Origin: Burkholderia sp. HI2500
GTDB taxonomy: Bacteria > Pseudomonadota > Gammaproteobacteria > Burkholderiales > Burkholderiaceae
Length of the DNA stretch: 64,000 nt
Assembly (NCBI RefSeq): GCF_002223055.1
Contig: NZ_NKFL01000006.1
Span: 1,054,001-1,118,000, forward strand
Direction of reading: 5' to 3'
The notes beneath the pieces were generated by a model. It was not told the DNA's origin and did no database searches. It worked only from the letters and a program-made list of their open reading frames with translations. Position numbers and translations under genes: made by a program. Numbering within the stretch: the first letter of the stretch is position 1; every line of letters starts with the position of its first letter. This document shows, piece after piece, positions 1 to 64,000 of this stretch.

Positions 1-84
1 CGCGGTCCGGCCGCGTGGCCGGTTCCTGCGGATGCGGAACGAATGAAGCGGCCACGGAGAGGCGCGACGGCCGTTGCCATCGCC

Positions 85-199
85 AATCTCCCGGGCTTTT
101 GTCCCGCCGTGTAGCGCGTGCGCGTCCGGTCTCGCGATCGGACGCACCCGCGCCGGGCTGCTCTCGGACCAGACGTTCGATGAACCGGAACCCTAGCAC
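85..199 (-). promoter_or_regulatory. guanidine-I (ykkC) riboswitch, minus strand
   Basis: Read on the minus strand, this stretch has the ykkC hallmarks in order: ctagggttccgg at 196-185, ctggtccgagag near 170-159, then acacggcgggac and aaaagcccgggag near 112-88. The same blocks occur in the same order in the plus-strand copy at 648-773, with different sequence between them, as expected of a conserved RNA rather than a recent duplication. It faces left, so its regulated gene starts beyond base 1. By family knowledge, ligand binding switches on guanidine detoxification or uptake genes. A likely target is the substrate-binding protein missing from the importer on the right; that is inference. 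Confidence 0.88.
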
Positions 200-647
200 C
201 CCTAAGATGCGACGCCGCCGCACCTCTCGGCGTCATGCCGAGCGAGAAGCGTGCCAACGGCACGCGGCGGGGCGGCTCAGGGGCGGCGCGACCTGCGCTG
301 CAGTTCGATGAAGCGGGCGGAGAAGAGCGCGCTCAGCGCGCGCCGGAGCAGGTCGAGCTTGTTCATGAGGTGTCGCGTATCGAGTGAAGGTGCATGCATC
401 GAGCAATGCCCATGCCATCGCCGGTCGTGTCGTGCAGGCCGGCTCGGCGCGCACTGCGCCGGTGCGGCCGCGCGTTCGCATGGTGCGCGGCACGCCCGCC
501 GCGAGGGCGGCGATCCGCATCCGGTGCGGTGTCCGTCAGCGCGCGCACGCCGGAAAGCCGCGTGGCACGGCGATTCCTCGCACGCTGGCACGCAACTCGC
601 TTATTCCGTGCCCGAGAGGTGCGAAGCAATTTGCATCATCTTCAGGA
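200..647. other. divergent intergenic region between two riboswitches
   Basis: About 450 bases with no convincing gene. Overlapping open frames exist on both strands, but they are arginine-rich, low-complexity products typical of out-of-frame high-GC DNA, without recognisable domains or ribosome binding sites. It must hold the two divergent promoters that feed the flanking guanidine-I riboswitches. I could not place the -35/-10 boxes with confidence. Confidence 0.6.
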
Positions 648-773
648 TCGCTAGGGTTCCGGTCGTGCGGCGTTCGCGCCGCGCGATGGCTGGTCCGAGA
701 GCAATCCGGTCTTGTCTTCTCCTCGCTTCGAGGAAACGGCGAGGCTCCACGGAGGGATAAAAGCCCGGGAGGT
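648..773 (+). promoter_or_regulatory. guanidine-I (ykkC) riboswitch, plus strand
   Basis: Contains the conserved ykkC blocks ctagggttccgg (651-662), ctggtccgagag (689-700), and cacggagggataaaagcccg (748-767). It sits about 57 bases upstream of the first gene of a carboxylase/allophanate hydrolase operon, a classic guanidine-I context. The RNA class is known to sense guanidinium and turn expression on. I did not identify the expression platform: no obvious intrinsic terminator follows, so control may be translational. Confidence 0.93.
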
Positions 774-830
774 CGCGATGTCGTTCGGTCGCCCTCTCAC
801 GCCTTTTGTCCAACCGACCACGGAGCCGCC

Positions 831-1586
831 ATGTCGCCGCGCCCCCAAGCCGTCCTTGCCCCGCCGCCACACGTCGTGTGGGAAACGCTCATTCCCGCCG
901 GAACCCATTGGTCCGGCATCCTGCGCCGCGGTCTCGCGCTGCGTGTCGTCGATGTCGACGGCGGTGCGAATCTGTCCGCCGTGTTTCATCGCCAGGAAGA
1001 TCCGCTCGAACGCTACAACATGGCCGACACGCTGAAGGCGCAGCACACCGCGCATCTCACCCGCGGCCATGCGCTGTACACCGACATGGGGCGTGTGATC
1101 GCGTCGATCACGGCCGACACGCTCGGCTGGCACGACCCGCTCGGCGGCGTCGGCGATGCGCGGCTGTTCGCGCACAAGTACGGCACGACGTCTTACCAGG
1201 CCGATCGCAACGCGATGATCCGCAATGGCCGGGACAGCCTCGTGCTCGAACTCGCGAAATACGGGCTGTCGGCGCGCGACCTCGTCGCGAACGTCAATTT
1301 CTTCAGCAAGCTCGACACGCGCGACGACGGCGCGCTCGATTTCGTCGCCGGACATTCGCCGGCCGGCAGCACCGTCGACCTGCGCTTCGAGATGAACACG
1401 CTGGCGGCGTTCTCGACCGCGCCGCATCCGCTCGATCCGCACCCCGACTACGCGCCGAAGGCCGTGAAGCTGATCGCGTACCGCGCGTATCCGGCAGACG
1501 GGGCCGCGCCCGAAGACGACCCGTGCCGCCGCGCGTGCGCCGAGAACGTGCGCGGCTTCGCCAACACCGATCGCCTGTTTGCGTAA
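831..1586 (+). CDS. DUF1989 urea carboxylase-associated protein 1 (carboxyguanidine deiminase subunit)
   Basis: A 251-residue DUF1989 protein of the 'urea amidolyase-associated protein 1' type. These proteins work as a pair that, in guanidine-utilising bacteria, deiminates carboxyguanidine to allophanate (carboxyguanidine deiminase, CgdAB), linking the carboxylase to allophanate hydrolase. Visible family segments are [20 protein letters not shown] (residues about 60-80), a [20 protein letters not shown] stretch and [13 protein letters not shown]. The frame is open further upstream, but the ATG at 831 follows GGAG at 822-825 and matches the family N-terminus. The gene is first in the riboswitch operon, with 13 bases to the next gene. 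Which of CgdA or CgdB it is cannot be settled here. Confidence 0.88.
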
Positions 1587-1599
1587 GGAGCGCCGAGCC

Positions 1600-2256
1600 A
1601 TGCCGATCATCGAAAGCCGTCTCGACCCGCGCGATGCCATTCACGACACCACATTGAACGCGGGCGAACCGTGGCTGCACGACCTGAAGCGCGGGCAGGT
1701 CTTCCGCATCCTCGACCTCGAAGGCAACCAGGCCGTCGACACGCTGTTCTACCGGTCCGACGACCCCGAGGAGCGCTACAGCGCGCAGGACACCATCCGC
1801 GCCCAGCGCAACCTGTACCTGAGCGCGGGCAGCGTGCTGCTGTCGAGCCGGGGCAACCCGATGGTGACGATCGTCGCCGATACCTGCGGCCGCCACGACA
1901 CGCTCGGCGGCGCGTGCGCGGCCGAGAGCAACACCGTGCGCTATGCGCTCGACAAGCGGCACATGCACAACTGCCGCGACAGCTTCCTCAACGCGATCAC
2001 GCACTGCACGTGCGGCGCGGGCGCGCGGCTCACCAAGCGCGACCTGGTCGGCAACGTCAACTTCTTCATGAACGTGCCCGTCACGCCGCTCGGCGGGCTG
2101 ACCTTCGAGGACGGCATTTCCGCACCGGGCAAGTACGTCGAGATGCGCGCGGAGATGGACGTCACGGTGCTGATCTCGAACTGCCCGCAGCTCAACAATC
2201 CGTGCAACGGGTACAACCCGACGCCGGTGCGCCTCACGATCTGGGAGGCTGAATGA
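1600..2256 (+). CDS. DUF1989 urea carboxylase-associated protein 2 (carboxyguanidine deiminase subunit)
   Basis: A 218-residue second DUF1989 paralogue, the predicted partner of the preceding gene in carboxyguanidine deiminase. It carries the family blocks [44 protein letters not shown] and [16 protein letters not shown]. The Cys and His residues in the [12 protein letters not shown] region and in HCTCGAG are plausible metal ligands. I chose ATG 1600 because AAGGAG lies at 1585-1590 with a 9-base spacer; an in-frame TTG at 1579 lacks such a site. It is followed by about 150 bases of palindromic DNA before the carboxylase gene. Confidence 0.88.
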
Positions 2257-2283
2257 ACGACCCCCACGCTCACTATTGTTCGC

Positions 2284-2391
2284 TGCCCCCCAAGGGGGCG
2301 GTTGCCGTCCACGGCCGGCTTTGCAAAGCCGGCCGGCTGCGCGGGCGCGGAGCGATGCTCCGCGAATTCCCCGCTACGCCCCTTGGGGCGG
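2284..2391. repeat. palindrome-rich intergenic element
   Basis: The gap between the second DUF1989 gene and the carboxylase gene holds four self-complementary units. They are a C6-AA-G5 run at 2285-2297, a perfect 22-base palindrome at 2313-2334, an 8-base stem with a 3-base loop at 2346-2364, and a cgcccc-tt-ggggcg stem at 2378-2391. It looks like a REP-like or mobile palindromic element of the kind scattered in Burkholderia genomes. In the mRNA it would fold strongly and could affect stability or stoichiometry between the deiminase and carboxylase. No copy elsewhere in this window was noticed. Confidence 0.6.
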
Positions 2392-2407
2392 CCCGGCGGG
2401 AGGCAAC

Positions 2408-5997
<3,590 letters not shown>

Positions 5998-6001
<4 letters not shown>

Positions 6002-7905
6002 GCACGACGGAACGTTCGATCCTGCCGGGCGCCAGCTCGATCGCCGCGCTGCGTGCACGCTATGCGGCGGGCGACCTGACGCCGCACGCGCTCGTTGACG
6101 CGATCGCCGCGCATTTCGCCGCGGGCGATCCGCATCATGCGTGGATCCGGCCGCTGACGCATGGCGAGATGACGGCCTACGCCGACGCGCTGGCCGGGCG
6201 CGAGCTCGCGTCATTGCCGCTGTACGGCGTGCCGTTCGCGATCAAGGACAACATCGACCTCGCCGGCATCCCGACGACGGCAGCCTGCCCGGCCTACGCG
6301 TACACGCCGGCGCGCAGCGCGCCCGTCGTCGAGCAGCTGATCGCGGCCGGCGCGATCCCGATCGGCAAGACCAACCTGGACCAGTTCGCGACCGGGTTGT
6401 CGGGCCAGCGCTCGCCGTATGGCGCGTGCCGCAATGCGCTCGATCCGCGTTATGCATCGGGCGGGTCGAGCTCCGGGTCGGCGGTGGCCGTGGCGCTCGG
6501 CGTCGCGTCGTTCTCGCTGGGTACCGACACGGCCGGCTCCGGGCGCGTGCCGGCCGCGTTCCACGGGCTCGTCGGGCTCAAGCCGACCAAGGGCGTATTG
6601 AGCACGCTCGGTGTCGTGCCGGCCTGCCGGTCGCTCGATTGCGTGTCGGTGTTCGCGCAGTCGGCGGCCGACGCGCGCACGGTGTTCGCCGCCGCGCACG
6701 GCGTGACCGACGGCGATCCGTACGGACGCGTATGGCAACCGCTGCTGGGCGCGGACGGGCTCCGCGCGCAACCGGCGCGACCGTTCGGGCAGTTGCGCTT
6801 CGGTACGCCGCGCGCCGATCAGCTGCAATTCTTCGGTGACGAGTCGTATGGCGCGGCTTGGCGCGCCGCGCTCGAACGCTTGCGTGCGACCGGGGCGCGG
6901 ATCGTCGAGATCGATTTCAGCGCGTTCCTGGCTGCCGCGCGGCTGCTGTACGAAGGCCCGTGGGTCGCCGAACGGCTCGCCGCGATCGGCGCGTTCGCCG
7001 CGCGGGAACCGGACGCGCTACATCCGGTGATTCGCGAAATCGTCGGTGGCGCGGCGCGCTTCAGCGCGGCCGATGCGTTCGCCGCATTCGACACGCTCGC
7101 GACATTGCGCGTCGAGGCCGGTCGCGCATGGGACGGACTGGACGCGATCGTCATGCCGACTTCGGCGACGACAGCGACCATCGGCGAACTCGAAGCCGAC
7201 CCGATCGGCGTCAATTCGCGTTTTGGGTACTACACGAACTTCGTCAACCTGCTCGACCTGTCGGCGATCGCGGTGCCCGCCGGTCGCTGCGAAACCGGGC
7301 GGCATGCCGGGCTGCCGTTCGGCATCACGTTCGTCGGGCGAGCGCACGACGACGCGCGGCTGCTTGATCTTGCGCAGGCGTGGGGTGACGCGGAGGAACG
7401 TGGCCGCGGCGAGGGTGGCGGCCTGCAGACGGACGTCGCCGGCGACACGGGTGCAACAACAGCACCGGTGCCCGGCGCGTCATCCGGCGTCGTGCGCGTG
7501 GCTGTCGTCGGCGCGCATCTGCGCGGTGAGCCGCTCAACTGGCAGCTCACCCAGCGAGGCGGGCATTTCGTCGCCGCGACGACGACGGCGCCCGCCTATC
7601 GTCTCTACGCGCTGTCCGCGGCGGCATCCGGCGGCGTCGCCAAGCCGGGCCTCGTGCGTGTGCCGGACGGCGGCGCGTCGATCGCGGTCGAGCTCTGGGA
7701 GATGCCGGTCGACGCTTACGGCAGCTTCGTCGCCGGCATTGGCGGCCCGCTCGGCATCGGCACGCTGGCGCTCGCGGACGGCGCTCGGGTCCAGGGTTTC
7801 CTGTGCGAAAGCGCGGCGCTGGCCGGCGCGCAGGACATCACGCACTTCGGCGGCTGGCGTGCCTACCGTGCGAGCGCCGCGACCGGCGCACGCGCATTGC
7901 AATGA
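5998..7905 (+). CDS. atzF: allophanate hydrolase
   Basis: A 635-residue enzyme converting allophanate to ammonia and CO2, the last step of guanidine nitrogen assimilation. The N-terminal amidase-signature domain shows the Ser-Ser-Lys elements: the lysine in FAIKDNIDL (about residue 82), the GGSSSGSAVAVA block near residue 160 and the GTDTAGSGRVPA block near 180. A C-terminal AtzF-type domain (about residues 500-630) begins at VRVAVVGAHLRGEPLNWQL and includes GPLGIGTLALADG. Length matches the two-domain family. The start overlaps the carboxylase stop by four bases, so the two are translationally coupled. Confidence 0.93.
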
Positions 7906-7969
7906 ACGTCCGGTCGCGCGGCGCTCCGGCATGCGCGCGACCGGCACCTGAAACGATACGGAGATTTTC

Positions 7970-8944
7970 ATGCCAATGACCCGCAACACGACCGGATGGC
8001 TTGCCGTGCGCCGCGAGCTGACGACCCGCGGAAAATGGACGCTCGGCGTGGCCTCCTTCCTGCTGCCATTCGCCGTCTGGTGCCTGATCAGCTATGTGCC
8101 GTTCATCTGGCATCCGCAAATGCGCGTCACGAATCCGGGTAGCGTCGACTATTTCCAGACCGGCATGCAGATCGATCGCGACGTGTTCGACGACGAACTC
8201 GCCCATGCGCGAGCGACCCACGCGGCCGTGCCCGAAGGCGTGCGCGCGAACCCGGTGTACCTGCCCGCGCCGCACCAGGTGCTGCGCGCGTTCTACACGG
8301 CGTTCACGACCCCGCCGGCATCCCGCGACGGCGTGTGGCTGCACGAGAGCCTGTGGCACAGCATCCGGATCATCTTCTGGGGCTTCGTGATCTCGTCCGC
8401 GATCGGCGTGCCGCTCGGCATCGTCTGCGGCACCTTCAGCGTGCTCGCGCGGCTGCAGGAACCGTTCCTGGAGTTCTTCCGCTACCTGCCCGCACCGGCG
8501 TTCGGCGCGCTGATGGTCGCGATCCTCGGCATCTACGATGCGCCGAAGGTCGCGATCATCGTGATCGGGACGCTGTTCCAGCAGGTGCTGATCATCGCGA
8601 ACACGACGCGCAAGCTCGAGTACGGGCTGTTCGAGGCCGCGATGACACTCGGCACGAAGAAGCTGAAGCTGCTCACGCACGTCGTGATTCCCGGCGTGCT
8701 GCCGGACCTGTATCGCGACCAGCGCATCCTGCTCGGCTGGGCGTGGACCTACCTGATCGTCGCCGAACTCGTCGGCACGAGCTCGGGCATCACCTGGTAC
8801 ATCAGCCAGCAGGCGCGCTACCAGCATTTCGACAACGTGTATGCGGCGATCCTGATGATCGGGATCATCGGCCTCGGCACCGACATCGTGCTCGGGCTGC
8901 TCGGCCGCCGGCTGTTTCCGTGGGATCGCACGCTGAACGCGTGA
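7970..8944 (+). CDS. ABC transporter permease (putative guanidine/urea import)
   Basis: A 324-residue inner-membrane permease of the NitT/TauT-like BPD family. A first membrane segment is at about residues 24-45, followed by a periplasmic stretch of roughly 80 residues, then about five more hydrophobic segments. The cytoplasmic EAA loop reads EAAMTLGTKKLKLLTHVVIPGVLP, which docks to the ATPase. The extra periplasmic loop is seen in permeases next to urea carboxylase-type operons. It starts 64 bases after allophanate hydrolase with GGAG in place and is followed closely by its ATPase gene. Guanidine as substrate is inferred from the operon. No binding-protein gene is present in this window. Confidence 0.87.
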   Translation: MPMTRNTTGWLAVRRELTTRGKWTLGVASFLLPFAVWCLISYVPFIWHPQMRVTNPGSVDYFQTGMQIDRDVFDDELAHARATHAAVPEGVRANPVYLPAPHQVLRAFYTAFTTPPASRDGVWLHESLWHSIRIIFWGFVISSAIGVPLGIVCGTFSVLARLQEPFLEFFRYLPAPAFGALMVAILGIYDAPKVAIIVIGTLFQQVLIIANTTRKLEYGLFEAAMTLGTKKLKLLTHVVIPGVLPDLYRDQRILLGWAWTYLIVAELVGTSSGITWYISQQARYQHFDNVYAAILMIGIIGLGTDIVLGLLGRRLFPWDRTLNA

Positions 8945-8989
8945 CGCCCGTTGACGCCCACCCATCGACCGATTTCCGCGGAGACCATC

Positions 8990-9898
8990 ATGCAGAACCC
9001 GCAAGCCGTTCCCGATTACCTGATGCAGTCCGACGCGGTGCGCGAGCGCTTCGCGCGCCTGAAAACCCGCGACGTGATACTCGACGTGCGTCATGTCGGC
9101 AAGCGTTTCGCGACACCGCAGGGCGAGTGCACCGCACTTGACGACATCAGTTTCCGTACCTACCGGCGCGAATTCGTGTGCGTGATCGGCCCGTCCGGCT
9201 GCGGCAAGTCGACGCTGATCCGCATCCTGGCCGGGCTCGACGCACAGACGAGCGGCGAGGTGCTGCTCGACGGCAAGCCCGTGCAGGGGCCGGGCGCCGA
9301 TCGCGGGATGGTGTTCCAGGGCTATACGCTGTTTCCGTGGCTCACCGTGAAGAAGAACGTGATGTTCGGACTCCGGATGAACGGAAGCAGCAGCGGCCAG
9401 GCCGAGCGCGAAGCGCTGCAGTGGCTCGATCTGGTCGGGCTGACGCGTTTCGCGGATGTCTATCCGCACCAGTTGTCGGGCGGGATGAAGCAGCGCGTGG
9501 CGATTGCCCGCGCGCTCGCGAACCGGCCGCGCATCCTGCTGATGGACGAGCCGTTCGGCGCGCTCGACGCGCAGACGCGGGCGCGGATGCAGACGCACCT
9601 GCTCGACATCTGGCGCAACATCGACGTGACGATCCTGTTCATCACGCACGATCTCGACGAGGCGATCTTTCTGGCAGACCGGATTCTCGTGCTGAAGGCG
9701 AACCCGGGGGCGGTGCAGGAACTGATCGAGGTGCCCGTGCCACGGCCGCGCGACTATGCGCAGGTCAATACGCCCGAGTTCATCGCGACGAAGGCGCGGC
9801 TCGAGGCGCTGATCCATCCGAAGGAGGCGGTGGCCATCGACGACGGCGTGAGGCCGCACATGATCCGCATGACGGATGTGTCGGACAACGTCGAGTAA
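8990..9898 (+). CDS. ABC transporter ATP-binding protein (putative guanidine/urea import)
   Basis: A 302-residue ATPase of the nitrate/taurine type. Visible are Walker [11 protein letters not shown]-loop [11 protein letters not shown], signature [14 protein letters not shown], Walker [13 protein letters not shown] and the switch histidine in FITHDLDEA. The first 35 residues ([21 protein letters not shown]) precede the core and resemble the extension of the group associated with urea carboxylase. ATG 8990 follows a GGAGA site; a further upstream ATG at 8951 has no good site. Last gene of the guanidine operon; no clear terminator follows. Confidence 0.9.
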
Positions 9899-10015
9899 GC
9901 CGTGATGAAAACGGGCGGACGGTTCGCCACGCGTCTAGGCGCGGGCGATCGCCAGCGCCGTCGCGACATCGCCACGGCGATACGCGGCCCGAACGGCCGG
10001 CGCGCGGTGCGCCGT

Positions 10016-10471
10016 TCAGGTTTTCGGCTGATCGCCGGACAGCAGCGCCGTATAACGCCGCTGCATTTCATCGGGTTCGACCGCTTCGATCGTATGCCCG
10101 ATCAGCCAATCGTAGCCGAACGGGTCGCGAATCTTGCCGGAACGCTCGCCGTAGAACTGGTCCTGGATCGCGCGTGTCAGCTGCGCGCCGGCCGCGATTG
10201 CGGCGGCGATCGTCGCGTCGGCGTCGTCGACGTGCAGGTGAAGCGACATCGGCGCCTTGCCATCCGGGTCGAGCGCGAAGATATCGTATTCTGGGAACTC
10301 GTCCGAGATCATCAGCGTACATGGCCCGAGCTGCAATTCCGCGTGGCCGATGCGTCCCGACGGCTCGACGAGACGGAATTTCTCCTGCGCGCCGAACGCT
10401 TTCGCATAGAACGCGATGGCGTCGTCCGCACGCCTGGCGCGCAAATAGGGAAACACTTCGTGAATCGCCAT
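10016..10471 (-). CDS. VOC (glyoxalase/PhnB-like) family protein
   Basis: A 151-residue protein with two βαβββ half-motifs typical of the vicinal oxygen chelate fold. It starts MAIHEVFPYLRARRADDAIAFYAKAFGA and has central LHLHVDDADATIAAAIAAGA and terminal IRDPFGYDWLIG. This resembles the PhnB/YdcJ-like group of glyoxalase/bleomycin-resistance relatives whose substrates are mostly unknown. The frame continues upstream, but the ATG at 10471 has GGAGG five bases before it and matches the family start. It is monocistronic and convergent with the guanidine operon. Confidence 0.82.
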   Translation of the reverse strand: MAIHEVFPYLRARRADDAIAFYAKAFGAQEKFRLVEPSGRIGHAELQLGPCTLMISDEFPEYDIFALDPDGKAPMSLHLHVDDADATIAAAIAAGAQLTRAIQDQFYGERSGKIRDPFGYDWLIGHTIEAVEPDEMQRRYTALLSGDQPKT

Positions 10472-10685
10472 GGTGCCCTCCGGTTTGGGGGTGTGGGTGT
10501 CGGCCGATCCTGTCGGGCCTCGCGGGGCGGGGATTGAGTCCACTGGGGCGGTGGCCGAGGATTTTGTCGTGTGGTGAACGGCTAACACGCTGATTCTACA
10601 GACGAAAATCGCGAGTAGGGGAAGGGCGGTGATGCGGCGGCGACGCCTGGCAGGCGGACGGTCTCCGCCCTCTACCGGCCGGTCG

Positions 10686-11681
10686 TCATCGCGATTCCGC
10701 CGCAGGCCGAAAGCGATCCCGATACGCTCCCGGGCTCAGTCCGACCTTCTCCTTGAACAGTCGGCAGAACGAGCTCGTGTCGCTATACCCGACCTGGGCC
10801 GTGATCCGCTCGAGGCTGAGATCGCCCGCCTCCAGCAAAGCGCGCGCGGCTTCGATGCGCAGGCTCTGCAAATACCGCAATGGAGACTGATTCAGCGTGG
10901 CCTTGAAGCGGCGGATGATCGTGCGCTCGCTCACGCCGAGGTCCTGCGCCATCGCCGACATCTTCACGTCCTTCGTCATGTGCCTCTGCAGCCAATGCTG
11001 CGCGCGGTGAACCAGCGAATCGCCATGCGTCTTCTCCGTCAGCAACGGGAGATACGGCAATTGCTTCGTCTGGCTGACGTCGATCAGCATCGTCTTGGCG
11101 CACTGCGCGGCAATCACCGCCCCGGAGAAACGCTCGATGACACGGATGGTCTGCAGCAGGTAGGACGCTGACGCGCCCGCACAGATCAGCCGGTCCGCTT
11201 CGGTGACGACTGGTTCCAGCTGAAGGTCGACCCGGGGAAACCGGCTGCGAAACGCGTCTGCCAGCCACCACGTGGTCGTCGCGGGCCGTCCGTCCAGAAG
11301 GCCGGTGTTGGCCAGCACGAACGTGCCGGTGCAGTTTGCCGCCAGGTAGGCGCCGGCGTGCCATTGCGAAACCAGCCAGTCGCATGCGGCGGATTGTCGT
11401 GCCAGCAATTGGTCGAACGCCTTGCCGCTCGCATAGTGCGCACTGGGAATGAAGACCACGTCGAATTGCTCGTGCGGCCGGATCGGCTCCGTGTTCAGCT
11501 GTAGCCCGTTGCTTGCCATGACGGGCGCCCCGGTCGGAGAGACGAACCGCCACTCGAACTGCGCATTGCCGTCGCCTCGCTGTCGCCGCACATGCGCGTT
11601 CGCAATCTGAAGGATGTCGGCGAACCCGCCCAGGCTGGACGCGTAGCAATCGTCGTACGCAAGGATGGCGGCGCGGGGCAT
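10686..11681 (-). CDS. GlxA family transcriptional regulator (PfpI-AraC)
   Basis: A 331-residue regulator. The N-terminal DJ-1/PfpI-like domain (about 1-190) starts MPRAAILAYDDCYASSLGGF and has the elbow AANCTGTFVLANTGLLDG with a cysteine at the nucleophile position. The C-terminal AraC/XylS pair of helix-turn-helix motifs (about 225-325) includes MSAMAQDLGVSERTIIRRFK and ITAQVGYSDTSSFCRLFKEKVGLSPGAYR. GlxA-type proteins bind DNA through the C-terminal domain; the PfpI-like part is thought to sense a small ligand. It is divergent from the nitronate monooxygenase gene 335 bases away, a plausible target. Confidence 0.87.
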   Translation of the reverse strand: MPRAAILAYDDCYASSLGGFADILQIANAHVRRQRGDGNAQFEWRFVSPTGAPVMASNGLQLNTEPIRPHEQFDVVFIPSAHYASGKAFDQLLARQSAACDWLVSQWHAGAYLAANCTGTFVLANTGLLDGRPATTTWWLADAFRSRFPRVDLQLEPVVTEADRLICAGASASYLLQTIRVIERFSGAVIAAQCAKTMLIDVSQTKQLPYLPLLTEKTHGDSLVHRAQHWLQRHMTKDVKMSAMAQDLGVSERTIIRRFKATLNQSPLRYLQSLRIEAARALLEAGDLSLERITAQVGYSDTSSFCRLFKEKVGLSPGAYRDRFRPAAESR

Positions 11682-12016
11682 GGTGTGTCGGATATCGCAT
11701 GTAATGTGTCAGTTTAGCCAATGTCCGGCAATCCGTACTGCGAGGAAACTGTCGGTGTCCGCTGGCGCCAGCGTCGGGCGGCGACCCGATCGTCGACGCG
11801 GGCGGCCGTGCAAATGGGGCGGCATCGCATGCTGTCCGGGCCGCGCGAAGGCGAACGAGGCCGGCGCCCGGGAAGCTCGAGCGCCTCCGTTGCGTGGCCG
11901 CGTGGGTTTCCATCGGTTTCGCACCGGCGATTCGGCCGTACGGCAGCGCGCGTCGCGGTCGCCGCGCGTTCCCGGCATGCGAAGGCGCCTTCGTCTCAAC
12001 CTGAACCGAAAACATC
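11682..12016. other. divergent intergenic region (regulator / nitronate monooxygenase)
   Basis: 335 bases between divergent genes. No convincing coding frame, tRNA or repeat was seen. The stretch just beside the regulator start (11695-11715, atgtaatgtgtcagtttagc) is AT-richer and probably holds promoter elements for one or both directions. No operator could be assigned. Confidence 0.5.
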
Positions 12017-12991
12017 ATGAAAACCAGGATCACCGAACTCTTCGGCATCGACTATCCGATCATCCAGGGCGGCATGCATCACGTCGGGTACGCGGAGCTG
12101 GCGGCGGCCGTCTCCAACGCCGGCGGCCTCGGCATCATTACCGGCCTGACCCAGCGGTCGCCGGCGGATCTGGCTGCCGAAATCCGGCGCTGCCGCGAGA
12201 TGACCGACAAGCCGTTCGGCGTGAACCTCACCTTCCTGCCGACAGTCACGTCCCCCGACTATCCCGGCTATATCCGGGCGATCGTCGAAGGCGGCGTCAA
12301 GATCGTCGAAACGGCCGGCAACAACCCGCAGCCCTACCTGCCCGCGCTCAAGGACGCGCATGTCAAGGTGATCCACAAGTGCACGTCGGTTCGCCATGCG
12401 CTCAAGGCCGAGGCCATTGGCTGCGATGCGGTGAGCGTCGATGGATTCGAATGCGGTGGCCATCCGGGCGAGGACGACATTCCGAACTTCATCCTGCTGC
12501 CGCGCGCTGCCGACGAGCTCAGGATTCCGTTCGTGGCCTCCGGCGGCATGGCGGACGGGCGCTCGCTGGTGGCGGCACTTTCGCTGGGCGCGGACGGCAT
12601 CAACATGGGGACGCGCTTCATCGCGACCCGCGAGGCGCCGGTGCACGAGAACGTGAAGCAGGCGCTGGTCGCGGCGACCGAACTGGACACGCGCCTGGTC
12701 ATGCGTCCGTTGCGCAATACCGAACGCGTGCTGCGCAATGCCGCGGTCGATCGCATCCTCGAAAAGGAACGCACGCTCGGCGCCGATATCCGGTTCGACG
12801 ATATCGTCGAAGAGGTCGCCGGCGTGTATCCGCGCATCATGAAGGAGGGCGCGCTCGACGCGGGCGCCTGGTCGTGCGGCCTGGTCGTCGGCTTGATCCG
12901 CGATATCCCGACCGTGAAGGAACTCGTCGAGCGCATCGTGAGCGAGGCGACGGAGATCATCCGCAGTCGGCTGGCACATATCGCGGTTTGA
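12017..12991 (+). CDS. nitronate monooxygenase (2-nitropropane dioxygenase family)
   Basis: A 324-residue FMN-dependent TIM-barrel enzyme that oxidatively denitrifies alkyl nitronates. Family landmarks include ITELFGIDYPIIQGGMHHVGYAELAAAVSNAGGLGIITG at the N-terminus, the phosphate-binding VASGGMADGRSLVAALSLGADGINMGTRF near residues 175-205, and a central DGFECGGHPGE block with the histidine usually placed near the flavin. Full length for the family. Regulation by the divergent GlxA-type gene is possible but unproven. Confidence 0.88.
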   Translation: MKTRITELFGIDYPIIQGGMHHVGYAELAAAVSNAGGLGIITGLTQRSPADLAAEIRRCREMTDKPFGVNLTFLPTVTSPDYPGYIRAIVEGGVKIVETAGNNPQPYLPALKDAHVKVIHKCTSVRHALKAEAIGCDAVSVDGFECGGHPGEDDIPNFILLPRAADELRIPFVASGGMADGRSLVAALSLGADGINMGTRFIATREAPVHENVKQALVAATELDTRLVMRPLRNTERVLRNAAVDRILEKERTLGADIRFDDIVEEVAGVYPRIMKEGALDAGAWSCGLVVGLIRDIPTVKELVERIVSEATEIIRSRLAHIAV

Positions 12992-13278
12992 GCTGCAGGC
13001 TGCCCGAATTCCGGCAGCCGCTTGGCGAGCGTGAATTTGCAGCCGTGGTCGACCTTCAGTGGTGAACGGCCGTCTTTGGTTGCAAAACCCTGGTGCGTGT
13101 GGCTGTCGACGAAAGTCAACCTGAGCACTCGATCCGTGGGCCGAGCGCGAGTCGCGAGCGTGGCGACGCTCAAGACGGTGATGACGGCTGCACCCAGATA
13201 TACCGCGAATCCAAAGCATCACAACCTGACCATGGCGATATCGCTGATCGCATCAGAACCGTTTCGTCGCCGACAGCG
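12992..13278. other. intergenic stretch with possible minus-strand gene remnant
   Basis: Between two convergent genes. On the minus strand, about 13212 to 12990 encodes a plausible reading frame with a hydrophobic segment (FGFAVYLGAAVITVLSVATLA) followed by LTFVDSHTHQGFATKDGR and KVDHGCKFTLAKRLPEF. An in-frame TGA lies directly before it, there is no good ATG or ribosome binding site, and the frame then runs without stopping into DNA antisense to the neighbouring gene. It could be the remnant of a small membrane-anchored protein. I do not recognise the family. Confidence 0.3.
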
Positions 13279-14085
13279 TCACCCGAGCCGGAATTTTTTC
13301 CGCAGGCTCGAATCGACGGGGCCGGCCGGCATGAAGCGCCGCAACTTGCGCAACAGCGACGCCTCGCCGGCCGGCGTGCGTCGCATCCGCCATGCGCCGA
13401 GCGCTGCGTCGACGATGGTGGCGGCCACTCCGTCGGGGTGCGGCGCGGCTTTCACGCTGTCGGCGACGGCGCGCGACGCAAGCGTTCGCTCGCGGTCGTA
13501 CTCGGCGATCGGCGCGCCGGCCTGCGGCGCATTGACGTCCAGGCTGGTCCGTGTAAACGACGGTTCGACCAGCGTCGCGCGAACGCCGAACTGGCGCACC
13601 TCGTGATCGAGCGATTCGGTCAACCCCTCCACCGCATGTTTGGATGCCGAATAGAGTCCCATATAAGGCGCCGGCAGGAAGCCGAGCACCGAGCTGACAT
13701 TGACGATCCGGCCGCGCCGTCGGGCCCGCATGTGCGGAAGCACCGCATGGGTCGTACGCAGGAGGCTGAATACGTTGGTGTCGAACAGGGCCGCTGCCTC
13801 GTCCACCGACGTTTCCTCCACCGCGCCGATCAGGCTCATGCCCGCATTGTTCACGAGCACGTCGATACGCGCCGCGCGATCGATGATCGCTTGGATACCC
13901 GATTGAACGGACGCGTCGTCACGCACGTCCATCTCGATCAACTCGACGCCGGCGACGGGCGCCGTTCTCGCAATGCTGCGCACGGTGCCGAACACGCGGC
14001 ACCCGCGTTTGGCGAATCGTTCCGCGGCAACGCGCCCGATGCCCGACGACACGCCGGTCACGACGACAACGGTGGAATTCGACAT
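13279..14085 (-). CDS. SDR family oxidoreductase
   Basis: A 268-residue short-chain dehydrogenase. The Rossmann dinucleotide motif is [10 protein letters not shown] at residues about 8-17, followed by NNAGMS near 85, the catalytic Ser in VSSVLGF, and [10 protein letters not shown] with the Tyr-x-x-x-Lys pair near 150-154. Such enzymes reduce or oxidise small carbonyls or alcohols with NAD(P)H; the substrate is not evident. ATG 14085 fits the family start; the frame continues upstream into the pump gene only by chance. It lies 37 bases after the RND pump gene on the same strand, so it probably belongs to the efflux operon. Confidence 0.87.
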
Positions 14086-14122
14086 GGCTGCTTCCTTCGA
14101 TACGGTGAATGGATCGGCGTAA

Positions 14123-17100
14123 TCAATCGCGCGCGTCGAGCGCGGGCTGAAGTGCGGGCTCGCCCGGCGATGCCGGTTCATGGCCGCCGTGGCGGGCGGC
14201 GGCGGACTGACCGGGCCGGATCCTGAACCAGATCGCATACATCGCCGGCAGGAACATCAGCGTGAGGATCGTCCCGGCGAACGTGCCGCCGATCAGCGTG
14301 TACGCGAGCGTGCCCCAGAACACCGAATGCGTGAGCGGAATGAACGCGAGCACGGCCGCCATCGCGGTGAGAATCACCGGGCGCGCCCGCTGCACGGTCG
14401 CTTCGACAACCGCGTGGAACGGATCCAGCCCCGCCTGTTCGTTCTGGTGAATCTGGCCGATCAGGATCAGCGTGTTGCGCATCAGGATCCCCGACAGCGC
14501 GATGAGGCCGACCAGCGCATTGATGCCGAACGGCTGCCGGAACAGGATCAGCGTGGGCACCACGCCGATCAGGCCGAGCGGGCTCGTCATGAACACCATC
14601 ACCATCGCGGAGATCGAGCGCACCTGGAAGATGATGATCACGAGCGTGACCGCCAGCATGATCGGGAACAGCGGCAGCATCGCCTTCGTGGCCTTGCCGG
14701 ATTCCTCGATGGAGCCGGCTTCCTCGATTCGATAGCCGCTCGGCAGCGCGGCGATGATCGGCTGAAGCTGCTGCGTGATCGCAGCCGACACGTCCGGCGG
14801 CTGCAAGCCTTCGGCGATGTCGCCGCGCACCGTGAGCGTCGGCACGCGATCGCGCCAGCGCATGATCGGCTCTTCCATCCGCACGTCGACCTTGCCGACC
14901 TGCGACAGCGGGATGCGCTGGCCGTTCGCGCCGGCGAGCGTGAAGTCGTCGAGCCGTGCCGGGTCGAGCCGCGCGTCGCCGCCCGAGCGTGCGATCACCT
15001 GTACGGTCCGGATATCCTCGCGCACCGCGGTGACGGGCACCCCGGTCAGCAGGAACTGCAGCTGCTGCGCGACCGCGCTGGACGTCAACCCGACTGCCTG
15101 CAGGCGGTCCTGCTGCAACGTGAAGTGCAGCGTCGGCGCGCGCGTGCCCCAGTCCGCATTGACCGTGCGCATCATCGGGCTGCCGTTCATCACGCGCTCG
15201 ACATCGGTCGCGATGCCGCGCAGCGTGTCCGGATCGGGGCCCGTGATCCGGTAGGCCACCGGGAACGGTGAATACGGGCCGAACACGAGCTGCGTCACGC
15301 GCACGCGCGCTTCGGGCGCGAGGCCGTCGGCGATGGCCCGCCGCAGGCGCGCCTTCAACGCGTCGCGCTCGTCCTGGCTGTCGGTGCGGATCACGATCTT
15401 CGCGAACGACGGATCGGGCAGCTCCGGCCCCATCGCCAGATAAAAACGCGGCGCGCCCTGGCCGACGTACGCGGTGACGATCCTCGCTTCCTTCTGCTTC
15501 GCGAGCCACGCCTCGACCTTCGACGTGGCGGCGCTCGTTTGCGAAATCGACGTGCCGTACGGCATCTGCACCTCGACCAGCACCTCGGGGCGATCGGAGA
15601 TCGGGAAAAACTGCTTCTTGACGACCGCCATGCCGAGAATCGCGAGCACGAAGAGGGCGACGACCGACCCGGCGACGAGCCATTTGCGGGCGATCACGCG
15701 CGTCAGCAGTTGCCGGAAGCGGTTGTAGCGGGGCGTGTCGTAGATCGCATCGTGACCGCCTTCGAACTTCTTGAAGTTCGGCAGCATCTTCACGCCGAGG
15801 TACGGCGTGAACGCGACGGCGACGACCCATGAGGCGATCAGCGCGATCCCGACGATCCAGAACATGTTGCTGGTGTATTCACCCGCGGTGGAGCGCGCGA
15901 AGCCGTTCGGCATGAAGCCGACCGCGGTGACCAGCGTGCCGGCCAGCATCGGCGCGGCCGTATGGCTCCACGCATACGCCGACGCGGCCACGCGGTCGTA
16001 GCCTTCCTCCATCTTCACGACCATCATTTCGATCGCGATGATCGCGTCGTCGACCAGCAGCCCGAGCGCGAGGATCAGCGAGCCGAGCGTGATGCGGTCG
16101 AAGTTCTTGCCGGTGGCGGCCATCACGACGAACACCACGGCCAGCGTCAGCGGCACGGCCGCGGCGACCACGAGGCCCACGCGCCAGCCCATGCTGACGA
16201 AGCTCACCAGCATCACGACGAGCAGCGCGGCGAAGAACTTGACCATGAACTCGTCGACGGCCGAGCTGATGTTCACGGACTGGTCGGTGACCTTGGTCAG
16301 GCTCATGCCGAGCGGCAGCGCGGCGTTGATCGCGCCGACTTCCCGGTCCAGCGCGCGGCCGAGGTCGAGCCCGTTCCAGCCGTCGCGCATCACGACGCCG
16401 AGCAGCAGCGCGGGTTCGCCGTTGTTGCGGATCATGAACGTCGACGGGTCTTCGTAGCCGCGCTCGACGGTCGCGATGTCCGACAGTTTCAGCGTGTGGC
16501 CCTGCGCGACGATCGGCGTGTCGCGAATCTTCTGCAGCTTGTCGAATGCGCCTTCCACGCGAATGAAGATCTCCGGCCCGCGCGTCTCGACGGAGCCGGC
16601 CGGCGTCAGCGCATTCTGGCCGTTGAGGGCGGCGAACACGTCCTGCGGGCTCACGCCGAGCGTCGCGAGCCGGTCGTGCGACAGCTGCACGTAGATGCGC
16701 TCGGCCTGTTCGCCGATGATGTCGACCTTCTTCACGCCGGGCACATGCAGCAGCCGCTGGCGCTGCGTCTCCGCATCGCGCACCAGCAGGCGCTGCGGTT
16801 CGCCCTTGGCCTTCAGCGCGAACAGCGCGAACGTGACGTCCGCGTATTCGTCGTTGACCAGCGGGCCGATCACGCCGGCCGGCAGATCGTTCGCCACGTC
16901 GCCGATCTTCTTGCGCGCCTGATAGAACTGCTCCTGCACCTCGGACGGCGGCGTGCTGTCGAGCAACGTCAGCGTCGTGAACGCGAGGCCGGGGCGCGTG
17001 TAGGTTTCGCTGCGGTCGTACCAGCGCAGCTCCTGCATGCGCTTTTCGATCTTTTCGGCCACCTGGTCGTGCATTTCCTGCGCGGTCGCGCCCGGCCATG

Positions 17101-17263
17101 CGGTGACGATGGTCATCACCTTGACGGTGAAGGCCGGGTCTTCCGCGCGGCCCAGCTTGAAGAACGACACGAGCCCCGCAAGCGAAATCAGGCAGATCAG
17201 GAACAGCGTGATCGCGCGCTCGCGTACCGCGAGCGCCGACAGGTTGAAGCGGCGCTCGCTCAC
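14123..17263 (-). CDS. RND efflux transporter permease subunit
   Basis: A 1046-residue AcrB-superfamily proton-driven pump, full length for the family. It starts with a cytoplasmic helix and TM1 ([30 protein letters not shown]). The porter region includes [21 protein letters not shown]. The TM4 stretch [22 protein letters not shown] (around residues 395-415) carries the Asp-Asp pair of the proton relay. A second half repeats the arrangement and ends with the [10 protein letters not shown] helix. The sequence looks closest to the TriC/MexK/VexF branch rather than the classic drug pumps, but specificity is unknown. The start overlaps the membrane-fusion gene stop by four bases. Confidence 0.93.
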
Positions 17264-18378
17264 GGCCGTGCTCCTTCGCTCGCGAGCGTGGCGGCCTGCG
17301 CGGCCACGCGGACCGCATCGCCGTCATGCAGCAACTGCGCGCCGAGCGCGACGACCCGGTCGCCTTGCTTGAGTGCGCCCGACACGCGTGCGCTGTCGTC
17401 ATCCACATGCTCGACCGTGACCGGCCGCCATCCCACCTTGGCCGGATCGCCTGCGACGACCCACACGCCGGGCCCTTTGCCTCCGTCCAGCAGCGCGCCG
17501 ATCGGCACCTGCAGGCCGGCTTGCGGCGTCGCGTGTGCGTCGTCCGGTAGGCGGATCGTGACGGTCGCACCCAGCGGCGCGGCGGCCAGCGTGCCTTGCA
17601 GCACGTAGCGCGCTTCGAACGTGCGCGTTCGCGCATCCGCGGTATCGGAGAGCTGCCGCAGCGTCGCGGGGACACGCAAGCCCGGCTTGCCGAACAACTC
17701 GGCCTGCGCCACGGAGCCGACCGCGGGGCGCAGGGTTTCCGGCAACTGGATCACGGCTTCCCGGCTGCCGGCGTGCGCGAGCCGCACGACCGGCTGGCCG
17801 GCGCTCACGACCTGGCCGGGCTCCGCGAGCGTGTCCATCACGACGCCGTCGCCGTCCGCGACGAGTTGCGCATAGCCGGTCGCATTGCGTGCGACGCCGG
17901 CATCGGCCTCGGCGGCGTTCAGCTGGGCTTTCGCGGCATCGGCCGCTGCCTTGACCTGGTCATAGGCCGATGCCGATATCGCGCCGGTGCCGCGCAAGTC
18001 ACGGTAGCGCGCTTCGTCCTCGGCGGTCTGCCGCGCGCGTGCCCGTGCCGCGGCCACGGCTTCGTCGCGTGCGCGTGCCGCGAGCTTCAGGTCGACGGGA
18101 TCGATCCGCATCAGCGGCTGGCCGCGCCGGACGGTTTGTCCGGTATCGACGAGCCGCTCCAGCACCTTGCCGGACACCCGGAACCCGAGATCGCTCTGCA
18201 CGCGTGCGGCGACGGTGCCGGTAAACGAGCGGGACGCGGGCGCGGCTGCCTGAACGATGGCGGTACGCACGAGCGGCGCCTCCGTGCGCGGATCGGAAGG
18301 CGCTTTTCCGCTGCAGGCGGCTAGCGCGAGGGGCAGTGCGGAAGCGACTGCGAGGAGAGCGGGGCGACGCCGAACCAT
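17260..18378 (-). CDS. RND efflux periplasmic adaptor (membrane fusion protein)
   Basis: A 372-residue HlyD/AcrA-type adaptor. The N-terminal lipoprotein signal reads MVRRRPALLAVASALPLALAACSGK, with lipid attachment at Cys22 (LAAC). The lipoyl half-motif includes VSGKVLERLVDTGQTVRRGQPLMRIDP, followed by an α-helical hairpin rich in Ala and Arg (about residues 95-165), and then AEPGQVVSAGQPVVRLA and the β-barrel region. It joins the inner-membrane pump to the outer-membrane channel. It is the first gene of the minus-strand efflux operon, preceded by a palindrome at 18424-18447 that probably binds the TetR protein. Confidence 0.92.
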   Translation of the reverse strand: MVRRRPALLAVASALPLALAACSGKAPSDPRTEAPLVRTAIVQAAAPASRSFTGTVAARVQSDLGFRVSGKVLERLVDTGQTVRRGQPLMRIDPVDLKLAARARDEAVAAARARARQTAEDEARYRDLRGTGAISASAYDQVKAAADAAKAQLNAAEADAGVARNATGYAQLVADGDGVVMDTLAEPGQVVSAGQPVVRLAHAGSREAVIQLPETLRPAVGSVAQAELFGKPGLRVPATLRQLSDTADARTRTFEARYVLQGTLAAAPLGATVTIRLPDDAHATPQAGLQVPIGALLDGGKGPGVWVVAGDPAKVGWRPVTVEHVDDDSARVSGALKQGDRVVALGAQLLHDGDAVRVAAQAATLASEGARP

Positions 18379-18423
18379 GAAAGACCCACAGACGAAGTGA
18401 TCGGGGCTTTCATTGTGTATCTA

Positions 18424-18447
18424 GTGACCAAAAGAGTCAATGGTCAC
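18424..18447. promoter_or_regulatory. probable TetR operator upstream of efflux operon
   Basis: An inverted repeat, gtgacca-N10-tggtcac, lies between the TetR gene and the adaptor gene start. Its half-site gtgac matches that of the palindrome at 19108-19131 on the other side of the TetR gene, and both span 24 bases. Two like sites flanking a local repressor gene, one ahead of each efflux transcript, are good circumstantial evidence for an operator. Binding is inferred. Confidence 0.68.
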
Positions 18448-18460
18448 AATGGGTTTCGAT

Positions 18461-19078
18461 TCACGGGGCGAGGCTGCGGAGCACCAGGCTCGACAACTGC
18501 GCGGGCGCGGCATCGGTCGTGTCGAGGTTGTATTGCAGCAGCAGCGGATTCAGGTATGGCCGCATCACGAGGTAGATCGCCGTCGCGGTTTCGTCCAGCG
18601 GCGTCTTGCGCTCGAACTCGCCGCTTTGCCGGCCCGCCTGCAGCACCTCCTGAAGCAGTTGCTGCACGCGCGCCTCATAGGCCTGCACCGACTGCCAGTT
18701 GCCGGTGGCGGCCGACGCGGCGATGTCGTACAGCTTGCGGTCGCGGAAGAACAGCCGCAGGCTCGCTTCGGTAAAGACCTTGAACATGCGCCGCAGCTTT
18801 TCGGTGGGTCGTTCCGTTTCGGCGACGGCGGTGCGCACGTCGGTTTCGATTTCATGCAGGCAGTTCGCACAGATCATCTCGCCGATCGCCTGTTTCGACT
18901 CGAAGAACTTGTAGATATAGGCCTTCGAGAAACCGATGGCCTTCGCGAGGTCGGACACGGTCGTCTTTTCATAGCCGTACCGGCTGAAGTGCTCGGTGGC
19001 GGCCGCCACGATCTGGTCCCGCACGTCGTGATCGGCCGGGCCGCGCGCGGGAGCCGGGGAAGCGGTGTTTTCTTTCAT
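18461..19078 (-). CDS. TetR/AcrR family transcriptional regulator
   Basis: A 205-residue repressor. The N-terminal helix-turn-helix spans about residues 22-68 (IVAAATEHFSRYGYEKTTVSDLAKAIGFSKAYIYKFFESKQ). The helical ligand-binding domain follows. It sits between the efflux adaptor gene (same strand, downstream) and the divergent outer-membrane factor gene. It likely represses both transcripts, and its own promoter, through the palindromes at 18424-18447 and 19108-19131, with release by pump substrates. The effector is unknown. Confidence 0.9.
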   Translation of the reverse strand: MKENTASPAPARGPADHDVRDQIVAAATEHFSRYGYEKTTVSDLAKAIGFSKAYIYKFFESKQAIGEMICANCLHEIETDVRTAVAETERPTEKLRRMFKVFTEASLRLFFRDRKLYDIAASAATGNWQSVQAYEARVQQLLQEVLQAGRQSGEFERKTPLDETATAIYLVMRPYLNPLLLQYNLDTTDAAPAQLSSLVLRSLAP

Positions 19079-19107
19079 GGGTTGCGGCTGGCAAGGATGG
19101 ACAACGA

Positions 19108-19131
19108 GTGACTATTTGGTATTATAGTCAC
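19108..19131. promoter_or_regulatory. probable TetR operator in divergent promoter
   Basis: A perfect 24-base arrangement, gtgactat-N8-atagtcac, lies between the TetR start (19078) and the outer-membrane factor start (19156). The centre is AT-rich (ttggtatt), so it may overlap a -10 element. It shares the gtgac half-site and overall size with the palindrome at 18424-18447. Confidence 0.75.
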
Positions 19132-19155
19132 CATCTGATCTTGGCTAAAACCGTC

Positions 19156-20616
19156 ATGCTACCGAAACCCATCGTTGCCGCGGTGCTTGCCGCGCTCCTG
19201 TCGACGGGATGCGCCGTCGGTCCCGACTACGTGCGGCCGGACATCGCCATGCCGCAGCGCTTCCAGGGCCAGCGCGCCGTGGAGCAGCGGCACGCGGCGG
19301 CCGAAGCGGAACTCGCGACGTGGTGGACGGGCTTCGGCGATCCGCAGTTGACCCGGTTCGTCACGCTTGCGCTCGCGCAGAACCTCGATCTCGCGCAGGC
19401 CGCGGCACGCGTCACGCAAGCGCGTGCCGGGCTCGGTGCGGCCAATGCAGCGCTGTTGCCTTCGGGCACTGTGACCGGTCAAGCCGCGCGCGTCTACCAG
19501 TCGGTCGAAACGCCGTTGGGGCGCGTGCTGAACTCGACGCCCGGTTTCGACCGTCACGGCAACGACTACGAGGCCGATTTCACCGCGAGCTGGGAACTGG
19601 ATGTGTTCGGCGGGTTGCGCCGCGGGCGGGAGGCGGCGCTCGCCGACTATCAGGCCTCCGAGGCGGCGGCGGTCGCCACGCGCCTTGCCGTGGCCGCGCA
19701 GACGGCGGACATCTACATCACGATTCGCGGGTTGCAGGGCCGGCTGAAGGTCGCGCGGCATCAGGTGCAGACCGAACAGGATCTGTTGTCGACCATCAAT
19801 CTGCTGTATGGAAAGGGGCTCGCGGCGGAGCTTCAGGTTAGGCAGGCCGAAGGTGCGCTCGCTCAGGTCCGCGCAACGGTGCCGGTACTCGAAGCGGCGC
19901 TGGACACGGCGATGAATGCGCTCGACGTGATGCTCGGCTCGCAACCCGGTACGTATCGCGCGGAATTGCTCGACGGCGGCGAGGTGCCGGTCGCACCGCG
20001 GATCGCGGCGACGGGAACGCCCGGCGAACTCCTCAGGCGGCGGCCCGACCTGATCGTCGCCGAGCGGCGCCTCGCGGCGTCGAACGCGCGCATCGGCGTG
20101 GCCATTGCCGAGTATTACCCGAAGTTCTCGCTGAGCGGGCTGATCGGCAGCGCGACGACGATGGGCGCGGGCAACCTGTTTGCCGGCGGCGCGAACCAGG
20201 CTGCCGGCGTGCTCGGCCTGCGCTGGCGTTTGTTCGACTTCGGGCGCATCAATGCGCAGATCGCGCAGGCCAAAGGGCAGGATGCCGAAATGCTGGCTGC
20301 GTATCGGCTCGCGGCGCTGCACGCCACCGAGGACGTCGAGAACGCGTTCTCCGCGCTCGTCAGGCGCGACGAGCAGGCGGCGGTTCTCGCCGATGGCGTG
20401 GATTCGCTCGGCCGCGCACGGGCTGCGTCGTTCGCTGCGTATCAGAAGGGCGTCGTCAGCCTGATCGAGGTGTTGCAGGCGGACGAAAGCCTGCTGCGCG
20501 CATCGGACGAGCGCGTGCAGGCGAAAACCGAAGCGGCTCGGGCGTCGGTGGCTGCGTTCAAGGCGCTCGGTGGTGGATGGCAAGGGACGGCGTCCGAAGC
20601 CGTTGCGAGTCGATAG
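19156..20616 (+). CDS. efflux outer-membrane factor lipoprotein (OprM/NodT family)
   Basis: A 486-residue TolC-like channel with a lipoprotein signal MLPKPIVAAVLAALLSTGC (lipid Cys at residue 19) and the family N-terminus AVGPDYVRPDIAMP. Two OEP repeats follow, with landmarks TWWTGFGDPQLTRFV, LRRRPDLIVAERRLAASNARIGVAIAEYYPKFSLSG and SLIEVLQADESLL. It completes the tripartite pump encoded on the opposite strand. I chose ATG 19156 over an upstream in-frame ATG at 19108, which would lie inside the palindromic operator and spoil the signal peptide. Confidence 0.92.
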   Translation: MLPKPIVAAVLAALLSTGCAVGPDYVRPDIAMPQRFQGQRAVEQRHAAAEAELATWWTGFGDPQLTRFVTLALAQNLDLAQAAARVTQARAGLGAANAALLPSGTVTGQAARVYQSVETPLGRVLNSTPGFDRHGNDYEADFTASWELDVFGGLRRGREAALADYQASEAAAVATRLAVAAQTADIYITIRGLQGRLKVARHQVQTEQDLLSTINLLYGKGLAAELQVRQAEGALAQVRATVPVLEAALDTAMNALDVMLGSQPGTYRAELLDGGEVPVAPRIAATGTPGELLRRRPDLIVAERRLAASNARIGVAIAEYYPKFSLSGLIGSATTMGAGNLFAGGANQAAGVLGLRWRLFDFGRINAQIAQAKGQDAEMLAAYRLAALHATEDVENAFSALVRRDEQAAVLADGVDSLGRARAASFAAYQKGVVSLIEVLQADESLLRASDERVQAKTEAARASVAAFKALGGGWQGTASEAVASR

Positions 20617-20639
20617 CGCGGTTGTACGTGCCGATGGCT

Positions 20640-20711
20640 TGCCACGTCCTGAATGACCTTGAATCGGTCCAGCTCGCGCATCGTCATCGTGATCCGCTCC
20701 GTTGCAGCCAT
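20640..20711 (-). pseudogene. N-terminal remnant of an ISNCY-type transposase
   Basis: The minus strand encodes MAATERITMTMRELDRFKVIQDV, closely matching the start of the intact transposase nearby (TLTMRELDRLKVIQAV). The similarity then stops abruptly. It is a truncated copy of a related but not identical element, left next to the intact insertion sequence. Confidence 0.7.
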
Positions 20712-20814
20712 CGAAGCCTCCGGCGCCGGACACCCGGCGGCCGGCCAGCTTACGCGGCCCGAAAGCGGCCATTTCAATCTAGCCGCTACAAACAATGTCA
20801 TACCCGGATTCAGA

Positions 20815-22411
20815 TGTCGTAGTGCCAGCTAAATACAGATGTCGCATGTTTCATCGGCCTTTCCATCCTTCAGTGTTGAAGTGCCGAGCCTGAGGCGGCA
20901 GGGCGCTTACGCTCACCCGCGGGCCTTGGCAGACCGCCGCTCAGTTTCTGCTTTTGACGCAACTTCCAGAATCGCGGCTTCCATGTCAGTCACCGTGAAC
21001 CGGCGAGGTTTCTTCGTGCCGGGTTGCGCTTCATTTGCCCGCACCGGCAGCCCCCGATGCGTTCGCGACGGCGCAGTGCCGATCCGCCGGCTGTCGCGCT
21101 GCGCCTGAAACGCTTGTGCCACCTGCAACGCATGGCTCAGGCGCTTGTGATCCACGATCGCGCCTTGATCCACCTCGGCCAGCCGATCGTAGGATTGTGC
21201 CGACAGTAGCTGGCCAGCCGCCCGAAGCTCGATGCGTCCGTCCGGGTACTCCCACACCTCGATGTCACGATGTATCCACGCCCGATTCCCCGGCGTATCG
21301 TCCAGCAGATAGAGCACCCGGTCGTACTGCACCGTCAGCGCCTTCGTGACCCGGCGTGTCTCGCGCCAGGTCAGCAGCAGATCCAGATCCTCGTCGGACC
21401 GCAGCGGTCGATGCGCATCAAAGCCGCTCTTCGGTGGCTTCGCGAAGCGCTCGTTATACATGGCCATGAAGGAGGGCGCGTAAGCGTTCGCGTCGGCCAC
21501 CGTGCTGATGCCGCGCAGTCTCAACTCCTTGACGAACCGATCCTGCAGCGTCAAGTGCGCTCGCTCGACACGTCCCTTGGCCGAGCTGCTGTTCGCGCAG
21601 AACGTGTCAATGTTCAGCTCGTACATCGCCCGACCGAAGTGCGTCACGCTTTGGCCTGTCTTGCTGGCGCTCGTATTGCGGAACACGCTGTACTTGTCGC
21701 TGTAGAACGCCACCGGCTTGCCGTAGCGCTCCAGATACGCTCGCGTGGCCTCGAAGTAGCTGAACGTCGACTCGGTCTGCGTGAAGTGCAGCATCATCAG
21801 CCGGCTCGTCGCGTCGTCCACGTACACCAGCAGCGTGCAGGCCGGCGCCCGTTCCTCGAACCACCGATGATCGCAACCATCGATCTGGATCAGTTCACCC
21901 AGACACGCCCGGCGCGCTCGCGGCTGATAAACCTTCGGCGGACGCTGCCGACGTGGAATCCACAAGCCAGCGTCCGTCATCAGCTTCCTGACCGTTTCCT
22001 TGGCCAGCCGAATGCCATGGCATTCCCACAGCTTCTCGCAGGCCAACGTCGGCCCGAAATCGGCGTAACGCTCTCGAATAGTGGTCAAGGCGCGTAACGC
22101 TAGTCCTTCGTCGAGCTTGCGGTTGCCTGGCCGGCCACGACGGCCCGAAGCAACGCCGCTAGGTCCATGCTCTCGATATCGGATGACCAGCCTTTCCACC
22201 TGTCGCACGCTCAGTCCCAGCCGTTCGGCCGCACGTCCGGGCTTCAGGCCCGTGTCCACCACGGCCTGGATTACCTTGAGTCGATCAAGCTCTCGCATCG
22301 TCAGTGTCACCAATCCGGCTGGCTGCATGGTCGGCTCCGCGCTCGCTCAACGAGCCGTCCAGCATGCCAGCAGTCAAAAACCCGACATCTGTAAATAGCC
22401 AGAACACGACA
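20815..22411 (-). mobile_element. ISNCY-family insertion sequence
   Basis: About 1.6 kb with one transposase gene. The ends are imperfect inverted repeats: both begin tgtcgt and both carry tacagatgtcg about 20 bases inside (20834-20844 on the left, its complement at 22383-22393 on the right). A further cagatgtcg lies just outside the left end at 20811-20819. No clear target duplication was found, so the outer limits are approximate by a few bases. Confidence 0.72.
20913..22328 (-). CDS. ISNCY family transposase
   Basis: A 471-residue DDE-type transposase. An N-terminal helix-turn-helix region (TMRELDRLKVIQAVVDTGLKPGRAAERLGLSVRQVERLVIRY) is followed by a second DNA-binding part. The catalytic core has acidic residues in LIQIDGCDHRWFEER and LLVYVDDATSRLMML and a glutamate in AKGRVERAHLTLQDRFVKELRL. 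The reading frame is intact and full length, so the element may still be mobile. It lies between the efflux locus and the cargo end of the type VI locus. Confidence 0.88.
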   Translation of the reverse strand: MQPAGLVTLTMRELDRLKVIQAVVDTGLKPGRAAERLGLSVRQVERLVIRYREHGPSGVASGRRGRPGNRKLDEGLALRALTTIRERYADFGPTLACEKLWECHGIRLAKETVRKLMTDAGLWIPRRQRPPKVYQPRARRACLGELIQIDGCDHRWFEERAPACTLLVYVDDATSRLMMLHFTQTESTFSYFEATRAYLERYGKPVAFYSDKYSVFRNTSASKTGQSVTHFGRAMYELNIDTFCANSSSAKGRVERAHLTLQDRFVKELRLRGISTVADANAYAPSFMAMYNERFAKPPKSGFDAHRPLRSDEDLDLLLTWRETRRVTKALTVQYDRVLYLLDDTPGNRAWIHRDIEVWEYPDGRIELRAAGQLLSAQSYDRLAEVDQGAIVDHKRLSHALQVAQAFQAQRDSRRIGTAPSRTHRGLPVRANEAQPGTKKPRRFTVTDMEAAILEVASKAETERRSAKARG

Positions 22412-22569
22412 TTAGGATATGGCTGCTACAACCAAATCCGACGATAATTCACGTTATGTCAAATATTGTGTCGACACGGACGGTCACTTCCAAGGCTTGT
22501 TGCTCACGTCCGAACGTGGACAGTCGCCACAGCGGTCTGGTCGCGGCGACCTCCTTTCCTGTAGGCCAC

Positions 22570-22980
22570 CTAGGCGGAACTGTCTTTCCGATACAAGGCG
22601 CGATACTCCTGCAGGACCTGAAAATCCTCGTCATCCTCGCTCAACCGGAAGTCGTCCAGGAGTGTGCCGCGCTCATCCCAGCTTTTCTCCCACAGGGTGA
22701 TCCCATATTCGTATTCGCCGTCCTCGGCAAGCTGGCCATTCTTGTGCCATTCACGTGCACGTCCATGGAGTACGCCCTTGAAGAACGTCGCTTCTCGCAT
22801 CGGCCGTCCCGGTTCGTACCACTCTTTCGTCGTCCCCCACTGCAAGCCCTGGCGGATTTCCGTTTCCGATTTTTCCCATCCATCTCTGAGCGTATAAGAA
22901 ACGCCGGAAAAAGGCTCGCCATCGAGATAATAGAGACCATCTCCGGGATACTCGAGTTGACTGGAAAGAATGCGTTGCAT
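22570..22980 (-). CDS. YwqK-like MORN-repeat protein, putative immunity to the RHS toxin
   Basis: A 136-residue protein with MORN-like repeats: GLYYLDGEPFSGVSYTLRDG, then GTTKEWYEPGRPMREATFFKGVLHGRAREWHKNGQLAEDGEYEYG, ending in a charged tail. This is the YwqK antitoxin type. It follows the RHS gene by 13 bases on the same strand. In Bacillus, ywqK pairs with ywqJ, and the RHS tip here resembles YwqJ, so immunity is a strong inference. No signal peptide, so it acts in the cytoplasm. GC is lower than in the structural type VI genes. Confidence 0.78.
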   Translation of the reverse strand: MQRILSSQLEYPGDGLYYLDGEPFSGVSYTLRDGWEKSETEIRQGLQWGTTKEWYEPGRPMREATFFKGVLHGRAREWHKNGQLAEDGEYEYGITLWEKSWDERGTLLDDFRLSEDDEDFQVLQEYRALYRKDSSA

Positions 22981-22993
22981 CAGAAAGTACCTC

Positions 22994-25900
22994 TTAGTCG
23001 GTTAGAGCAATAATGCCGTCAGTAATTGGCTTGCAGTTGTCGCATCGAGGCATAGGCTCGCCAGCGTCTGCCTTGTCCATTTCCGTGCGAACATTATAGA
23101 CAGCCAACTCATTCAGTTGGGCACCAGGCCGTGCCTCCAACGCCTGGTTGGCCGCCTGCACTTCGGAGTGCGAACCCGGGATGCCTTTGTTTCGCGTCCA
23201 CCCAGGATTGTTCGGATATGGGGAAGGGCTTTTTTCCTCGTTGGCGATCGCGACTTTCTCGGTCTGCTCCTTGAGCGGTGAACGCAACCCGCGCGGGCGC
23301 TTCCCGGTGTTCTGTCCATAGTAGATGGCGCCCGTTGTCAAATCCTTCACAACAGAAAGACACGGCCCCATCGTCGTGTCACCGGTCTTCAAGACAGTCC
23401 CGTCGTCAAGAGTGACCGTTCGATCACCTCGAGCATTGGCATCTTTCATCTTCTGCCAGGCGGCTTGTGCGAGCGCCCCAAGCTCTTGCCGAAGTTCGTC
23501 AAGGTTGTGCTCGCCGTGCGCGGGCGCGTCGTGTGCTTTCTCGGTCTCCGAACCCTTTTTCTTGTTGTCTGCGACTTCTTCGCCGAGGCTGGATCCGCAA
23601 CCACTTTCCGCCAACCCCAGAACGTCCACCCGGACAACCGGATTTGCCGTATACGCATATAAATTGATGCCACCGGCCTGACCGGCGGGATCCGACTGCA
23701 GATAGCGCCCGAGTGTCGGGCTGTACGACCGAAACCGATTGGAATGTATGCCGGTTTCGACATCATGGTAGTGACCCGGAAAGCGGAGATCGTAGTCGAT
23801 CAAGCTTTCGCTCGATACGGAAATGGCGCCGTATGGATCGATATCGTCGGGTTTCCAGACGACACCACGCTCCTGGTTCGTGATCAGGTCGGGCAGTCCA
23901 ACCTGATTGTGTTGCAGAAAATATGCGATTCCGCTACCCGGCTCAGCATCCGCTGATTCGTAGTCGATGAGCATGAACGGGACATAGGCCGTTTCGCTTG
24001 GGTATACGTAAAGTCGCAGGCGCCCGTCGGGCCTTCTCTCGGCTACAAGGCGGTCATCGTCCCAAAAGAAGTCAGTGCGCTGTTCACCGATGGACTTGTA
24101 GATGCGGCGACACAGTCCGTCATATTCTGCGGTCCAGGAATTTTGTTGATCGCTCCAATCGACCGCTACCAGCAAGTCCATGCTGTCATAGCGGTAGACA
24201 GTACGACGGTCATCGCCGGTAATGTTTTCGGCAAGATGATTTCGGTCGGTATAGCGAAATATGCTCGTCGCCGCTGCCGAGAGTCGGTTGCCCTCGGTAT
24301 AGCGCATCCACGCACATGTCGGCGATGACAGAAGATTCCCCCCCGCGTCATACTGGAAGCGCCGCGTGGGAAATCCGTCGCGAGTTTCGCCAATCAAGCG
24401 GTGCGCGGCATCGTATTGATACTCGGTTGTGCCCGTTGCGCTATCGGTTGCGCTCCGCAGTTCCCCCGTTGCACTGTATGCATACGTCACACAATGAACG
24501 GACTCAGGTTGATCGGAGACCCACCTGGTTCGTCCGATACACCAACCGTTCGCGTCGAAGGTATAGAGGATATTTGTGCCGTTGCCCAGGCATAGCAGGA
24601 CCTGTCCATCGCGTGAACGCACAAGACGGTGGCTACCGCCCACTGGCGTATGAATGAGTATTTCGCCATGACCGACAGATTCATAACGAACGGTATATCG
24701 ATCAAGATAGGTGGTACTGGCTAGCGATTTTTTGACGTAACCGTGTTCGACACCCAAGCCATCGCGTTTATCCGAAGTGCGCCGGCCCTGTGAGTCATAG
24801 GTTAATTTGACGTCGAACCTGTTCGTCGAGGCCTTGGTAATATTCGCGCGCGAATCGTACTGGTAGAAATGTGTGGCACCACTCGATAGCACTCGCTTGC
24901 TGTGCAGGCCATTGTCGCCAATCTCAAAATGGAGCAGTAGATTGCCGGACCCATCCCGCTTTTCGATCAATCGATCGCCGGTGTCATATTTATAGGTTTC
25001 GCGCAATACACCGTGCCGCGTTACGCTTTGAATTCGACCTTTGAAATCGTAGCGGTAGGCGCTCTCATTGCCATTCGCGTCGACTATCGCAGCGACCTCC
25101 TCCTTGGCTGTATACCTGTACCTGACTGCATTGCCCGCCGGTCCTGTCTCGCTTTCACGCAAGTTCCAGGACGTGACGTTGTAACGATATTCGCGCCCGT
25201 CTCTGTCTCGCAGTCGCACGAGATTCCCCGCAGCATCGTATTGAAGGCGCTCTGTATGTCCGTACATGTCAGTGCGGCTGACGATGTGCCCGGCTGGATC
25301 GCACTGCTCGGTCGGCGATGATGTAACACGTGCGACTGGAAAAACCGTTGTTGAAAAGCTGTCGATCTCCAGTGGCAGGAGTAATCGATCTGCCATTTCG
25401 GATGGTCGAACCCAGCCATACAACAGTCCCATCGGTGTGGCGGGAACCCGATGCGTCAGGGGATTTGGCAAGGCTGGCACTTCTTCCCTCGTAGGCCAAC
25501 TGTTTCCCCAGCGATCCAGCCGCCCGGTGTTTGCTCCGCGCTGGTCGTAAAGCCAGCGCATCGTGCGTCCACCGGAATCAATCTCGCACAGAATTCGACC
25601 GTCGCCACCGGTTACGCGCTCGGTCGTTCCGCCATACGGGTCGATGATCCGTGTCACCGTACGCGATCGGTCGTACAGGAAAGACCACTTGCCTCCGTCG
25701 GCACGCGTCACTACGGTGCGGCCCGGTTGGTACTCGAGCGCGACATGCCACAATCCGTCCTGTCCCCTGCTTTCGATACATCGGCTCTCGTCGTCGTACT
25801 TGTAGTGGAACGAGTAACCGTTCGCATCCGTCTCTCGGGTCATTCTTCCGCGGGTGTCATAGCCGTAAGACATTTCCGCGCCGAGCGGATCGGTCGCTAC

Positions 25901-27502
25901 CTCCAGGCATCCGTATGCGTTGTAATGATAGTGAGCAATGCACTGCCTCTTCCCCTGCGGCGGTGTGACGTAAATCGCCGAGACATGACCGGAATCGTTG
26001 TAGTGAATTTCAATCGTCCGTCGAAGGTGGCCGCGTCCGGCTTCCTGGATGATGTGTATCAGTGAGCCGCTTTCGTCATACACAAGCCTGAATCCGAATT
26101 CCGGTTTGACATGATTCACGAGCCGGGCAACATGAACGTCTTTATCCGTAAGCTCGAAAGTCATTTTTCCGAGCCGCGTATGACGGATCACGAAGCGGCG
26201 TTCATCGCACTGCTCCAGTTCATAACCGGCAACGCATCCTTCATAACGACCGGCGCCGTTCCGAGGAAATGGATGCTCCCGGTTGCGCGCATCGACATAA
26301 ATGGCGCGCGTTCGCAGAAGACGCAACTCGTGTTGGAAAACGTGTCGAAAACCAAAGCCAATCGGACTGTCTTGTTTGTGCCAGCCGCTGCAGTAGTAGC
26401 GCTCCCACTTGAATGCAGGCGCCTCTCGCGTTTTGTAATCGATGAATTCGTTTTCCGCCGTACCCCTGACAACATCGACGGGATGTCCGTCGGTGCACGG
26501 GCTGACTTCTTTCTGTCTGTTCGCAACCCGTGCCTTGACCTTCTTCCCGATCCCGTGCTTCGCCCCGTGCCACATCATCTGCGAGTCCGGCAGCGGAAAT
26601 CCGCCGATCAGTACCGTCGGATCCCCAGCGAGCAGCGTCCCCATACTTGGCTCGATACCGGGATCCTTGCCCATCAGGTTGCTGAGCGCCATGAACGCGA
26701 GATCGGCCGCAGTTTGTGCGGCCATCATCGCTGCTGCTGCGATTTCTCCTTGCGATGCGTCATCGGCAGCAGTCGCTACCCCGGACGCTGGCCCGACCGC
26801 GGCGTTACCAACCGACCATGCCTTCCCTGCCCGTCCCAACGTCTTCGCCCTGCTGGTCACTTGGGCAGCCTCGCTCGCCACCTCCTCGCCTTTCTCCGCA
26901 GCGCTCGCCGCTTCACCACCCGAGTGCCCGACATGCCCCATCGGATTGCAGTGGCGCGTCATGTCGATTCCCATGCGCGCAGCACGCATTCCGCCGATGA
27001 ACGTGTTGCTCGATCCAGTCTGAATATCGAAGAAAGGCGTTATCCCGCCACACGTCGGCGCGATACCGATATCCAGCACGCGTGCCGCAGGAATCCCCCC
27101 AATCAGCACGCTCAAACATCCGCTACCGATCGTCGCCCCGACGCTCGGCAACGGAAAACCGCTGCTTGGCGGATGACTATGCGCATGCGGCGTACCGAGA
27201 TGCGGAACACCGATGGTGGCCGCCGGCATCCCCGGCATCTTGTCGAGCAGCGGGATCTGCGCAATGCCGGTGTTGAGTAACTGCGACGGCATGCCCTGCA
27301 ACGACGCGAGCGAGTTCACGGCTTCGCTGACGTGGTGAAGCGTGCCGCCTTCCGACGAGAAGGTCTCCTTGAACAGATCGAACGTCGACTTGACCGTACC
27401 GAGCAGCGAATCGCACGCGGTGTCGGCCTTCGACTCGGATTGCGATGCATGGCTCTCCGCAGGCGCCGATGCGCGCGTCAGCCGGGTTTCAAATTCACTC
27501 AT
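22994..27502 (-). CDS. PAAR-RHS type VI effector with YwqJ-like deaminase tip
   Basis: A 1502-residue polymorphic toxin. The N-terminal PAAR region (about residues 85-190) has VGATIGSGCLSVLIGGIPAARVLD and a matching second half. A long RHS/YD-repeat barrel follows (about 350-1290), with many GxxxxYxYDxxGRL-like units, ending at the core boundary GGINLYAYTANPVVRVDVLGLAE. The variable tip of about 210 residues carries SHSEVQAANQAL and MPRCDNCKPIT, the His-Glu plus Cys-x-x-Cys zinc signature of YwqJ-type nucleic-acid or nucleotide deaminases. PAAR would cap the VgrG spike encoded upstream. GC is below that of the structural genes, suggesting horizontal exchange. The start overlaps the preceding stop (ATGA). 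Confidence 0.88.
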   Translation of the reverse strand: MSEFETRLTRASAPAESHASQSESKADTACDSLLGTVKSTFDLFKETFSSEGGTLHHVSEAVNSLASLQGMPSQLLNTGIAQIPLLDKMPGMPAATIGVPHLGTPHAHSHPPSSGFPLPSVGATIGSGCLSVLIGGIPAARVLDIGIAPTCGGITPFFDIQTGSSNTFIGGMRAARMGIDMTRHCNPMGHVGHSGGEAASAAEKGEEVASEAAQVTSRAKTLGRAGKAWSVGNAAVGPASGVATAADDASQGEIAAAAMMAAQTAADLAFMALSNLMGKDPGIEPSMGTLLAGDPTVLIGGFPLPDSQMMWHGAKHGIGKKVKARVANRQKEVSPCTDGHPVDVVRGTAENEFIDYKTREAPAFKWERYYCSGWHKQDSPIGFGFRHVFQHELRLLRTRAIYVDARNREHPFPRNGAGRYEGCVAGYELEQCDERRFVIRHTRLGKMTFELTDKDVHVARLVNHVKPEFGFRLVYDESGSLIHIIQEAGRGHLRRTIEIHYNDSGHVSAIYVTPPQGKRQCIAHYHYNAYGCLEVATDPLGAEMSYGYDTRGRMTRETDANGYSFHYKYDDESRCIESRGQDGLWHVALEYQPGRTVVTRADGGKWSFLYDRSRTVTRIIDPYGGTTERVTGGDGRILCEIDSGGRTMRWLYDQRGANTGRLDRWGNSWPTREEVPALPNPLTHRVPATPMGLLYGWVRPSEMADRLLLPLEIDSFSTTVFPVARVTSSPTEQCDPAGHIVSRTDMYGHTERLQYDAAGNLVRLRDRDGREYRYNVTSWNLRESETGPAGNAVRYRYTAKEEVAAIVDANGNESAYRYDFKGRIQSVTRHGVLRETYKYDTGDRLIEKRDGSGNLLLHFEIGDNGLHSKRVLSSGATHFYQYDSRANITKASTNRFDVKLTYDSQGRRTSDKRDGLGVEHGYVKKSLASTTYLDRYTVRYESVGHGEILIHTPVGGSHRLVRSRDGQVLLCLGNGTNILYTFDANGWCIGRTRWVSDQPESVHCVTYAYSATGELRSATDSATGTTEYQYDAAHRLIGETRDGFPTRRFQYDAGGNLLSSPTCAWMRYTEGNRLSAAATSIFRYTDRNHLAENITGDDRRTVYRYDSMDLLVAVDWSDQQNSWTAEYDGLCRRIYKSIGEQRTDFFWDDDRLVAERRPDGRLRLYVYPSETAYVPFMLIDYESADAEPGSGIAYFLQHNQVGLPDLITNQERGVVWKPDDIDPYGAISVSSESLIDYDLRFPGHYHDVETGIHSNRFRSYSPTLGRYLQSDPAGQAGGINLYAYTANPVVRVDVLGLAESGCGSSLGEEVADNKKKGSETEKAHDAPAHGEHNLDELRQELGALAQAAWQKMKDANARGDRTVTLDDGTVLKTGDTTMGPCLSVVKDLTTGAIYYGQNTGKRPRGLRSPLKEQTEKVAIANEEKSPSPYPNNPGWTRNKGIPGSHSEVQAANQALEARPGAQLNELAVYNVRTEMDKADAGEPMPRCDNCKPITDGIIALTD

Positions 27503-28797
27503 TGGCGCGCCCGTTCGTACCCGGCGATCGCATCGTGTACCGTCGGCGCGACCACTCCACGGAGGCGAGTCATGTAAAGCGGATCCTTCTCCAGCTCATA
27601 CGCCCTCGCCTCGGTTTTCAGGCCGGCGTTCCCGTAGAGCGAAACGAGTCGATCGAGGAGGGAAATGCGCTGTCGTTCGCAGCCGAACTTTTCGCACAAT
27701 CCCTTCGCGGCAATCCAGCTTTTCGCGGCTTCCGCCGCCTGGCCACATGCCAGCAGCGCGACACCGCCTTTCTCCATCGCCTCGATCTTCGTATGCACGA
27801 GCATCAGCCTGCCGGCGGCACCGCTCGCGAGATCAAAATAAGTCGCCGCCTTCGCATGCTCGCCGAGCGTGTTGCAACAGCTACCCGTGGCCATCAGCGC
27901 ATTCAGCACGACCAGCAGGTTCCGACCATCGAGCGCAGCCGGCAGCGCGCGCATGTACCAGTCCTTCGCATCGCGCGGCGACCCGTGGCGCAACGCTACA
28001 TCGCCGAGGCCGTGCAATGCCACTGCGCAGCCTGTCGCATCCTTGCGCTCGGCGTGGAAGGAAAAGAGCGCGTAGTACTTGCGCTGCGCTTCGGGCAATC
28101 GGCCATGCGCAAGATCGATCCCTGCGATTTGCAGCAAGGCCCCCATGCGCTGCTCGATCGGATGCACCGCGTCGTTCGCGATGTCGACCAGATGACGGGT
28201 CGCTTTTTCGGACGAGAAATCTACCGGCAAGATCAGCACGTGCTCGGCCTTCTTCTCGCGAGCGAGCGGAATCAGGCACGGATGCTTCCGGTCGTCGCGG
28301 ATGCAGAACCGATGCCCTTCCATCCACTCTTCAAAGCCGTTCAGCGCCAGGCATTGCAGCACCAGCTTTGCAAAGCCGCCGAAATCGCCCATCGGTGACG
28401 GCAACCATGCCCATACGACCTTGGTGCCTTCCGGCATCAGCGTGTGAACATGCGTGACGGCATCGCGCAGCCGTGCCGCCGGCGCACGCCTCGGGTCGGT
28501 GCAGGTCAGCGGCAACGGTGGCCAGCTTGTTTCGCCACGTTCAATGCGTGCGCTGCTTGCGTCGTCGATCTGACGTGCAAGTGCTTCCATGCACGTCTGC
28601 AGATACGCGTCGGCAGAGTCGCAAGGAAACGGAAAATTCAGGAAAACGGCATCGCCGAGTCGTTCGTCGAGCGACTGCATCATCTTGAGAACTGGCACGA
28701 GGTCGTTGTCGGTTGCCTCGATCAACAGCGTGGGATCATCGGGCTGATCGATGAACGCTTCGAGCGACGATTCGATGGCGGAGAATTCACGATGCAT
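27499..28797 (-). CDS. TPR-like protein of vgrG-effector cassette (putative adaptor)
   Basis: A 432-residue protein I do not recognise beyond its context. The first half (LLIEATDNDLVPVLKMMQSLDERLGDAVFLNFPF) has an αβ pattern. The second half (about residues 235-400) has repeated helical pairs resembling tetratricopeptide repeats, for example AALHGLGDVALRHGSPRDAKDWYMRAL and KGGVALLACGQAAEAAKSWIAA. It lies between vgrG and the RHS effector and overlaps the effector start by four bases. That suggests a loading chaperone or adaptor for the toxin; this is inference. ATG 28797 begins the plausible sequence; the longer upstream frame is arginine-rich noise. Confidence 0.7.
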   Translation of the reverse strand: MHREFSAIESSLEAFIDQPDDPTLLIEATDNDLVPVLKMMQSLDERLGDAVFLNFPFPCDSADAYLQTCMEALARQIDDASSARIERGETSWPPLPLTCTDPRRAPAARLRDAVTHVHTLMPEGTKVVWAWLPSPMGDFGGFAKLVLQCLALNGFEEWMEGHRFCIRDDRKHPCLIPLAREKKAEHVLILPVDFSSEKATRHLVDIANDAVHPIEQRMGALLQIAGIDLAHGRLPEAQRKYYALFSFHAERKDATGCAVALHGLGDVALRHGSPRDAKDWYMRALPAALDGRNLLVVLNALMATGSCCNTLGEHAKAATYFDLASGAAGRLMLVHTKIEAMEKGGVALLACGQAAEAAKSWIAAKGLCEKFGCERQRISLLDRLVSLYGNAGLKTEARAYELEKDPLYMTRLRGVVAPTVHDAIAGYERARQ

Positions 28798-28814
28798 GAC
28801 GTCAGGCAGCCTTC

Positions 28815-29438
28815 TCAGTTCAGGCGAACGTAACGGCTGCGCACGACGGTGTCCGCTTCGGTCCGGATATCGACACCGCCTCGCCCGCCCTCCAGTTCGA
28901 GGGTCTGCGCGCTCAGCCGCAGCTTGCCGGCGACTTCGATATTCACGTTCCGGTTCAGCAGCGTCACGACCGGCCCATCCGGAGAAGCACGCACCTGCAG
29001 CAGCGGACAGCCAGATGCATCCGCGATCTGCACGCACTTGTCGGTTTCAAGCGAAAGTGCCATCGCGGGTTCGACCGCTGGTTCGACCGGTTCACCGTGC
29101 CCTTTGCGCGTGAGAAGACCGGCGATCAGGTACTCCGGCCAGTTCGCAGGAGATTGCAGCAGCACGCGATCGCCGATGTGGGGCTTGATGCCGTCCACGC
29201 ATTCGAGCCAGCGTTCGCACGTGGTGTCGTCCTGCACAACCCACTTCACACGAATGAGCCCCATCGCGTCGGGATGATGCGTATCGGTCACTTCGCCGAT
29301 CATCGTCGACGATTCGCGACGTTCGTCGGGCGGTGTACGCTCCGGCGTCGCATCGTTGGCGAACAACCGGCGCAACGCCTCGACTGTTTCGGCTTCGAGG
29401 GCTTCGTCGACCATCACCTGATCCGATTCGTTGTCCAT
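28815..29438 (-). CDS. DUF6484-type protein of vgrG cassette
   Basis: A 207-residue protein with an OB-like β-rich module near residues 45-110 (MIGEVTDTHHPDAMGLIRVKWVVQD, IGDRVLLQSPANWPEYLIAGLL) and a β-repeat C-terminus (VTLLNRNVNIEVAGKLRLSAQTLELEGG) resembling the end of phage spike proteins. This fits the DUF6484 family found beside vgrG in Burkholderia. It may decorate or extend the spike, or help load the effector. ATG 29438 has GGAG at a good distance; the frame is open further upstream without support. Confidence 0.72.
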   Translation of the reverse strand: MDNESDQVMVDEALEAETVEALRRLFANDATPERTPPDERRESSTMIGEVTDTHHPDAMGLIRVKWVVQDDTTCERWLECVDGIKPHIGDRVLLQSPANWPEYLIAGLLTRKGHGEPVEPAVEPAMALSLETDKCVQIADASGCPLLQVRASPDGPVVTLLNRNVNIEVAGKLRLSAQTLELEGGRGGVDIRTEADTVVRSRYVRLN

Positions 29439-29493
29439 CGAATGTCTCCCATGCTTCGAATGCAATCGTGTGACCGGCAGGCGCCGGTCGAAA

Positions 29494-31767
29494 TCAATTG
29501 ATGTGGGCAATCGTCCCCTGGATCGTCACGCCCGATCCGTCGAGCGTGATCGAGCCGCCACCGGTCGCCAGAACGATCCTCGTCGCGTTGACGTTGACGG
29601 TGCAACTGGCCTTGCCGTTGTCGATGTTGACAGTCGGTGCCTGAAGATTTGCCGTCGACTTGCCGGAAAGATTGAGATCGTTCTCGCCGTAAATCGTCAC
29701 GCCAGGTGCGTAGCCCGCAATGTTGACGCCCTTGCCGTATCCGGCGATGGCCACACCGCCACCCTGGCCGCTGATCCCGACACCGGTATCGCCTCCGGTT
29801 CCGCCGATGGAGACGCCGACGTTGTCCTTGTTGATCGACACGCCACTCTTTCCTGAACCCATGTCGATGTATTGGCCGGCCGCCAATGAAGCGACTTTGT
29901 TAACGTCCACGGAATGGTTTCCGGCATTGACCTTCGTCGCATACGACCCGGTGCCGACGACATGCGTGCTGTTCCCCTCGACGAAGACGTCGTGCGTGCC
30001 GGCGATCACCGCCAGGTTGTGATTCCCCTTGGTCACGGTATGCGAACTGTTGCCATCGACCGACACGCTGCGATTCCCCGTCACCCCATGCGTCTCGTTC
30101 GCCCCAATCTGCGCGACCCGGTTCTGCCCGATATTCACCGTCTCGTTCTGCCCCACGCTCCGTTGCCGGTTGTTCTTCACCTGCATCGTTTCGTCGTTCC
30201 CGACCGTATGCGTATGGTTGTTCCCGACGGAAAGCGAATGATCGAGCTCCGTCTCCGCATCGAAATTCCTTTCCGCGTGCATCCACAGTTGCTCGGCGCC
30301 CTTCTTGTCCTCGAACCGGAACGCATTCGCATGGTCGGTCGTCCCGCCCGGCGAAGAGCGTGACAACAGCCCGCTCTGCGTCGCACTGCCCGGCAGCCCC
30401 CACGGCGGCATCTTCTCGCCGTTGAAAACCCGTCCGGTGACGATCGGCTCATCCGGATCGCCGTTCAGAAAATCCACGACGACCTCATCACCCACCCGCG
30501 GAATCTGCACGCCCCCGAACCCACCCCCGGCCCACGGACTCGACACCCGCACCCAGCACGACGAATCCTGATTGCTCTGCCCGTATCGATCCCAGCGGAA
30601 CTGCAGCTTCACGCGCCCGTACTGGTCGGTCCAGATTTCCTCCCCCGGCGGCCCGACGACGGTGGCCGTCTGCGGCCCGTTGGTGCGCGGCCGCGGCGTC
30701 TCGCGCGGCGACCGGTAAGGCAGGCTCGACGGCTGCACGAGCATCATCGTCTGATGCACGACGGCCTCCGCGCCCTGGTCGCTCGCATACGCGTTCTCCT
30801 GAAAGCGGTACTGGCAGCGCACGATCAGGTATTCGCGGTTCTGGTCCGCCCGCGGGCAATGTTCGAGCGTGAACAGATAACCGGGCGCGACACCGCGCAC
30901 ATCGGTATCGGCGCTCGCCCGTTCATGTTCGGCCTGCTGTTCCTCGAGCCGCACGCGGCTGTAATGCGCACCGGGCGCATCGTCGCGATACCCCCCCGGC
31001 CACTCGAACGAAGCGAAACTGTCGTGATCGTGCCCACGCGGATCGACTTTCTGCGACGAAAGATCCGCGCGCGGCTTCGTATAGTCATAGTCGGTGGTCT
31101 GGTGCCGGCCGACGCTCACCGCCTGCGCGGGCAGCCAGCCGTCGATATGCTCCTCGTCGGCGATCGCGGTGCGGTCGCGCGCGATGTACGGAATCGTCTC
31201 GTAGCCGGGCAGCACGGTATGCGACGACATCGCGTCGCCGAGCATCAGCGTATGCGTGTCCTCCGCATGCCGGAACCAGAAGTAGATCCCCTCGAACTCC
31301 ATCAGCCGCGACACGAACGCGGCATCGGTCTCGTTGTACTGCACGCAATAGTCGCGCGGCACATACGATTCGGCGAGGTGGTTCTCGATCGGAAAGCCGT
31401 ACGTCGACAGCACCTCCTGCACGATCTCGGGCACGGTCTTGTTCTGGAAGATCCGGCAATCGGAGCGGCGCGTCGCGAGCCAAAGCCATGGGCGCACGAT
31501 CAGCTCGTAGCCGTAGTAGCGCTCGGCGCGCCGGCCGGAAAGCGATGCGCGCGCAACGATCCCGTTCAGGTAGCGGGTCGACCGGTCCTGCTGTTCGATC
31601 CGGACCGTCACGGGCTTGCCGAGCATGTCCTTCAGCGACAGGCTGTGACTGTCGGCGAGCGCCTCGATCCGGAATTCGAACAGGCGGCCGAGCTCGTCGC
31701 TGCCGTCGAGCGTATGGAACTTGAGGCCGTCGCCGTGCGGGCTGTCGAGTGTGAATACGCGATTCAA
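29494..31767 (-). CDS. vgrG: type VI secretion tip protein VgrG (TssI)
   Basis: A 757-residue spike protein. The gp27-like part (residues 1-about 380) begins LNRVFTLDSPHGDGLKFHTLDG and includes FEGIYFWFRH. The gp5 OB fold contains EIWTDQYGRVKLQFRWDRYG. A β-helix needle follows with repeats such as VGNNHTHTVGNDETMQVKNNRQRSVGQNETVNIG and a glycine-rich end. I chose a TTG start at 31767: it overlaps the clpV stop (TTGA), has GAGGAAA before it and matches the family N-terminus; the long open frame upstream is antisense noise within clpV. It heads the cargo cassette. Confidence 0.92.
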   Translation of the reverse strand: MNRVFTLDSPHGDGLKFHTLDGSDELGRLFEFRIEALADSHSLSLKDMLGKPVTVRIEQQDRSTRYLNGIVARASLSGRRAERYYGYELIVRPWLWLATRRSDCRIFQNKTVPEIVQEVLSTYGFPIENHLAESYVPRDYCVQYNETDAAFVSRLMEFEGIYFWFRHAEDTHTLMLGDAMSSHTVLPGYETIPYIARDRTAIADEEHIDGWLPAQAVSVGRHQTTDYDYTKPRADLSSQKVDPRGHDHDSFASFEWPGGYRDDAPGAHYSRVRLEEQQAEHERASADTDVRGVAPGYLFTLEHCPRADQNREYLIVRCQYRFQENAYASDQGAEAVVHQTMMLVQPSSLPYRSPRETPRPRTNGPQTATVVGPPGEEIWTDQYGRVKLQFRWDRYGQSNQDSSCWVRVSSPWAGGGFGGVQIPRVGDEVVVDFLNGDPDEPIVTGRVFNGEKMPPWGLPGSATQSGLLSRSSPGGTTDHANAFRFEDKKGAEQLWMHAERNFDAETELDHSLSVGNNHTHTVGNDETMQVKNNRQRSVGQNETVNIGQNRVAQIGANETHGVTGNRSVSVDGNSSHTVTKGNHNLAVIAGTHDVFVEGNSTHVVGTGSYATKVNAGNHSVDVNKVASLAAGQYIDMGSGKSGVSINKDNVGVSIGGTGGDTGVGISGQGGGVAIAGYGKGVNIAGYAPGVTIYGENDLNLSGKSTANLQAPTVNIDNGKASCTVNVNATRIVLATGGGSITLDGSGVTIQGTIAHIN

Positions 31768-34424
31768 GTCGTTTCCTCCTCGTCGAACCGGTACGTGAAT
31801 TCGCCGTCGGCGGCGCTCAGTTCGATCGACGACAGCGTGCGGCCCTCGAGCGTGGCCTGCAGGATCGCGCGGCCGATGCGCGGCATCACGGTGTGCGTGA
31901 GGATCGCGTCGACCATCCGGCCGCCGGATTCGATCGTCCGGCAACGCTCGACGACCAGCGCGGTCGCCGCTTCGGTGCAGCGCAGCCGGATGCCGTGGTG
32001 CGCGTCGATCCGCTGCTCGATCCGCCGCAACTGCAATGCGACGATCCGCGCGAGCGTCGCGTCGGTGAGCGGGTAGTACGGCACGACGGTCAACCGCCCG
32101 AGCAGCGCGGCAGGAAACACGTCGAGCAGCGGCGCGCGCAGCGCATCGGCGAGCGTCTGCACGTCGGGCAGGCGCTCGGGGTCGCGACACAGCTGCATCA
32201 CACGATCGGCACCGACGTTCGACGTCAGCAGGATCACCGTGTGGCGGAAATCGATGTCGCGCCCCTCGCCATCCTCCATCCAGCCCTTGTCGAATACCTG
32301 GAAGAAAATCTCGTGCACGTCGCGGTGCGCCTTCTCGATCTCGTCGAGCAGCACGACGCTGTACGGGCGGCGGCGCACGGCTTCGGTGAGCACGCCGCCC
32401 TGCCCGTAGCCCACGTAGCCGGGCGGCGCGCCCTTCAGTGTCGACACCGTATGCGCCTCCTGGAATTCGCTCATGTTGATCGTGATCGCGTTGTGTTCGC
32501 CGCCGTACAGCGTGTCGGCCAGCGCGAGCGCGGTCTCGGTCTTGCCGACGCCGGACGGCCCGCACAGCAGGAACACGCCATGCGGTTTCTTCGGATCGTC
32601 CAGCTTGGCGCGCGCGGTCTGGATGCGCTCGGCAATCAGCTCGACCGCGTGCTGCTGGCCGACGACGCGCTCGCCGAGCGTATCGGCGAGCTTCAGCACG
32701 GCCTGCGTTTCGTCGCGGACCATGCGGCCGAGCGGAATGCCGGTCCAGTCGGCCACGACGGCGGCCACCGCGTGTGGGTCGACGGCGGGCAGCACGAGCG
32801 GCGCATCGCCCTGCAGGTCGGCCAGCGCCTGCTGGGCAGCCGAGAGACGGTTTTGCGCCGCGGCTCGTGCATCCGCATCGAGTGCGTGGGACGGATCGTC
32901 GTCGAGCAGCAGCGCACGGGCATCGACGATCGCGGTCAATGCGTCGCGTTCGGTTTGCCAGCGTGTGTCGAGCCGGTCGAGTTCGGTTCGGGCGGTAGCA
33001 ATGTCGTGCTCGATCGCGTCGCGCCGCGCCGTATCACCGGTGCCGAGCGCGCATTCGCGCCCGATCCGCTCCTGTTCGACGCGCAGGCTGTCGATGCGGC
33101 GGCGTGCATCTTCGATCGGCGCGGGTACCGCGTGCTGGCTGACGGCGATGCGCGCGCAGGCCGTATCGAGCAGGCTGATCGCCTTGTCCGGCAACTGGCG
33201 GGCGGGAATGTAACGGTGCGACAGCGTGACGGCGGCCTCCAGCGCATCGTCGAGCACGAGCACGCGGTGGTGGGCCTCGAGCTTCCCGGCCAACCCGCGC
33301 AGCATCGTCAGCGCGGCCGCTTCCTCCGGTTCATGGACGTGCACGAGCTGGAAGCGTCGCGTCAGCGCCGGGTCCTTCTCGATGTACTGCTTGTACTCGG
33401 ACCACGTGGTCGCGCCGATCGTGCGCAGCAGGCCGCGGGCGAGCGCGGGCTTCAGCAGGTTCGCGGCGTCGCCGGTGCCGGCGGCCCCGCCCGCGCCGAC
33501 GAGCGTGTGGACTTCGTCGATGAACAGGATCGCCGGCCGCTCGGACGACATCGCTTCGTCGATCACGCCGCGCAGCCGGCTCTCGAATTCACCCTTCACG
33601 CTCGCGCCGGCCTGCAGCAGCCCGATGTCGAGCAGGTACAGCGCGACGTCCCGCAGCGACGGCGGCACGTCGCCGGCGGCAATCCGCAGCGCGAAGCCTT
33701 CCGCGACCGCCGTCTTGCCGACGCCGGCCTCGCCGACCAGCAGCGGGTTGTTCTGCCGGCGTCGCAGCAGGATGTCGACGATCTGGCGAATTTCCGGATC
33801 GCGTCCGATCACCGGATCGATCTCGCCGGCCCGCGCGCGGGCGGTCAGGTCGACGGCGAAGCGCGTGAGCGCCGAGCCGGCGGCGGCGGCGGTCGCGCCG
33901 CGCATCGTCATGTCGCCGCCCTGCGCCGCCTGCCCGGCCGCTGGCGCTTCGGGCGAGCCTTCGACGATCGACGCGAGTTCGTCGGCGAGCACGTCCGGCA
34001 CGATGCGCTCGAATTCGCGCGTGATCGCCAGCAGCACGTTGCGCAACTGCGGTGTCTTCAGGATCGCGAGCAGCAGCACCGCGCCGCGAATGCGCGTCGC
34101 GTCGTACTTCAACGTCGCGTAGACCCACGCGCGCTCGACCGCATCGTCGATGTGCACGGACAGATCCGACACCGAGCCCGCGCCGCGCGGCAGCTTGTCG
34201 AGCGCGGTAACGAGCCCGCGGTCGATCGCGGCGCCGTCCACGCCGAAGTGGCGCAGCACGCGCTGCAGGTCGCCGTCGGGCCGCTGCAGCATCTGCTTGA
34301 ACCAGTGCGCAAGCTCGACGTACGGATTGCCGCGCAGCCGGCAGAAGCCGGTCGCCTGCTCGAGCGTCTCGTAGAGGAACGGATTCAGCTTTCCGAACAG
34401 GTTGGCGCGGCCGATATCGGACAT
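31764..34424 (-). CDS. tssH: type VI secretion ATPase TssH (ClpV)
   Basis: An 886-residue AAA+ unfoldase that disassembles the contracted TssBC sheath. The N-domain is at about residues 1-160. The first ATPase domain has Walker A GEAGVGKTAVAEG near 230 and Walker B ILFIDEVHTLVGAGG. A coiled-coil middle domain is around 430-540. The second ATPase domain has GPSGVGKTETALALAD, VVLLDEIEKAH and sensor motif LLTSNVG. The length and the LSAADGEFTYRF end are typical of ClpV. It lies 12 bases after tssG and overlaps vgrG by four. Confidence 0.95.
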   Translation of the reverse strand: MSDIGRANLFGKLNPFLYETLEQATGFCRLRGNPYVELAHWFKQMLQRPDGDLQRVLRHFGVDGAAIDRGLVTALDKLPRGAGSVSDLSVHIDDAVERAWVYATLKYDATRIRGAVLLLAILKTPQLRNVLLAITREFERIVPDVLADELASIVEGSPEAPAAGQAAQGGDMTMRGATAAAAGSALTRFAVDLTARARAGEIDPVIGRDPEIRQIVDILLRRRQNNPLLVGEAGVGKTAVAEGFALRIAAGDVPPSLRDVALYLLDIGLLQAGASVKGEFESRLRGVIDEAMSSERPAILFIDEVHTLVGAGGAAGTGDAANLLKPALARGLLRTIGATTWSEYKQYIEKDPALTRRFQLVHVHEPEEAAALTMLRGLAGKLEAHHRVLVLDDALEAAVTLSHRYIPARQLPDKAISLLDTACARIAVSQHAVPAPIEDARRRIDSLRVEQERIGRECALGTGDTARRDAIEHDIATARTELDRLDTRWQTERDALTAIVDARALLLDDDPSHALDADARAAAQNRLSAAQQALADLQGDAPLVLPAVDPHAVAAVVADWTGIPLGRMVRDETQAVLKLADTLGERVVGQQHAVELIAERIQTARAKLDDPKKPHGVFLLCGPSGVGKTETALALADTLYGGEHNAITINMSEFQEAHTVSTLKGAPPGYVGYGQGGVLTEAVRRRPYSVVLLDEIEKAHRDVHEIFFQVFDKGWMEDGEGRDIDFRHTVILLTSNVGADRVMQLCRDPERLPDVQTLADALRAPLLDVFPAALLGRLTVVPYYPLTDATLARIVALQLRRIEQRIDAHHGIRLRCTEAATALVVERCRTIESGGRMVDAILTHTVMPRIGRAILQATLEGRTLSSIELSAADGEFTYRFDEEETT

Positions 34425-34436
34425 GACGGTTCCCGT

Positions 34437-35540
34437 TTAAGCGGTTTCGCGATGAAGGGGGGCGCCGCCGCGCCGCACGTCGTAGCGGACGACGAGGTCG
34501 CGCGCGGGGCCCGGATCGAGCCGTTGCCCGAGCCACGCGGTGCGGCCGATGCCCTGCGGCGCGCCGAGCGCGATCGCCGGCACCGCGTCGGCCGCCAGTT
34601 CGAGCTGCACGTCCCAGTCGAACTCGATGCCGACGTATTCGCGCACCCATTGCGCGAGCTGCCGCGCATGCGGGCCGCCCGGCAGGAAACGGCGGTACGC
34701 GTCGAGCGACAGCGGGCCGAGCACGATCCGGAAGCGCGACTGCGCATCGCGCACGGCCACACCGAGCGCGACGGCGCCGACCCGCAACGTCGGCCGCGTC
34801 GCGCGGATCGTGCAGCGCTGCGAACGTTCGATCGCGACCCACTGCGGCACGTGCTCGACGATGCGCGCCTCGACACCGAAATGCCGGCGCAGGATCTGCA
34901 CGAGCCCTTCCGGGTTGCGCGTGTGCCGCACGAGATGGCCCGCGTGGAAATAGCGCGCATGCGGCGCGAGCGTGTCGGCGTCAGCGTGGATGTCGGCTTT
35001 CGCGGCCGGCTTGTCGCCATGCGCCGCCCGGCCGATCAGGCTCGCGATATAACCGTCGAACCGTGCGCGCTCCGGGCGATCGAGGCTCACCGTCGGCTGC
35101 GCGTCGGCCCAGGCGCGGTAGAACAGCAGGATCAGCCGGTGATGGAACAGGTCGGCGAACGCGGCGAACGTCGGATCGTCGTGCTGCGCGGCGCGTTCGT
35201 GCGCGTATTCGGTCAGGTGCGTCGGCAGCGGCCCGTTCGGGCCGAACAGCCCGAACCCGTGGATCGCGATGCGCGGCGGCATGCCGCTGCCGTCGTCGCT
35301 CACGCCGGCCAGCATCGACGCCGCGAACGCGAGCGACGGTTGCTGCCCGAGCCGCACCGGCTCGTCGCGCGGCCGCGTCGCATGGCCGAGCGGCGCGCGG
35401 CCGGGCGACAGCGCATCGAGCCAGCGCAGCGCCTGGAACAGGTCGTAGCCGTGCGGCGCGGCGCGCAGGCGTGCCCACCACGCGTCGCGGCGTGCGGCTT
35501 CGGCAGCCGGCCCGGTAGCCGGAGACATGTCGCGCTTCAT
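34437..35540 (-). CDS. tssG: type VI secretion baseplate subunit TssG
   Basis: A 367-residue baseplate wedge protein. Family landmarks are YDLFQALRWLDALSPGRAPLG near the start, the IHGFGLFGPNGPLPTHLTEYA block near residue 95 and FHHRLILLFYRAWADAQP. It partners with TssF, TssE and TssK. The start ATG overlaps the tssF stop (ATGA). The frame is open well upstream, but that stretch is antisense to tssF. Confidence 0.94.
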   Translation of the reverse strand: MKRDMSPATGPAAEAARRDAWWARLRAAPHGYDLFQALRWLDALSPGRAPLGHATRPRDEPVRLGQQPSLAFAASMLAGVSDDGSGMPPRIAIHGFGLFGPNGPLPTHLTEYAHERAAQHDDPTFAAFADLFHHRLILLFYRAWADAQPTVSLDRPERARFDGYIASLIGRAAHGDKPAAKADIHADADTLAPHARYFHAGHLVRHTRNPEGLVQILRRHFGVEARIVEHVPQWVAIERSQRCTIRATRPTLRVGAVALGVAVRDAQSRFRIVLGPLSLDAYRRFLPGGPHARQLAQWVREYVGIEFDWDVQLELAADAVPAIALGAPQGIGRTAWLGQRLDPGPARDLVVRYDVRRGGAPLHRETA

Positions 35541-37408
35541 ATCGCGGGCCGCCTGCCGATGCGCGCCGGCCAGTGCGCGAGCGTGCCGCGCTGCGCACTG
35601 GTCAGCACGCATTCGGCGAACGCGTTGATCGACACGTGCCGCGCGAAGAACTGTTCGAGCACCGCGCCGAGCAGGAACGGGCTGTCGCCGGAGAACGCAT
35701 GATCGTCGACGGTCACGTCGACCTGCACGCCGCGCCCGAACATCAGCGGGCCGGACGCCGGCAGCCGGCGGAACACCGGCGAGAACGCCACGCGCAGCAC
35801 GCCGTCGATCTGCCGGCGCATCGCGGCATCGGCCGGGTCGGCATGCAGGCCGAGCAGTTCGCGCAGCGCGTGCGCGCCCTCTTCGTCGTCGAGATCGGTC
35901 AGCGTGTGGCGTGCGAGCCCGAGATGACGGATCAGCCGCCACGCGGTTTGCGCATCGGCGATCGGCGGGCGCGGCCGCGACGGGCCGCGGATCGCGACGA
36001 TGTTCTCGACCGGGGCCGACACGCGCAGCGTGAACGTGTTCGCGTCGCCCGGTGGCTGCAGCAGCACGAGATCGCGGTTCGTGCACAGCGTGTCGGCCGC
36101 CAGGTAGCGCATCGTCTCGTCGTACGGCGCGCACTGGCTGTCGACGAGCGACACGTAGGTCTCGCTGCCGACGTAGCCGGTGCGCGTGCCGTTCGCACGT
36201 GCCTGAGAAGAGACCAGCCTCGGTTCGCGCCGCACCGTGTAGTAAGCGCCGTGATTGCCGTCGTCGCTCGCGAACGACGCGTGAAACGGCCGGAATTCGC
36301 GCGACTGGCCATCGTCGCGCTGCTCGCTCGCGAGCCGCTGCACCGCATAGACCTCGTAGTCGAGCGGCCGGCTGCGATCGACGACGACATGGTGCTCGCG
36401 CGCGCCCGGCTGCAGCGGAATGCGGTCGGCGCGGCGCGCGAACAGGTTCACGGCCGGCGTGCAGTTCAGCGCGAGGTGTTTCGCGCTGACGGCCGCCTCG
36501 AGCGCCGCATCGTGGCGATCGAACAGCACGGTCAGTTCGAACGCGTCGCCGGTCGCACGCGCAAGCGCGGCGCGCAGCCCGCCGATGCTGAAGAACAGGA
36601 AACGCGCCGGAAACGCGAAATACTCGCGCAGCAGCCGGTAGCCGTGGAAGCTGCGGCCGTCGTCGGGCAGGATCGCCTGCGCGGGATCGAAGCCCTCGTG
36701 GACGATCGCGTCGGCATCGAGCGTATGCAGCCAGCGCGGCGGCTGCGCCGGATCGTGGCACACGACACCGAGCGCATGCGCGGCGATCAGTTCGAGCAAG
36801 TGAAGCGCGTCGCGCTCGGGGCCGGCCAGATGAAACGTCAGCCGGTCGAGCGGCAACTGGGACAGTTTGGCACCGCCGCGCGCCTCCAACCGGATGCGCA
36901 GCGCGCCGCGCACGTCCTGCCGCGCGGCGAACGCGCCGCGCGGCAGCCACGACGGCGCGCCGGTGACGGTCGCATCGGTCAGTTCGAGCGGCCACAGCGT
37001 CAGGTCATGCGCGGTGCGGAATTCGCAGGCGGTCTGCTCGGACGCGGCCGGACGCGCGCGCAGCGCGGTGCCGGCCGGCAGCCGCCAGCCTTGCGCCAGG
37101 CTGCCTTCGTTCAGCAGCGGCGCGAACCGCACGATCGCCATCGACGGCAGCGGCGCGATATAGCCGGGATAAACGGCATCGAGCAGCGCCTGCGTGAAGC
37201 GCGGAAACTCGGCGTCCATCTTGAGCTGCACGCGCGCGGTGAGGAAGCTGAAGCCTTCGAGCAGCCGCTCGACGTACGGATCGGGCGGCCCCGATTCGTT
37301 GAGCCGCAGCCGCGCGGCCACTTTCGGGAACTGCTGCGCGAATTCGCCGCCGAGCTCGCGCAGGTACGCGAGTTCGCGGTTGTAGTAGTCGAGCAGGCGC
37401 GTATCCAT
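35537..37408 (-). CDS. tssF: type VI secretion baseplate subunit TssF
   Basis: A 623-residue baseplate protein. The typical N-terminus is MDTRLLDYYNRELAYLRELGGEFAQQFPKVAARL, followed by DPYVERLLEGFSFLTARVQLKMDAEFPRFTQALLD. Mid-protein YEVYAVQRLA and C-terminal VQVDVTVDDHAFSGDSPFLLGAVLEQFFARHVSINAF are also characteristic. Full length. It forms the wedge with TssG and is coupled to it by a four-base overlap; tssE ends four bases before it. Confidence 0.95.
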   Translation of the reverse strand: MDTRLLDYYNRELAYLRELGGEFAQQFPKVAARLRLNESGPPDPYVERLLEGFSFLTARVQLKMDAEFPRFTQALLDAVYPGYIAPLPSMAIVRFAPLLNEGSLAQGWRLPAGTALRARPAASEQTACEFRTAHDLTLWPLELTDATVTGAPSWLPRGAFAARQDVRGALRIRLEARGGAKLSQLPLDRLTFHLAGPERDALHLLELIAAHALGVVCHDPAQPPRWLHTLDADAIVHEGFDPAQAILPDDGRSFHGYRLLREYFAFPARFLFFSIGGLRAALARATGDAFELTVLFDRHDAALEAAVSAKHLALNCTPAVNLFARRADRIPLQPGAREHHVVVDRSRPLDYEVYAVQRLASEQRDDGQSREFRPFHASFASDDGNHGAYYTVRREPRLVSSQARANGTRTGYVGSETYVSLVDSQCAPYDETMRYLAADTLCTNRDLVLLQPPGDANTFTLRVSAPVENIVAIRGPSRPRPPIADAQTAWRLIRHLGLARHTLTDLDDEEGAHALRELLGLHADPADAAMRRQIDGVLRVAFSPVFRRLPASGPLMFGRGVQVDVTVDDHAFSGDSPFLLGAVLEQFFARHVSINAFAECVLTSAQRGTLAHWPARIGRRPAI

Positions 37409-37412
37409 CGCG

Positions 37413-37976
37413 TCAGGCCCCCGCCACCGATTGCAGCGACATCGCGCCCGTCTCGAGATCGAGGTCGGAGCGCAGCACGAATTCGAGCGGATGCGGGATC
37501 GACCACAGCGTGCCGCGAATCTCGAACAGCAACACGTTGTGGCGCCGTTCGCCGGCGCGGCCGCCGGCCGCGTCGATCACGCTGCGGACTTCGACGCTGT
37601 CGGGCGCGATGCGCGGCTCGAAGCGGAGGATCGCGTCGCGGATCGACGCCTCGACCGACATCCGCTCGACGCCCGACATCGGCTTGCCCACGAGCGGCCG
37701 CATCCCGTAGTTGAGCACCGACGCCTGCGCGTGCGTGAACGCCGACCAGTCGACGAAGCCGTCCTCGGCGTTGCGCGTGTTGAGCAGCCACGCGAGATCG
37801 CGCAGCACGGCCGCACGCAGGCGTTCCGTGCCGATCCACTGCGCGCCGGGCGCTTCGGCGGCGCGCTGCGGCGTGTCGTCGGTGAGCCGGTCGAGCAGCG
37901 CGGGCTGGAGCCGGTCGCGCAGGCTGCCTTCCCGGCTGTCGCGGCCGTCGCGGGTTCGCGGGTCGTCCATCGTCAT
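37413..37976 (-). CDS. tssE: type VI secretion baseplate subunit TssE
   Basis: A 187-residue gp25-like lysozyme-related baseplate subunit. The family pattern is RDLAWLLNTRNAEDGFVDWSAFTHAQASVLNYGMRPLVG, then SVEASIRDAILRFEPRI and a β-rich end LFEIRGTLWSIPHPLEFVLRSDLDLETG. The N-terminal 40 residues are charged and probably unstructured. It lies 10 bases after hcp. Confidence 0.93.
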   Translation of the reverse strand: MTMDDPRTRDGRDSREGSLRDRLQPALLDRLTDDTPQRAAEAPGAQWIGTERLRAAVLRDLAWLLNTRNAEDGFVDWSAFTHAQASVLNYGMRPLVGKPMSGVERMSVEASIRDAILRFEPRIAPDSVEVRSVIDAAGGRAGERRHNVLLFEIRGTLWSIPHPLEFVLRSDLDLETGAMSLQSVAGA

Positions 37977-37986
37977 CTCCGCGCCG

Positions 37987-38478
37987 TCACATCTCGGTGT
38001 TTTCCTTGATGTTCCAGCCGACGGTCACCTCCGCGCCCTTGCCGCCGTTGTCGTTCTGCTGCCAGTACTGCTTCTTCACCTTCGCGGCCTGGAAGCCGTA
38101 ATGCATCATCAGCCGGTCGGCGACGTCGCCCGGATCGATGCCCGCGACCTGCGCGGACGTGACGAGCACCTCCTGCAGCGTCACGCGCATGAACTCGACC
38201 TGCGTGCCGCCCGTCTTGCATGCGGAGATCTCGACCGACGACAGATGCTTGCCGTTCGCGCAGTTCTTGATGATCGCGGGCGCGCCCTTGTCCATGTACG
38301 CGGCGACGACGAGATCGTTGAAGCTCGCCTTGCCCGCGTTGCCGCCGCTGCCGCTCGCCATCGCGCCCGGCTGGCTCGCGCCCCACGTGAACGACTGGAT
38401 GTCGGTCCAGCCCTTGTGCTGCGCGTCCGCCGATTCGCCGGTCACGCCGTCCACCTTCATAAACATTGCCACGCCCAT
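37987..38478 (-). CDS. hcp: type VI secretion tube protein Hcp (TssD)
   Basis: A 163-residue hexameric-ring protein that stacks to form the inner tube. Visible are MFMKVDGVTGESADAQHKGWTDIQSFTWGASQPG, the central AAYMDKGAPAIIKNCANGKHLSSVEISACKTGG and the C-terminal VTVGWNIKENTEM. Length is standard. The gap of 71 bases on the tssC side is the longest within the tss core operon apart from the tagF-ppkA and tssB-tssA gaps, and could hold an internal promoter or processing site, which is common for hcp; I see no clear motif. Confidence 0.95.
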   Translation of the reverse strand: MGVAMFMKVDGVTGESADAQHKGWTDIQSFTWGASQPGAMASGSGGNAGKASFNDLVVAAYMDKGAPAIIKNCANGKHLSSVEISACKTGGTQVEFMRVTLQEVLVTSAQVAGIDPGDVADRLMMHYGFQAAKVKKQYWQQNDNGGKGAEVTVGWNIKENTEM

Positions 38479-38549
38479 TGCCGTCTCCGTTTCAGTGCGA
38501 TGTCAGGATGAATGCCGCGTTGAATGCCGATCGTTGCTTGCTGCGCTGC

Positions 38550-40058
38550 TCACTCGTTGGCCGCCTTCGCGGTCGGCAGCCGCGAGATGAGCCGCAGCGA
38601 CACCGTGAGCCCTTCGAGCTGGTAGTGCGGCCGCAGGAAGAATTTCGACGTGTAGTAGCCGGGGTTGTCCTCGACCTCGTCGACCACCACCTGCGCGGCC
38701 GCGAGCGGCTTGCGCGCCTTGGTTTCCTGCGACGAGTTGATGGGGTCGCCGTCGACGTAGTTCATGATCCAGTCGTTCAGCCAGCGCTCCATGTCGTCGC
38801 GTTCGCGGAACGAGCCGATCTTGTCGCGCACGATGCACTTCAGGTAATGCGCGAAGCGGCAGCACGCGAACAGGTACGGCAGGCGGCCGGACAGCCGCGC
38901 GTTCGCGGTCGCGTCGGGATCGTGGTACTCGGCCGGCTGGTACAGCGACTGCGCGCCGATGAACGCCGCGAAATCCGAGTTCTTCCGGTGTACGAACGGC
39001 ATGAAGCCGTTCTTCGCGAGCTCGGCCTCGCGGCGGTCGCTGATCGCGATCTCGGTCGGGCATTTCTGGTCGACGCCGCCGTCGTCGGTCGGGAACGTGT
39101 GGCTCGGCAGCCCTTCGACCGCCCCGCCCGATTCGACGCCGCGGATCGACGAACACCAGCCGAACTGCTTGAACGAGCGGTTGATGTTCGCGGCCATCGC
39201 ATACGCCGAGTTCGCCCACGTGTAGCGGTCGTGGTTCGCGGCGTCGGTGTCTTCCTCGAAGTCGAATTCGTCGACCGGGTTGGTGCGCGCGCCGTACGGC
39301 AGCCGCGCGAGAAAGCGCGGCATCGCGAGGCCGATGTAGCGCGAATCCTCCGACTGCCGCAGGCTGCGCCACGCCGCGTATTCGGTGTTCTGGAAGATCT
39401 TCGTCAGGTCGCGCGGGTTCGACAGCTCCTGCCACGAATCCATCTGCATCAGCTCCGGCGATGCACCGGCGATGAACGGCGCGTGCGCGGCCGCCGCGAT
39501 CTTCGACAGCTCGCCGAGCATCTCGACGTCCGGCGGGCTGTGGTTGAAATGGAAATCGCCGACCAGGCAGCCGAACGGCTCGCCGCCGAATTGCCCGTAT
39601 TCCTCTTCGTAGATCTTGCGGAACAGCGGGCTCTGATCCCACGCGACGCCCTTGTAGCGCTTCAGCATCCGCGCGACCTCGTTGCGCGACGCCGGCAGCG
39701 CCTTGATCTTCAGCAGCTCGTCGGTCTCGGTGTGCGTGACGAGGTAATGCAGCCCGCGCCACGCGCCTTCGAGCGTCTGGAACTCGTTGTGATGCAGGAT
39801 CTGGTTGATCTGCTCGGACAGCTTGCGGTCGATCTCCGCGATGATCTGCTTCACGCTGCCGTACGCATCGGTCGTCATGCCGACCGTGTGTTCGAGCGCC
39901 TGCTGCGCGAGCGTGCGCACCGCGCGCTCGACCGACTCGCGCGCCTCGGCCGTCTTCGGCTTGAACTCCTTCTGCAGCAGCGCGGCGAATTCGTCGTGCG
40001 CGACGGCCGGTTGCGCGGCGTCGCGCGTGTCCGCACGGGATTGGACGGGATCATTCAT
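38550..40058 (-). CDS. tssC: type VI secretion sheath large subunit TssC
   Basis: A 502-residue sheath protein. The signature block is EFQTLEGAWRGLHYLVTHTETDELLKIKALPASRNEVARML, then PFGCLVGDFHFNHSPPDVEMLGELSKIAAAAHAPFIAGASP and RLPYGARTNPVDEFDFEE, with FACCRFAHYLKCIVRDKIGSF later. It forms the contractile sheath with TssB. It overlaps the tssB gene by eight bases, which favours equal synthesis of the two. Confidence 0.96.
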   Translation of the reverse strand: MNDPVQSRADTRDAAQPAVAHDEFAALLQKEFKPKTAEARESVERAVRTLAQQALEHTVGMTTDAYGSVKQIIAEIDRKLSEQINQILHHNEFQTLEGAWRGLHYLVTHTETDELLKIKALPASRNEVARMLKRYKGVAWDQSPLFRKIYEEEYGQFGGEPFGCLVGDFHFNHSPPDVEMLGELSKIAAAAHAPFIAGASPELMQMDSWQELSNPRDLTKIFQNTEYAAWRSLRQSEDSRYIGLAMPRFLARLPYGARTNPVDEFDFEEDTDAANHDRYTWANSAYAMAANINRSFKQFGWCSSIRGVESGGAVEGLPSHTFPTDDGGVDQKCPTEIAISDRREAELAKNGFMPFVHRKNSDFAAFIGAQSLYQPAEYHDPDATANARLSGRLPYLFACCRFAHYLKCIVRDKIGSFRERDDMERWLNDWIMNYVDGDPINSSQETKARKPLAAAQVVVDEVEDNPGYYTSKFFLRPHYQLEGLTVSLRLISRLPTAKAANE

Positions 40059-40605
40059 CGCGGGCCTCCGGTTGGGTCGCGTCGCCGCCCTGCGCGGGCT
40101 CGTGCGGGTTGCGCACGAGCGTCTTCAGCAGGTCGGGATCGTTGATCGCGCGCTCGATCAGCTGCTCGGCGCCATGCTTGCCGTCCATGTACGACAGCAG
40201 GTTCGACAGCTCGGTGCGCGCCTCCAGCAGCCGGCGCAGCGCGTCGACGTTGCGCGCGATCGCGGCCGGCGAGAAATCGTCGATCTGCTCGAACGTCATG
40301 TCGACGTTGAGCATCCCTTCGCCCGTCAGCGTGTTCGGCACCTGGAACGCGACACGCGGCGCGATCGATTTCATCCGCTCGTCGAAGTTGTCGACGTCGA
40401 TCTCGAGGAACTTGCGCTCCGGCAAGTCCGGCAACGGCTCGGCACGCTTGCCCGCCAGGTCGGAAATCACGCCCATCACGAACGGCAACTGCACCTTGCG
40501 TTCGGCGCCGTAGGTCTCGACGTCGTACTCGATCTGCACGCGCGGCGCCCGATTGCGCGCGATGAACTTCTGTCCGCTGCCTGCCGCCTTGGTTCTGTCC
40601 GTCAT
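40051..40605 (-). CDS. tssB: type VI secretion sheath small subunit TssB
   Basis: A 184-residue sheath protein with the family motifs QKFIARNRAPRVQIEYDVETYGAERKVQLPFVMGVISDLAG and FLEIDVDNFDERMKSIAPRVAF. The ATG at 40605 is preceded by AAGGAG with a 6-base spacer; a longer frame upstream (from 40656) lacks support. It pairs with TssC, whose gene overlaps its end. Confidence 0.95.
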   Translation of the reverse strand: MTDRTKAAGSGQKFIARNRAPRVQIEYDVETYGAERKVQLPFVMGVISDLAGKRAEPLPDLPERKFLEIDVDNFDERMKSIAPRVAFQVPNTLTGEGMLNVDMTFEQIDDFSPAAIARNVDALRRLLEARTELSNLLSYMDGKHGAEQLIERAINDPDLLKTLVRNPHEPAQGGDATQPEARDE

Positions 40606-40678
40606 CGTCCACTCCTTCACATCGATCAGGTTGCGCAGTTGGTCGTCAGCGCCCACATCGCGGCGGCGCTCGCTCGTT

Positions 40679-41794
40679 TCATTCGCTCCGCTCGCCGCTC
40701 AGCAGATCCAGCTTCGGCAGGCTCTCCGGCGCGAGATCGCGGATGATTTCGTAGAAGTCGAGCGCGAGCAGCCGTTGCGCGCGCCGCAGCAGCAGCGGCG
40801 CCGGATGGCTCGGCTCGTGTTGCTCGAAATAGCGGCACATCTTGTCGAGACCGATGCGCACGTCGTCGCGGCTCGTGACCTCGGCATCGCGCCAGGCGTG
40901 CGCGTTCGGTCGTGCCGCCGGCGCGGTTGCGGCAACGCCTGGCGGCGCCGTGTCGCCGGGCGCGGCCTGCTGCATGTCGGGCGACACCGGTTGCGGCTCG
41001 GGCAGCGGCACGTCGCGCACGATCCGTTGCAGCGCCTTCTCGGCGTCGCCTTCGTCGGGCGCCCATTCGCGGCCCAGCCTGTCCGTCACGCCCACGCGGA
41101 TCGCCTCCAGTGCGTGCAGTGCCGCGCGCGCCGCGTCGAGCGGCGTCGTGCCGTCGCTGCGCGCGGCCGACAGCGCAGCCAGCAGGCTTTCGCGGCTGCC
41201 CGCCACGGGGCTGCCGGTGTCGTCGCGGCCGTCGAGCAGCCGTTCCGCGTCGCGCACGCTCGGGCCGCCGTCGAACAGCGGCTGGCGCCGCGCCGCGCGC
41301 GCGCAGCCGTGCGCGCCGGCTATCTCGGCGAGCGCGTTCATCCGCAATGTCGGGTCCGGTTCGCCGTCAGCGTCGAGCCGCGGATGCAGGTCGTCCCAGC
41401 GGCGTTCGAGCAGGTTCGCGACGAGCGCAAGCGCGTCCGCGTAGCCCGGAATACCGTGTTGCTCGGTCCAGCTTCGCGCGAGACAGGCGATGACGCGCAG
41501 ATCCTTCGTGCGCGCCGACAGCGCCAGCGCGAGCCGCTCGACCGCCCGCCAGTCGGGCGCCTCGGCCGGGATCACGGAGTCGCCGTATTGCTGCTCGGCA
41601 CGCGGCGTCGCGCGCTCCTGCAGTTGCAGGAACTCGGCGTCGTATTCGAGGTTCGCGCCGCACGGCGCATCGGGCGCGACGTCCGCGAGCAGTTGGCCGA
41701 TCAGGTCGGCGCGCGGGGTCGCCGGCAGGCCGGGCGGCACCGTGGCATGTGCGGCGGCGGCCAGCGCCGCCTGGCTGACGTCATTCGAATGCAT
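40679..41794 (-). CDS. tssA: type VI secretion protein TssA
   Basis: A 371-residue TssA with the N-terminal ImpA-like domain (about 25-150). Blocks are DAPCGANLEYDAEFLQLQERATPRAEQQYG, APDWRAVERLALALSARTKDLRVIACLARSW and DLHPRLDADGEPDPTLRMNAL. A shorter C-terminal region ends YFEQHEPSHPAPLLLRRAQRLLALDFYEIIRDLAPESLPKLDLLSG, a typical short-form end. It guides baseplate and sheath assembly. The start overlaps the end of the kinase gene by 14 bases. Confidence 0.92.
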   Translation of the reverse strand: MHSNDVSQAALAAAAHATVPPGLPATPRADLIGQLLADVAPDAPCGANLEYDAEFLQLQERATPRAEQQYGDSVIPAEAPDWRAVERLALALSARTKDLRVIACLARSWTEQHGIPGYADALALVANLLERRWDDLHPRLDADGEPDPTLRMNALAEIAGAHGCARAARRQPLFDGGPSVRDAERLLDGRDDTGSPVAGSRESLLAALSAARSDGTTPLDAARAALHALEAIRVGVTDRLGREWAPDEGDAEKALQRIVRDVPLPEPQPVSPDMQQAAPGDTAPPGVAATAPAARPNAHAWRDAEVTSRDDVRIGLDKMCRYFEQHEPSHPAPLLLRRAQRLLALDFYEIIRDLAPESLPKLDLLSGERSE

Positions 41795-44144
41795 AGTCGA
41801 TGTTGACCGGTTTGCTGCCGAAGTCGATCGCCACGGTGCGGTGCAACGGCGGCAGCGAGCCGTTGCGGATCTCGATCACGTAGACGCCCGGCGTCAGCGA
41901 TACGGAGCGCAGCGGCGGGCTCGCACCGCGCCGCGCGCCGTTCACGTAGATGTCGCCCCAGGGCCGCACGTTGAAACGCACCTGCACGGTTTCCTGCGCC
42001 TTCGGCGGACGCGGCTGCGACTCGGCCGTTGGCGCGGTGACGGCGGCGACAGCAGTCTCGGCCTCCGACGGCGCCTTCGGTGCGGGTGTCGGCGCGGTCG
42101 CCGGTGTGGCGGCCGCTTCCGACGGCGGCACGTTGACGACGCGTTCCGACGAATCGAGGCTGCCGGCGGGCGCGATGCCCGAGCTGGAGCCCGACGGCGA
42201 CGGGGCCGGGTTCGTGACGGTGGTCGCAACCTGCGGCGCGGGCGTGGCGGCTTCGACGGCAGGCGCGCTGGCCGGTGCGGCGACGACGGGGGGCGGTGGA
42301 ACCTGCGCGGACGATCCGGCCGGGAGGCTCGACGGCGGCACGACGGTCGGTGTCGGCCCTTGCTGGGCCAGCGTGGCGCCCGGCGTGCTCGCGGGCGGTG
42401 ACGTGCCGGCCTGCGGCTGGCTGGCGGCCGGCGCGGCCTCGTCGGCGACGCGGGCGGGACGCGACAGATAAGTCGCCGCGAGGCCGACGGCGATCAACGC
42501 AACGAGTGCGCTGCCGACGTAGACCGGCACCCGGCGGTTGCGCGATCCCGGCGGAGCGTGGCCGCGTTGGGCGCCGGTCGGCCCGGATGCGCCATTCGAT
42601 GACGAGGCCGACGCCGATGCGGCGGGATGCGGTGCGCTCGAACCAGCGGTGCCGGCAGTCGCGGATGCGTTCGCATTCCCGGAACCCGCCGCACCACGTG
42701 GACCGACGCCGGTGTCGGTCGTTGGGGATCGCGTACCGGCTGCGTCGTGTGTGTCAGTTCGCGCAGCAGACGCTTCTTGCGCGCGTTCGACGTTTCCGTT
42801 CGCCGTTTCGGATTCGACCGGCTTTTCAACCGGTTTCGCAGGCGATTGAGACGCATGCGATGCAGCAGACGCTGCCAGCGAGCCCGCAGCCGCAACGGCG
42901 GCGCCTTGCGCGACGGTTTGGGACGTCGAACGCATATCGGCCGCCGGCTTGGCGCCGGACACGCCAGGCGCTGCGGATGCCGTGTGCGTGGGTGTAGACA
43001 CATGATCTGCACCGCCGGCTGTCGACGCCCGCCCATCCGCCGCAGCGTTGCCCGAAGCGGTCCCGCCCGCGCCGATCGAAGCCGCGCCAACAGCCGACGC
43101 CGTACCGGACGCAGCCGAAGCCTCCCCCTTCCCTTCCCCGCTCCTGCCTGCATCACCCACCGGCGGCACGACCGCCGCGCCATATCCGCCACCCGTCCCG
43201 ACGTCCCGCAACCCGAGCTCCGCCGCGAACGCCGCGACCGATTCCGGCCGATCCGGAATCCGCAACTGCAGCGCATGATCGACCGCCGCGAGAAAGGCCG
43301 GGCTGTACACCTCGCCGGCGGGCAGTTCGCGCGACGCGAGCGGCCGGTACGTGTCCTTGATGCTGCGCACGACGGCCGCGGGCGGCAGCTCGCCGGTGAT
43401 CATCGCGTGCATCACCGCGCCGAGCGCATAGAGGTCGGTCCACGGCCCCTGGCTGAACGCGGGATCGTCGGTGTACTGCTCGATCGGCGCGTAGCCGGGC
43501 TTGATCATCATCGCGCCGTCGTCGACCAGGTCGCCGATCCGTTTGCGCGCCGCGCCGAAGTCGAGCAGGATCGCGCTGCCGTTCGGGCGGATCAGCACGT
43601 TGTCGAGCGCGACGTCGCGATGGAAGCACTGCGCGCGATGCAGCGTGTCGAGCGCGCCGAGCAGCGCGCCGACGATATTGCGCAACTGCGTCTCGCTGAT
43701 CCGCATCCCGCCGTCGAGCAGCTGCTTGAGCGTGCGCCCTTCGTAGAACGGCATCACCATGTACGCGGTGCCGTGGCTTTCCCAGAAATGCAGGACCTTG
43801 ACGAGCCCCGGATGGTCGAATTGCGCGAGCAGGCGCGCTTCGTTGAGGAACGCGCCGCGGCCGGCGTCGAAGGCCTGCGCGAACCGCTCGGAGCGTAGCG
43901 ACACCGTGTAGTCGCCGCCGCGCGTGGCCAGCATCGACGGCATGTATTCCTTGATCGCGACCGCGCGCCGCAACGTGCGGTCGAATGCGCGATAGACGAT
44001 CCCGAAGCCGCCGATGCCCAGCACCTCGTCGAGCTGCAGTTCGCCCAGACGATGGCCGAGCGGCAGCGGCCGCACCGTGAATTCGGATGCGTCGCCGCGT
44101 GTCGCCGTGTCGTGCTCGTTGTCTCTCGATCCAGCGTCCTTCAT
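41781..44144 (-). CDS. ppkA: PpkA-like serine/threonine kinase with C-terminal PEGA-like domain
   Basis: A 787-residue membrane kinase. The catalytic domain (about 25-300) is intact: glycine loop LGIGGFGIVYRAFD, VAIKEY lysine, HRDVALDNVLI and DFGAAR. A low-complexity Ala/Ser/Pro linker follows, then a single membrane helix (VPVYVGSALVALIAVGLAATYL, near residue 545), a Pro-rich periplasmic linker, and a β-rich PEGA-like end (WGDIYVNGARRGASPPLRSVSLTPGVYVIEIRNG). In known systems such kinases phosphorylate the FHA protein to license firing. ATG 44144 was chosen over an earlier in-frame ATG because kinase homology starts just after it. No cognate phosphatase gene is present. Confidence 0.88.
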   Translation of the reverse strand: MKDAGSRDNEHDTATRGDASEFTVRPLPLGHRLGELQLDEVLGIGGFGIVYRAFDRTLRRAVAIKEYMPSMLATRGGDYTVSLRSERFAQAFDAGRGAFLNEARLLAQFDHPGLVKVLHFWESHGTAYMVMPFYEGRTLKQLLDGGMRISETQLRNIVGALLGALDTLHRAQCFHRDVALDNVLIRPNGSAILLDFGAARKRIGDLVDDGAMMIKPGYAPIEQYTDDPAFSQGPWTDLYALGAVMHAMITGELPPAAVVRSIKDTYRPLASRELPAGEVYSPAFLAAVDHALQLRIPDRPESVAAFAAELGLRDVGTGGGYGAAVVPPVGDAGRSGEGKGEASAASGTASAVGAASIGAGGTASGNAAADGRASTAGGADHVSTPTHTASAAPGVSGAKPAADMRSTSQTVAQGAAVAAAGSLAASAASHASQSPAKPVEKPVESETANGNVERAQEASAARTDTHDAAGTRSPTTDTGVGPRGAAGSGNANASATAGTAGSSAPHPAASASASSSNGASGPTGAQRGHAPPGSRNRRVPVYVGSALVALIAVGLAATYLSRPARVADEAAPAASQPQAGTSPPASTPGATLAQQGPTPTVVPPSSLPAGSSAQVPPPPVVAAPASAPAVEAATPAPQVATTVTNPAPSPSGSSSGIAPAGSLDSSERVVNVPPSEAAATPATAPTPAPKAPSEAETAVAAVTAPTAESQPRPPKAQETVQVRFNVRPWGDIYVNGARRGASPPLRSVSLTPGVYVIEIRNGSLPPLHRTVAIDFGSKPVNIDYAFE

Positions 44145-44227
44145 CTCCACCACCTCTCGAAACCGCGTCCTTTCCACTCGCCGCACCCGCCGCGCCCGGC
44201 GGCCCGCCGTCGGTCAGCCGGGGGCCG

Positions 44228-44923
44228 CTAGCTGCCGCCGAACAGCGTCAGGAACAGCGCGTTGTCGGGCGTGCCCGTATGCGCATGCGTGCGCAGCGGC
44301 GATCCGTCCGCGCGGTTGGTCCACCAGAAACTCGTGCCGCCGTGCGGATCGAAGTAACCGGACAGCCCGGGCCACGCGGCCGGGGCCGGCCGTTCCGGCG
44401 GCGGCGCCGGCATGCCGTCGACGATGTCGGCGTACGTGTCGTCGCGCTGCGTGAGCCGCACACGCGCCAGCATCAGCTCGAGATCGCCGGGCGCGCGGGC
44501 ATGGCGGATCGTGTCGAGCAGCGCCTGGCCGACCTGCCAGTAGAACGTGTCGGCGGCATCCGGCAGCCCGTTCCAGTAATCGGCGGCGAGCATCGGCAGC
44601 GTGACGATCACCGGGTAGTAGCGCCCCACCCGGTCGCAGCTCGGCGCGAGGCAGCCCGGCTGCACGCACGACGCGCCCGCGCCCGCCGGAATCAGGAAAT
44701 TCCAGACCGGCGCGACCGTGTAGTGGCGCTCGATCTCGTCCGCGCCGCGCTGGCGCATCGCGGCCATGCCCTGCTGGAGCCAGCGCTCCCACCACAGCGC
44801 GAGCGCATGCGGCAGCCGGCTGTTCACGAAGTCGCCGGCGCCGGGGATCTTCCCGTACCAGGCCGGCGCATCGCCGTCGGTACGCGTGAACGGCGGTGTC
44901 GGGCTCATGGCTTCGGCGGGCAT
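44228..44923 (-). CDS. tagF: type VI secretion-associated protein TagF
   Basis: A 231-residue TagF-domain protein. The hallmark N-terminal motif is AWYGKIPGAGDFVNSRLPHALALWWERWLQQGM, followed by NFLIPAGAGASC, YYPVIVTLPM and the terminal GGTSFWWTNRADGS. TagF holds the apparatus inactive after assembly in studied systems, acting in parallel to the kinase pathway. Start: ATG 44923 has GGAG eight bases upstream; the alternative ATG 44908 overlaps the tssM stop (ATGA) and would shorten the protein by five residues. Confidence 0.9.
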   Translation of the reverse strand: MPAEAMSPTPPFTRTDGDAPAWYGKIPGAGDFVNSRLPHALALWWERWLQQGMAAMRQRGADEIERHYTVAPVWNFLIPAGAGASCVQPGCLAPSCDRVGRYYPVIVTLPMLAADYWNGLPDAADTFYWQVGQALLDTIRHARAPGDLELMLARVRLTQRDDTYADIVDGMPAPPPERPAPAAWPGLSGYFDPHGGTSFWWTNRADGSPLRTHAHTGTPDNALFLTLFGGS

Positions 44924-47900
44924 GTAAAGGACTCCATCTGGGGCAGCCTGAACGGGTTGCGGACACTGCCCGCATTCACTTGCAGCACGATCGGTTTGCC
45001 GTCGACCGTGAACCGCGCAATCATCTGGTCCGAGCCACGCCCGGCGGACACTCCCGCGCGGTCGAACAGCCGGTGCAGCGCCCACGGCCCGTCGGTCGAG
45101 AAGCCGTCGGTCGCGCCGGCCTGCCCGGACACCTGCAGCCGCACCTGGTTGCTGCCGCGCGGGCCCGGCCAGTTCACCGCGCTCTGCACGAGCGGGCCGT
45201 GCGCGTAGCGGACGATCTGCCCGTCGACGTCGAGCACCATCTCCGTGATCGACGGGTCCATTTCGAGCGGCTGGATCTGCACCTTCAGCTGTGCGGTGCG
45301 CGCGCCGCCGCCGAAGTAGACGTCGCGGATCACCGCCGCCTTCTCGAACGACGCCAGCATCGCGGCGGCCGGCGGATCGGCGTCCGCATTGCGGTTCGCG
45401 AAGCGCCACGGGTGCGACGTCGTATCGACGATCGACTGCAGGTTCTTCTGGAAGAAGTCGTCCATCAGGCCGCCGGGCGCGAACATCTGCGCGAAATCCG
45501 CCGGCGCGACGTCGCGCGCCGCGCCGCGCGCGAACGGATAGCGGCCCGCGATCGCCTGCCGGCAGAAGTCGCCGACGTTCGCGCCGGCCCGCGTCGCGAC
45601 GCTGCGCTGCTCGACGGTCGCCACGCTGCCGTTCGCGACGTTCGACAGGTCGTCGAGCACTTCGCGGAACGGTGTCGGCAGGCGGCCGGCTTGCGCGCGC
45701 AGCTTCGCGGGCGCATCGGACGGCGGCGGCTGCGCGCCGCTCCTCAGCGCGTCGTCGGTGGCCGTCAGGTACGTGTACAGCGCGTCGATCGACTTCAGCA
45801 CGTCGTTGAATGCCGACGCCTGGTCGCCGCTGCCCGGCGCGAACGCACGCAGCCCGGCGAAGTGGCTGTCGACGATCTGCTCGGCGCTCGCGGGCGCCGC
45901 CGCGGACGCACTCGAATTGCCGCCCTGGCCCGCGAAGATCTGCGACAGCGAGCTGCGCGCCTCGTCGACCTTGTCCTGCGCGCGCGCCGCGAGATTGCGC
46001 GCCCCGCCCGGTGCGTCGCCGAGCGCGGTGTCCCGTGCGAGCGCCACCATCAGTCGCGTGAGCGGCGAATCGGCGGACGACAGCGCGCGCGCCACCTGGA
46101 TGCTCTGTGCGAGCGTCGCGGTGCGCTGCAGCTTGATGTCGGCGAGATAGTCGTCCCAGATCTTCAGGTAGTCGTTCAGGTAGAGCTGGCGGATATCGCG
46201 CGCCCACGCCGCCGCGTCGTTCGGGCCGGGAATCTCGGACAGCCCGAGGTTCAGCACCCACACCTCCTCGCGCCCGTACGCTTCGACCTCGCCGGCCAGG
46301 CGAGGCGCGAACACGTTGCGATAGCCGTTGCGCGTGTAGAGCCCCGGCACGCCTTCCGACAGCGGCTTGCCGCTCTGCCGGCGGAACACCAGCGATGCGT
46401 CGGGGCCGACCGCCCGCGCGACGCTGAAGTCGAACGCGGCCGTGGCCGGCCGCAGCGTCATCGTCATCTGCCGGTACAGCCGCTGCGAGAACGGCACCTG
46501 GCGCAGCCGGTCGCGCACGTCGGCCACGAGCCGCTCGTTCATCGGATACGGCGACACCGCGACCCGGTTGCCGAACAGCGCGGCAAGATGCGCACGCAGC
46601 GCGGAGCGTTCGGCCGGCGAGAAATCGGGCGGCAGCGCGCGTTCCATCTCGAGGTCGACGACGGCCTGCACGAACGCGGGATCGTAGTGCGCGCTGTCGT
46701 ACAGCATCAGGTACGCCTTCAGCGCCGCATACGCGTATTCGGTCTCGTCGGGCCGTGCATCCCGCAGCGCGGCCTCCATCCGGCTCGCGGCGATCGGCAG
46801 CAGCACGTCTTCGAGCGCGCGCCGGTACACGGCGTCGACGGCTTCGTCGATCTTCTCGCCCTGGAACAGCCCCCACCGATACGCGAGCGGCGGATGCTGC
46901 AGGTCGACGCCGCCCGCATTCGCGAGGTTGCCGAGCGCGTCGAGCACGGGCAGCAGGCGCGCGACGTCGGCCGCATCGGAGAATTTCGCGCCGGCGATCT
47001 GCGCATCGACGGCCGGCACACGCGCGCCGATCTGGTCGAGATACGCGCGGTTGTTCGAATAGCTGCGCAGCCACGCAAACAGCACGGCCACGCACGCCAG
47101 CGCGAGCAGTACGTAGCCGGCGATCTGCAGCACGCGCCGCTTCTGGTGCCAGCGCAGGTCGCTGCCGGCGAGCGCGGCTTCGCGGAAGATGTGCTCCTGC
47201 AGCAGCGACTTCAGGAAGAAGCTGCGCCCGGTCGAACCGACCTGCGCGACCGGCGGCACGCCCTCGATCTTCAGGAAGCGCTTGATGCCGCTCATCACGC
47301 GATCGAACGCGGTGCCCTCCTGCGTGCCGCTCGTCAGGTAGACGCCGCGCAGCATCGGCATCGGCTCGTAGCTCGACACGGAAAACACCTCGGCGACGAA
47401 CTGGCCGAGCATGTCCTGCAGGTCGGCGATCTGCTGCGGGAGCAGGTACGTCATCTCGCGCTGGCGCGCGTCGGTCTGCGCGGCGAGCAGCTCGGGCAGC
47501 CCGTCGTTCAGCCGCTGGTGCAGCAGCCGGTATTCGCGGTCGAATGCCGCGCGCAGGTCGAAGCCCGGCGCCTCGCTCTGCGCGAGCGGGAACGTGAAGC
47601 CCCACACCTGCGCGCATTCCGCGCGGCCATAGCTGCTGAAATACTCGGCGAAGCCCGCGAGCAGGTCGGCCTTCGTCACGAGCAGGTACACGGGAAAGCG
47701 GATGCCGAGCTGCGCGCGCAGTTCGAGCAGCCGCTTGCGCAGCACCATCGCGTGCTGCGTGCGTTCGGCCTCCGACGCGCCGAGCAGGTCGGCCACGCTG
47801 ATCGTCAGCATCGCGCCGTTCAGCGGCTGGCGTGTGCGGTATTTCTTCAGCAGGTCGACGAAGCCTTTCCATTCGGCCTCGTCGAGCGCGCGGTTGCCCT

Positions 47901-48531
47901 CGTGCGTCGTATAGCGGCCGGCCGTGTCGATCAGCACCGCGTCGTTCGTGAACCACCAGTCGCAATGCCGCGTGCCGCCCACGCCGCGGATCGCCGCGCG
48001 GCCGAACTGCTCGGCAAGCGGAAAGCTGAGCCCGGAATTCACGAGCGCGGTGGTCTTGCCCGAGCCCGGCGCGCCGATGAACACGTACCACGGCAGCTGA
48101 TACAGATACTGGCGCGACATCCGGTCGAACCAGCGCGGCAAGCCCTTGCGCACGGTGTCGGCCTGCCCGAAGCGCACCTTCTTCAGCAGCGTCGCGGCTT
48201 CGTCGAAGCGGCTGCGCAACTCGTCGAGCTGCGCTTTCGCCGGATCGTCGGCGACAGCCGGCCCGGGCGCGGCCTCGCGCAGCTGGTTCAGCAACTGCGC
48301 GTTGAGGCGGCCGGCGCGCCAGCTGCGCCACGCGACGCGTGCGCCCCACGCGATGAACAGCACCGCGATCGTGAGCCCGCGCGCCCAGCCGCTTTCGAGC
48401 GGCCGGACCTCGGCGAACGCGAACAGCGGCCCCGCGAGCCATACGAAGCACGCGAGCACGACGAGACCGGCGAAGGTCCAGATCTCCCGCGACGGCAACG
48501 GCCGGACGAAACGCGCGACAGCCTGGTTCAT
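44905..48531 (-). CDS. tssM: type VI secretion membrane subunit TssM
   Basis: A 1208-residue IcmF-family protein of the trans-envelope complex. Two N-terminal membrane helices (about residues 19-62) are followed by a cytoplasmic NTPase-like domain with Walker A IGAPGSGKTTALVNSG. A third membrane helix is near 485 (YVLLALACVAVLFAWL), and the long periplasmic part ends in LQVNAGSVRNPFRLPQMESFTCPPKP. Start MNQAVARFVRPLPSREIW fits the family; the frame is open far upstream through antisense DNA. It is two bases from the tssL stop and overlaps tagF. Confidence 0.95.
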   Translation of the reverse strand: MNQAVARFVRPLPSREIWTFAGLVVLACFVWLAGPLFAFAEVRPLESGWARGLTIAVLFIAWGARVAWRSWRAGRLNAQLLNQLREAAPGPAVADDPAKAQLDELRSRFDEAATLLKKVRFGQADTVRKGLPRWFDRMSRQYLYQLPWYVFIGAPGSGKTTALVNSGLSFPLAEQFGRAAIRGVGGTRHCDWWFTNDAVLIDTAGRYTTHEGNRALDEAEWKGFVDLLKKYRTRQPLNGAMLTISVADLLGASEAERTQHAMVLRKRLLELRAQLGIRFPVYLLVTKADLLAGFAEYFSSYGRAECAQVWGFTFPLAQSEAPGFDLRAAFDREYRLLHQRLNDGLPELLAAQTDARQREMTYLLPQQIADLQDMLGQFVAEVFSVSSYEPMPMLRGVYLTSGTQEGTAFDRVMSGIKRFLKIEGVPPVAQVGSTGRSFFLKSLLQEHIFREAALAGSDLRWHQKRRVLQIAGYVLLALACVAVLFAWLRSYSNNRAYLDQIGARVPAVDAQIAGAKFSDAADVARLLPVLDALGNLANAGGVDLQHPPLAYRWGLFQGEKIDEAVDAVYRRALEDVLLPIAASRMEAALRDARPDETEYAYAALKAYLMLYDSAHYDPAFVQAVVDLEMERALPPDFSPAERSALRAHLAALFGNRVAVSPYPMNERLVADVRDRLRQVPFSQRLYRQMTMTLRPATAAFDFSVARAVGPDASLVFRRQSGKPLSEGVPGLYTRNGYRNVFAPRLAGEVEAYGREEVWVLNLGLSEIPGPNDAAAWARDIRQLYLNDYLKIWDDYLADIKLQRTATLAQSIQVARALSSADSPLTRLMVALARDTALGDAPGGARNLAARAQDKVDEARSSLSQIFAGQGGNSSASAAAPASAEQIVDSHFAGLRAFAPGSGDQASAFNDVLKSIDALYTYLTATDDALRSGAQPPPSDAPAKLRAQAGRLPTPFREVLDDLSNVANGSVATVEQRSVATRAGANVGDFCRQAIAGRYPFARGAARDVAPADFAQMFAPGGLMDDFFQKNLQSIVDTTSHPWRFANRNADADPPAAAMLASFEKAAVIRDVYFGGGARTAQLKVQIQPLEMDPSITEMVLDVDGQIVRYAHGPLVQSAVNWPGPRGSNQVRLQVSGQAGATDGFSTDGPWALHRLFDRAGVSAGRGSDQMIARFTVDGKPIVLQVNAGSVRNPFRLPQMESFTCPPKP

Positions 48532-48533
48532 GG

Positions 48534-49856
48534 TCAGTTGGCTCCCTGCGTGGCGCTCGCGCCGACGGCGGCACTGCCGGGCGCCGGCAGCAGCGTGATC
48601 TCGACGCGCCGGTTCAGTGCGCGGTTCGCAGGCGAATCGTTCGGCGCGACCGGATCGAGCGTGCCGCGCCCTTCCGCGGCGAGCCGTTCCGGATGGTCGA
48701 GCCGCGCGGCGATCATCCCGCGCACGGCTTCCGCGCGTTCGCGCGACAGGTCCCAGTTCGATGCGAAGCGCGCCGTATGCACGGGCGTGTCGTCGGTATA
48801 GCCGGTCACGCGCACGTTGCCGGGCACCTTGTTCAGCGCATCGGCCACGCGCGCGAGCACCGGCACGTAACGGTCGATTACCGACGTCGAGCCGGACTTG
48901 AACACCCCGTCGCCGCGCAGCACGATCACGCTGCGGTCGGCCTGGTCGCGCACCGCCACGAGGCCGGCCGCGATCTCCGGTTCCAGGAACTTCGCGATGC
49001 GCGGTGCCTGCGCCGGGCGCGGCGGCGCCTGCGCGGGTTGCAGCTTCGGCACGTGCAGCGCGTCGATCGACGCGAACAGCCGATCCGAATGCCCGGCGAG
49101 CGCGATCCGCAGCCCGACGAACACGCCGAAGCCGATCAGCAGCGCGAGCGCCACGCACACCCACAGCGGCACGCCGAAGCGGCGCGCGACGTCGCGCGTG
49201 ACGACGTCGCGCCAGTGCGGCGACAACGCCGGTTCGAATTCGCCGCGCACCGAGCGGATCGTCAGCGCGAGCTGGTGGCGCAGCGCGTCGAGCTGCGCAT
49301 GGCCGTTGTCGAGCACGCGATAGCGGCCCTCGAAACCGAGCGCGAGACAGAAATACAGCAGCTCGAGCAGGTCGAGATGCTGGCGCGGCTGCTGCGACAG
49401 GCGTTCGAGCAGGTGGAAGAATTTCTCGCCGCCCCACGTCTCGTTGTGGAACGACACGAGCAGGCTGTGCGACGACCACACGCTGCCGCCCCACGGCGTC
49501 AGCGCGGCGGCCTCGTCGAGCGCCGTGCACAGGCAGTAGCGCGCGCCGATGATCGCTTCCGACGGCACGCCGGCCTCCTGCGCCCGCGCCTCGAACTGCC
49601 GGATCTCGACGACCAGGTGCTCGCGCAGCCACGCGGGATTCGGGTGATGGACGGTCGAGCGGATCTGCGGCACCAGGTTGAGCAACGGATTCGCCGCGGC
49701 GACGAGCGGGTTCGTGCCGCTCGCGGCCCAGCGCCCCGGGCGCGGCTGCGTCGCGGTCGGGCCGGCCGTGCCCGCCGCGGCCGGATGCATGCCGCCCGGA
49801 TTCGGCGGCACGAATCCGCCGGCGCCGGGGGAGATCGATTCGGAGGAGGAATTCAT
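48534..49856 (-). CDS. tssL: type VI secretion TssL with OmpA-like peptidoglycan-binding domain
   Basis: A 440-residue evolved TssL. The cytoplasmic DotU domain (about 50-245) has NPLLNLVPQIRSTVHHPNPAWLREHLVVEIRQFE and YCLCTALDEAAALTPWGG. One membrane helix follows (VPLWVCVALALLIGFGVFVGLRIAL). The periplasmic OmpA/MotB domain (about 310-430) has VTGYTDDTPVHTARFASNWDLSRERAEAV and NRALNRRVEITLLP. The fused domain anchors the membrane complex to peptidoglycan, so no separate TagL is needed. Confidence 0.95.
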   Translation of the reverse strand: MNSSSESISPGAGGFVPPNPGGMHPAAAGTAGPTATQPRPGRWAASGTNPLVAAANPLLNLVPQIRSTVHHPNPAWLREHLVVEIRQFEARAQEAGVPSEAIIGARYCLCTALDEAAALTPWGGSVWSSHSLLVSFHNETWGGEKFFHLLERLSQQPRQHLDLLELLYFCLALGFEGRYRVLDNGHAQLDALRHQLALTIRSVRGEFEPALSPHWRDVVTRDVARRFGVPLWVCVALALLIGFGVFVGLRIALAGHSDRLFASIDALHVPKLQPAQAPPRPAQAPRIAKFLEPEIAAGLVAVRDQADRSVIVLRGDGVFKSGSTSVIDRYVPVLARVADALNKVPGNVRVTGYTDDTPVHTARFASNWDLSRERAEAVRGMIAARLDHPERLAAEGRGTLDPVAPNDSPANRALNRRVEITLLPAPGSAAVGASATQGAN

Positions 49857-49871
49857 CGCGTCGCCCCGCCC

Positions 49872-51284
49872 TTACCCGCGTATCGCCCAGAACTCCATCG
49901 AGAGCCCAGGGAATTCGCCGGCGAAATGGAAAGCGAGACCGCCGGAGCGCGCCAGCTGCTTCCACAGGTCGCTGCCCTTGTCGATCTCGAAGTACGTATG
50001 GCCCGCGTGATACGGGATCTGCCGCGGCGCGACCGGCAACTGGCGCATCGTGATGCCCGGCAGCTGCAGCTGCACGAGATCGCGGATCCGCTCGACCGGC
50101 CCGAGCTTCGCCTGCGCGGGAAACCGTGCACGCAGGCTGTCGGCCGGCACGTCCGCGCGCACCGCGAGCACGAAGCCGGCCGTGTCGCGCAGCGCCGGGT
50201 CGGCCAGCGTCGCGACGCGGATGCCGTTGCCCGCATCGCGCAGCTCGATCTGGATCGCGTTCTGCTCGAGTACCGTCGACAGCGACCGGCGCAGCTCGGT
50301 CATCAGCTCCGCGAAGCTCGTGCGCAGGTCGTCGTGGACGTAGACCGCAAGCGACTGCGGGCGCCGGCCGGCCGCCGTGAACGTGCTCAGGTCGCAGGCG
50401 AGCTTCAGCCAGTCGCAGAACAGCGCCTCCGGGTGCGTCGACACGTGCTGCTGCGCGTGCCAGGTCAGCGCGAGATAGCGGTTCACGAGCTGCAGCAGCA
50501 GGAAATCCGCGACTTCCGACACGCCGCCGCGCCCGGGCTCCGACAGCCGTGCCGCGAGCGCTTCGCTGCGTTGCGTGAGCAGCCCGTGCAGCTCGCGCGC
50601 ATACGCCAGCAGCACGGTGTCGTGCTGCGCGACGAGGCGCGGCGGAATGTAGCCGTCGTCGACGAGCAGCCGCGCGTCGGTGCGCCGCTCGACGATCCGT
50701 GCGACGCCGAGCGCGTGCCAGTCGCCGGTCAGCTCGGCTTCGAGCATCAGCCGCACGTTCAGGCGGCCCGTCTGCAGCAGCGCGGGGCCGAGTGCGACCG
50801 CGTTCGCGTCGGCCACTTCGTATTCGCGGACGACGTAGCGCGCGACGTCGGCGCTGCCGTTCGCGCTATTCATGCCGTTCGCGGCATGGCTGCCGCCCGC
50901 ACCCGCACCGAACGACACCTCCTCGCCGCCGCCGCGCCACAGCGGCAGCGCGAGCACGACGAGCTGATCCTTCGCATTGGCCGGCACGTCGAGCGGCTCG
51001 GGGAGATCGTCCGGATGGGACAGGTCGAACGGCGTGCCGTCGCGCATCACGCCCGACGCGGTGCGCAGCGCGACCTTGCCGAGCGCCAGTTGCTCGCGAT
51101 CGAGTTCCAGCGTGTCGAAGCCCCAGTAGAAGCCTTGCAGCGGCAGGCAGCGCAGCGCGACGTAGCGCTCCCAGTGCCGTTCGAGCTGCTGGAAATGCTG
51201 CGGCCGCAGGAACATCCCCTCGGTCCACACCACCCGCTGGCGGAGCGCCGCGACCGGCGTCGCGGACATCGTCGGTTCGGTCAT
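49872..51284 (-). CDS. tssK: type VI secretion baseplate subunit TssK
   Basis: A 470-residue adaptor connecting baseplate and membrane complex. The diagnostic start is RQRVVWTEGMFLRPQHFQQLERHWERYV, then PLQGFYWGFDTLELDREQLALGKVAL. Near the end are RQIPYHAGHTYFEIDKGSDLWKQLARSGGLAFHFAGEFPGLSMEFWAIR. Its ATG overlaps the tssJ stop by four bases. Confidence 0.95.
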   Translation of the reverse strand: MTEPTMSATPVAALRQRVVWTEGMFLRPQHFQQLERHWERYVALRCLPLQGFYWGFDTLELDREQLALGKVALRTASGVMRDGTPFDLSHPDDLPEPLDVPANAKDQLVVLALPLWRGGGEEVSFGAGAGGSHAANGMNSANGSADVARYVVREYEVADANAVALGPALLQTGRLNVRLMLEAELTGDWHALGVARIVERRTDARLLVDDGYIPPRLVAQHDTVLLAYARELHGLLTQRSEALAARLSEPGRGGVSEVADFLLLQLVNRYLALTWHAQQHVSTHPEALFCDWLKLACDLSTFTAAGRRPQSLAVYVHDDLRTSFAELMTELRRSLSTVLEQNAIQIELRDAGNGIRVATLADPALRDTAGFVLAVRADVPADSLRARFPAQAKLGPVERIRDLVQLQLPGITMRQLPVAPRQIPYHAGHTYFEIDKGSDLWKQLARSGGLAFHFAGEFPGLSMEFWAIRG

Positions 51285-51796
51285 GGGCGCCCCTTCGCAT
51301 CGTTCAGCGCGACGCCGCCATTGCGGACGGCGATCGACAGCTTCAGCTCGCCCGGCGACGTCTGCCAGAACTTGTAGAGATTGAGCTGCTTCGCGCGCGG
51401 CAGCGGCACCGTCAGCCGCCAGCGGTTCTTGTCGAGCATCCGGTATTCGGCGACCACGCCGATCGCGCCGGCCTCGACGTTGCCGCGATAGCGCAGCGTG
51501 CGCGACTCGCCCGGCCGCAGGATCACGCGGTCGGTGCCGAGCAGGTCCGCGCCGAGCACGTTTTCCGGCTTGTCCTGCAGCGAGAAGAAATCCGCGCTGT
51601 CGAACGACGATGCCGCGCGGAGCTGGAACACCTTCAGCACGATCGGCGAAGGCTTGCGGTTCATGTCAGGGTTGACGTCCGGCGCAACGTCAACCGTGAT
51701 CGCATACGGCACCGCCGCGGCGTGCTCCGTCGCACCGCACCCCGGCAACAGCATCACGCATCCCCATACGATGAAACTGCTCGACCGCCATTGCAT
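51281..51796 (-). CDS. tssJ: type VI secretion outer-membrane lipoprotein TssJ
   Basis: A 171-residue lipoprotein with signal MQWRSSSFIVWGCVMLLPGC (lipid Cys at residue 20) followed by a β-sandwich typical of TssJ: VDVAPDVNPDMNRKPSPIVLKVFQLRAASSFDSADFFSLQD and LRPGESRTLRYRGNVEAGAIGVVAEYR. It anchors TssM at the outer membrane. ATG 51796 has AGGGTGG upstream; the frame is open further up, but that would destroy the signal peptide. First gene of the minus-strand operon. Confidence 0.93.
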   Translation of the reverse strand: MQWRSSSFIVWGCVMLLPGCGATEHAAAVPYAITVDVAPDVNPDMNRKPSPIVLKVFQLRAASSFDSADFFSLQDKPENVLGADLLGTDRVILRPGESRTLRYRGNVEAGAIGVVAEYRMLDKNRWRLTVPLPRAKQLNLYKFWQTSPGELKLSIAVRNGGVALNDAKGRP

Positions 51797-52427
51797 ATGC
51801 CACCCTCGCCACCCAATAGCCGCGCGCCGGTTTTCGACTTCGAAACCGGATGATCTGATTGAAAAAGGGACAATTAATTGATCGGTAATTGTGTAACCTG
51901 CATATCCATCCATTGCAATCCGTGTCGGCAAATTGTTCTTGTAAAAAGCCGGGTCATATCAATCGGGGTTTTTGAAAGTCGCTTTGGCGAGATGATGGGC
52001 AATTGAAATTGAGATTGGTAAATTAATGGCAAAAGTTAATCCGACCGGTGCGCCCTGGGCGGCCCGGTTCTATGGCGTGGACACCTGTCGGATGGGCGCA
52101 GGACGTACGCCGGCCGGCCGCCGGGCAAGGGACGCTCGCGACGCTGGTGGTGTGCCAGGCTATTCGTTTCGCACGAACGGATGCCCTGTTTTTAGTGCAT
52201 TGACGTGCGCTGACCAAACAACTGATGAATCCGAAAAACACAGCGAACTATAGGCCGTTTTTCCGGTTTCACAAGCACTGAAATTCGTAGTCGATTCTGC
52301 ATTCAGGGGGGAACGGATTGGCGAAATGAAACAAAACGTAACAGCTGGTTGGGTGCCGATGATTGGCACTAGAATCCAACAGCGCTTGTGTGCCACCTTC
52401 CAATTACGCCAATCTTTAATTTCAATA
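51797..52427. promoter_or_regulatory. divergent T6SS promoter region
   Basis: 630 bases between tssJ and the divergent lipoprotein gene, clearly AT-richer than its surroundings. Near tssJ there is an inverted repeat at 51827-51849 (ccggtttt ... gaaaccgg) that would form a hairpin in the tssJ leader. Near the other gene, gtgcc-N7-ggcac lies at about 52354-52370. Short frames here (for example 52026-52253) have no recognisable features. Both operons must start in this region, but I cannot assign a sigma factor or regulator. Confidence 0.6.
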
Positions 52428-52814
52428 ATGAAAGGTCGTTCATCGCTCGTTCTTTTCCTCGGCGCATGGTTGCTGGGGGCCGGCGGGTGCAGTACGTCCC
52501 CGACACAGTCGGCTGCACGCGCGACGGTCGACAGCGCGCGCGCCGCATACGACAGCGGCGACTACGGGCGCACGATCGCATTGCTGAGCCATGCGAAGGA
52601 GATCGACGGCGCCGACACCGACACGCAGGTGGCCGCGCACAAGCTCCTTGCGTTCAGCTATTGCGTGACGAACCGCATCACGCCGTGCCGCGCCGAGTTC
52701 TCGAAACTTCTCGACCTCAACCCGCGCTTCGACTTGTCCCCTGCCGAGAAGGGGCATCCGATCTGGGGGCCCGCGTTCGAATTCGCGCGCCGCAGGCATG
52801 CGTCGTCATCCTGA
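52428..52814 (+). CDS. TssQ-family type VI-associated lipoprotein
   Basis: A 128-residue lipoprotein. The signal MKGRSSLVLFLGAWLLGAGGC has its lipid Cys at residue 21. A helical, TPR-like body follows: ARATVDSARAAYDSGDYGRTIALLSHAKEIDGADTDTQVAAHKLLAFSYCV, then CRAEFSKLLDLNPRFDLSPAEKGHPIWGPAFEFARRR. This fits the TssQ-type lipoproteins encoded beside FHA genes in Burkholderia-like T6SS loci; its role is probably at the outer membrane. ATG 52428 gives the correct signal peptide; an in-frame ATG at 52326 would bury it. Confidence 0.82.
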   Translation: MKGRSSLVLFLGAWLLGAGGCSTSPTQSAARATVDSARAAYDSGDYGRTIALLSHAKEIDGADTDTQVAAHKLLAFSYCVTNRITPCRAEFSKLLDLNPRFDLSPAEKGHPIWGPAFEFARRRHASSS

Positions 52815-52858
52815 ACGAACCGGTTTCCACGCGAGCGCTTCACCGAGCGACGTATGAC

Positions 52859-54340
52859 ATGCAACTGATCGTGATCGAACATGCCGGCGAGCCGGTCGAA
52901 AACGACTCCTACGACGCCGTCGTGTTTCATCCGCCCGGCGGCACCATCGGCCGGGCCAGCGACAACCATCTCGTGTTGCGCGACGACACGCGGCAGATAT
53001 CTCGCCTGCAGGCGCTGCTGCAGGTCGGCGACGACGCGTGCCTGCTGAAGAACCTGAGCAGCGTCTCGACGATCGAGGTGAATCGCGAGCCGGTCGGCTA
53101 TGCGCAGGAGCGCCCGCTCAATACCGGCGACATCATTCGCATCGGGCCGTACGTGCTGCGCGCCGAACGTGACGACGGCGGCCACGGCGACGACGCCCCG
53201 GTCATCGACATGGCGACCGATACCGGCGTGCACGTCGATCCGCCGTCGCAGGCGCGAACGTCGGCGGCGCCCTCGCCTGCATCGTCTTCGCGGATCGATA
53301 CGAAAGGCGCCGGCAACCGGCTGTGGGGGCTTCTGCAGGATCGTCTCGCGCCACGCGGCAAGGCGGCGGACACCGGTACACGACCAGGTGGCCCTGCACG
53401 GCCGGATGCCGCGCAGCCCGCGAACCGCGCGGCGCAAACCGTACCGCCCGCCCCTTCACAGCGCGACCTGCACCAGCTGTCGATCGATCCGCTCGACCTG
53501 TTCGCGCAGCCGTCGGGCGATATCGGCACGTCAGGCACATCAGGCACATCAGGCACGACGGGCACGGCATCGCATGCCGATCGCGGCCACACGGAACGCG
53601 AAGCGTCGTCCGCGACCCAGGCCGACCATGCGCCCGAGTGGACGCAACACGTGCGGGTGCAGCCCGCTGCCGCGCGCGCGGCCGATACGCATGCGCAGCC
53701 GGCCGACGAACCGGCGCCACATGCCACGCGCCCGCCGACGCCCGATGAACTGCTGAGCGCGTTCTTCGAAGGCGCGGGGCTCGATACGGCCGCCGAGTCG
53801 CATCAGTGGTCGGCCGAGCAGCTGTACATCGCGGGGCAGTTGCTGGCGCTGTTCGCGAACGGCACGGTCGAGCTGCTGTCGTCGCGCAGCATCCTGAAGC
53901 GCGAGGTGAAGGCGCACATGACGATGCTGCTCGATCGCGAGAACAACCCGCTGAAGCTGCTGCCGGACGGCGGCGCCGTGCTGCGGCAGATGTTCGGGCT
54001 GCCGCTGCCGGGTTTCATGTCGCCGCAGAGCGCGGTCAGCGACGCATTCCAGGATCTGCATGCGCACCAGATCGGCATGGTGGCTGGCATGCGCGCCGCG
54101 TTGATGGATCTGCTGACGCGCTTTTCGCCGCAACGGCTGCGCGAGCGCGACGACGCGATGCGCTGGTACGAGAAGCGCGTGCCGGTGCTGTACAAGGCGA
54201 GGATGTGGGATCGCTACGCGGCGACCCATCGCGACACGGTGTTCGCGATCGAGGACGATTTCGCGTCGGTGTTCGGCAAGGCGTTTCTGGCGGCGTACGA
54301 CGCGGAAGTGGAAAGCTATCGCGGCAGCGGCCGGCATTGA
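52859..54340 (+). CDS. tagH: FHA-domain type VI protein TagH
   Basis: A 493-residue protein. The N-terminal FHA domain (about 1-105) has GGTIGRASDNHLVLRDDTRQISRLQALLQ, with the phosphothreonine-binding Gly-Arg and Ser/His-region pattern. A long disordered linker follows, including a GTS repeat. The C-terminal type VI FHA-associated domain (about 310-490) includes LLDRENNPLKLLPDGGAVLRQMFG and RDTVFAIEDDFASVFGKAFLAAYDAEV. It is the expected phospho-target or partner of the PpkA-like kinase. It lies 44 bases after the lipoprotein gene, same operon, convergent with the diguanylate cyclase. Confidence 0.9.
   Translation: MQLIVIEHAGEPVENDSYDAVVFHPPGGTIGRASDNHLVLRDDTRQISRLQALLQVGDDACLLKNLSSVSTIEVNREPVGYAQERPLNTGDIIRIGPYVLRAERDDGGHGDDAPVIDMATDTGVHVDPPSQARTSAAPSPASSSRIDTKGAGNRLWGLLQDRLAPRGKAADTGTRPGGPARPDAAQPANRAAQTVPPAPSQRDLHQLSIDPLDLFAQPSGDIGTSGTSGTSGTTGTASHADRGHTEREASSATQADHAPEWTQHVRVQPAAARAADTHAQPADEPAPHATRPPTPDELLSAFFEGAGLDTAAESHQWSAEQLYIAGQLLALFANGTVELLSSRSILKREVKAHMTMLLDRENNPLKLLPDGGAVLRQMFGLPLPGFMSPQSAVSDAFQDLHAHQIGMVAGMRAALMDLLTRFSPQRLRERDDAMRWYEKRVPVLYKARMWDRYAATHRDTVFAIEDDFASVFGKAFLAAYDAEVESYRGSGRH
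53525..53569 (+). repeat. 9-base tandem repeat within tagH
   Basis: Five in-frame copies of a ggcac-based 9-mer (ggcacgtca, ggcacatca twice, ggcacgacg, ggcacggca) encode a GTSGTSGTSGTTGTA run in the linker of TagH. Units of nine keep the frame, so slippage would change linker length only. Confidence 0.85.
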
Positions 54341-54350
54341 ACGTCGAACG

Positions 54351-54379
54351 GCACGCCCGCCGTCGGTGGCGGGCGGTGC
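54351..54379. terminator. hairpin between convergent genes
   Basis: gcacgcccgcc, a 6-base loop, then ggcgggcggtgc: an almost perfect GC-rich stem (one bulged G) located between the convergent tagH and diguanylate cyclase stops. No U-tract follows on either strand, so intrinsic termination is uncertain. Confidence 0.4.
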
Positions 54380-54394
54380 GTGTCGGCGGCGGTG

Positions 54395-55873
54395 TCAGGT
54401 GCCCGTTTCACGCGAGGCCACCTTGTTTCGCCCCGTTTCCTTCGCGTGGTACAGCGCCTCGTCGGCCGCCTTGATCACCGACTCGACTTCCCCTTCCTGC
54501 CCGGGGGCCCAGCTTGCCACGCCGATGCTCGCGGTGACGCGCCCGAATTCGCTTTCCGCATGTTCGATCGCGAGCCCGTCGATGGCCGCGCGAATCCGTT
54601 CGGCGATCTCGGTCGCGCCCGTGGCCGGCGTATCGGGCAGGATCACGACGAATTCCTCGCCGCCATAGCGGGCGGCGGTGTCCGCGGGACGCCGGATGTT
54701 CTCGCCGATGCATCGCGCAACCGCCGCCAGCGCGTCGTCGCCGGCCTGGTGACCATACTTGTCGTTGAAGGCCTTGAAGCGGTCGACGTCGACGAACAGC
54801 AGCGAAAACACCGAACGGGCACGGCGTGCGCGGCGCCATTCGAGATCCAGCACTTCCCCGAACGAGCGGCGATTGTTGAGCCCGGTGAGGCCGTCGGTGC
54901 GCGCGAGCATCACCAGCTCGGATTCGGCCCGCATCCTGCGCCGCAGCTGGGTGCCCAGCAAAAAGGACAGCACGATGAACGCCGCGCCGAAGGTCGCCAC
55001 CAGCGCGCCGATCGTGATCGCGCGCCGTCGCCACGCCGCGTAGATGTCCTGCTCCGCCTCGGCGACCATGATGATCAGCGGCAGGTGCGGCAGCGTCTTG
55101 AAGTAGTACAGGCGGCGCACGTGGTCGATCGTCGAGGTCTCGATGAACGAGCCTTCCGGCGCCGTCATGAAGTGGCGAAACGTCGCCGCCTTGCTGATGT
55201 CGCGGCCGATGGTGCGCACGTCGTACGGCTGGCGCATGAACATGATGCCGTCCCGGCCGACCAGCGAGATCGCGCCGTGCGAGCCGAGCGCGAGGCCGGC
55301 GAACAGCGTATGGAAATACTCGAGATTGACCGCGATCAGCGCAATGCCGCCGAACGAGCCGTCCGGATTCGACACGCGGCGCGTCAGTGCCACGCTGAGC
55401 GAGCCGCCGCGCAGGCGGGACGCAAACGGATCGCTGATGTAAAGCCCGGCGTTCGGATTGTCCCGGTGAACCGTAAAGTATTTGCGGTCGCCGAAATTGC
55501 CTTGTCGCGGCACGTCGTTCGCCGAATCGAGGATGATGTTGCCGGCCGAATCCAGCACGAGCATCGAACCGAGAAATTGCGCGGTCATTGCATGATCGAA
55601 CAGGACGGCGCGCCGCAGGGCCGGCGTGGCCGCCATGACGTCCTGCCGCTGAAGGCCCTGAATCACCGCCTCCAGTGACAGGCCGTACAGCTCGATATTG
55701 CGCTCGATGTCGCGCTCGGCGACGAGCGCCAGATTTCGCGACGTCTCGCGTGCGCGGTCGAGCGCGTCGTGACGGCTCTGAAACAACTGCAACACGCAGA
55801 GGCCCATCAGCGCGCACGCTATCAAGGTCCCCGCCAGCACAACGTAGTACGGCGCTGCCGACCGCGGATGCAT
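54395..55873 (-). CDS. membrane diguanylate cyclase (Cache-GGDEF)
   Basis: A 492-residue sensor enzyme making c-di-GMP. TM1 is at about residues 9-30 and a periplasmic double-Cache/PDC domain at 35-285 (FGDRKYFTVHRDNPNAGLYISDPF, VNLEYFHTLFAGLALG). TM2 follows at about 287-310, then the GGDEF domain: DGLTGLNNRRSF, VDVDRFKAFNDKYGHQAGD and active site YGGEEFVVILPD. An RPAD sequence five residues before GGEEF fits the inhibitory I-site, so product feedback is likely. Its ligand is unknown. It may couple an outside signal to lifestyle control next to the type VI locus, but no operon link is seen. Confidence 0.92.
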   Translation of the reverse strand: MHPRSAAPYYVVLAGTLIACALMGLCVLQLFQSRHDALDRARETSRNLALVAERDIERNIELYGLSLEAVIQGLQRQDVMAATPALRRAVLFDHAMTAQFLGSMLVLDSAGNIILDSANDVPRQGNFGDRKYFTVHRDNPNAGLYISDPFASRLRGGSLSVALTRRVSNPDGSFGGIALIAVNLEYFHTLFAGLALGSHGAISLVGRDGIMFMRQPYDVRTIGRDISKAATFRHFMTAPEGSFIETSTIDHVRRLYYFKTLPHLPLIIMVAEAEQDIYAAWRRRAITIGALVATFGAAFIVLSFLLGTQLRRRMRAESELVMLARTDGLTGLNNRRSFGEVLDLEWRRARRARSVFSLLFVDVDRFKAFNDKYGHQAGDDALAAVARCIGENIRRPADTAARYGGEEFVVILPDTPATGATEIAERIRAAIDGLAIEHAESEFGRVTASIGVASWAPGQEGEVESVIKAADEALYHAKETGRNKVASRETGT

Positions 55874-56274
55874 CCGTGTCCTCTCAGGTTGGGCCGACGC
55901 TGACGCACCGGTTGTTATGGTTTCTTCTGAATAAGCTATACCAAAAAGTGTGACATCCGGGTACGAGGGGCAGTCCGTACTTGCCAGTTGGCTGACGGCG
56001 TGAGCTTAGGGGCGCGGCGTATGTCGTTGCCGATGACGGAATTGAAACAATGGGATGGGAATGGTGCGGATATTGAAATTGTCGTCCGGTTGACGTTCGA
56101 ATGTACGGTCGGCGGGAAAGCTAGATGAACATCGCCGCCAGACAGCACGTGGGCGTTGACAACGGCCCTTGATCGATTTATCTCAATGACGTTGTCTTGC
56201 AAAAATCAAGACAAGGCCTGACTGTTTTGCGTGCAAACCAGTCGTTCCATTTCATGCAATAGAAAAATAACGTC
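55874..56274. other. AT-richer intergenic region
   Basis: 400 bases between divergent genes, with lower GC than neighbouring DNA. A minus-strand frame at 55936-56202 has no recognisable domain or ribosome binding site, so I do not call it a gene. The stretch presumably holds the promoters of both flanking genes and may be a junction of acquired DNA. Confidence 0.5.
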
Positions 56275-57798
56275 ATGTCGACAAACAATCACGCGGACGC
56301 GGCCAGCGAAGCCGAGCGCGCCGACCTTCTTGCAAAACGCGTCGAATCAATCAGCAATTTAGCATCGTTTTCCTACAAGATTGCAGCGGCCGCGGGGGCG
56401 CTAATTACTCTCGGATACTTGTTCAACATCAAATTCTTCCCTTCTGGATTGACGCCTGGGGAAGTCGTTTTCTTTGTTTTCGTGGCAATTGCTTTTGGTT
56501 TCGTCTATGTCGTGCTGTTGATGTACGGTGCCATTTCTTCGATATGGTTTGTTCATTTGATAAGTTTTTTGGAACGCGTATATAACCGTCCGCCTAGAAC
56601 TATTTCTGCAGCCAACTGGCCGTCACTCAGAAAGCTAGTATCCCAAAGAAAAATCAAGAAATTTGCGAGATTCCGATGGGCAGTATTGACGAAATTCCGG
56701 AAGAGTCGAAAGCAGGTGCAGGAGAGGCGTAAGGCATCCGGTGCTGCGGAATATTCGATGCCGCGTGAAGTCCAAGGCGGCGCGTACCTGTTCATGTCGG
56801 TGATGATGTTTGCGGTGATGGTCCTGCTTGCGTGGGTCTATCACGATGTGTCGTTGGCGAGGCTGTTGATTGCATTCTTCCTTGCTGGTTTTATCGCGTT
56901 GGTCATCACAGGCCTTCCAGCCGAGCGACTGGGCTTCTCAACACTCAACGATAAACATTCGCGGCCGCCAGCGTGGGTCCGCTGGCTATTTGTCGCGATA
57001 ATTCCACTCGGTATCGTGCTCCTCTTCGGCGGCCCACAGCCTCTGATGAATCTAGTTTTCGAAAGGCTGGGAATTCGTATTCCCGACGTCAGCATTGAAG
57101 TAAACGAATCCGAACGGGGCACGATCGAACGTATTTCGGACGTCGTTGGCCATCCAATACTGGATTGCCGCCGCATCGAGGGGGGGCGGCTGCTCATTCA
57201 CGGCGCGGATGTTTTGTGGACAGGCGTTGGAAATACTTCCTTCGTGTCGTTCAGTGTGCTTGAGCCGAAGGAAAATGTATCGTTCGGTAACGACCGTCGC
57301 GCTATCCGCTACGCGACATTGCGCCTCGATACGGGAGCAATGCGAGTGGTTAGCGCGAAGCCACCGATTAATCCGTGCTTCGATCTAGCAAACGACATGC
57401 TATTCAAGACTGGGAGCTTCGAGTTGACCTCGCTTGCCCAGACACAATTGAAAAGCGTGATGTCCGCGATCGAGGCATCGGGCACACCAAGGCGCATCGT
57501 CGTACGCGGGCATAGCGATGCCCGACACATCACTGGACCACTCGCAGAAACGCTTGGAGACAACCAGCGATTGTCGGAATTGCGTGCCAGTGCAGTTGCG
57601 ACGGTGTTGCGTCGGTTAATTGCCAATCAAGATGTCGAGATCGTCTCGACTGGTGCAGGTAGCCGCGAGCCGAAGGTCAAATGCCCGTCAGAGACGACCG
57701 GAACGCGTTACGAGGTCGAACAATGTAACGCGCCGAATCGTCGTGTGGAAATTCGCGTGACCTACGCTCGCGGAGGGGGCAAGAGCGGCACGGACTAG
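56275..57798 (+). CDS. multi-pass membrane protein with C-terminal OmpA-like domain
   Basis: A 507-residue protein of unknown function. The N-terminal half has about six hydrophobic segments: residues about 32-52, two between 62 and 100, two between 165 and 215, and one near 236-256. A short basic cytoplasmic loop lies between (LRKLVSQRKIKKFARFRW). The second half is periplasmic: a β-rich stretch, then an OmpA/MotB domain (about 370-500) with IVVRGHSDARHITGPLAETLGDNQRLSELRASAVATVL and NAPNRRVEIRV. The peptidoglycan-binding signature is intact. GC and codon use are visibly lower than in neighbours, suggesting transfer. It is alone on its strand, convergent with the dehydrogenase 15 bases away. 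Confidence 0.8.
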   Translation: MSTNNHADAASEAERADLLAKRVESISNLASFSYKIAAAAGALITLGYLFNIKFFPSGLTPGEVVFFVFVAIAFGFVYVVLLMYGAISSIWFVHLISFLERVYNRPPRTISAANWPSLRKLVSQRKIKKFARFRWAVLTKFRKSRKQVQERRKASGAAEYSMPREVQGGAYLFMSVMMFAVMVLLAWVYHDVSLARLLIAFFLAGFIALVITGLPAERLGFSTLNDKHSRPPAWVRWLFVAIIPLGIVLLFGGPQPLMNLVFERLGIRIPDVSIEVNESERGTIERISDVVGHPILDCRRIEGGRLLIHGADVLWTGVGNTSFVSFSVLEPKENVSFGNDRRAIRYATLRLDTGAMRVVSAKPPINPCFDLANDMLFKTGSFELTSLAQTQLKSVMSAIEASGTPRRIVVRGHSDARHITGPLAETLGDNQRLSELRASAVATVLRRLIANQDVEIVSTGAGSREPKVKCPSETTGTRYEVEQCNAPNRRVEIRVTYARGGGKSGTD

Positions 57799-57813
57799 CC
57801 GAGCCGCCCTTCT

Positions 57814-60710
<2,897 letters not shown>

Positions 60711-60725
60711 GGTCGTCTCCTCCCC

Positions 60726-62948
60726 TCAAGCCGTCTTCAGCTGGTCGCCGACCGGCAGCTTGCGCAGCCGCTTGCCGGTTGCCGCGAAGATCGCGTTCGC
60801 CACCGCAGCGGCGGTCGCGGCCGTACCCGGCTCGCCGATCCCGCCCGGCGCCTCGCCGCTTTTCACGAGATGCACCTCGATCGGCGGCGTCTCGTTGATC
60901 CGCAGCATCCGATAGTCGGTGAAGTTGCTCTGCACGACGCGGCCCTCCTCGATCGTGATTTCGCCATACAGCGCGCCGGTAATCCCGAAGATGATGCCGC
61001 CCTGCACCTGCGCCTCGATCGTGTTCGGGTTGACGACCATGCCGCAGTCGACCGCGCACACGACACGCTTCACGAGCACTTCGCCGTTATCCACCGCGAC
61101 GTCGACGACGATCGAGAAGAAGCTGCCGAACGCGTGCATCACCGAGACGCCGCGCCCCTGCCCCGTCGGCAGCGCCGGGCCGCCCCAGCCGGCCGCCTTC
61201 GTCGCGACGTCGAGCACGTTGAGCGCGCGCGGCGTCTTGCCGAGCAGCGCGCGGCGGTATTGCACCGGGTCGGTCTTGGTCTGCGCGGCCAGTTCGTCGA
61301 TGAAGCTCTCGACCACGAACGTGCCACGCGTCGGGCCGACGCCGCGCCAGAACGCGGTCGGCACGTGGCGCGGCTCCTGGCGCACGTAGTCGACCAGCTG
61401 GTTCGGCAGGTCGTACGGCAGTTCGGCCGCGACCTCGACCGCATCGGGATCGACGCCGTGCTGGAACGCCGGCGGCGCGAAGCGCGCCATGATCGACGAG
61501 CCGACGATCCGGTGCTGCCACGCGATCGGCTTGCCGTTCGCATCGAGGCCGGCCGAGATCCTGTCGTAGTAACACGGCCGGTACATGTCGTGCTGCACGT
61601 CTTCCTCGCGCGTCCAGACTACCTTCACCGGCGCGTTGACCTGTTTGCCGACCTTCACGGCCTGGCCGATCATGTCCGTCTCGAGCCGCCGGCCGAAGCC
61701 GCCGCCGAGCAGGTGGTTGTGCACGACGATCCGGTCGGGCGCGAGGCCCGTGAGCTGCTGCACGGTATCGCGCGCCCGCGTCGGCACCTGCGTGCCGACC
61801 CAGATCTCGCAGCCGTCGCCACGCACGTGCACCGTGCAGTTCACCGGTTCCATCGTCGCGTGGGCGAGCAACGGCTGCTCGTAGACGGCGTCGACGCGCG
61901 TCTTCGCATTCGCGAAGGCCTTGTCGACGTCGCCGTCCTTGCGTGCGACCGCGCCCTTGCCGTTCGCCGCCGCCTGCGCGAGATCCGCGAACAGATCCTT
62001 CGTCGAGACTTTCGCGCCCGCGCCCTCGTTCCACTTCACGACCAGCGCGGACGCGCCGCGCTTCGCGGCCCACGTGTGATCGCCGACCACCGCCACCGCG
62101 TTGTCGACGCGCACGACCTGGCGTACGCCGGGGATCTTCTTCGCGGCCGTGTCGTCGACGCTCGCGACCGTGCCGCCAAACACCGGGCTGTTCACGATCA
62201 CCGCGACCAGCATGCCGGGCAGGCGCACGTCGAGCCCGAACTGCGCGGTGCCGTCGACCTTCTCCGGCGAATCGAGCCGCTTCGCGGGCGTGCCGATCAG
62301 CTTGAAATCCGCCGGCTGCTTCAGCGCGACGTCCTTCGGCACCGGCAGCTTCGCCGCCGCATCGGCGAGCTGGCCGTACGACGCGCGCCGGCCGCTCGGC
62401 GGATGCTGCACTTCGCCGTTCGCGGCGCGGCAGGCTGCCGGATCGACGTTCCATTGCTTCGCGGCGGCCGCGACCAGCAGCGTGCGCGCGGTGGCGCCGG
62501 CACGCCGCAGCGGCTCCCACGCATAGCGTATCGACGTCGAGCCGCCGGTGAGCTGGCCGCCGAGCAGCGGATCGAGGAACAGCTTCTCGTTCGGCGGCGC
62601 ATGATCGAGCGTCACGCTCGACAGCGGCACTTCGAGTTCCTCCGCGATCAGCATCGGCAGCGCCGTATAGACGCCTTGCCCCATCTCGACCTTCGGCATC
62701 ACCAGCGTGACCTTGCCGGCGCGGTCGATCTGCACGAACGCGTTCGGTGCGAACACGCCCGGTTGAGCCGGCTCGGCGGCGTCGCCGCCGATCACCGAAC
62801 GACGCGCATCGTCACCCGCGGCCGGCATGCTGAAGCCGAGCAGCAATCCGCCGCCGGCCGCCGCGCCCAGCGACATGCCGAGCTTGAGGAACGAACGGCG
62901 CGACACGCCCGCGCCGGCCCGACCGGCTTCGATCAGTCCTCGTGACAT
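60726..62948 (-). CDS. xanthine dehydrogenase family, molybdopterin-binding subunit (IorB-like)
   Basis: A 740-residue large subunit of an isoquinoline 1-oxidoreductase/aldehyde oxidase-like hydroxylase. The twin-arginine signal SRRSFLKLGMSLGAAAGGGLLLG points to folded export to the periplasm. Cofactor-region landmarks include MPKVEMGQGVYTALPMLIAEELEVP, LLGGGFGRRLETDMIGQAVK, WRGVGPTRGTFVVESFIDELA and the C-terminal EPGTAATAAAVANAIFAATGKRLRKLP, which carries the catalytic Glu of the family. Substrate is unknown; aldehydes or N-heterocycles are both possible. It starts one base after the [2Fe-2S] subunit stop. Confidence 0.92.
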   Translation of the reverse strand: MSRGLIEAGRAGAGVSRRSFLKLGMSLGAAAGGGLLLGFSMPAAGDDARRSVIGGDAAEPAQPGVFAPNAFVQIDRAGKVTLVMPKVEMGQGVYTALPMLIAEELEVPLSSVTLDHAPPNEKLFLDPLLGGQLTGGSTSIRYAWEPLRRAGATARTLLVAAAAKQWNVDPAACRAANGEVQHPPSGRRASYGQLADAAAKLPVPKDVALKQPADFKLIGTPAKRLDSPEKVDGTAQFGLDVRLPGMLVAVIVNSPVFGGTVASVDDTAAKKIPGVRQVVRVDNAVAVVGDHTWAAKRGASALVVKWNEGAGAKVSTKDLFADLAQAAANGKGAVARKDGDVDKAFANAKTRVDAVYEQPLLAHATMEPVNCTVHVRGDGCEIWVGTQVPTRARDTVQQLTGLAPDRIVVHNHLLGGGFGRRLETDMIGQAVKVGKQVNAPVKVVWTREEDVQHDMYRPCYYDRISAGLDANGKPIAWQHRIVGSSIMARFAPPAFQHGVDPDAVEVAAELPYDLPNQLVDYVRQEPRHVPTAFWRGVGPTRGTFVVESFIDELAAQTKTDPVQYRRALLGKTPRALNVLDVATKAAGWGGPALPTGQGRGVSVMHAFGSFFSIVVDVAVDNGEVLVKRVVCAVDCGMVVNPNTIEAQVQGGIIFGITGALYGEITIEEGRVVQSNFTDYRMLRINETPPIEVHLVKSGEAPGGIGEPGTAATAAAVANAIFAATGKRLRKLPVGDQLKTA

Positions 62949-62949
62949 G

Positions 62950-63405
62950 TCAGGCCTCCTTGGCGGCTTGCTTCACGGCCGCGCGAATCCGGTTGTACGT
63001 GCCGCAGCGGCAGATGTTGCCGGCCATCGCCGCATCGATGTCGGCGTCGCTCGGGTTCGGGTTCGACGCGATCAGCGCGGTGGCGGCCATCACCTGCCCC
63101 GACTGGCAGTAACCGCACTGGACGACGTCGAGCGCGCGCCATGCCTGCTGGACCTTGTGGCCGGCCGGCGTCGCGCCGACGGCTTCGATCGTCGTGATCT
63201 TGCGGCCGGCGACCGCCGCGACCGGCAGCACGCACGAGCGCGCGGCGACGCCGTCGAGATGCACCGTGCACGCGCCGCACTGCGCGATTCCGCAGCCGAA
63301 CTTCGTGCCGGTGAGACCGATGACGTCGCGCAGCACCCAGAGCAAGGGCATGTCGTCGGGGGCGTCGACCGAGCGGGTTTCGCCGTTGATGTTGAGGGTG
63401 ATCAT
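62950..63405 (-). CDS. (2Fe-2S)-binding subunit of molybdenum hydroxylase (IorA-like)
   Basis: A 151-residue small subunit with two iron-sulfur clusters. The plant-ferredoxin-like site is [16 protein letters not shown] with a further Cys in RSCVLPV. The second site is [11 protein letters not shown] with [11 protein letters not shown]. No signal peptide, so it is probably co-exported with its Tat-signal partner. It passes electrons from the molybdenum site towards the cytochrome. First gene of the three-gene operon. Confidence 0.93.
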
Positions 63406-63540
63406 TCAGCCTCCGGGGCCGGTGTATTGGGGAAGCGGCGCGAACGATGCGCCGCGTGGTGGTGTCATCGCCGCCGCGTGCAGTGCGGCGGGTGCCGTGC
63501 GGCCCGGGTGGGCGCGAGCCGCGACGGGCGTACGGCGGCG

Positions 63541-63840
63541 TTACTCGGCGACGTCGATGCCCGACAGCACCTTGATGACCGGCGGCGCGGTGAACCAGTC
63601 GGCCGACTTCGCGCGGAATTCGCCGAAATGCGGGCTCGCGAGGTGCGCGTCGAAGGCGGCCTGGTCGTCGTAGATCTCGTACAGGTGCAGGTTCGGCGAG
63701 CCGTCCTGTTCGCGGAACAGGTCGTAGCGCCGGTTGCCCGGCTCGGTGCGTGTCTTCGCGACCATGCTGCGCAGCTCGGCCTCGGCGGCCGCCGCGTGTT
63801 CGGGTTTCAGGAACAGGGAAGCCATCACGTGAAGCGCCAT
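63541..63840 (-). CDS. ABM-fold putative quinol monooxygenase
   Basis: A 99-residue antibiotic-biosynthesis-monooxygenase-type protein. The pattern is MALHVMASLFLKPEHAAAAEAELRSMVAKTRTEPGNRRYDLFREQDGSPNLHLYEIYDDQAAFDAHLASPHF, close to YgiN-like proteins that act on quinols or reactive small molecules. Length is standard. ATG 63840 has AAGGAG 9 bases upstream; an in-frame ATG at 63879 lies before that site and is less likely. Confidence 0.85.
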   Translation of the reverse strand: MALHVMASLFLKPEHAAAAEAELRSMVAKTRTEPGNRRYDLFREQDGSPNLHLYEIYDDQAAFDAHLASPHFGEFRAKSADWFTAPPVIKVLSGIDVAE

Positions 63841-63884
63841 CTTGTCACTCTCCTTGTCGTCGATAGCGGAATCGAGCATGCCAC

Positions 63885-63910
63885 AAGCCGGCGTCGCGTG
63901 ACGCCGGCGT
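63885..63910 (-). terminator. hairpin after the partial oxidoreductase gene
   Basis: A perfect 9-base stem (gccggcgtc / gacgccggc with a 4-base loop) at 63887-63908, about 30 bases beyond the stop of the partial minus-strand gene. It is followed on the minus strand only by ttgtgg, so the U-tract is weak. Confidence 0.42.
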
Positions 63911-63940
63911 GCAGCCGTTGTGTGTCGCCGTGCCGAGGCG

Positions 63941-64000
63941 TCAGGCCAGTTCGTCCGGGCCCACGCGCACGACGACCTTGCCGAAGTTCTTGCCGGCCAG
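63941..64000 (-). CDS. C-terminal fragment of an MDR/zinc-type NAD(P)-dependent oxidoreductase
   Basis: The window edge cuts this gene. The visible minus-strand end encodes LAGKNFGKVVVRVGPDELA and a TGA. The pattern Gly-Lys-x-x-Gly-Lys-Val-Val-Val is the usual last strand of medium-chain dehydrogenases and quinone oxidoreductases. Only 19 residues are seen, so the subfamily cannot be named. Confidence 0.65.
   Translation of the reverse strand: MAGKNFGKVVVRVGPDELA

What the first reader, a model, noticed from the sequence alone, without database searches (positions are those of the whole stretch)
85..199. Second, divergent guanidine-I riboswitch facing out of the window
Two ykkC-type RNAs lie about 450 bases apart, pointing in opposite directions. 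Conserved blocks are present in both, while the variable loops differ, so both are probably functional. One ligand would then co-induce a metabolic operon to the right and an unseen transcript to the left.
Basis: partly seen in the sequence, partly recalled or inferred. Interest (0 to 1): 0.78.

Follow-up and report, generated by a model that had tools for sequence, protein, structure and literature searches.

The report
Nitrogen-gated twin guanidine riboswitches with microprotein
In a Burkholderia genome two back-to-back RNA sensors of the guanidine-binding type stand in front of genes predicted to import and break down guanidine, each behind a promoter motif of the kind used when nitrogen is short, so the cell would likely switch these genes on only when it both lacks nitrogen and meets guanidine; a tiny conserved gene between them, probably driven the same way, has no known function.

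Summary
Confirmed: window 86-207 (minus) is a guanidine-I riboswitch (78.2 bits, cut-off 63), divergent to and 432 nt from the one at 640-773 (74.2 bits). The unseen left gene encodes an ABC substrate-binding protein; the permease, ATPase and guanidine-degrading enzymes lie to the right. All 32 genus genomes with the riboswitch (65 searched) have exactly this pair. New here: both aptamers follow, at fixed spacing, a sigma54 -24/-12 motif (at least 10/12 in 64 of 64 genus sites, 28 of 30 family loci, 21 of 29 class loci; 1.4% of shuffles); 0 of 9 guanidine-II exporter loci do. A published B. cenocepacia ntrC RNA-seq, which calls them urea genes, already shows that the likely orthologous binding-protein and carboxylase genes need NtrC. 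Between the aptamers a third sigma54 motif precedes a conserved 29-codon ORF, an unnamed microprotein family; its 30 strong hits in 299 family genomes all lie beside a guanidine-I riboswitch. Best reading: a nitrogen AND guanidine gate on import and breakdown. Ligand response, terminator action, orthology of the published genes and the microprotein's function are untested.

The parts
86..207 (-). Guanidine-I riboswitch aptamer of the substrate-binding-protein transcript (the finding)
   Evidence: RF00442, 78.2 bits, full model, above gathering 63; present in 32 of 32 genus genomes that have the family
56..92 (-). Terminator-like hairpin that begins in the aptamer 3' GGGAG; U-poor tail
   Evidence: RNAfold of the same 60 nt in 34 genomes; such a hairpin is the MFE in 33 of 34 (L009 pairs otherwise)
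1..85 (-). 5' leader between aptamer and the binding-protein gene, whose ATG lies outside the window (gene G000:C6:1053948 down to 1052926)
   Evidence: protein SsuA/TauA-like, Pfam NMT1 53.9 bits
206..224 (-). Conserved 5' leader hairpin before the aptamer
   Evidence: weak: sorted by a pattern that contains the stem ends
241..256 (-). Sigma54 -24/-12 motif TGGCACGCTTCTCGCT for the binding-protein transcript
   Evidence: 11/12; starts 49 nt before the aptamer in 34 of 34 tight-pair genomes
277..366 (-). Small ORF, 29 codons plus stop, MNKLDLLRRALSALFSARFIELQRRSRRP
   Evidence: 29 codons from the conserved ATG in 31 of 32 genus genomes (41 in L005; some have further in-frame starts upstream); pN/pS 0.32 against 0.57-2.1 in the five other frames; wider family
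402..417 (-). Third sigma54 -24/-12 motif TGGCATGGGCATTGCT, starting 51 nt before the small ORF's ATG
   Evidence: 11 (21 genomes) or 12 (11 genomes) of 12 in 32 of 32 genus genomes
451..465 (.). NtrC-like dyad GCAC-N7-GTGC (8/8)
   Evidence: best dyad 8/8 in 24 and 7/8 in 10 of 34 genomes; shuffles 2.9% and 40.6%; same 8/8 dyad before one of the two PII genes, L211
472..486 (.). Second dyad-like site, right half TGGTGC conserved
   Evidence: alignment of 34 genomes; 6/8 alone is not significant
494..508 (.). Third dyad GCCC-N7-GGGC, 22 bp further
   Evidence: alignment; 6/8 alone is not significant
586..601 (+). Sigma54 -24/-12 motif TGGCACGCAACTCGCT for the metabolic operon
   Evidence: 11/12; starts 54 nt before the aptamer in 34 of 34 tight-pair genomes
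618..637 (+). Conserved 5' leader hairpin GGUGCGAA-GCAA-UUUGCAUC
   Evidence: weak, as above
640..773 (+). Guanidine-I riboswitch aptamer of the metabolic operon
   Evidence: RF00442, 74.2 bits
767..798 (+). Terminator-like hairpin that begins in the aptamer 3' GGGAG, followed by ACGCCTTTTG
   Evidence: MFE in 34 of 34 genomes
831..1586 (+). UAAP1 gene (carboxyguanidine deiminase subunit, by pathway)
   Evidence: TIGR03425 336.6 bits, cut-off 205.95
1600..2256 (+). UAAP2 gene (carboxyguanidine deiminase subunit, by pathway)
   Evidence: TIGR03424 340.3 bits, cut-off 284.7
2405..6001 (+). Guanidine carboxylase (model name: urea carboxylase)
   Evidence: TIGR02712 1829.9 bits; Asp702 aligns with K. 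lactis Asn1330, the published guanidine-type residue
5998..7905 (+). Allophanate hydrolase
   Evidence: TIGR02713 746.8 bits
7970..8944 (+). ABC permease, BPD_transp_1
8987..9898 (+). ABC ATPase

Best explanation
Window 86-207 (minus strand) is a second guanidine-I riboswitch that heads the divergently transcribed gene for an ABC substrate-binding protein, and it and its partner at 640-773, each placed behind a sigma54-type promoter motif, are predicted to form a nitrogen-AND-guanidine gate that would turn on import and breakdown of guanidine together. Shown by sequence: the two aptamers, the three sigma54 motifs, the split gene set (binding protein left; permease, ATPase, UAAP1/2, guanidine-type carboxylase, allophanate hydrolase right), and a conserved 29-codon ORF with its own sigma54 motif. 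Supported by published data on likely orthologues in B. cenocepacia H111: transcription of the binding-protein and carboxylase genes needs NtrC under nitrogen limitation. Inferred: phosphorylated NtrC on the dyads at 451-508 activates both divergent promoters; each transcript then runs into a terminator hairpin that overlaps the aptamer's 3' end and is passed only when guanidine is bound; the exporter, which has a guanidine-II switch and no sigma54 motif, would need guanidine only. The small ORF would be a third, nitrogen-controlled output that acts on this pathway; its action is unknown.
For: Both aptamers above gathering score; only copies in the genome. 32 of 65 genus genomes have the family and all 32 have the divergent pair. 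Gene calls: binding protein, UAAP1/2, carboxylase, hydrolase, permease, ATPase. Carboxylase Asp at K. lactis position 1330, the published separator of guanidine from urea carboxylases. Sigma54 motif at least 10/12: genus 64 of 64 sites, family loci 28 of 30, class loci 21 of 29 (19 of them 48-82 nt before the aptamer), dinucleotide shuffles 69 of 4920. Fixed spacing -54 and -49 in 34 of 34 while flanking bases vary. Exporter control: 9 of 9 guanidine-II loci before a SugE-type SMR gene score only 7-8. Terminator-like hairpins, plus side 34 of 34, minus side 33 of 34. Dyad 8/8 in 24 of 34 against 2.9% of shuffles, also before one PII gene of this genome. PMC5491218 Table 1 (passages read): I35_7283 and I35_7285 have zero reads in the ntrC mutant, I35_7286 log2 -6.0; 95% of the top 150 genes also sigma54-regulated.
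Against: The H111 medium as described holds no guanidine, yet the wild type expressed these genes well enough to show a log2 loss of 6, so the guanidine gate may be leaky or endogenous guanidine may suffice. That I35_7283-7286 are the orthologues is read from descriptions and order, not aligned here. The minus-strand hairpin has no clean U-tract. 8 of 29 class loci score below 10 for sigma54 though they too seem to head assimilation genes, and in 2 of the 21 that pass the motif lies only 21-25 nt before the aptamer, too close to fit. 3 of 21 non-exporter guanidine-II loci also reach 10. In the wide Paraburkholderia-type loci checked, the binding-protein side mostly shows at best 6/8 dyads. A 7/8 dyad is no evidence by itself (40.6% of shuffles), and the genome's second PII gene shows neither motif in the 900 nt scanned. 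Genus genomes are close relatives and not independent. 26 of 71 named loci with a related binding protein show no guanidine-I aptamer by the motif pattern.
Confidence: 0.8

Rival explanations
1. The minus-strand copy is a decayed duplicate of the plus-strand riboswitch with no function.
For: Its variable stems differ from the plus copy and its terminator tail is U-poor.
Against: It scores higher than the plus copy (78.2 against 74.2), keeps its promoter motif in 32 of 32 genus genomes and its downstream hairpin as MFE in 31 of 32, persists where the two copies are about 3 kb apart (16 of 71 named loci), and the likely orthologue of its gene needs NtrC in B. cenocepacia.
Confidence: 0.04
2. Nitrogen control alone matters; the riboswitches are weak modulators and the locus is in effect a constitutive part of the NtrC regulon.
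For: Clear expression and NtrC dependence without added guanidine in H111.
Against: Both aptamers are kept in 32 of 32 genus genomes that have the locus and the 3' hairpins in 34 of 34 and 33 of 34 tight-pair genomes.
Confidence: 0.12
3. The locus serves urea, as annotated, and the riboswitch ligand is incidental.
For: Model names say urea carboxylase and urea amidolyase associated, and PMC5491218 treats the likely orthologues so.
Against: Asp at the K. lactis 1330 position is the published guanidine-type residue; RF00442 aptamers on both sides; H111 has a separate urease and urea-transport set, I35_0765-0775.
Confidence: 0.04
4. The 29-codon ORF is not a protein gene but part of a sigma54-driven leader RNA feeding the minus riboswitch.
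For: Its promoter motif points at the binding-protein riboswitch, which begins about 70 nt past the ORF's stop codon.
Against: pN/pS 0.32 in frame, fixed length and an RF[IV]ELQ core; in the wide loci it stays beside the metabolic riboswitch while the binding-protein gene is about 3 kb away, with other genes between in the one such locus read, L064.
Confidence: 0.15

Closest known systems
Guanidine-I (ykkC subtype 1) riboswitch, RF00442
   Same: Both RNAs match the full model above the gathering score and head guanidine import and breakdown genes.
   Different: Two copies back to back on divergent transcripts of one pathway, each behind a sigma54 motif; the text of the 2025 review PMC12186494 holds neither 'sigma' nor 'divergent' (word search).
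Guanidine carboxylase operons with two switches (Gd-I then Gd-II) of Raoultella, Klebsiella and Vreelandella
   Same: Two guanidine sensors cover import and degradation genes.
   Different: There the two are of different classes and lie in one colinear operon; here both are class I and divergent.
NtrC/sigma54 regulon of Burkholderia cenocepacia H111 (PMC5491218)
   Same: The likely orthologues I35_7283-7286 are NtrC-dependent.
   Different: That paper calls them urea genes; 'guanidine' and 'riboswitch' occur zero times in its main text.
Guanidinase-type divergent pairs in other class members (L204, L205, L206)
   Same: Guanidine-I aptamers back to back between a binding-protein gene and a degradation gene.
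   Different: The degradation gene is an arginase-family guanidinase candidate, not the carboxylase set.

Membership tests
Guanidine-I riboswitch (RF00442) | Covariance score above gathering, full-length | tested here: met
   78.2 and 74.2 bits, cut-off 63, model 1-107
Guanidine-I riboswitch (RF00442) | Binds guanidinium and switches expression | not testable with these tools
   needs in-line probing or reporter assays
Guanidine-I riboswitch (RF00442) | Expression platform overlapping the aptamer 3' end | tested here: met
   predicted hairpin beginning in GGGAG: plus side 34 of 34, minus side 33 of 34 genomes; its action is untested and the minus side is U-poor
Sigma54 promoter | TGGCAC-N5-TTGC with GG-N10-GC (consensus recalled) | tested here: met
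   window sites at 586, 256 and 417, each 11 of 12; controls
Sigma54 promoter | Mapped transcription start about 12 nt downstream | not testable with these tools
   no 5'-end data; NtrC dependence of likely orthologues from PMC5491218
NtrC enhancer | GCAC-N7-GTGC dyads upstream (form recalled; also seen before one PII gene here) | tested here: inconclusive
   8/8 in 24 of 34 against 2.9% of shuffles; binding not shown; second PII gene lacks it
Guanidine carboxylase | Asp at K. lactis 1330 and 1584 | tested here: met
   1330: Asp702; 1584: the Asp of GLGD in both, counted by hand from the alignment; criterion read as a passage of PMC11410670
TIGR03427 (putative urea ABC substrate-binding protein) | Score over curated cut-off 333.9 | tested here: not met
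   141.2 bits: filed only as SsuA/TauA-like
Tandem riboswitch (two aptamers in one transcript) | Same strand, same leader | tested here: not met
   opposite strands, 432 nt apart
Named protein family for the 29-codon ORF | A Pfam domain or informative source name among relatives | tested here: not met
   41 database proteins with E up to 1, no precomputed Pfam domain; names are 'hypothetical protein', none, or (3 entries) an implausible 'transcription initiation factor IIE alpha subunit'

The most novel reading that the evidence does not exclude
The guanidine assimilation locus of Burkholderiaceae is a three-output, nitrogen-gated island in which one NtrC array between two class-I guanidine switches fires three sigma54 promoters, the third making a so far unrecognised microprotein (core RF[IV]ELQ) that acts on guanidine uptake or assimilation; and sigma54 in front of guanidine-I switches is a general rule for guanidine assimilation, but not export, in this class of bacteria.
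Probability: 0.5. Interest if true: 0.78.

Novelty: new variant of a known kind. Interest (0 to 1): 0.62.

Why it matters
It joins two control layers that the papers read here treat apart: guanidine riboswitches and the nitrogen (NtrC/sigma54) regulon. If right, it explains why carriers of an importer for a denaturing compound do not take it up unless they need nitrogen, while the exporter stays free of that gate. It would also relabel published 'urea' members of the B. cenocepacia NtrC regulon as guanidine genes, and offers a small conserved protein whose role in guanidine use can be tested directly.

Tried and rejected
Considered an unrelated gene on the left: rejected, it is an ABC binding protein. 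Considered that the sigma54 matches are chance in GC-rich DNA: in the window alone three matches against 1.04 expected is weak (9 of 100 shuffles reach it), and the whole-genome pattern gives 10, these three included, against 3 for the reversed pattern, so the claim rests on position and conservation. I had expected the sigma54-poor class loci to be exporters: not so, the 8 below 10 also seem to head assimilation genes. Those gene readings are by eye from translations; for L148, L150 and L173 the ORF that the script picked looks like a wrong frame. Consensus folding of all leaders together failed because the two leader subtypes misalign; split by subtype they fold as 6- to 8-bp hairpins, but the sorting pattern contains the stem ends, so this is weak. 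UAAP1 was first scanned one base out of frame (window 830, and as a tblastn query) and gave no family; corrected to 831; the orientation calls rest on the binding-protein and UAAP2 queries. The carboxylase motif count over relatives returned nothing because the pattern was wrong; I report only the window residue. Dyads of 6/8 and 7/8 are not significant. Structure prediction was not tried.

Literature: word searches for guanidine + riboswitch + sigma-54 (1 paper), + NtrC (2 papers), + nitrogen starvation + urea carboxylase (none), and riboswitch + sigma54 + divergent (35 papers, 20 listed). From titles and term counts none concerns this; none of those was opened. No paper but PMC5491218 names these H111/J2315 loci. 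Papers seen as passages or sections: PMC12186494 (passages, outline, one section), PMC12508155 (passages, one section), PMC11410670, PMC8390497, PMC5491218, PMC5748707 and PMC5979394 (passages). Sinn 2021, Schneider 2020 and Lardi 2015 are not held, so the absence holds for the held library only.

Rows dropped: one of 43 small-ORF hits (L111, E 0.44) was left out; the 42 rows hold four loci twice (L064/L107, L065/L109, L066/L105, L067/L096), so 38 distinct loci. In one search L005 was left out of pN/pS because its ORF has another length, and the start was set at the conserved ATG. In one search the class set is 29 of the 37 non-own matches and the family set is the 30 new loci fetched. In one search 10 of the 71 named loci were scanned with Rfam; the other positions come from the motif pattern. 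In one search, 55 of 299 genomes match at E up to 0.1; I count the 30 with E up to 1.8e-7. In one search L190 has only 67 nt upstream, and the aptamer of L200 is below the RF01068 cut-off.

Full report
What is there. Rfam's guanidine-I model matches 207-86 on the minus strand (78.2 bits) and 640-773 on the plus strand (74.2 bits), both over the full model and above the gathering score of 63. They are the only two matches in the assembly. The window lies at G000:C6:1054001-1118000, so the sequence left of base 1 could be read. The first gene to the left has its ATG 137 nt after the aptamer, on the minus strand, with 52 bases between it and window base 1. It encodes a 340-residue SsuA/TauA-like ABC substrate-binding protein (NMT1 53.9 bits; best NCBIfam TIGR03427 at 141 bits, below its cut-off of 334).

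The right side carries UAAP1 (831-1586), UAAP2, a urea-carboxylase-type enzyme, allophanate hydrolase, an ABC permease and an ABC ATPase. The carboxylase has Asp702 where the K. lactis enzyme has Asn1330. PMC11410670 (passages read) uses Asp at that position, with Asp at 1584, to tell guanidine from urea carboxylases. So the transporter is probably split: binding protein left, membrane and ATPase parts right, one class-I switch on each. That the left binding protein serves the right-hand permease is inferred from position and shared control.

How conserved it is. Of 65 genus genomes 32 have RF00442, and each of the 32 has exactly two matches, divergent, 431-595 nt apart. Two Trinickia genomes have the pair 363 nt apart. 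Among 71 named loci with a related binding protein, a motif pattern finds a divergent pair in 39 (23 less than 600 nt apart, 16 about 3 kb apart), one aptamer in 6 and none in 26, the last mostly with binding proteins 54-70% identical or on short contigs; for the 10 of the 71 scanned, Rfam agrees. The 16 wide ones are mostly Paraburkholderia. In the one read in full, L064, a 2OG-Fe(II) oxygenase, a xylose-isomerase-like barrel protein and a 122-residue protein lie between. In the family 77 of 299 genomes have RF00442. In more distant class members three further divergent pairs stand between a binding-protein gene and an arginase-family guanidinase candidate, so the back-to-back layout is not limited to this lineage.

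The promoter layer. Both aptamers follow a sigma54 -24/-12 motif at fixed spacing, 54 nt (metabolic side) and 49 nt (binding-protein side), in 34 of 34 tight-pair genomes, while the bases next to the motif vary. Scored against TGGCACGN4TTGCW (consensus recalled), at least 10 of 12 is reached by 64 of 64 genus sites, 28 of 30 family loci and 21 of 29 class loci, against 69 of 4920 shuffles. In 19 of those 21 the motif starts 48-82 nt before the aptamer; in two (L149, L159) it starts 21-25 nt before and is too close to fit. As a contrast, all 30 guanidine-II matches of the class sample were examined: the 9 that precede a SugE-type SMR exporter (best NCBIfam model SugE in 9 of 9, over its cut-off in 6) score 7 or 8, including the window genome's own copy at C5:63701; of the other 21, three reach 10 or more. 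By my reading of translations most class guanidine-I loci precede binding-protein genes, the others UAAP1, a permease, guanidinase candidates or an APC-type permease.

The enhancer. Between the promoters lie three dyads at 451, 472 and 494, spaced 21-22 bp. The first, GCAC-N7-GTGC, is 8/8. The best dyad is 8/8 in 24 of 34 genomes and 7/8 in the other 10; shuffles reach 8/8 in 2.9% and 7/8 in 40.6%. The same 8/8 dyad with a sigma54 motif precedes one PII gene of this genome; the other PII gene shows neither in the stretch scanned. The NtrC form of the dyad is recalled, not from a call. In the wide loci checked the metabolic side keeps 7/8 dyads in most, the binding-protein side mostly not.

Published data fit. 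PMC5491218 (passages read) compares wild type and ntrC mutant of B. cenocepacia H111 under nitrogen limitation. I35_7283 ('urea carboxylase-related ABC transporter, periplasmic protein') and I35_7285 ('urea carboxylase-related aminomethyltransferase') have zero reads in the mutant and I35_7286 (urea carboxylase) falls by log2 6.0; the text says 95% of the top 150 genes are also sigma54-regulated. That these are the orthologues is my inference from names and order. The paper's main text does not mention guanidine or riboswitches. The same data are also a caution: the genes are expressed without added guanidine.

The RNA layer. Both aptamers run into a stable hairpin that starts in their 3' GGGAG, as MFE in 34 of 34 genomes on the plus and 33 of 34 on the minus side; on the plus side ACGCCTTTTG follows, on the minus side the tail is U-poor. 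A guanidine-stabilised aptamer would compete with that hairpin, as a terminator mechanism is presumed for class I in Vreelandella. A 6- to 8-bp leader hairpin lies between each promoter and aptamer.

The small gene. On the minus strand 366-277 is a 29-codon ORF with a third sigma54 motif starting 51 nt before its ATG. The motif scores 11 or 12 in 32 of 32 genus genomes. From the conserved ATG the ORF is 29 codons in 31 of 32 (41 in L005), and pN/pS is 0.32 against 0.57-2.1 in the five other frames. tblastn in the 65 genus genomes finds it in the same 32 that have the riboswitch pair, plus one chance hit at E 0.69. Among 117 fetched loci 42 rows (38 distinct loci) carry a homologue with the core RF[IV]ELQ (one RFMELQ), each with an ATG and a sigma54 score of at least 9 (38 of 42 rows at least 10) 50-55 nt upstream, and each divergent from a guanidine-I aptamer at 272-397 nt; these loci were fetched for the aptamer or the binding protein, so this set is biased. 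The unbiased test is a profile search of 299 family genomes: 30 strong hits (E at most 1.8e-7), all in genomes with RF00442 and all beside it; weaker hits up to E 0.1 in further genomes are short or poor and not counted. So 30 of the 77 genomes with RF00442 have it. The protein database holds 41 relatives of 29-70 residues with no Pfam domain and no useful name; their neighbourhoods were not examined. It is basic (net +6) and not strongly amphipathic by hydrophobic moment (0.18-0.22). Its function is open. Two Trinickia genomes with the pair lack it, so it is not needed for the switches.

Mechanism. Low nitrogen would let NtrC on the central dyads activate the divergent sigma54 promoters; each transcript would continue only if guanidine holds the aptamer. 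Import then raises guanidine further, so the binding-protein switch would add positive feedback. Shown: parts, positions, conservation; from the literature, NtrC dependence of likely orthologues. Inferred: ligand response, termination, the shared enhancer, the microprotein's role.

Verdict. As riboswitches these are ordinary members of a known class; the sigma54 coupling, which I did not find described in the held literature, and the linked microprotein family are the new parts.

Noticed in passing
L064 5597-8089: Between the two widely spaced switches lie a DIOX_N/2OG-Fe(II) oxygenase, an AP_endonuc_2 (xylose-isomerase-like) barrel protein and a 122-residue protein without a Pfam family; possibly enzymes that release guanidine from guanidino compounds, like MgdH/MgdL in Vreelandella (PMC12508155). 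Other wide loci were not read for genes.
   Followed up: partly
G000:C5:63701-63745 (L174): The same genome has a guanidine-II riboswitch before a SugE-type SMR exporter, without a sigma54 motif (best 7 of 12).
   Followed up: yes
L034-L063: A second guanidine-I locus type in the family (26 of these 30 loci) heads a different binding protein (about 28% identical), mostly with the sigma54 motif at -63 to -69 and another leader sequence.
   Followed up: partly
L003 15480-16742 (minus): A porin gene (Porin_4, 159.7 bits) follows the binding-protein gene on the same strand after about 180 nt; it may be co-transcribed.
   Followed up: no
window 10686-11681 (minus): An AraC-type regulator with a DJ-1/PfpI domain (FtrA/GbdR-like) converges on the end of the metabolic operon.
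   Followed up: no
window 12017-12991 (plus): Nitronate monooxygenase family gene (Pfam NMO 206.7 bits) near the operon, another nitrogen-related enzyme.
   Followed up: no
L070 4519-14586: Another family member has a colinear order: sigma54 motif, guanidine-I aptamer, binding protein, permease, ATPase, UAAP pair, carboxylase, hydrolase; the split divergent form may derive from such an operon.
   Followed up: partly
window 206-224 and 618-637: Conserved 6- to 8-bp hairpin between promoter and aptamer on both sides, with subtype-specific sequence.
   Followed up: partly
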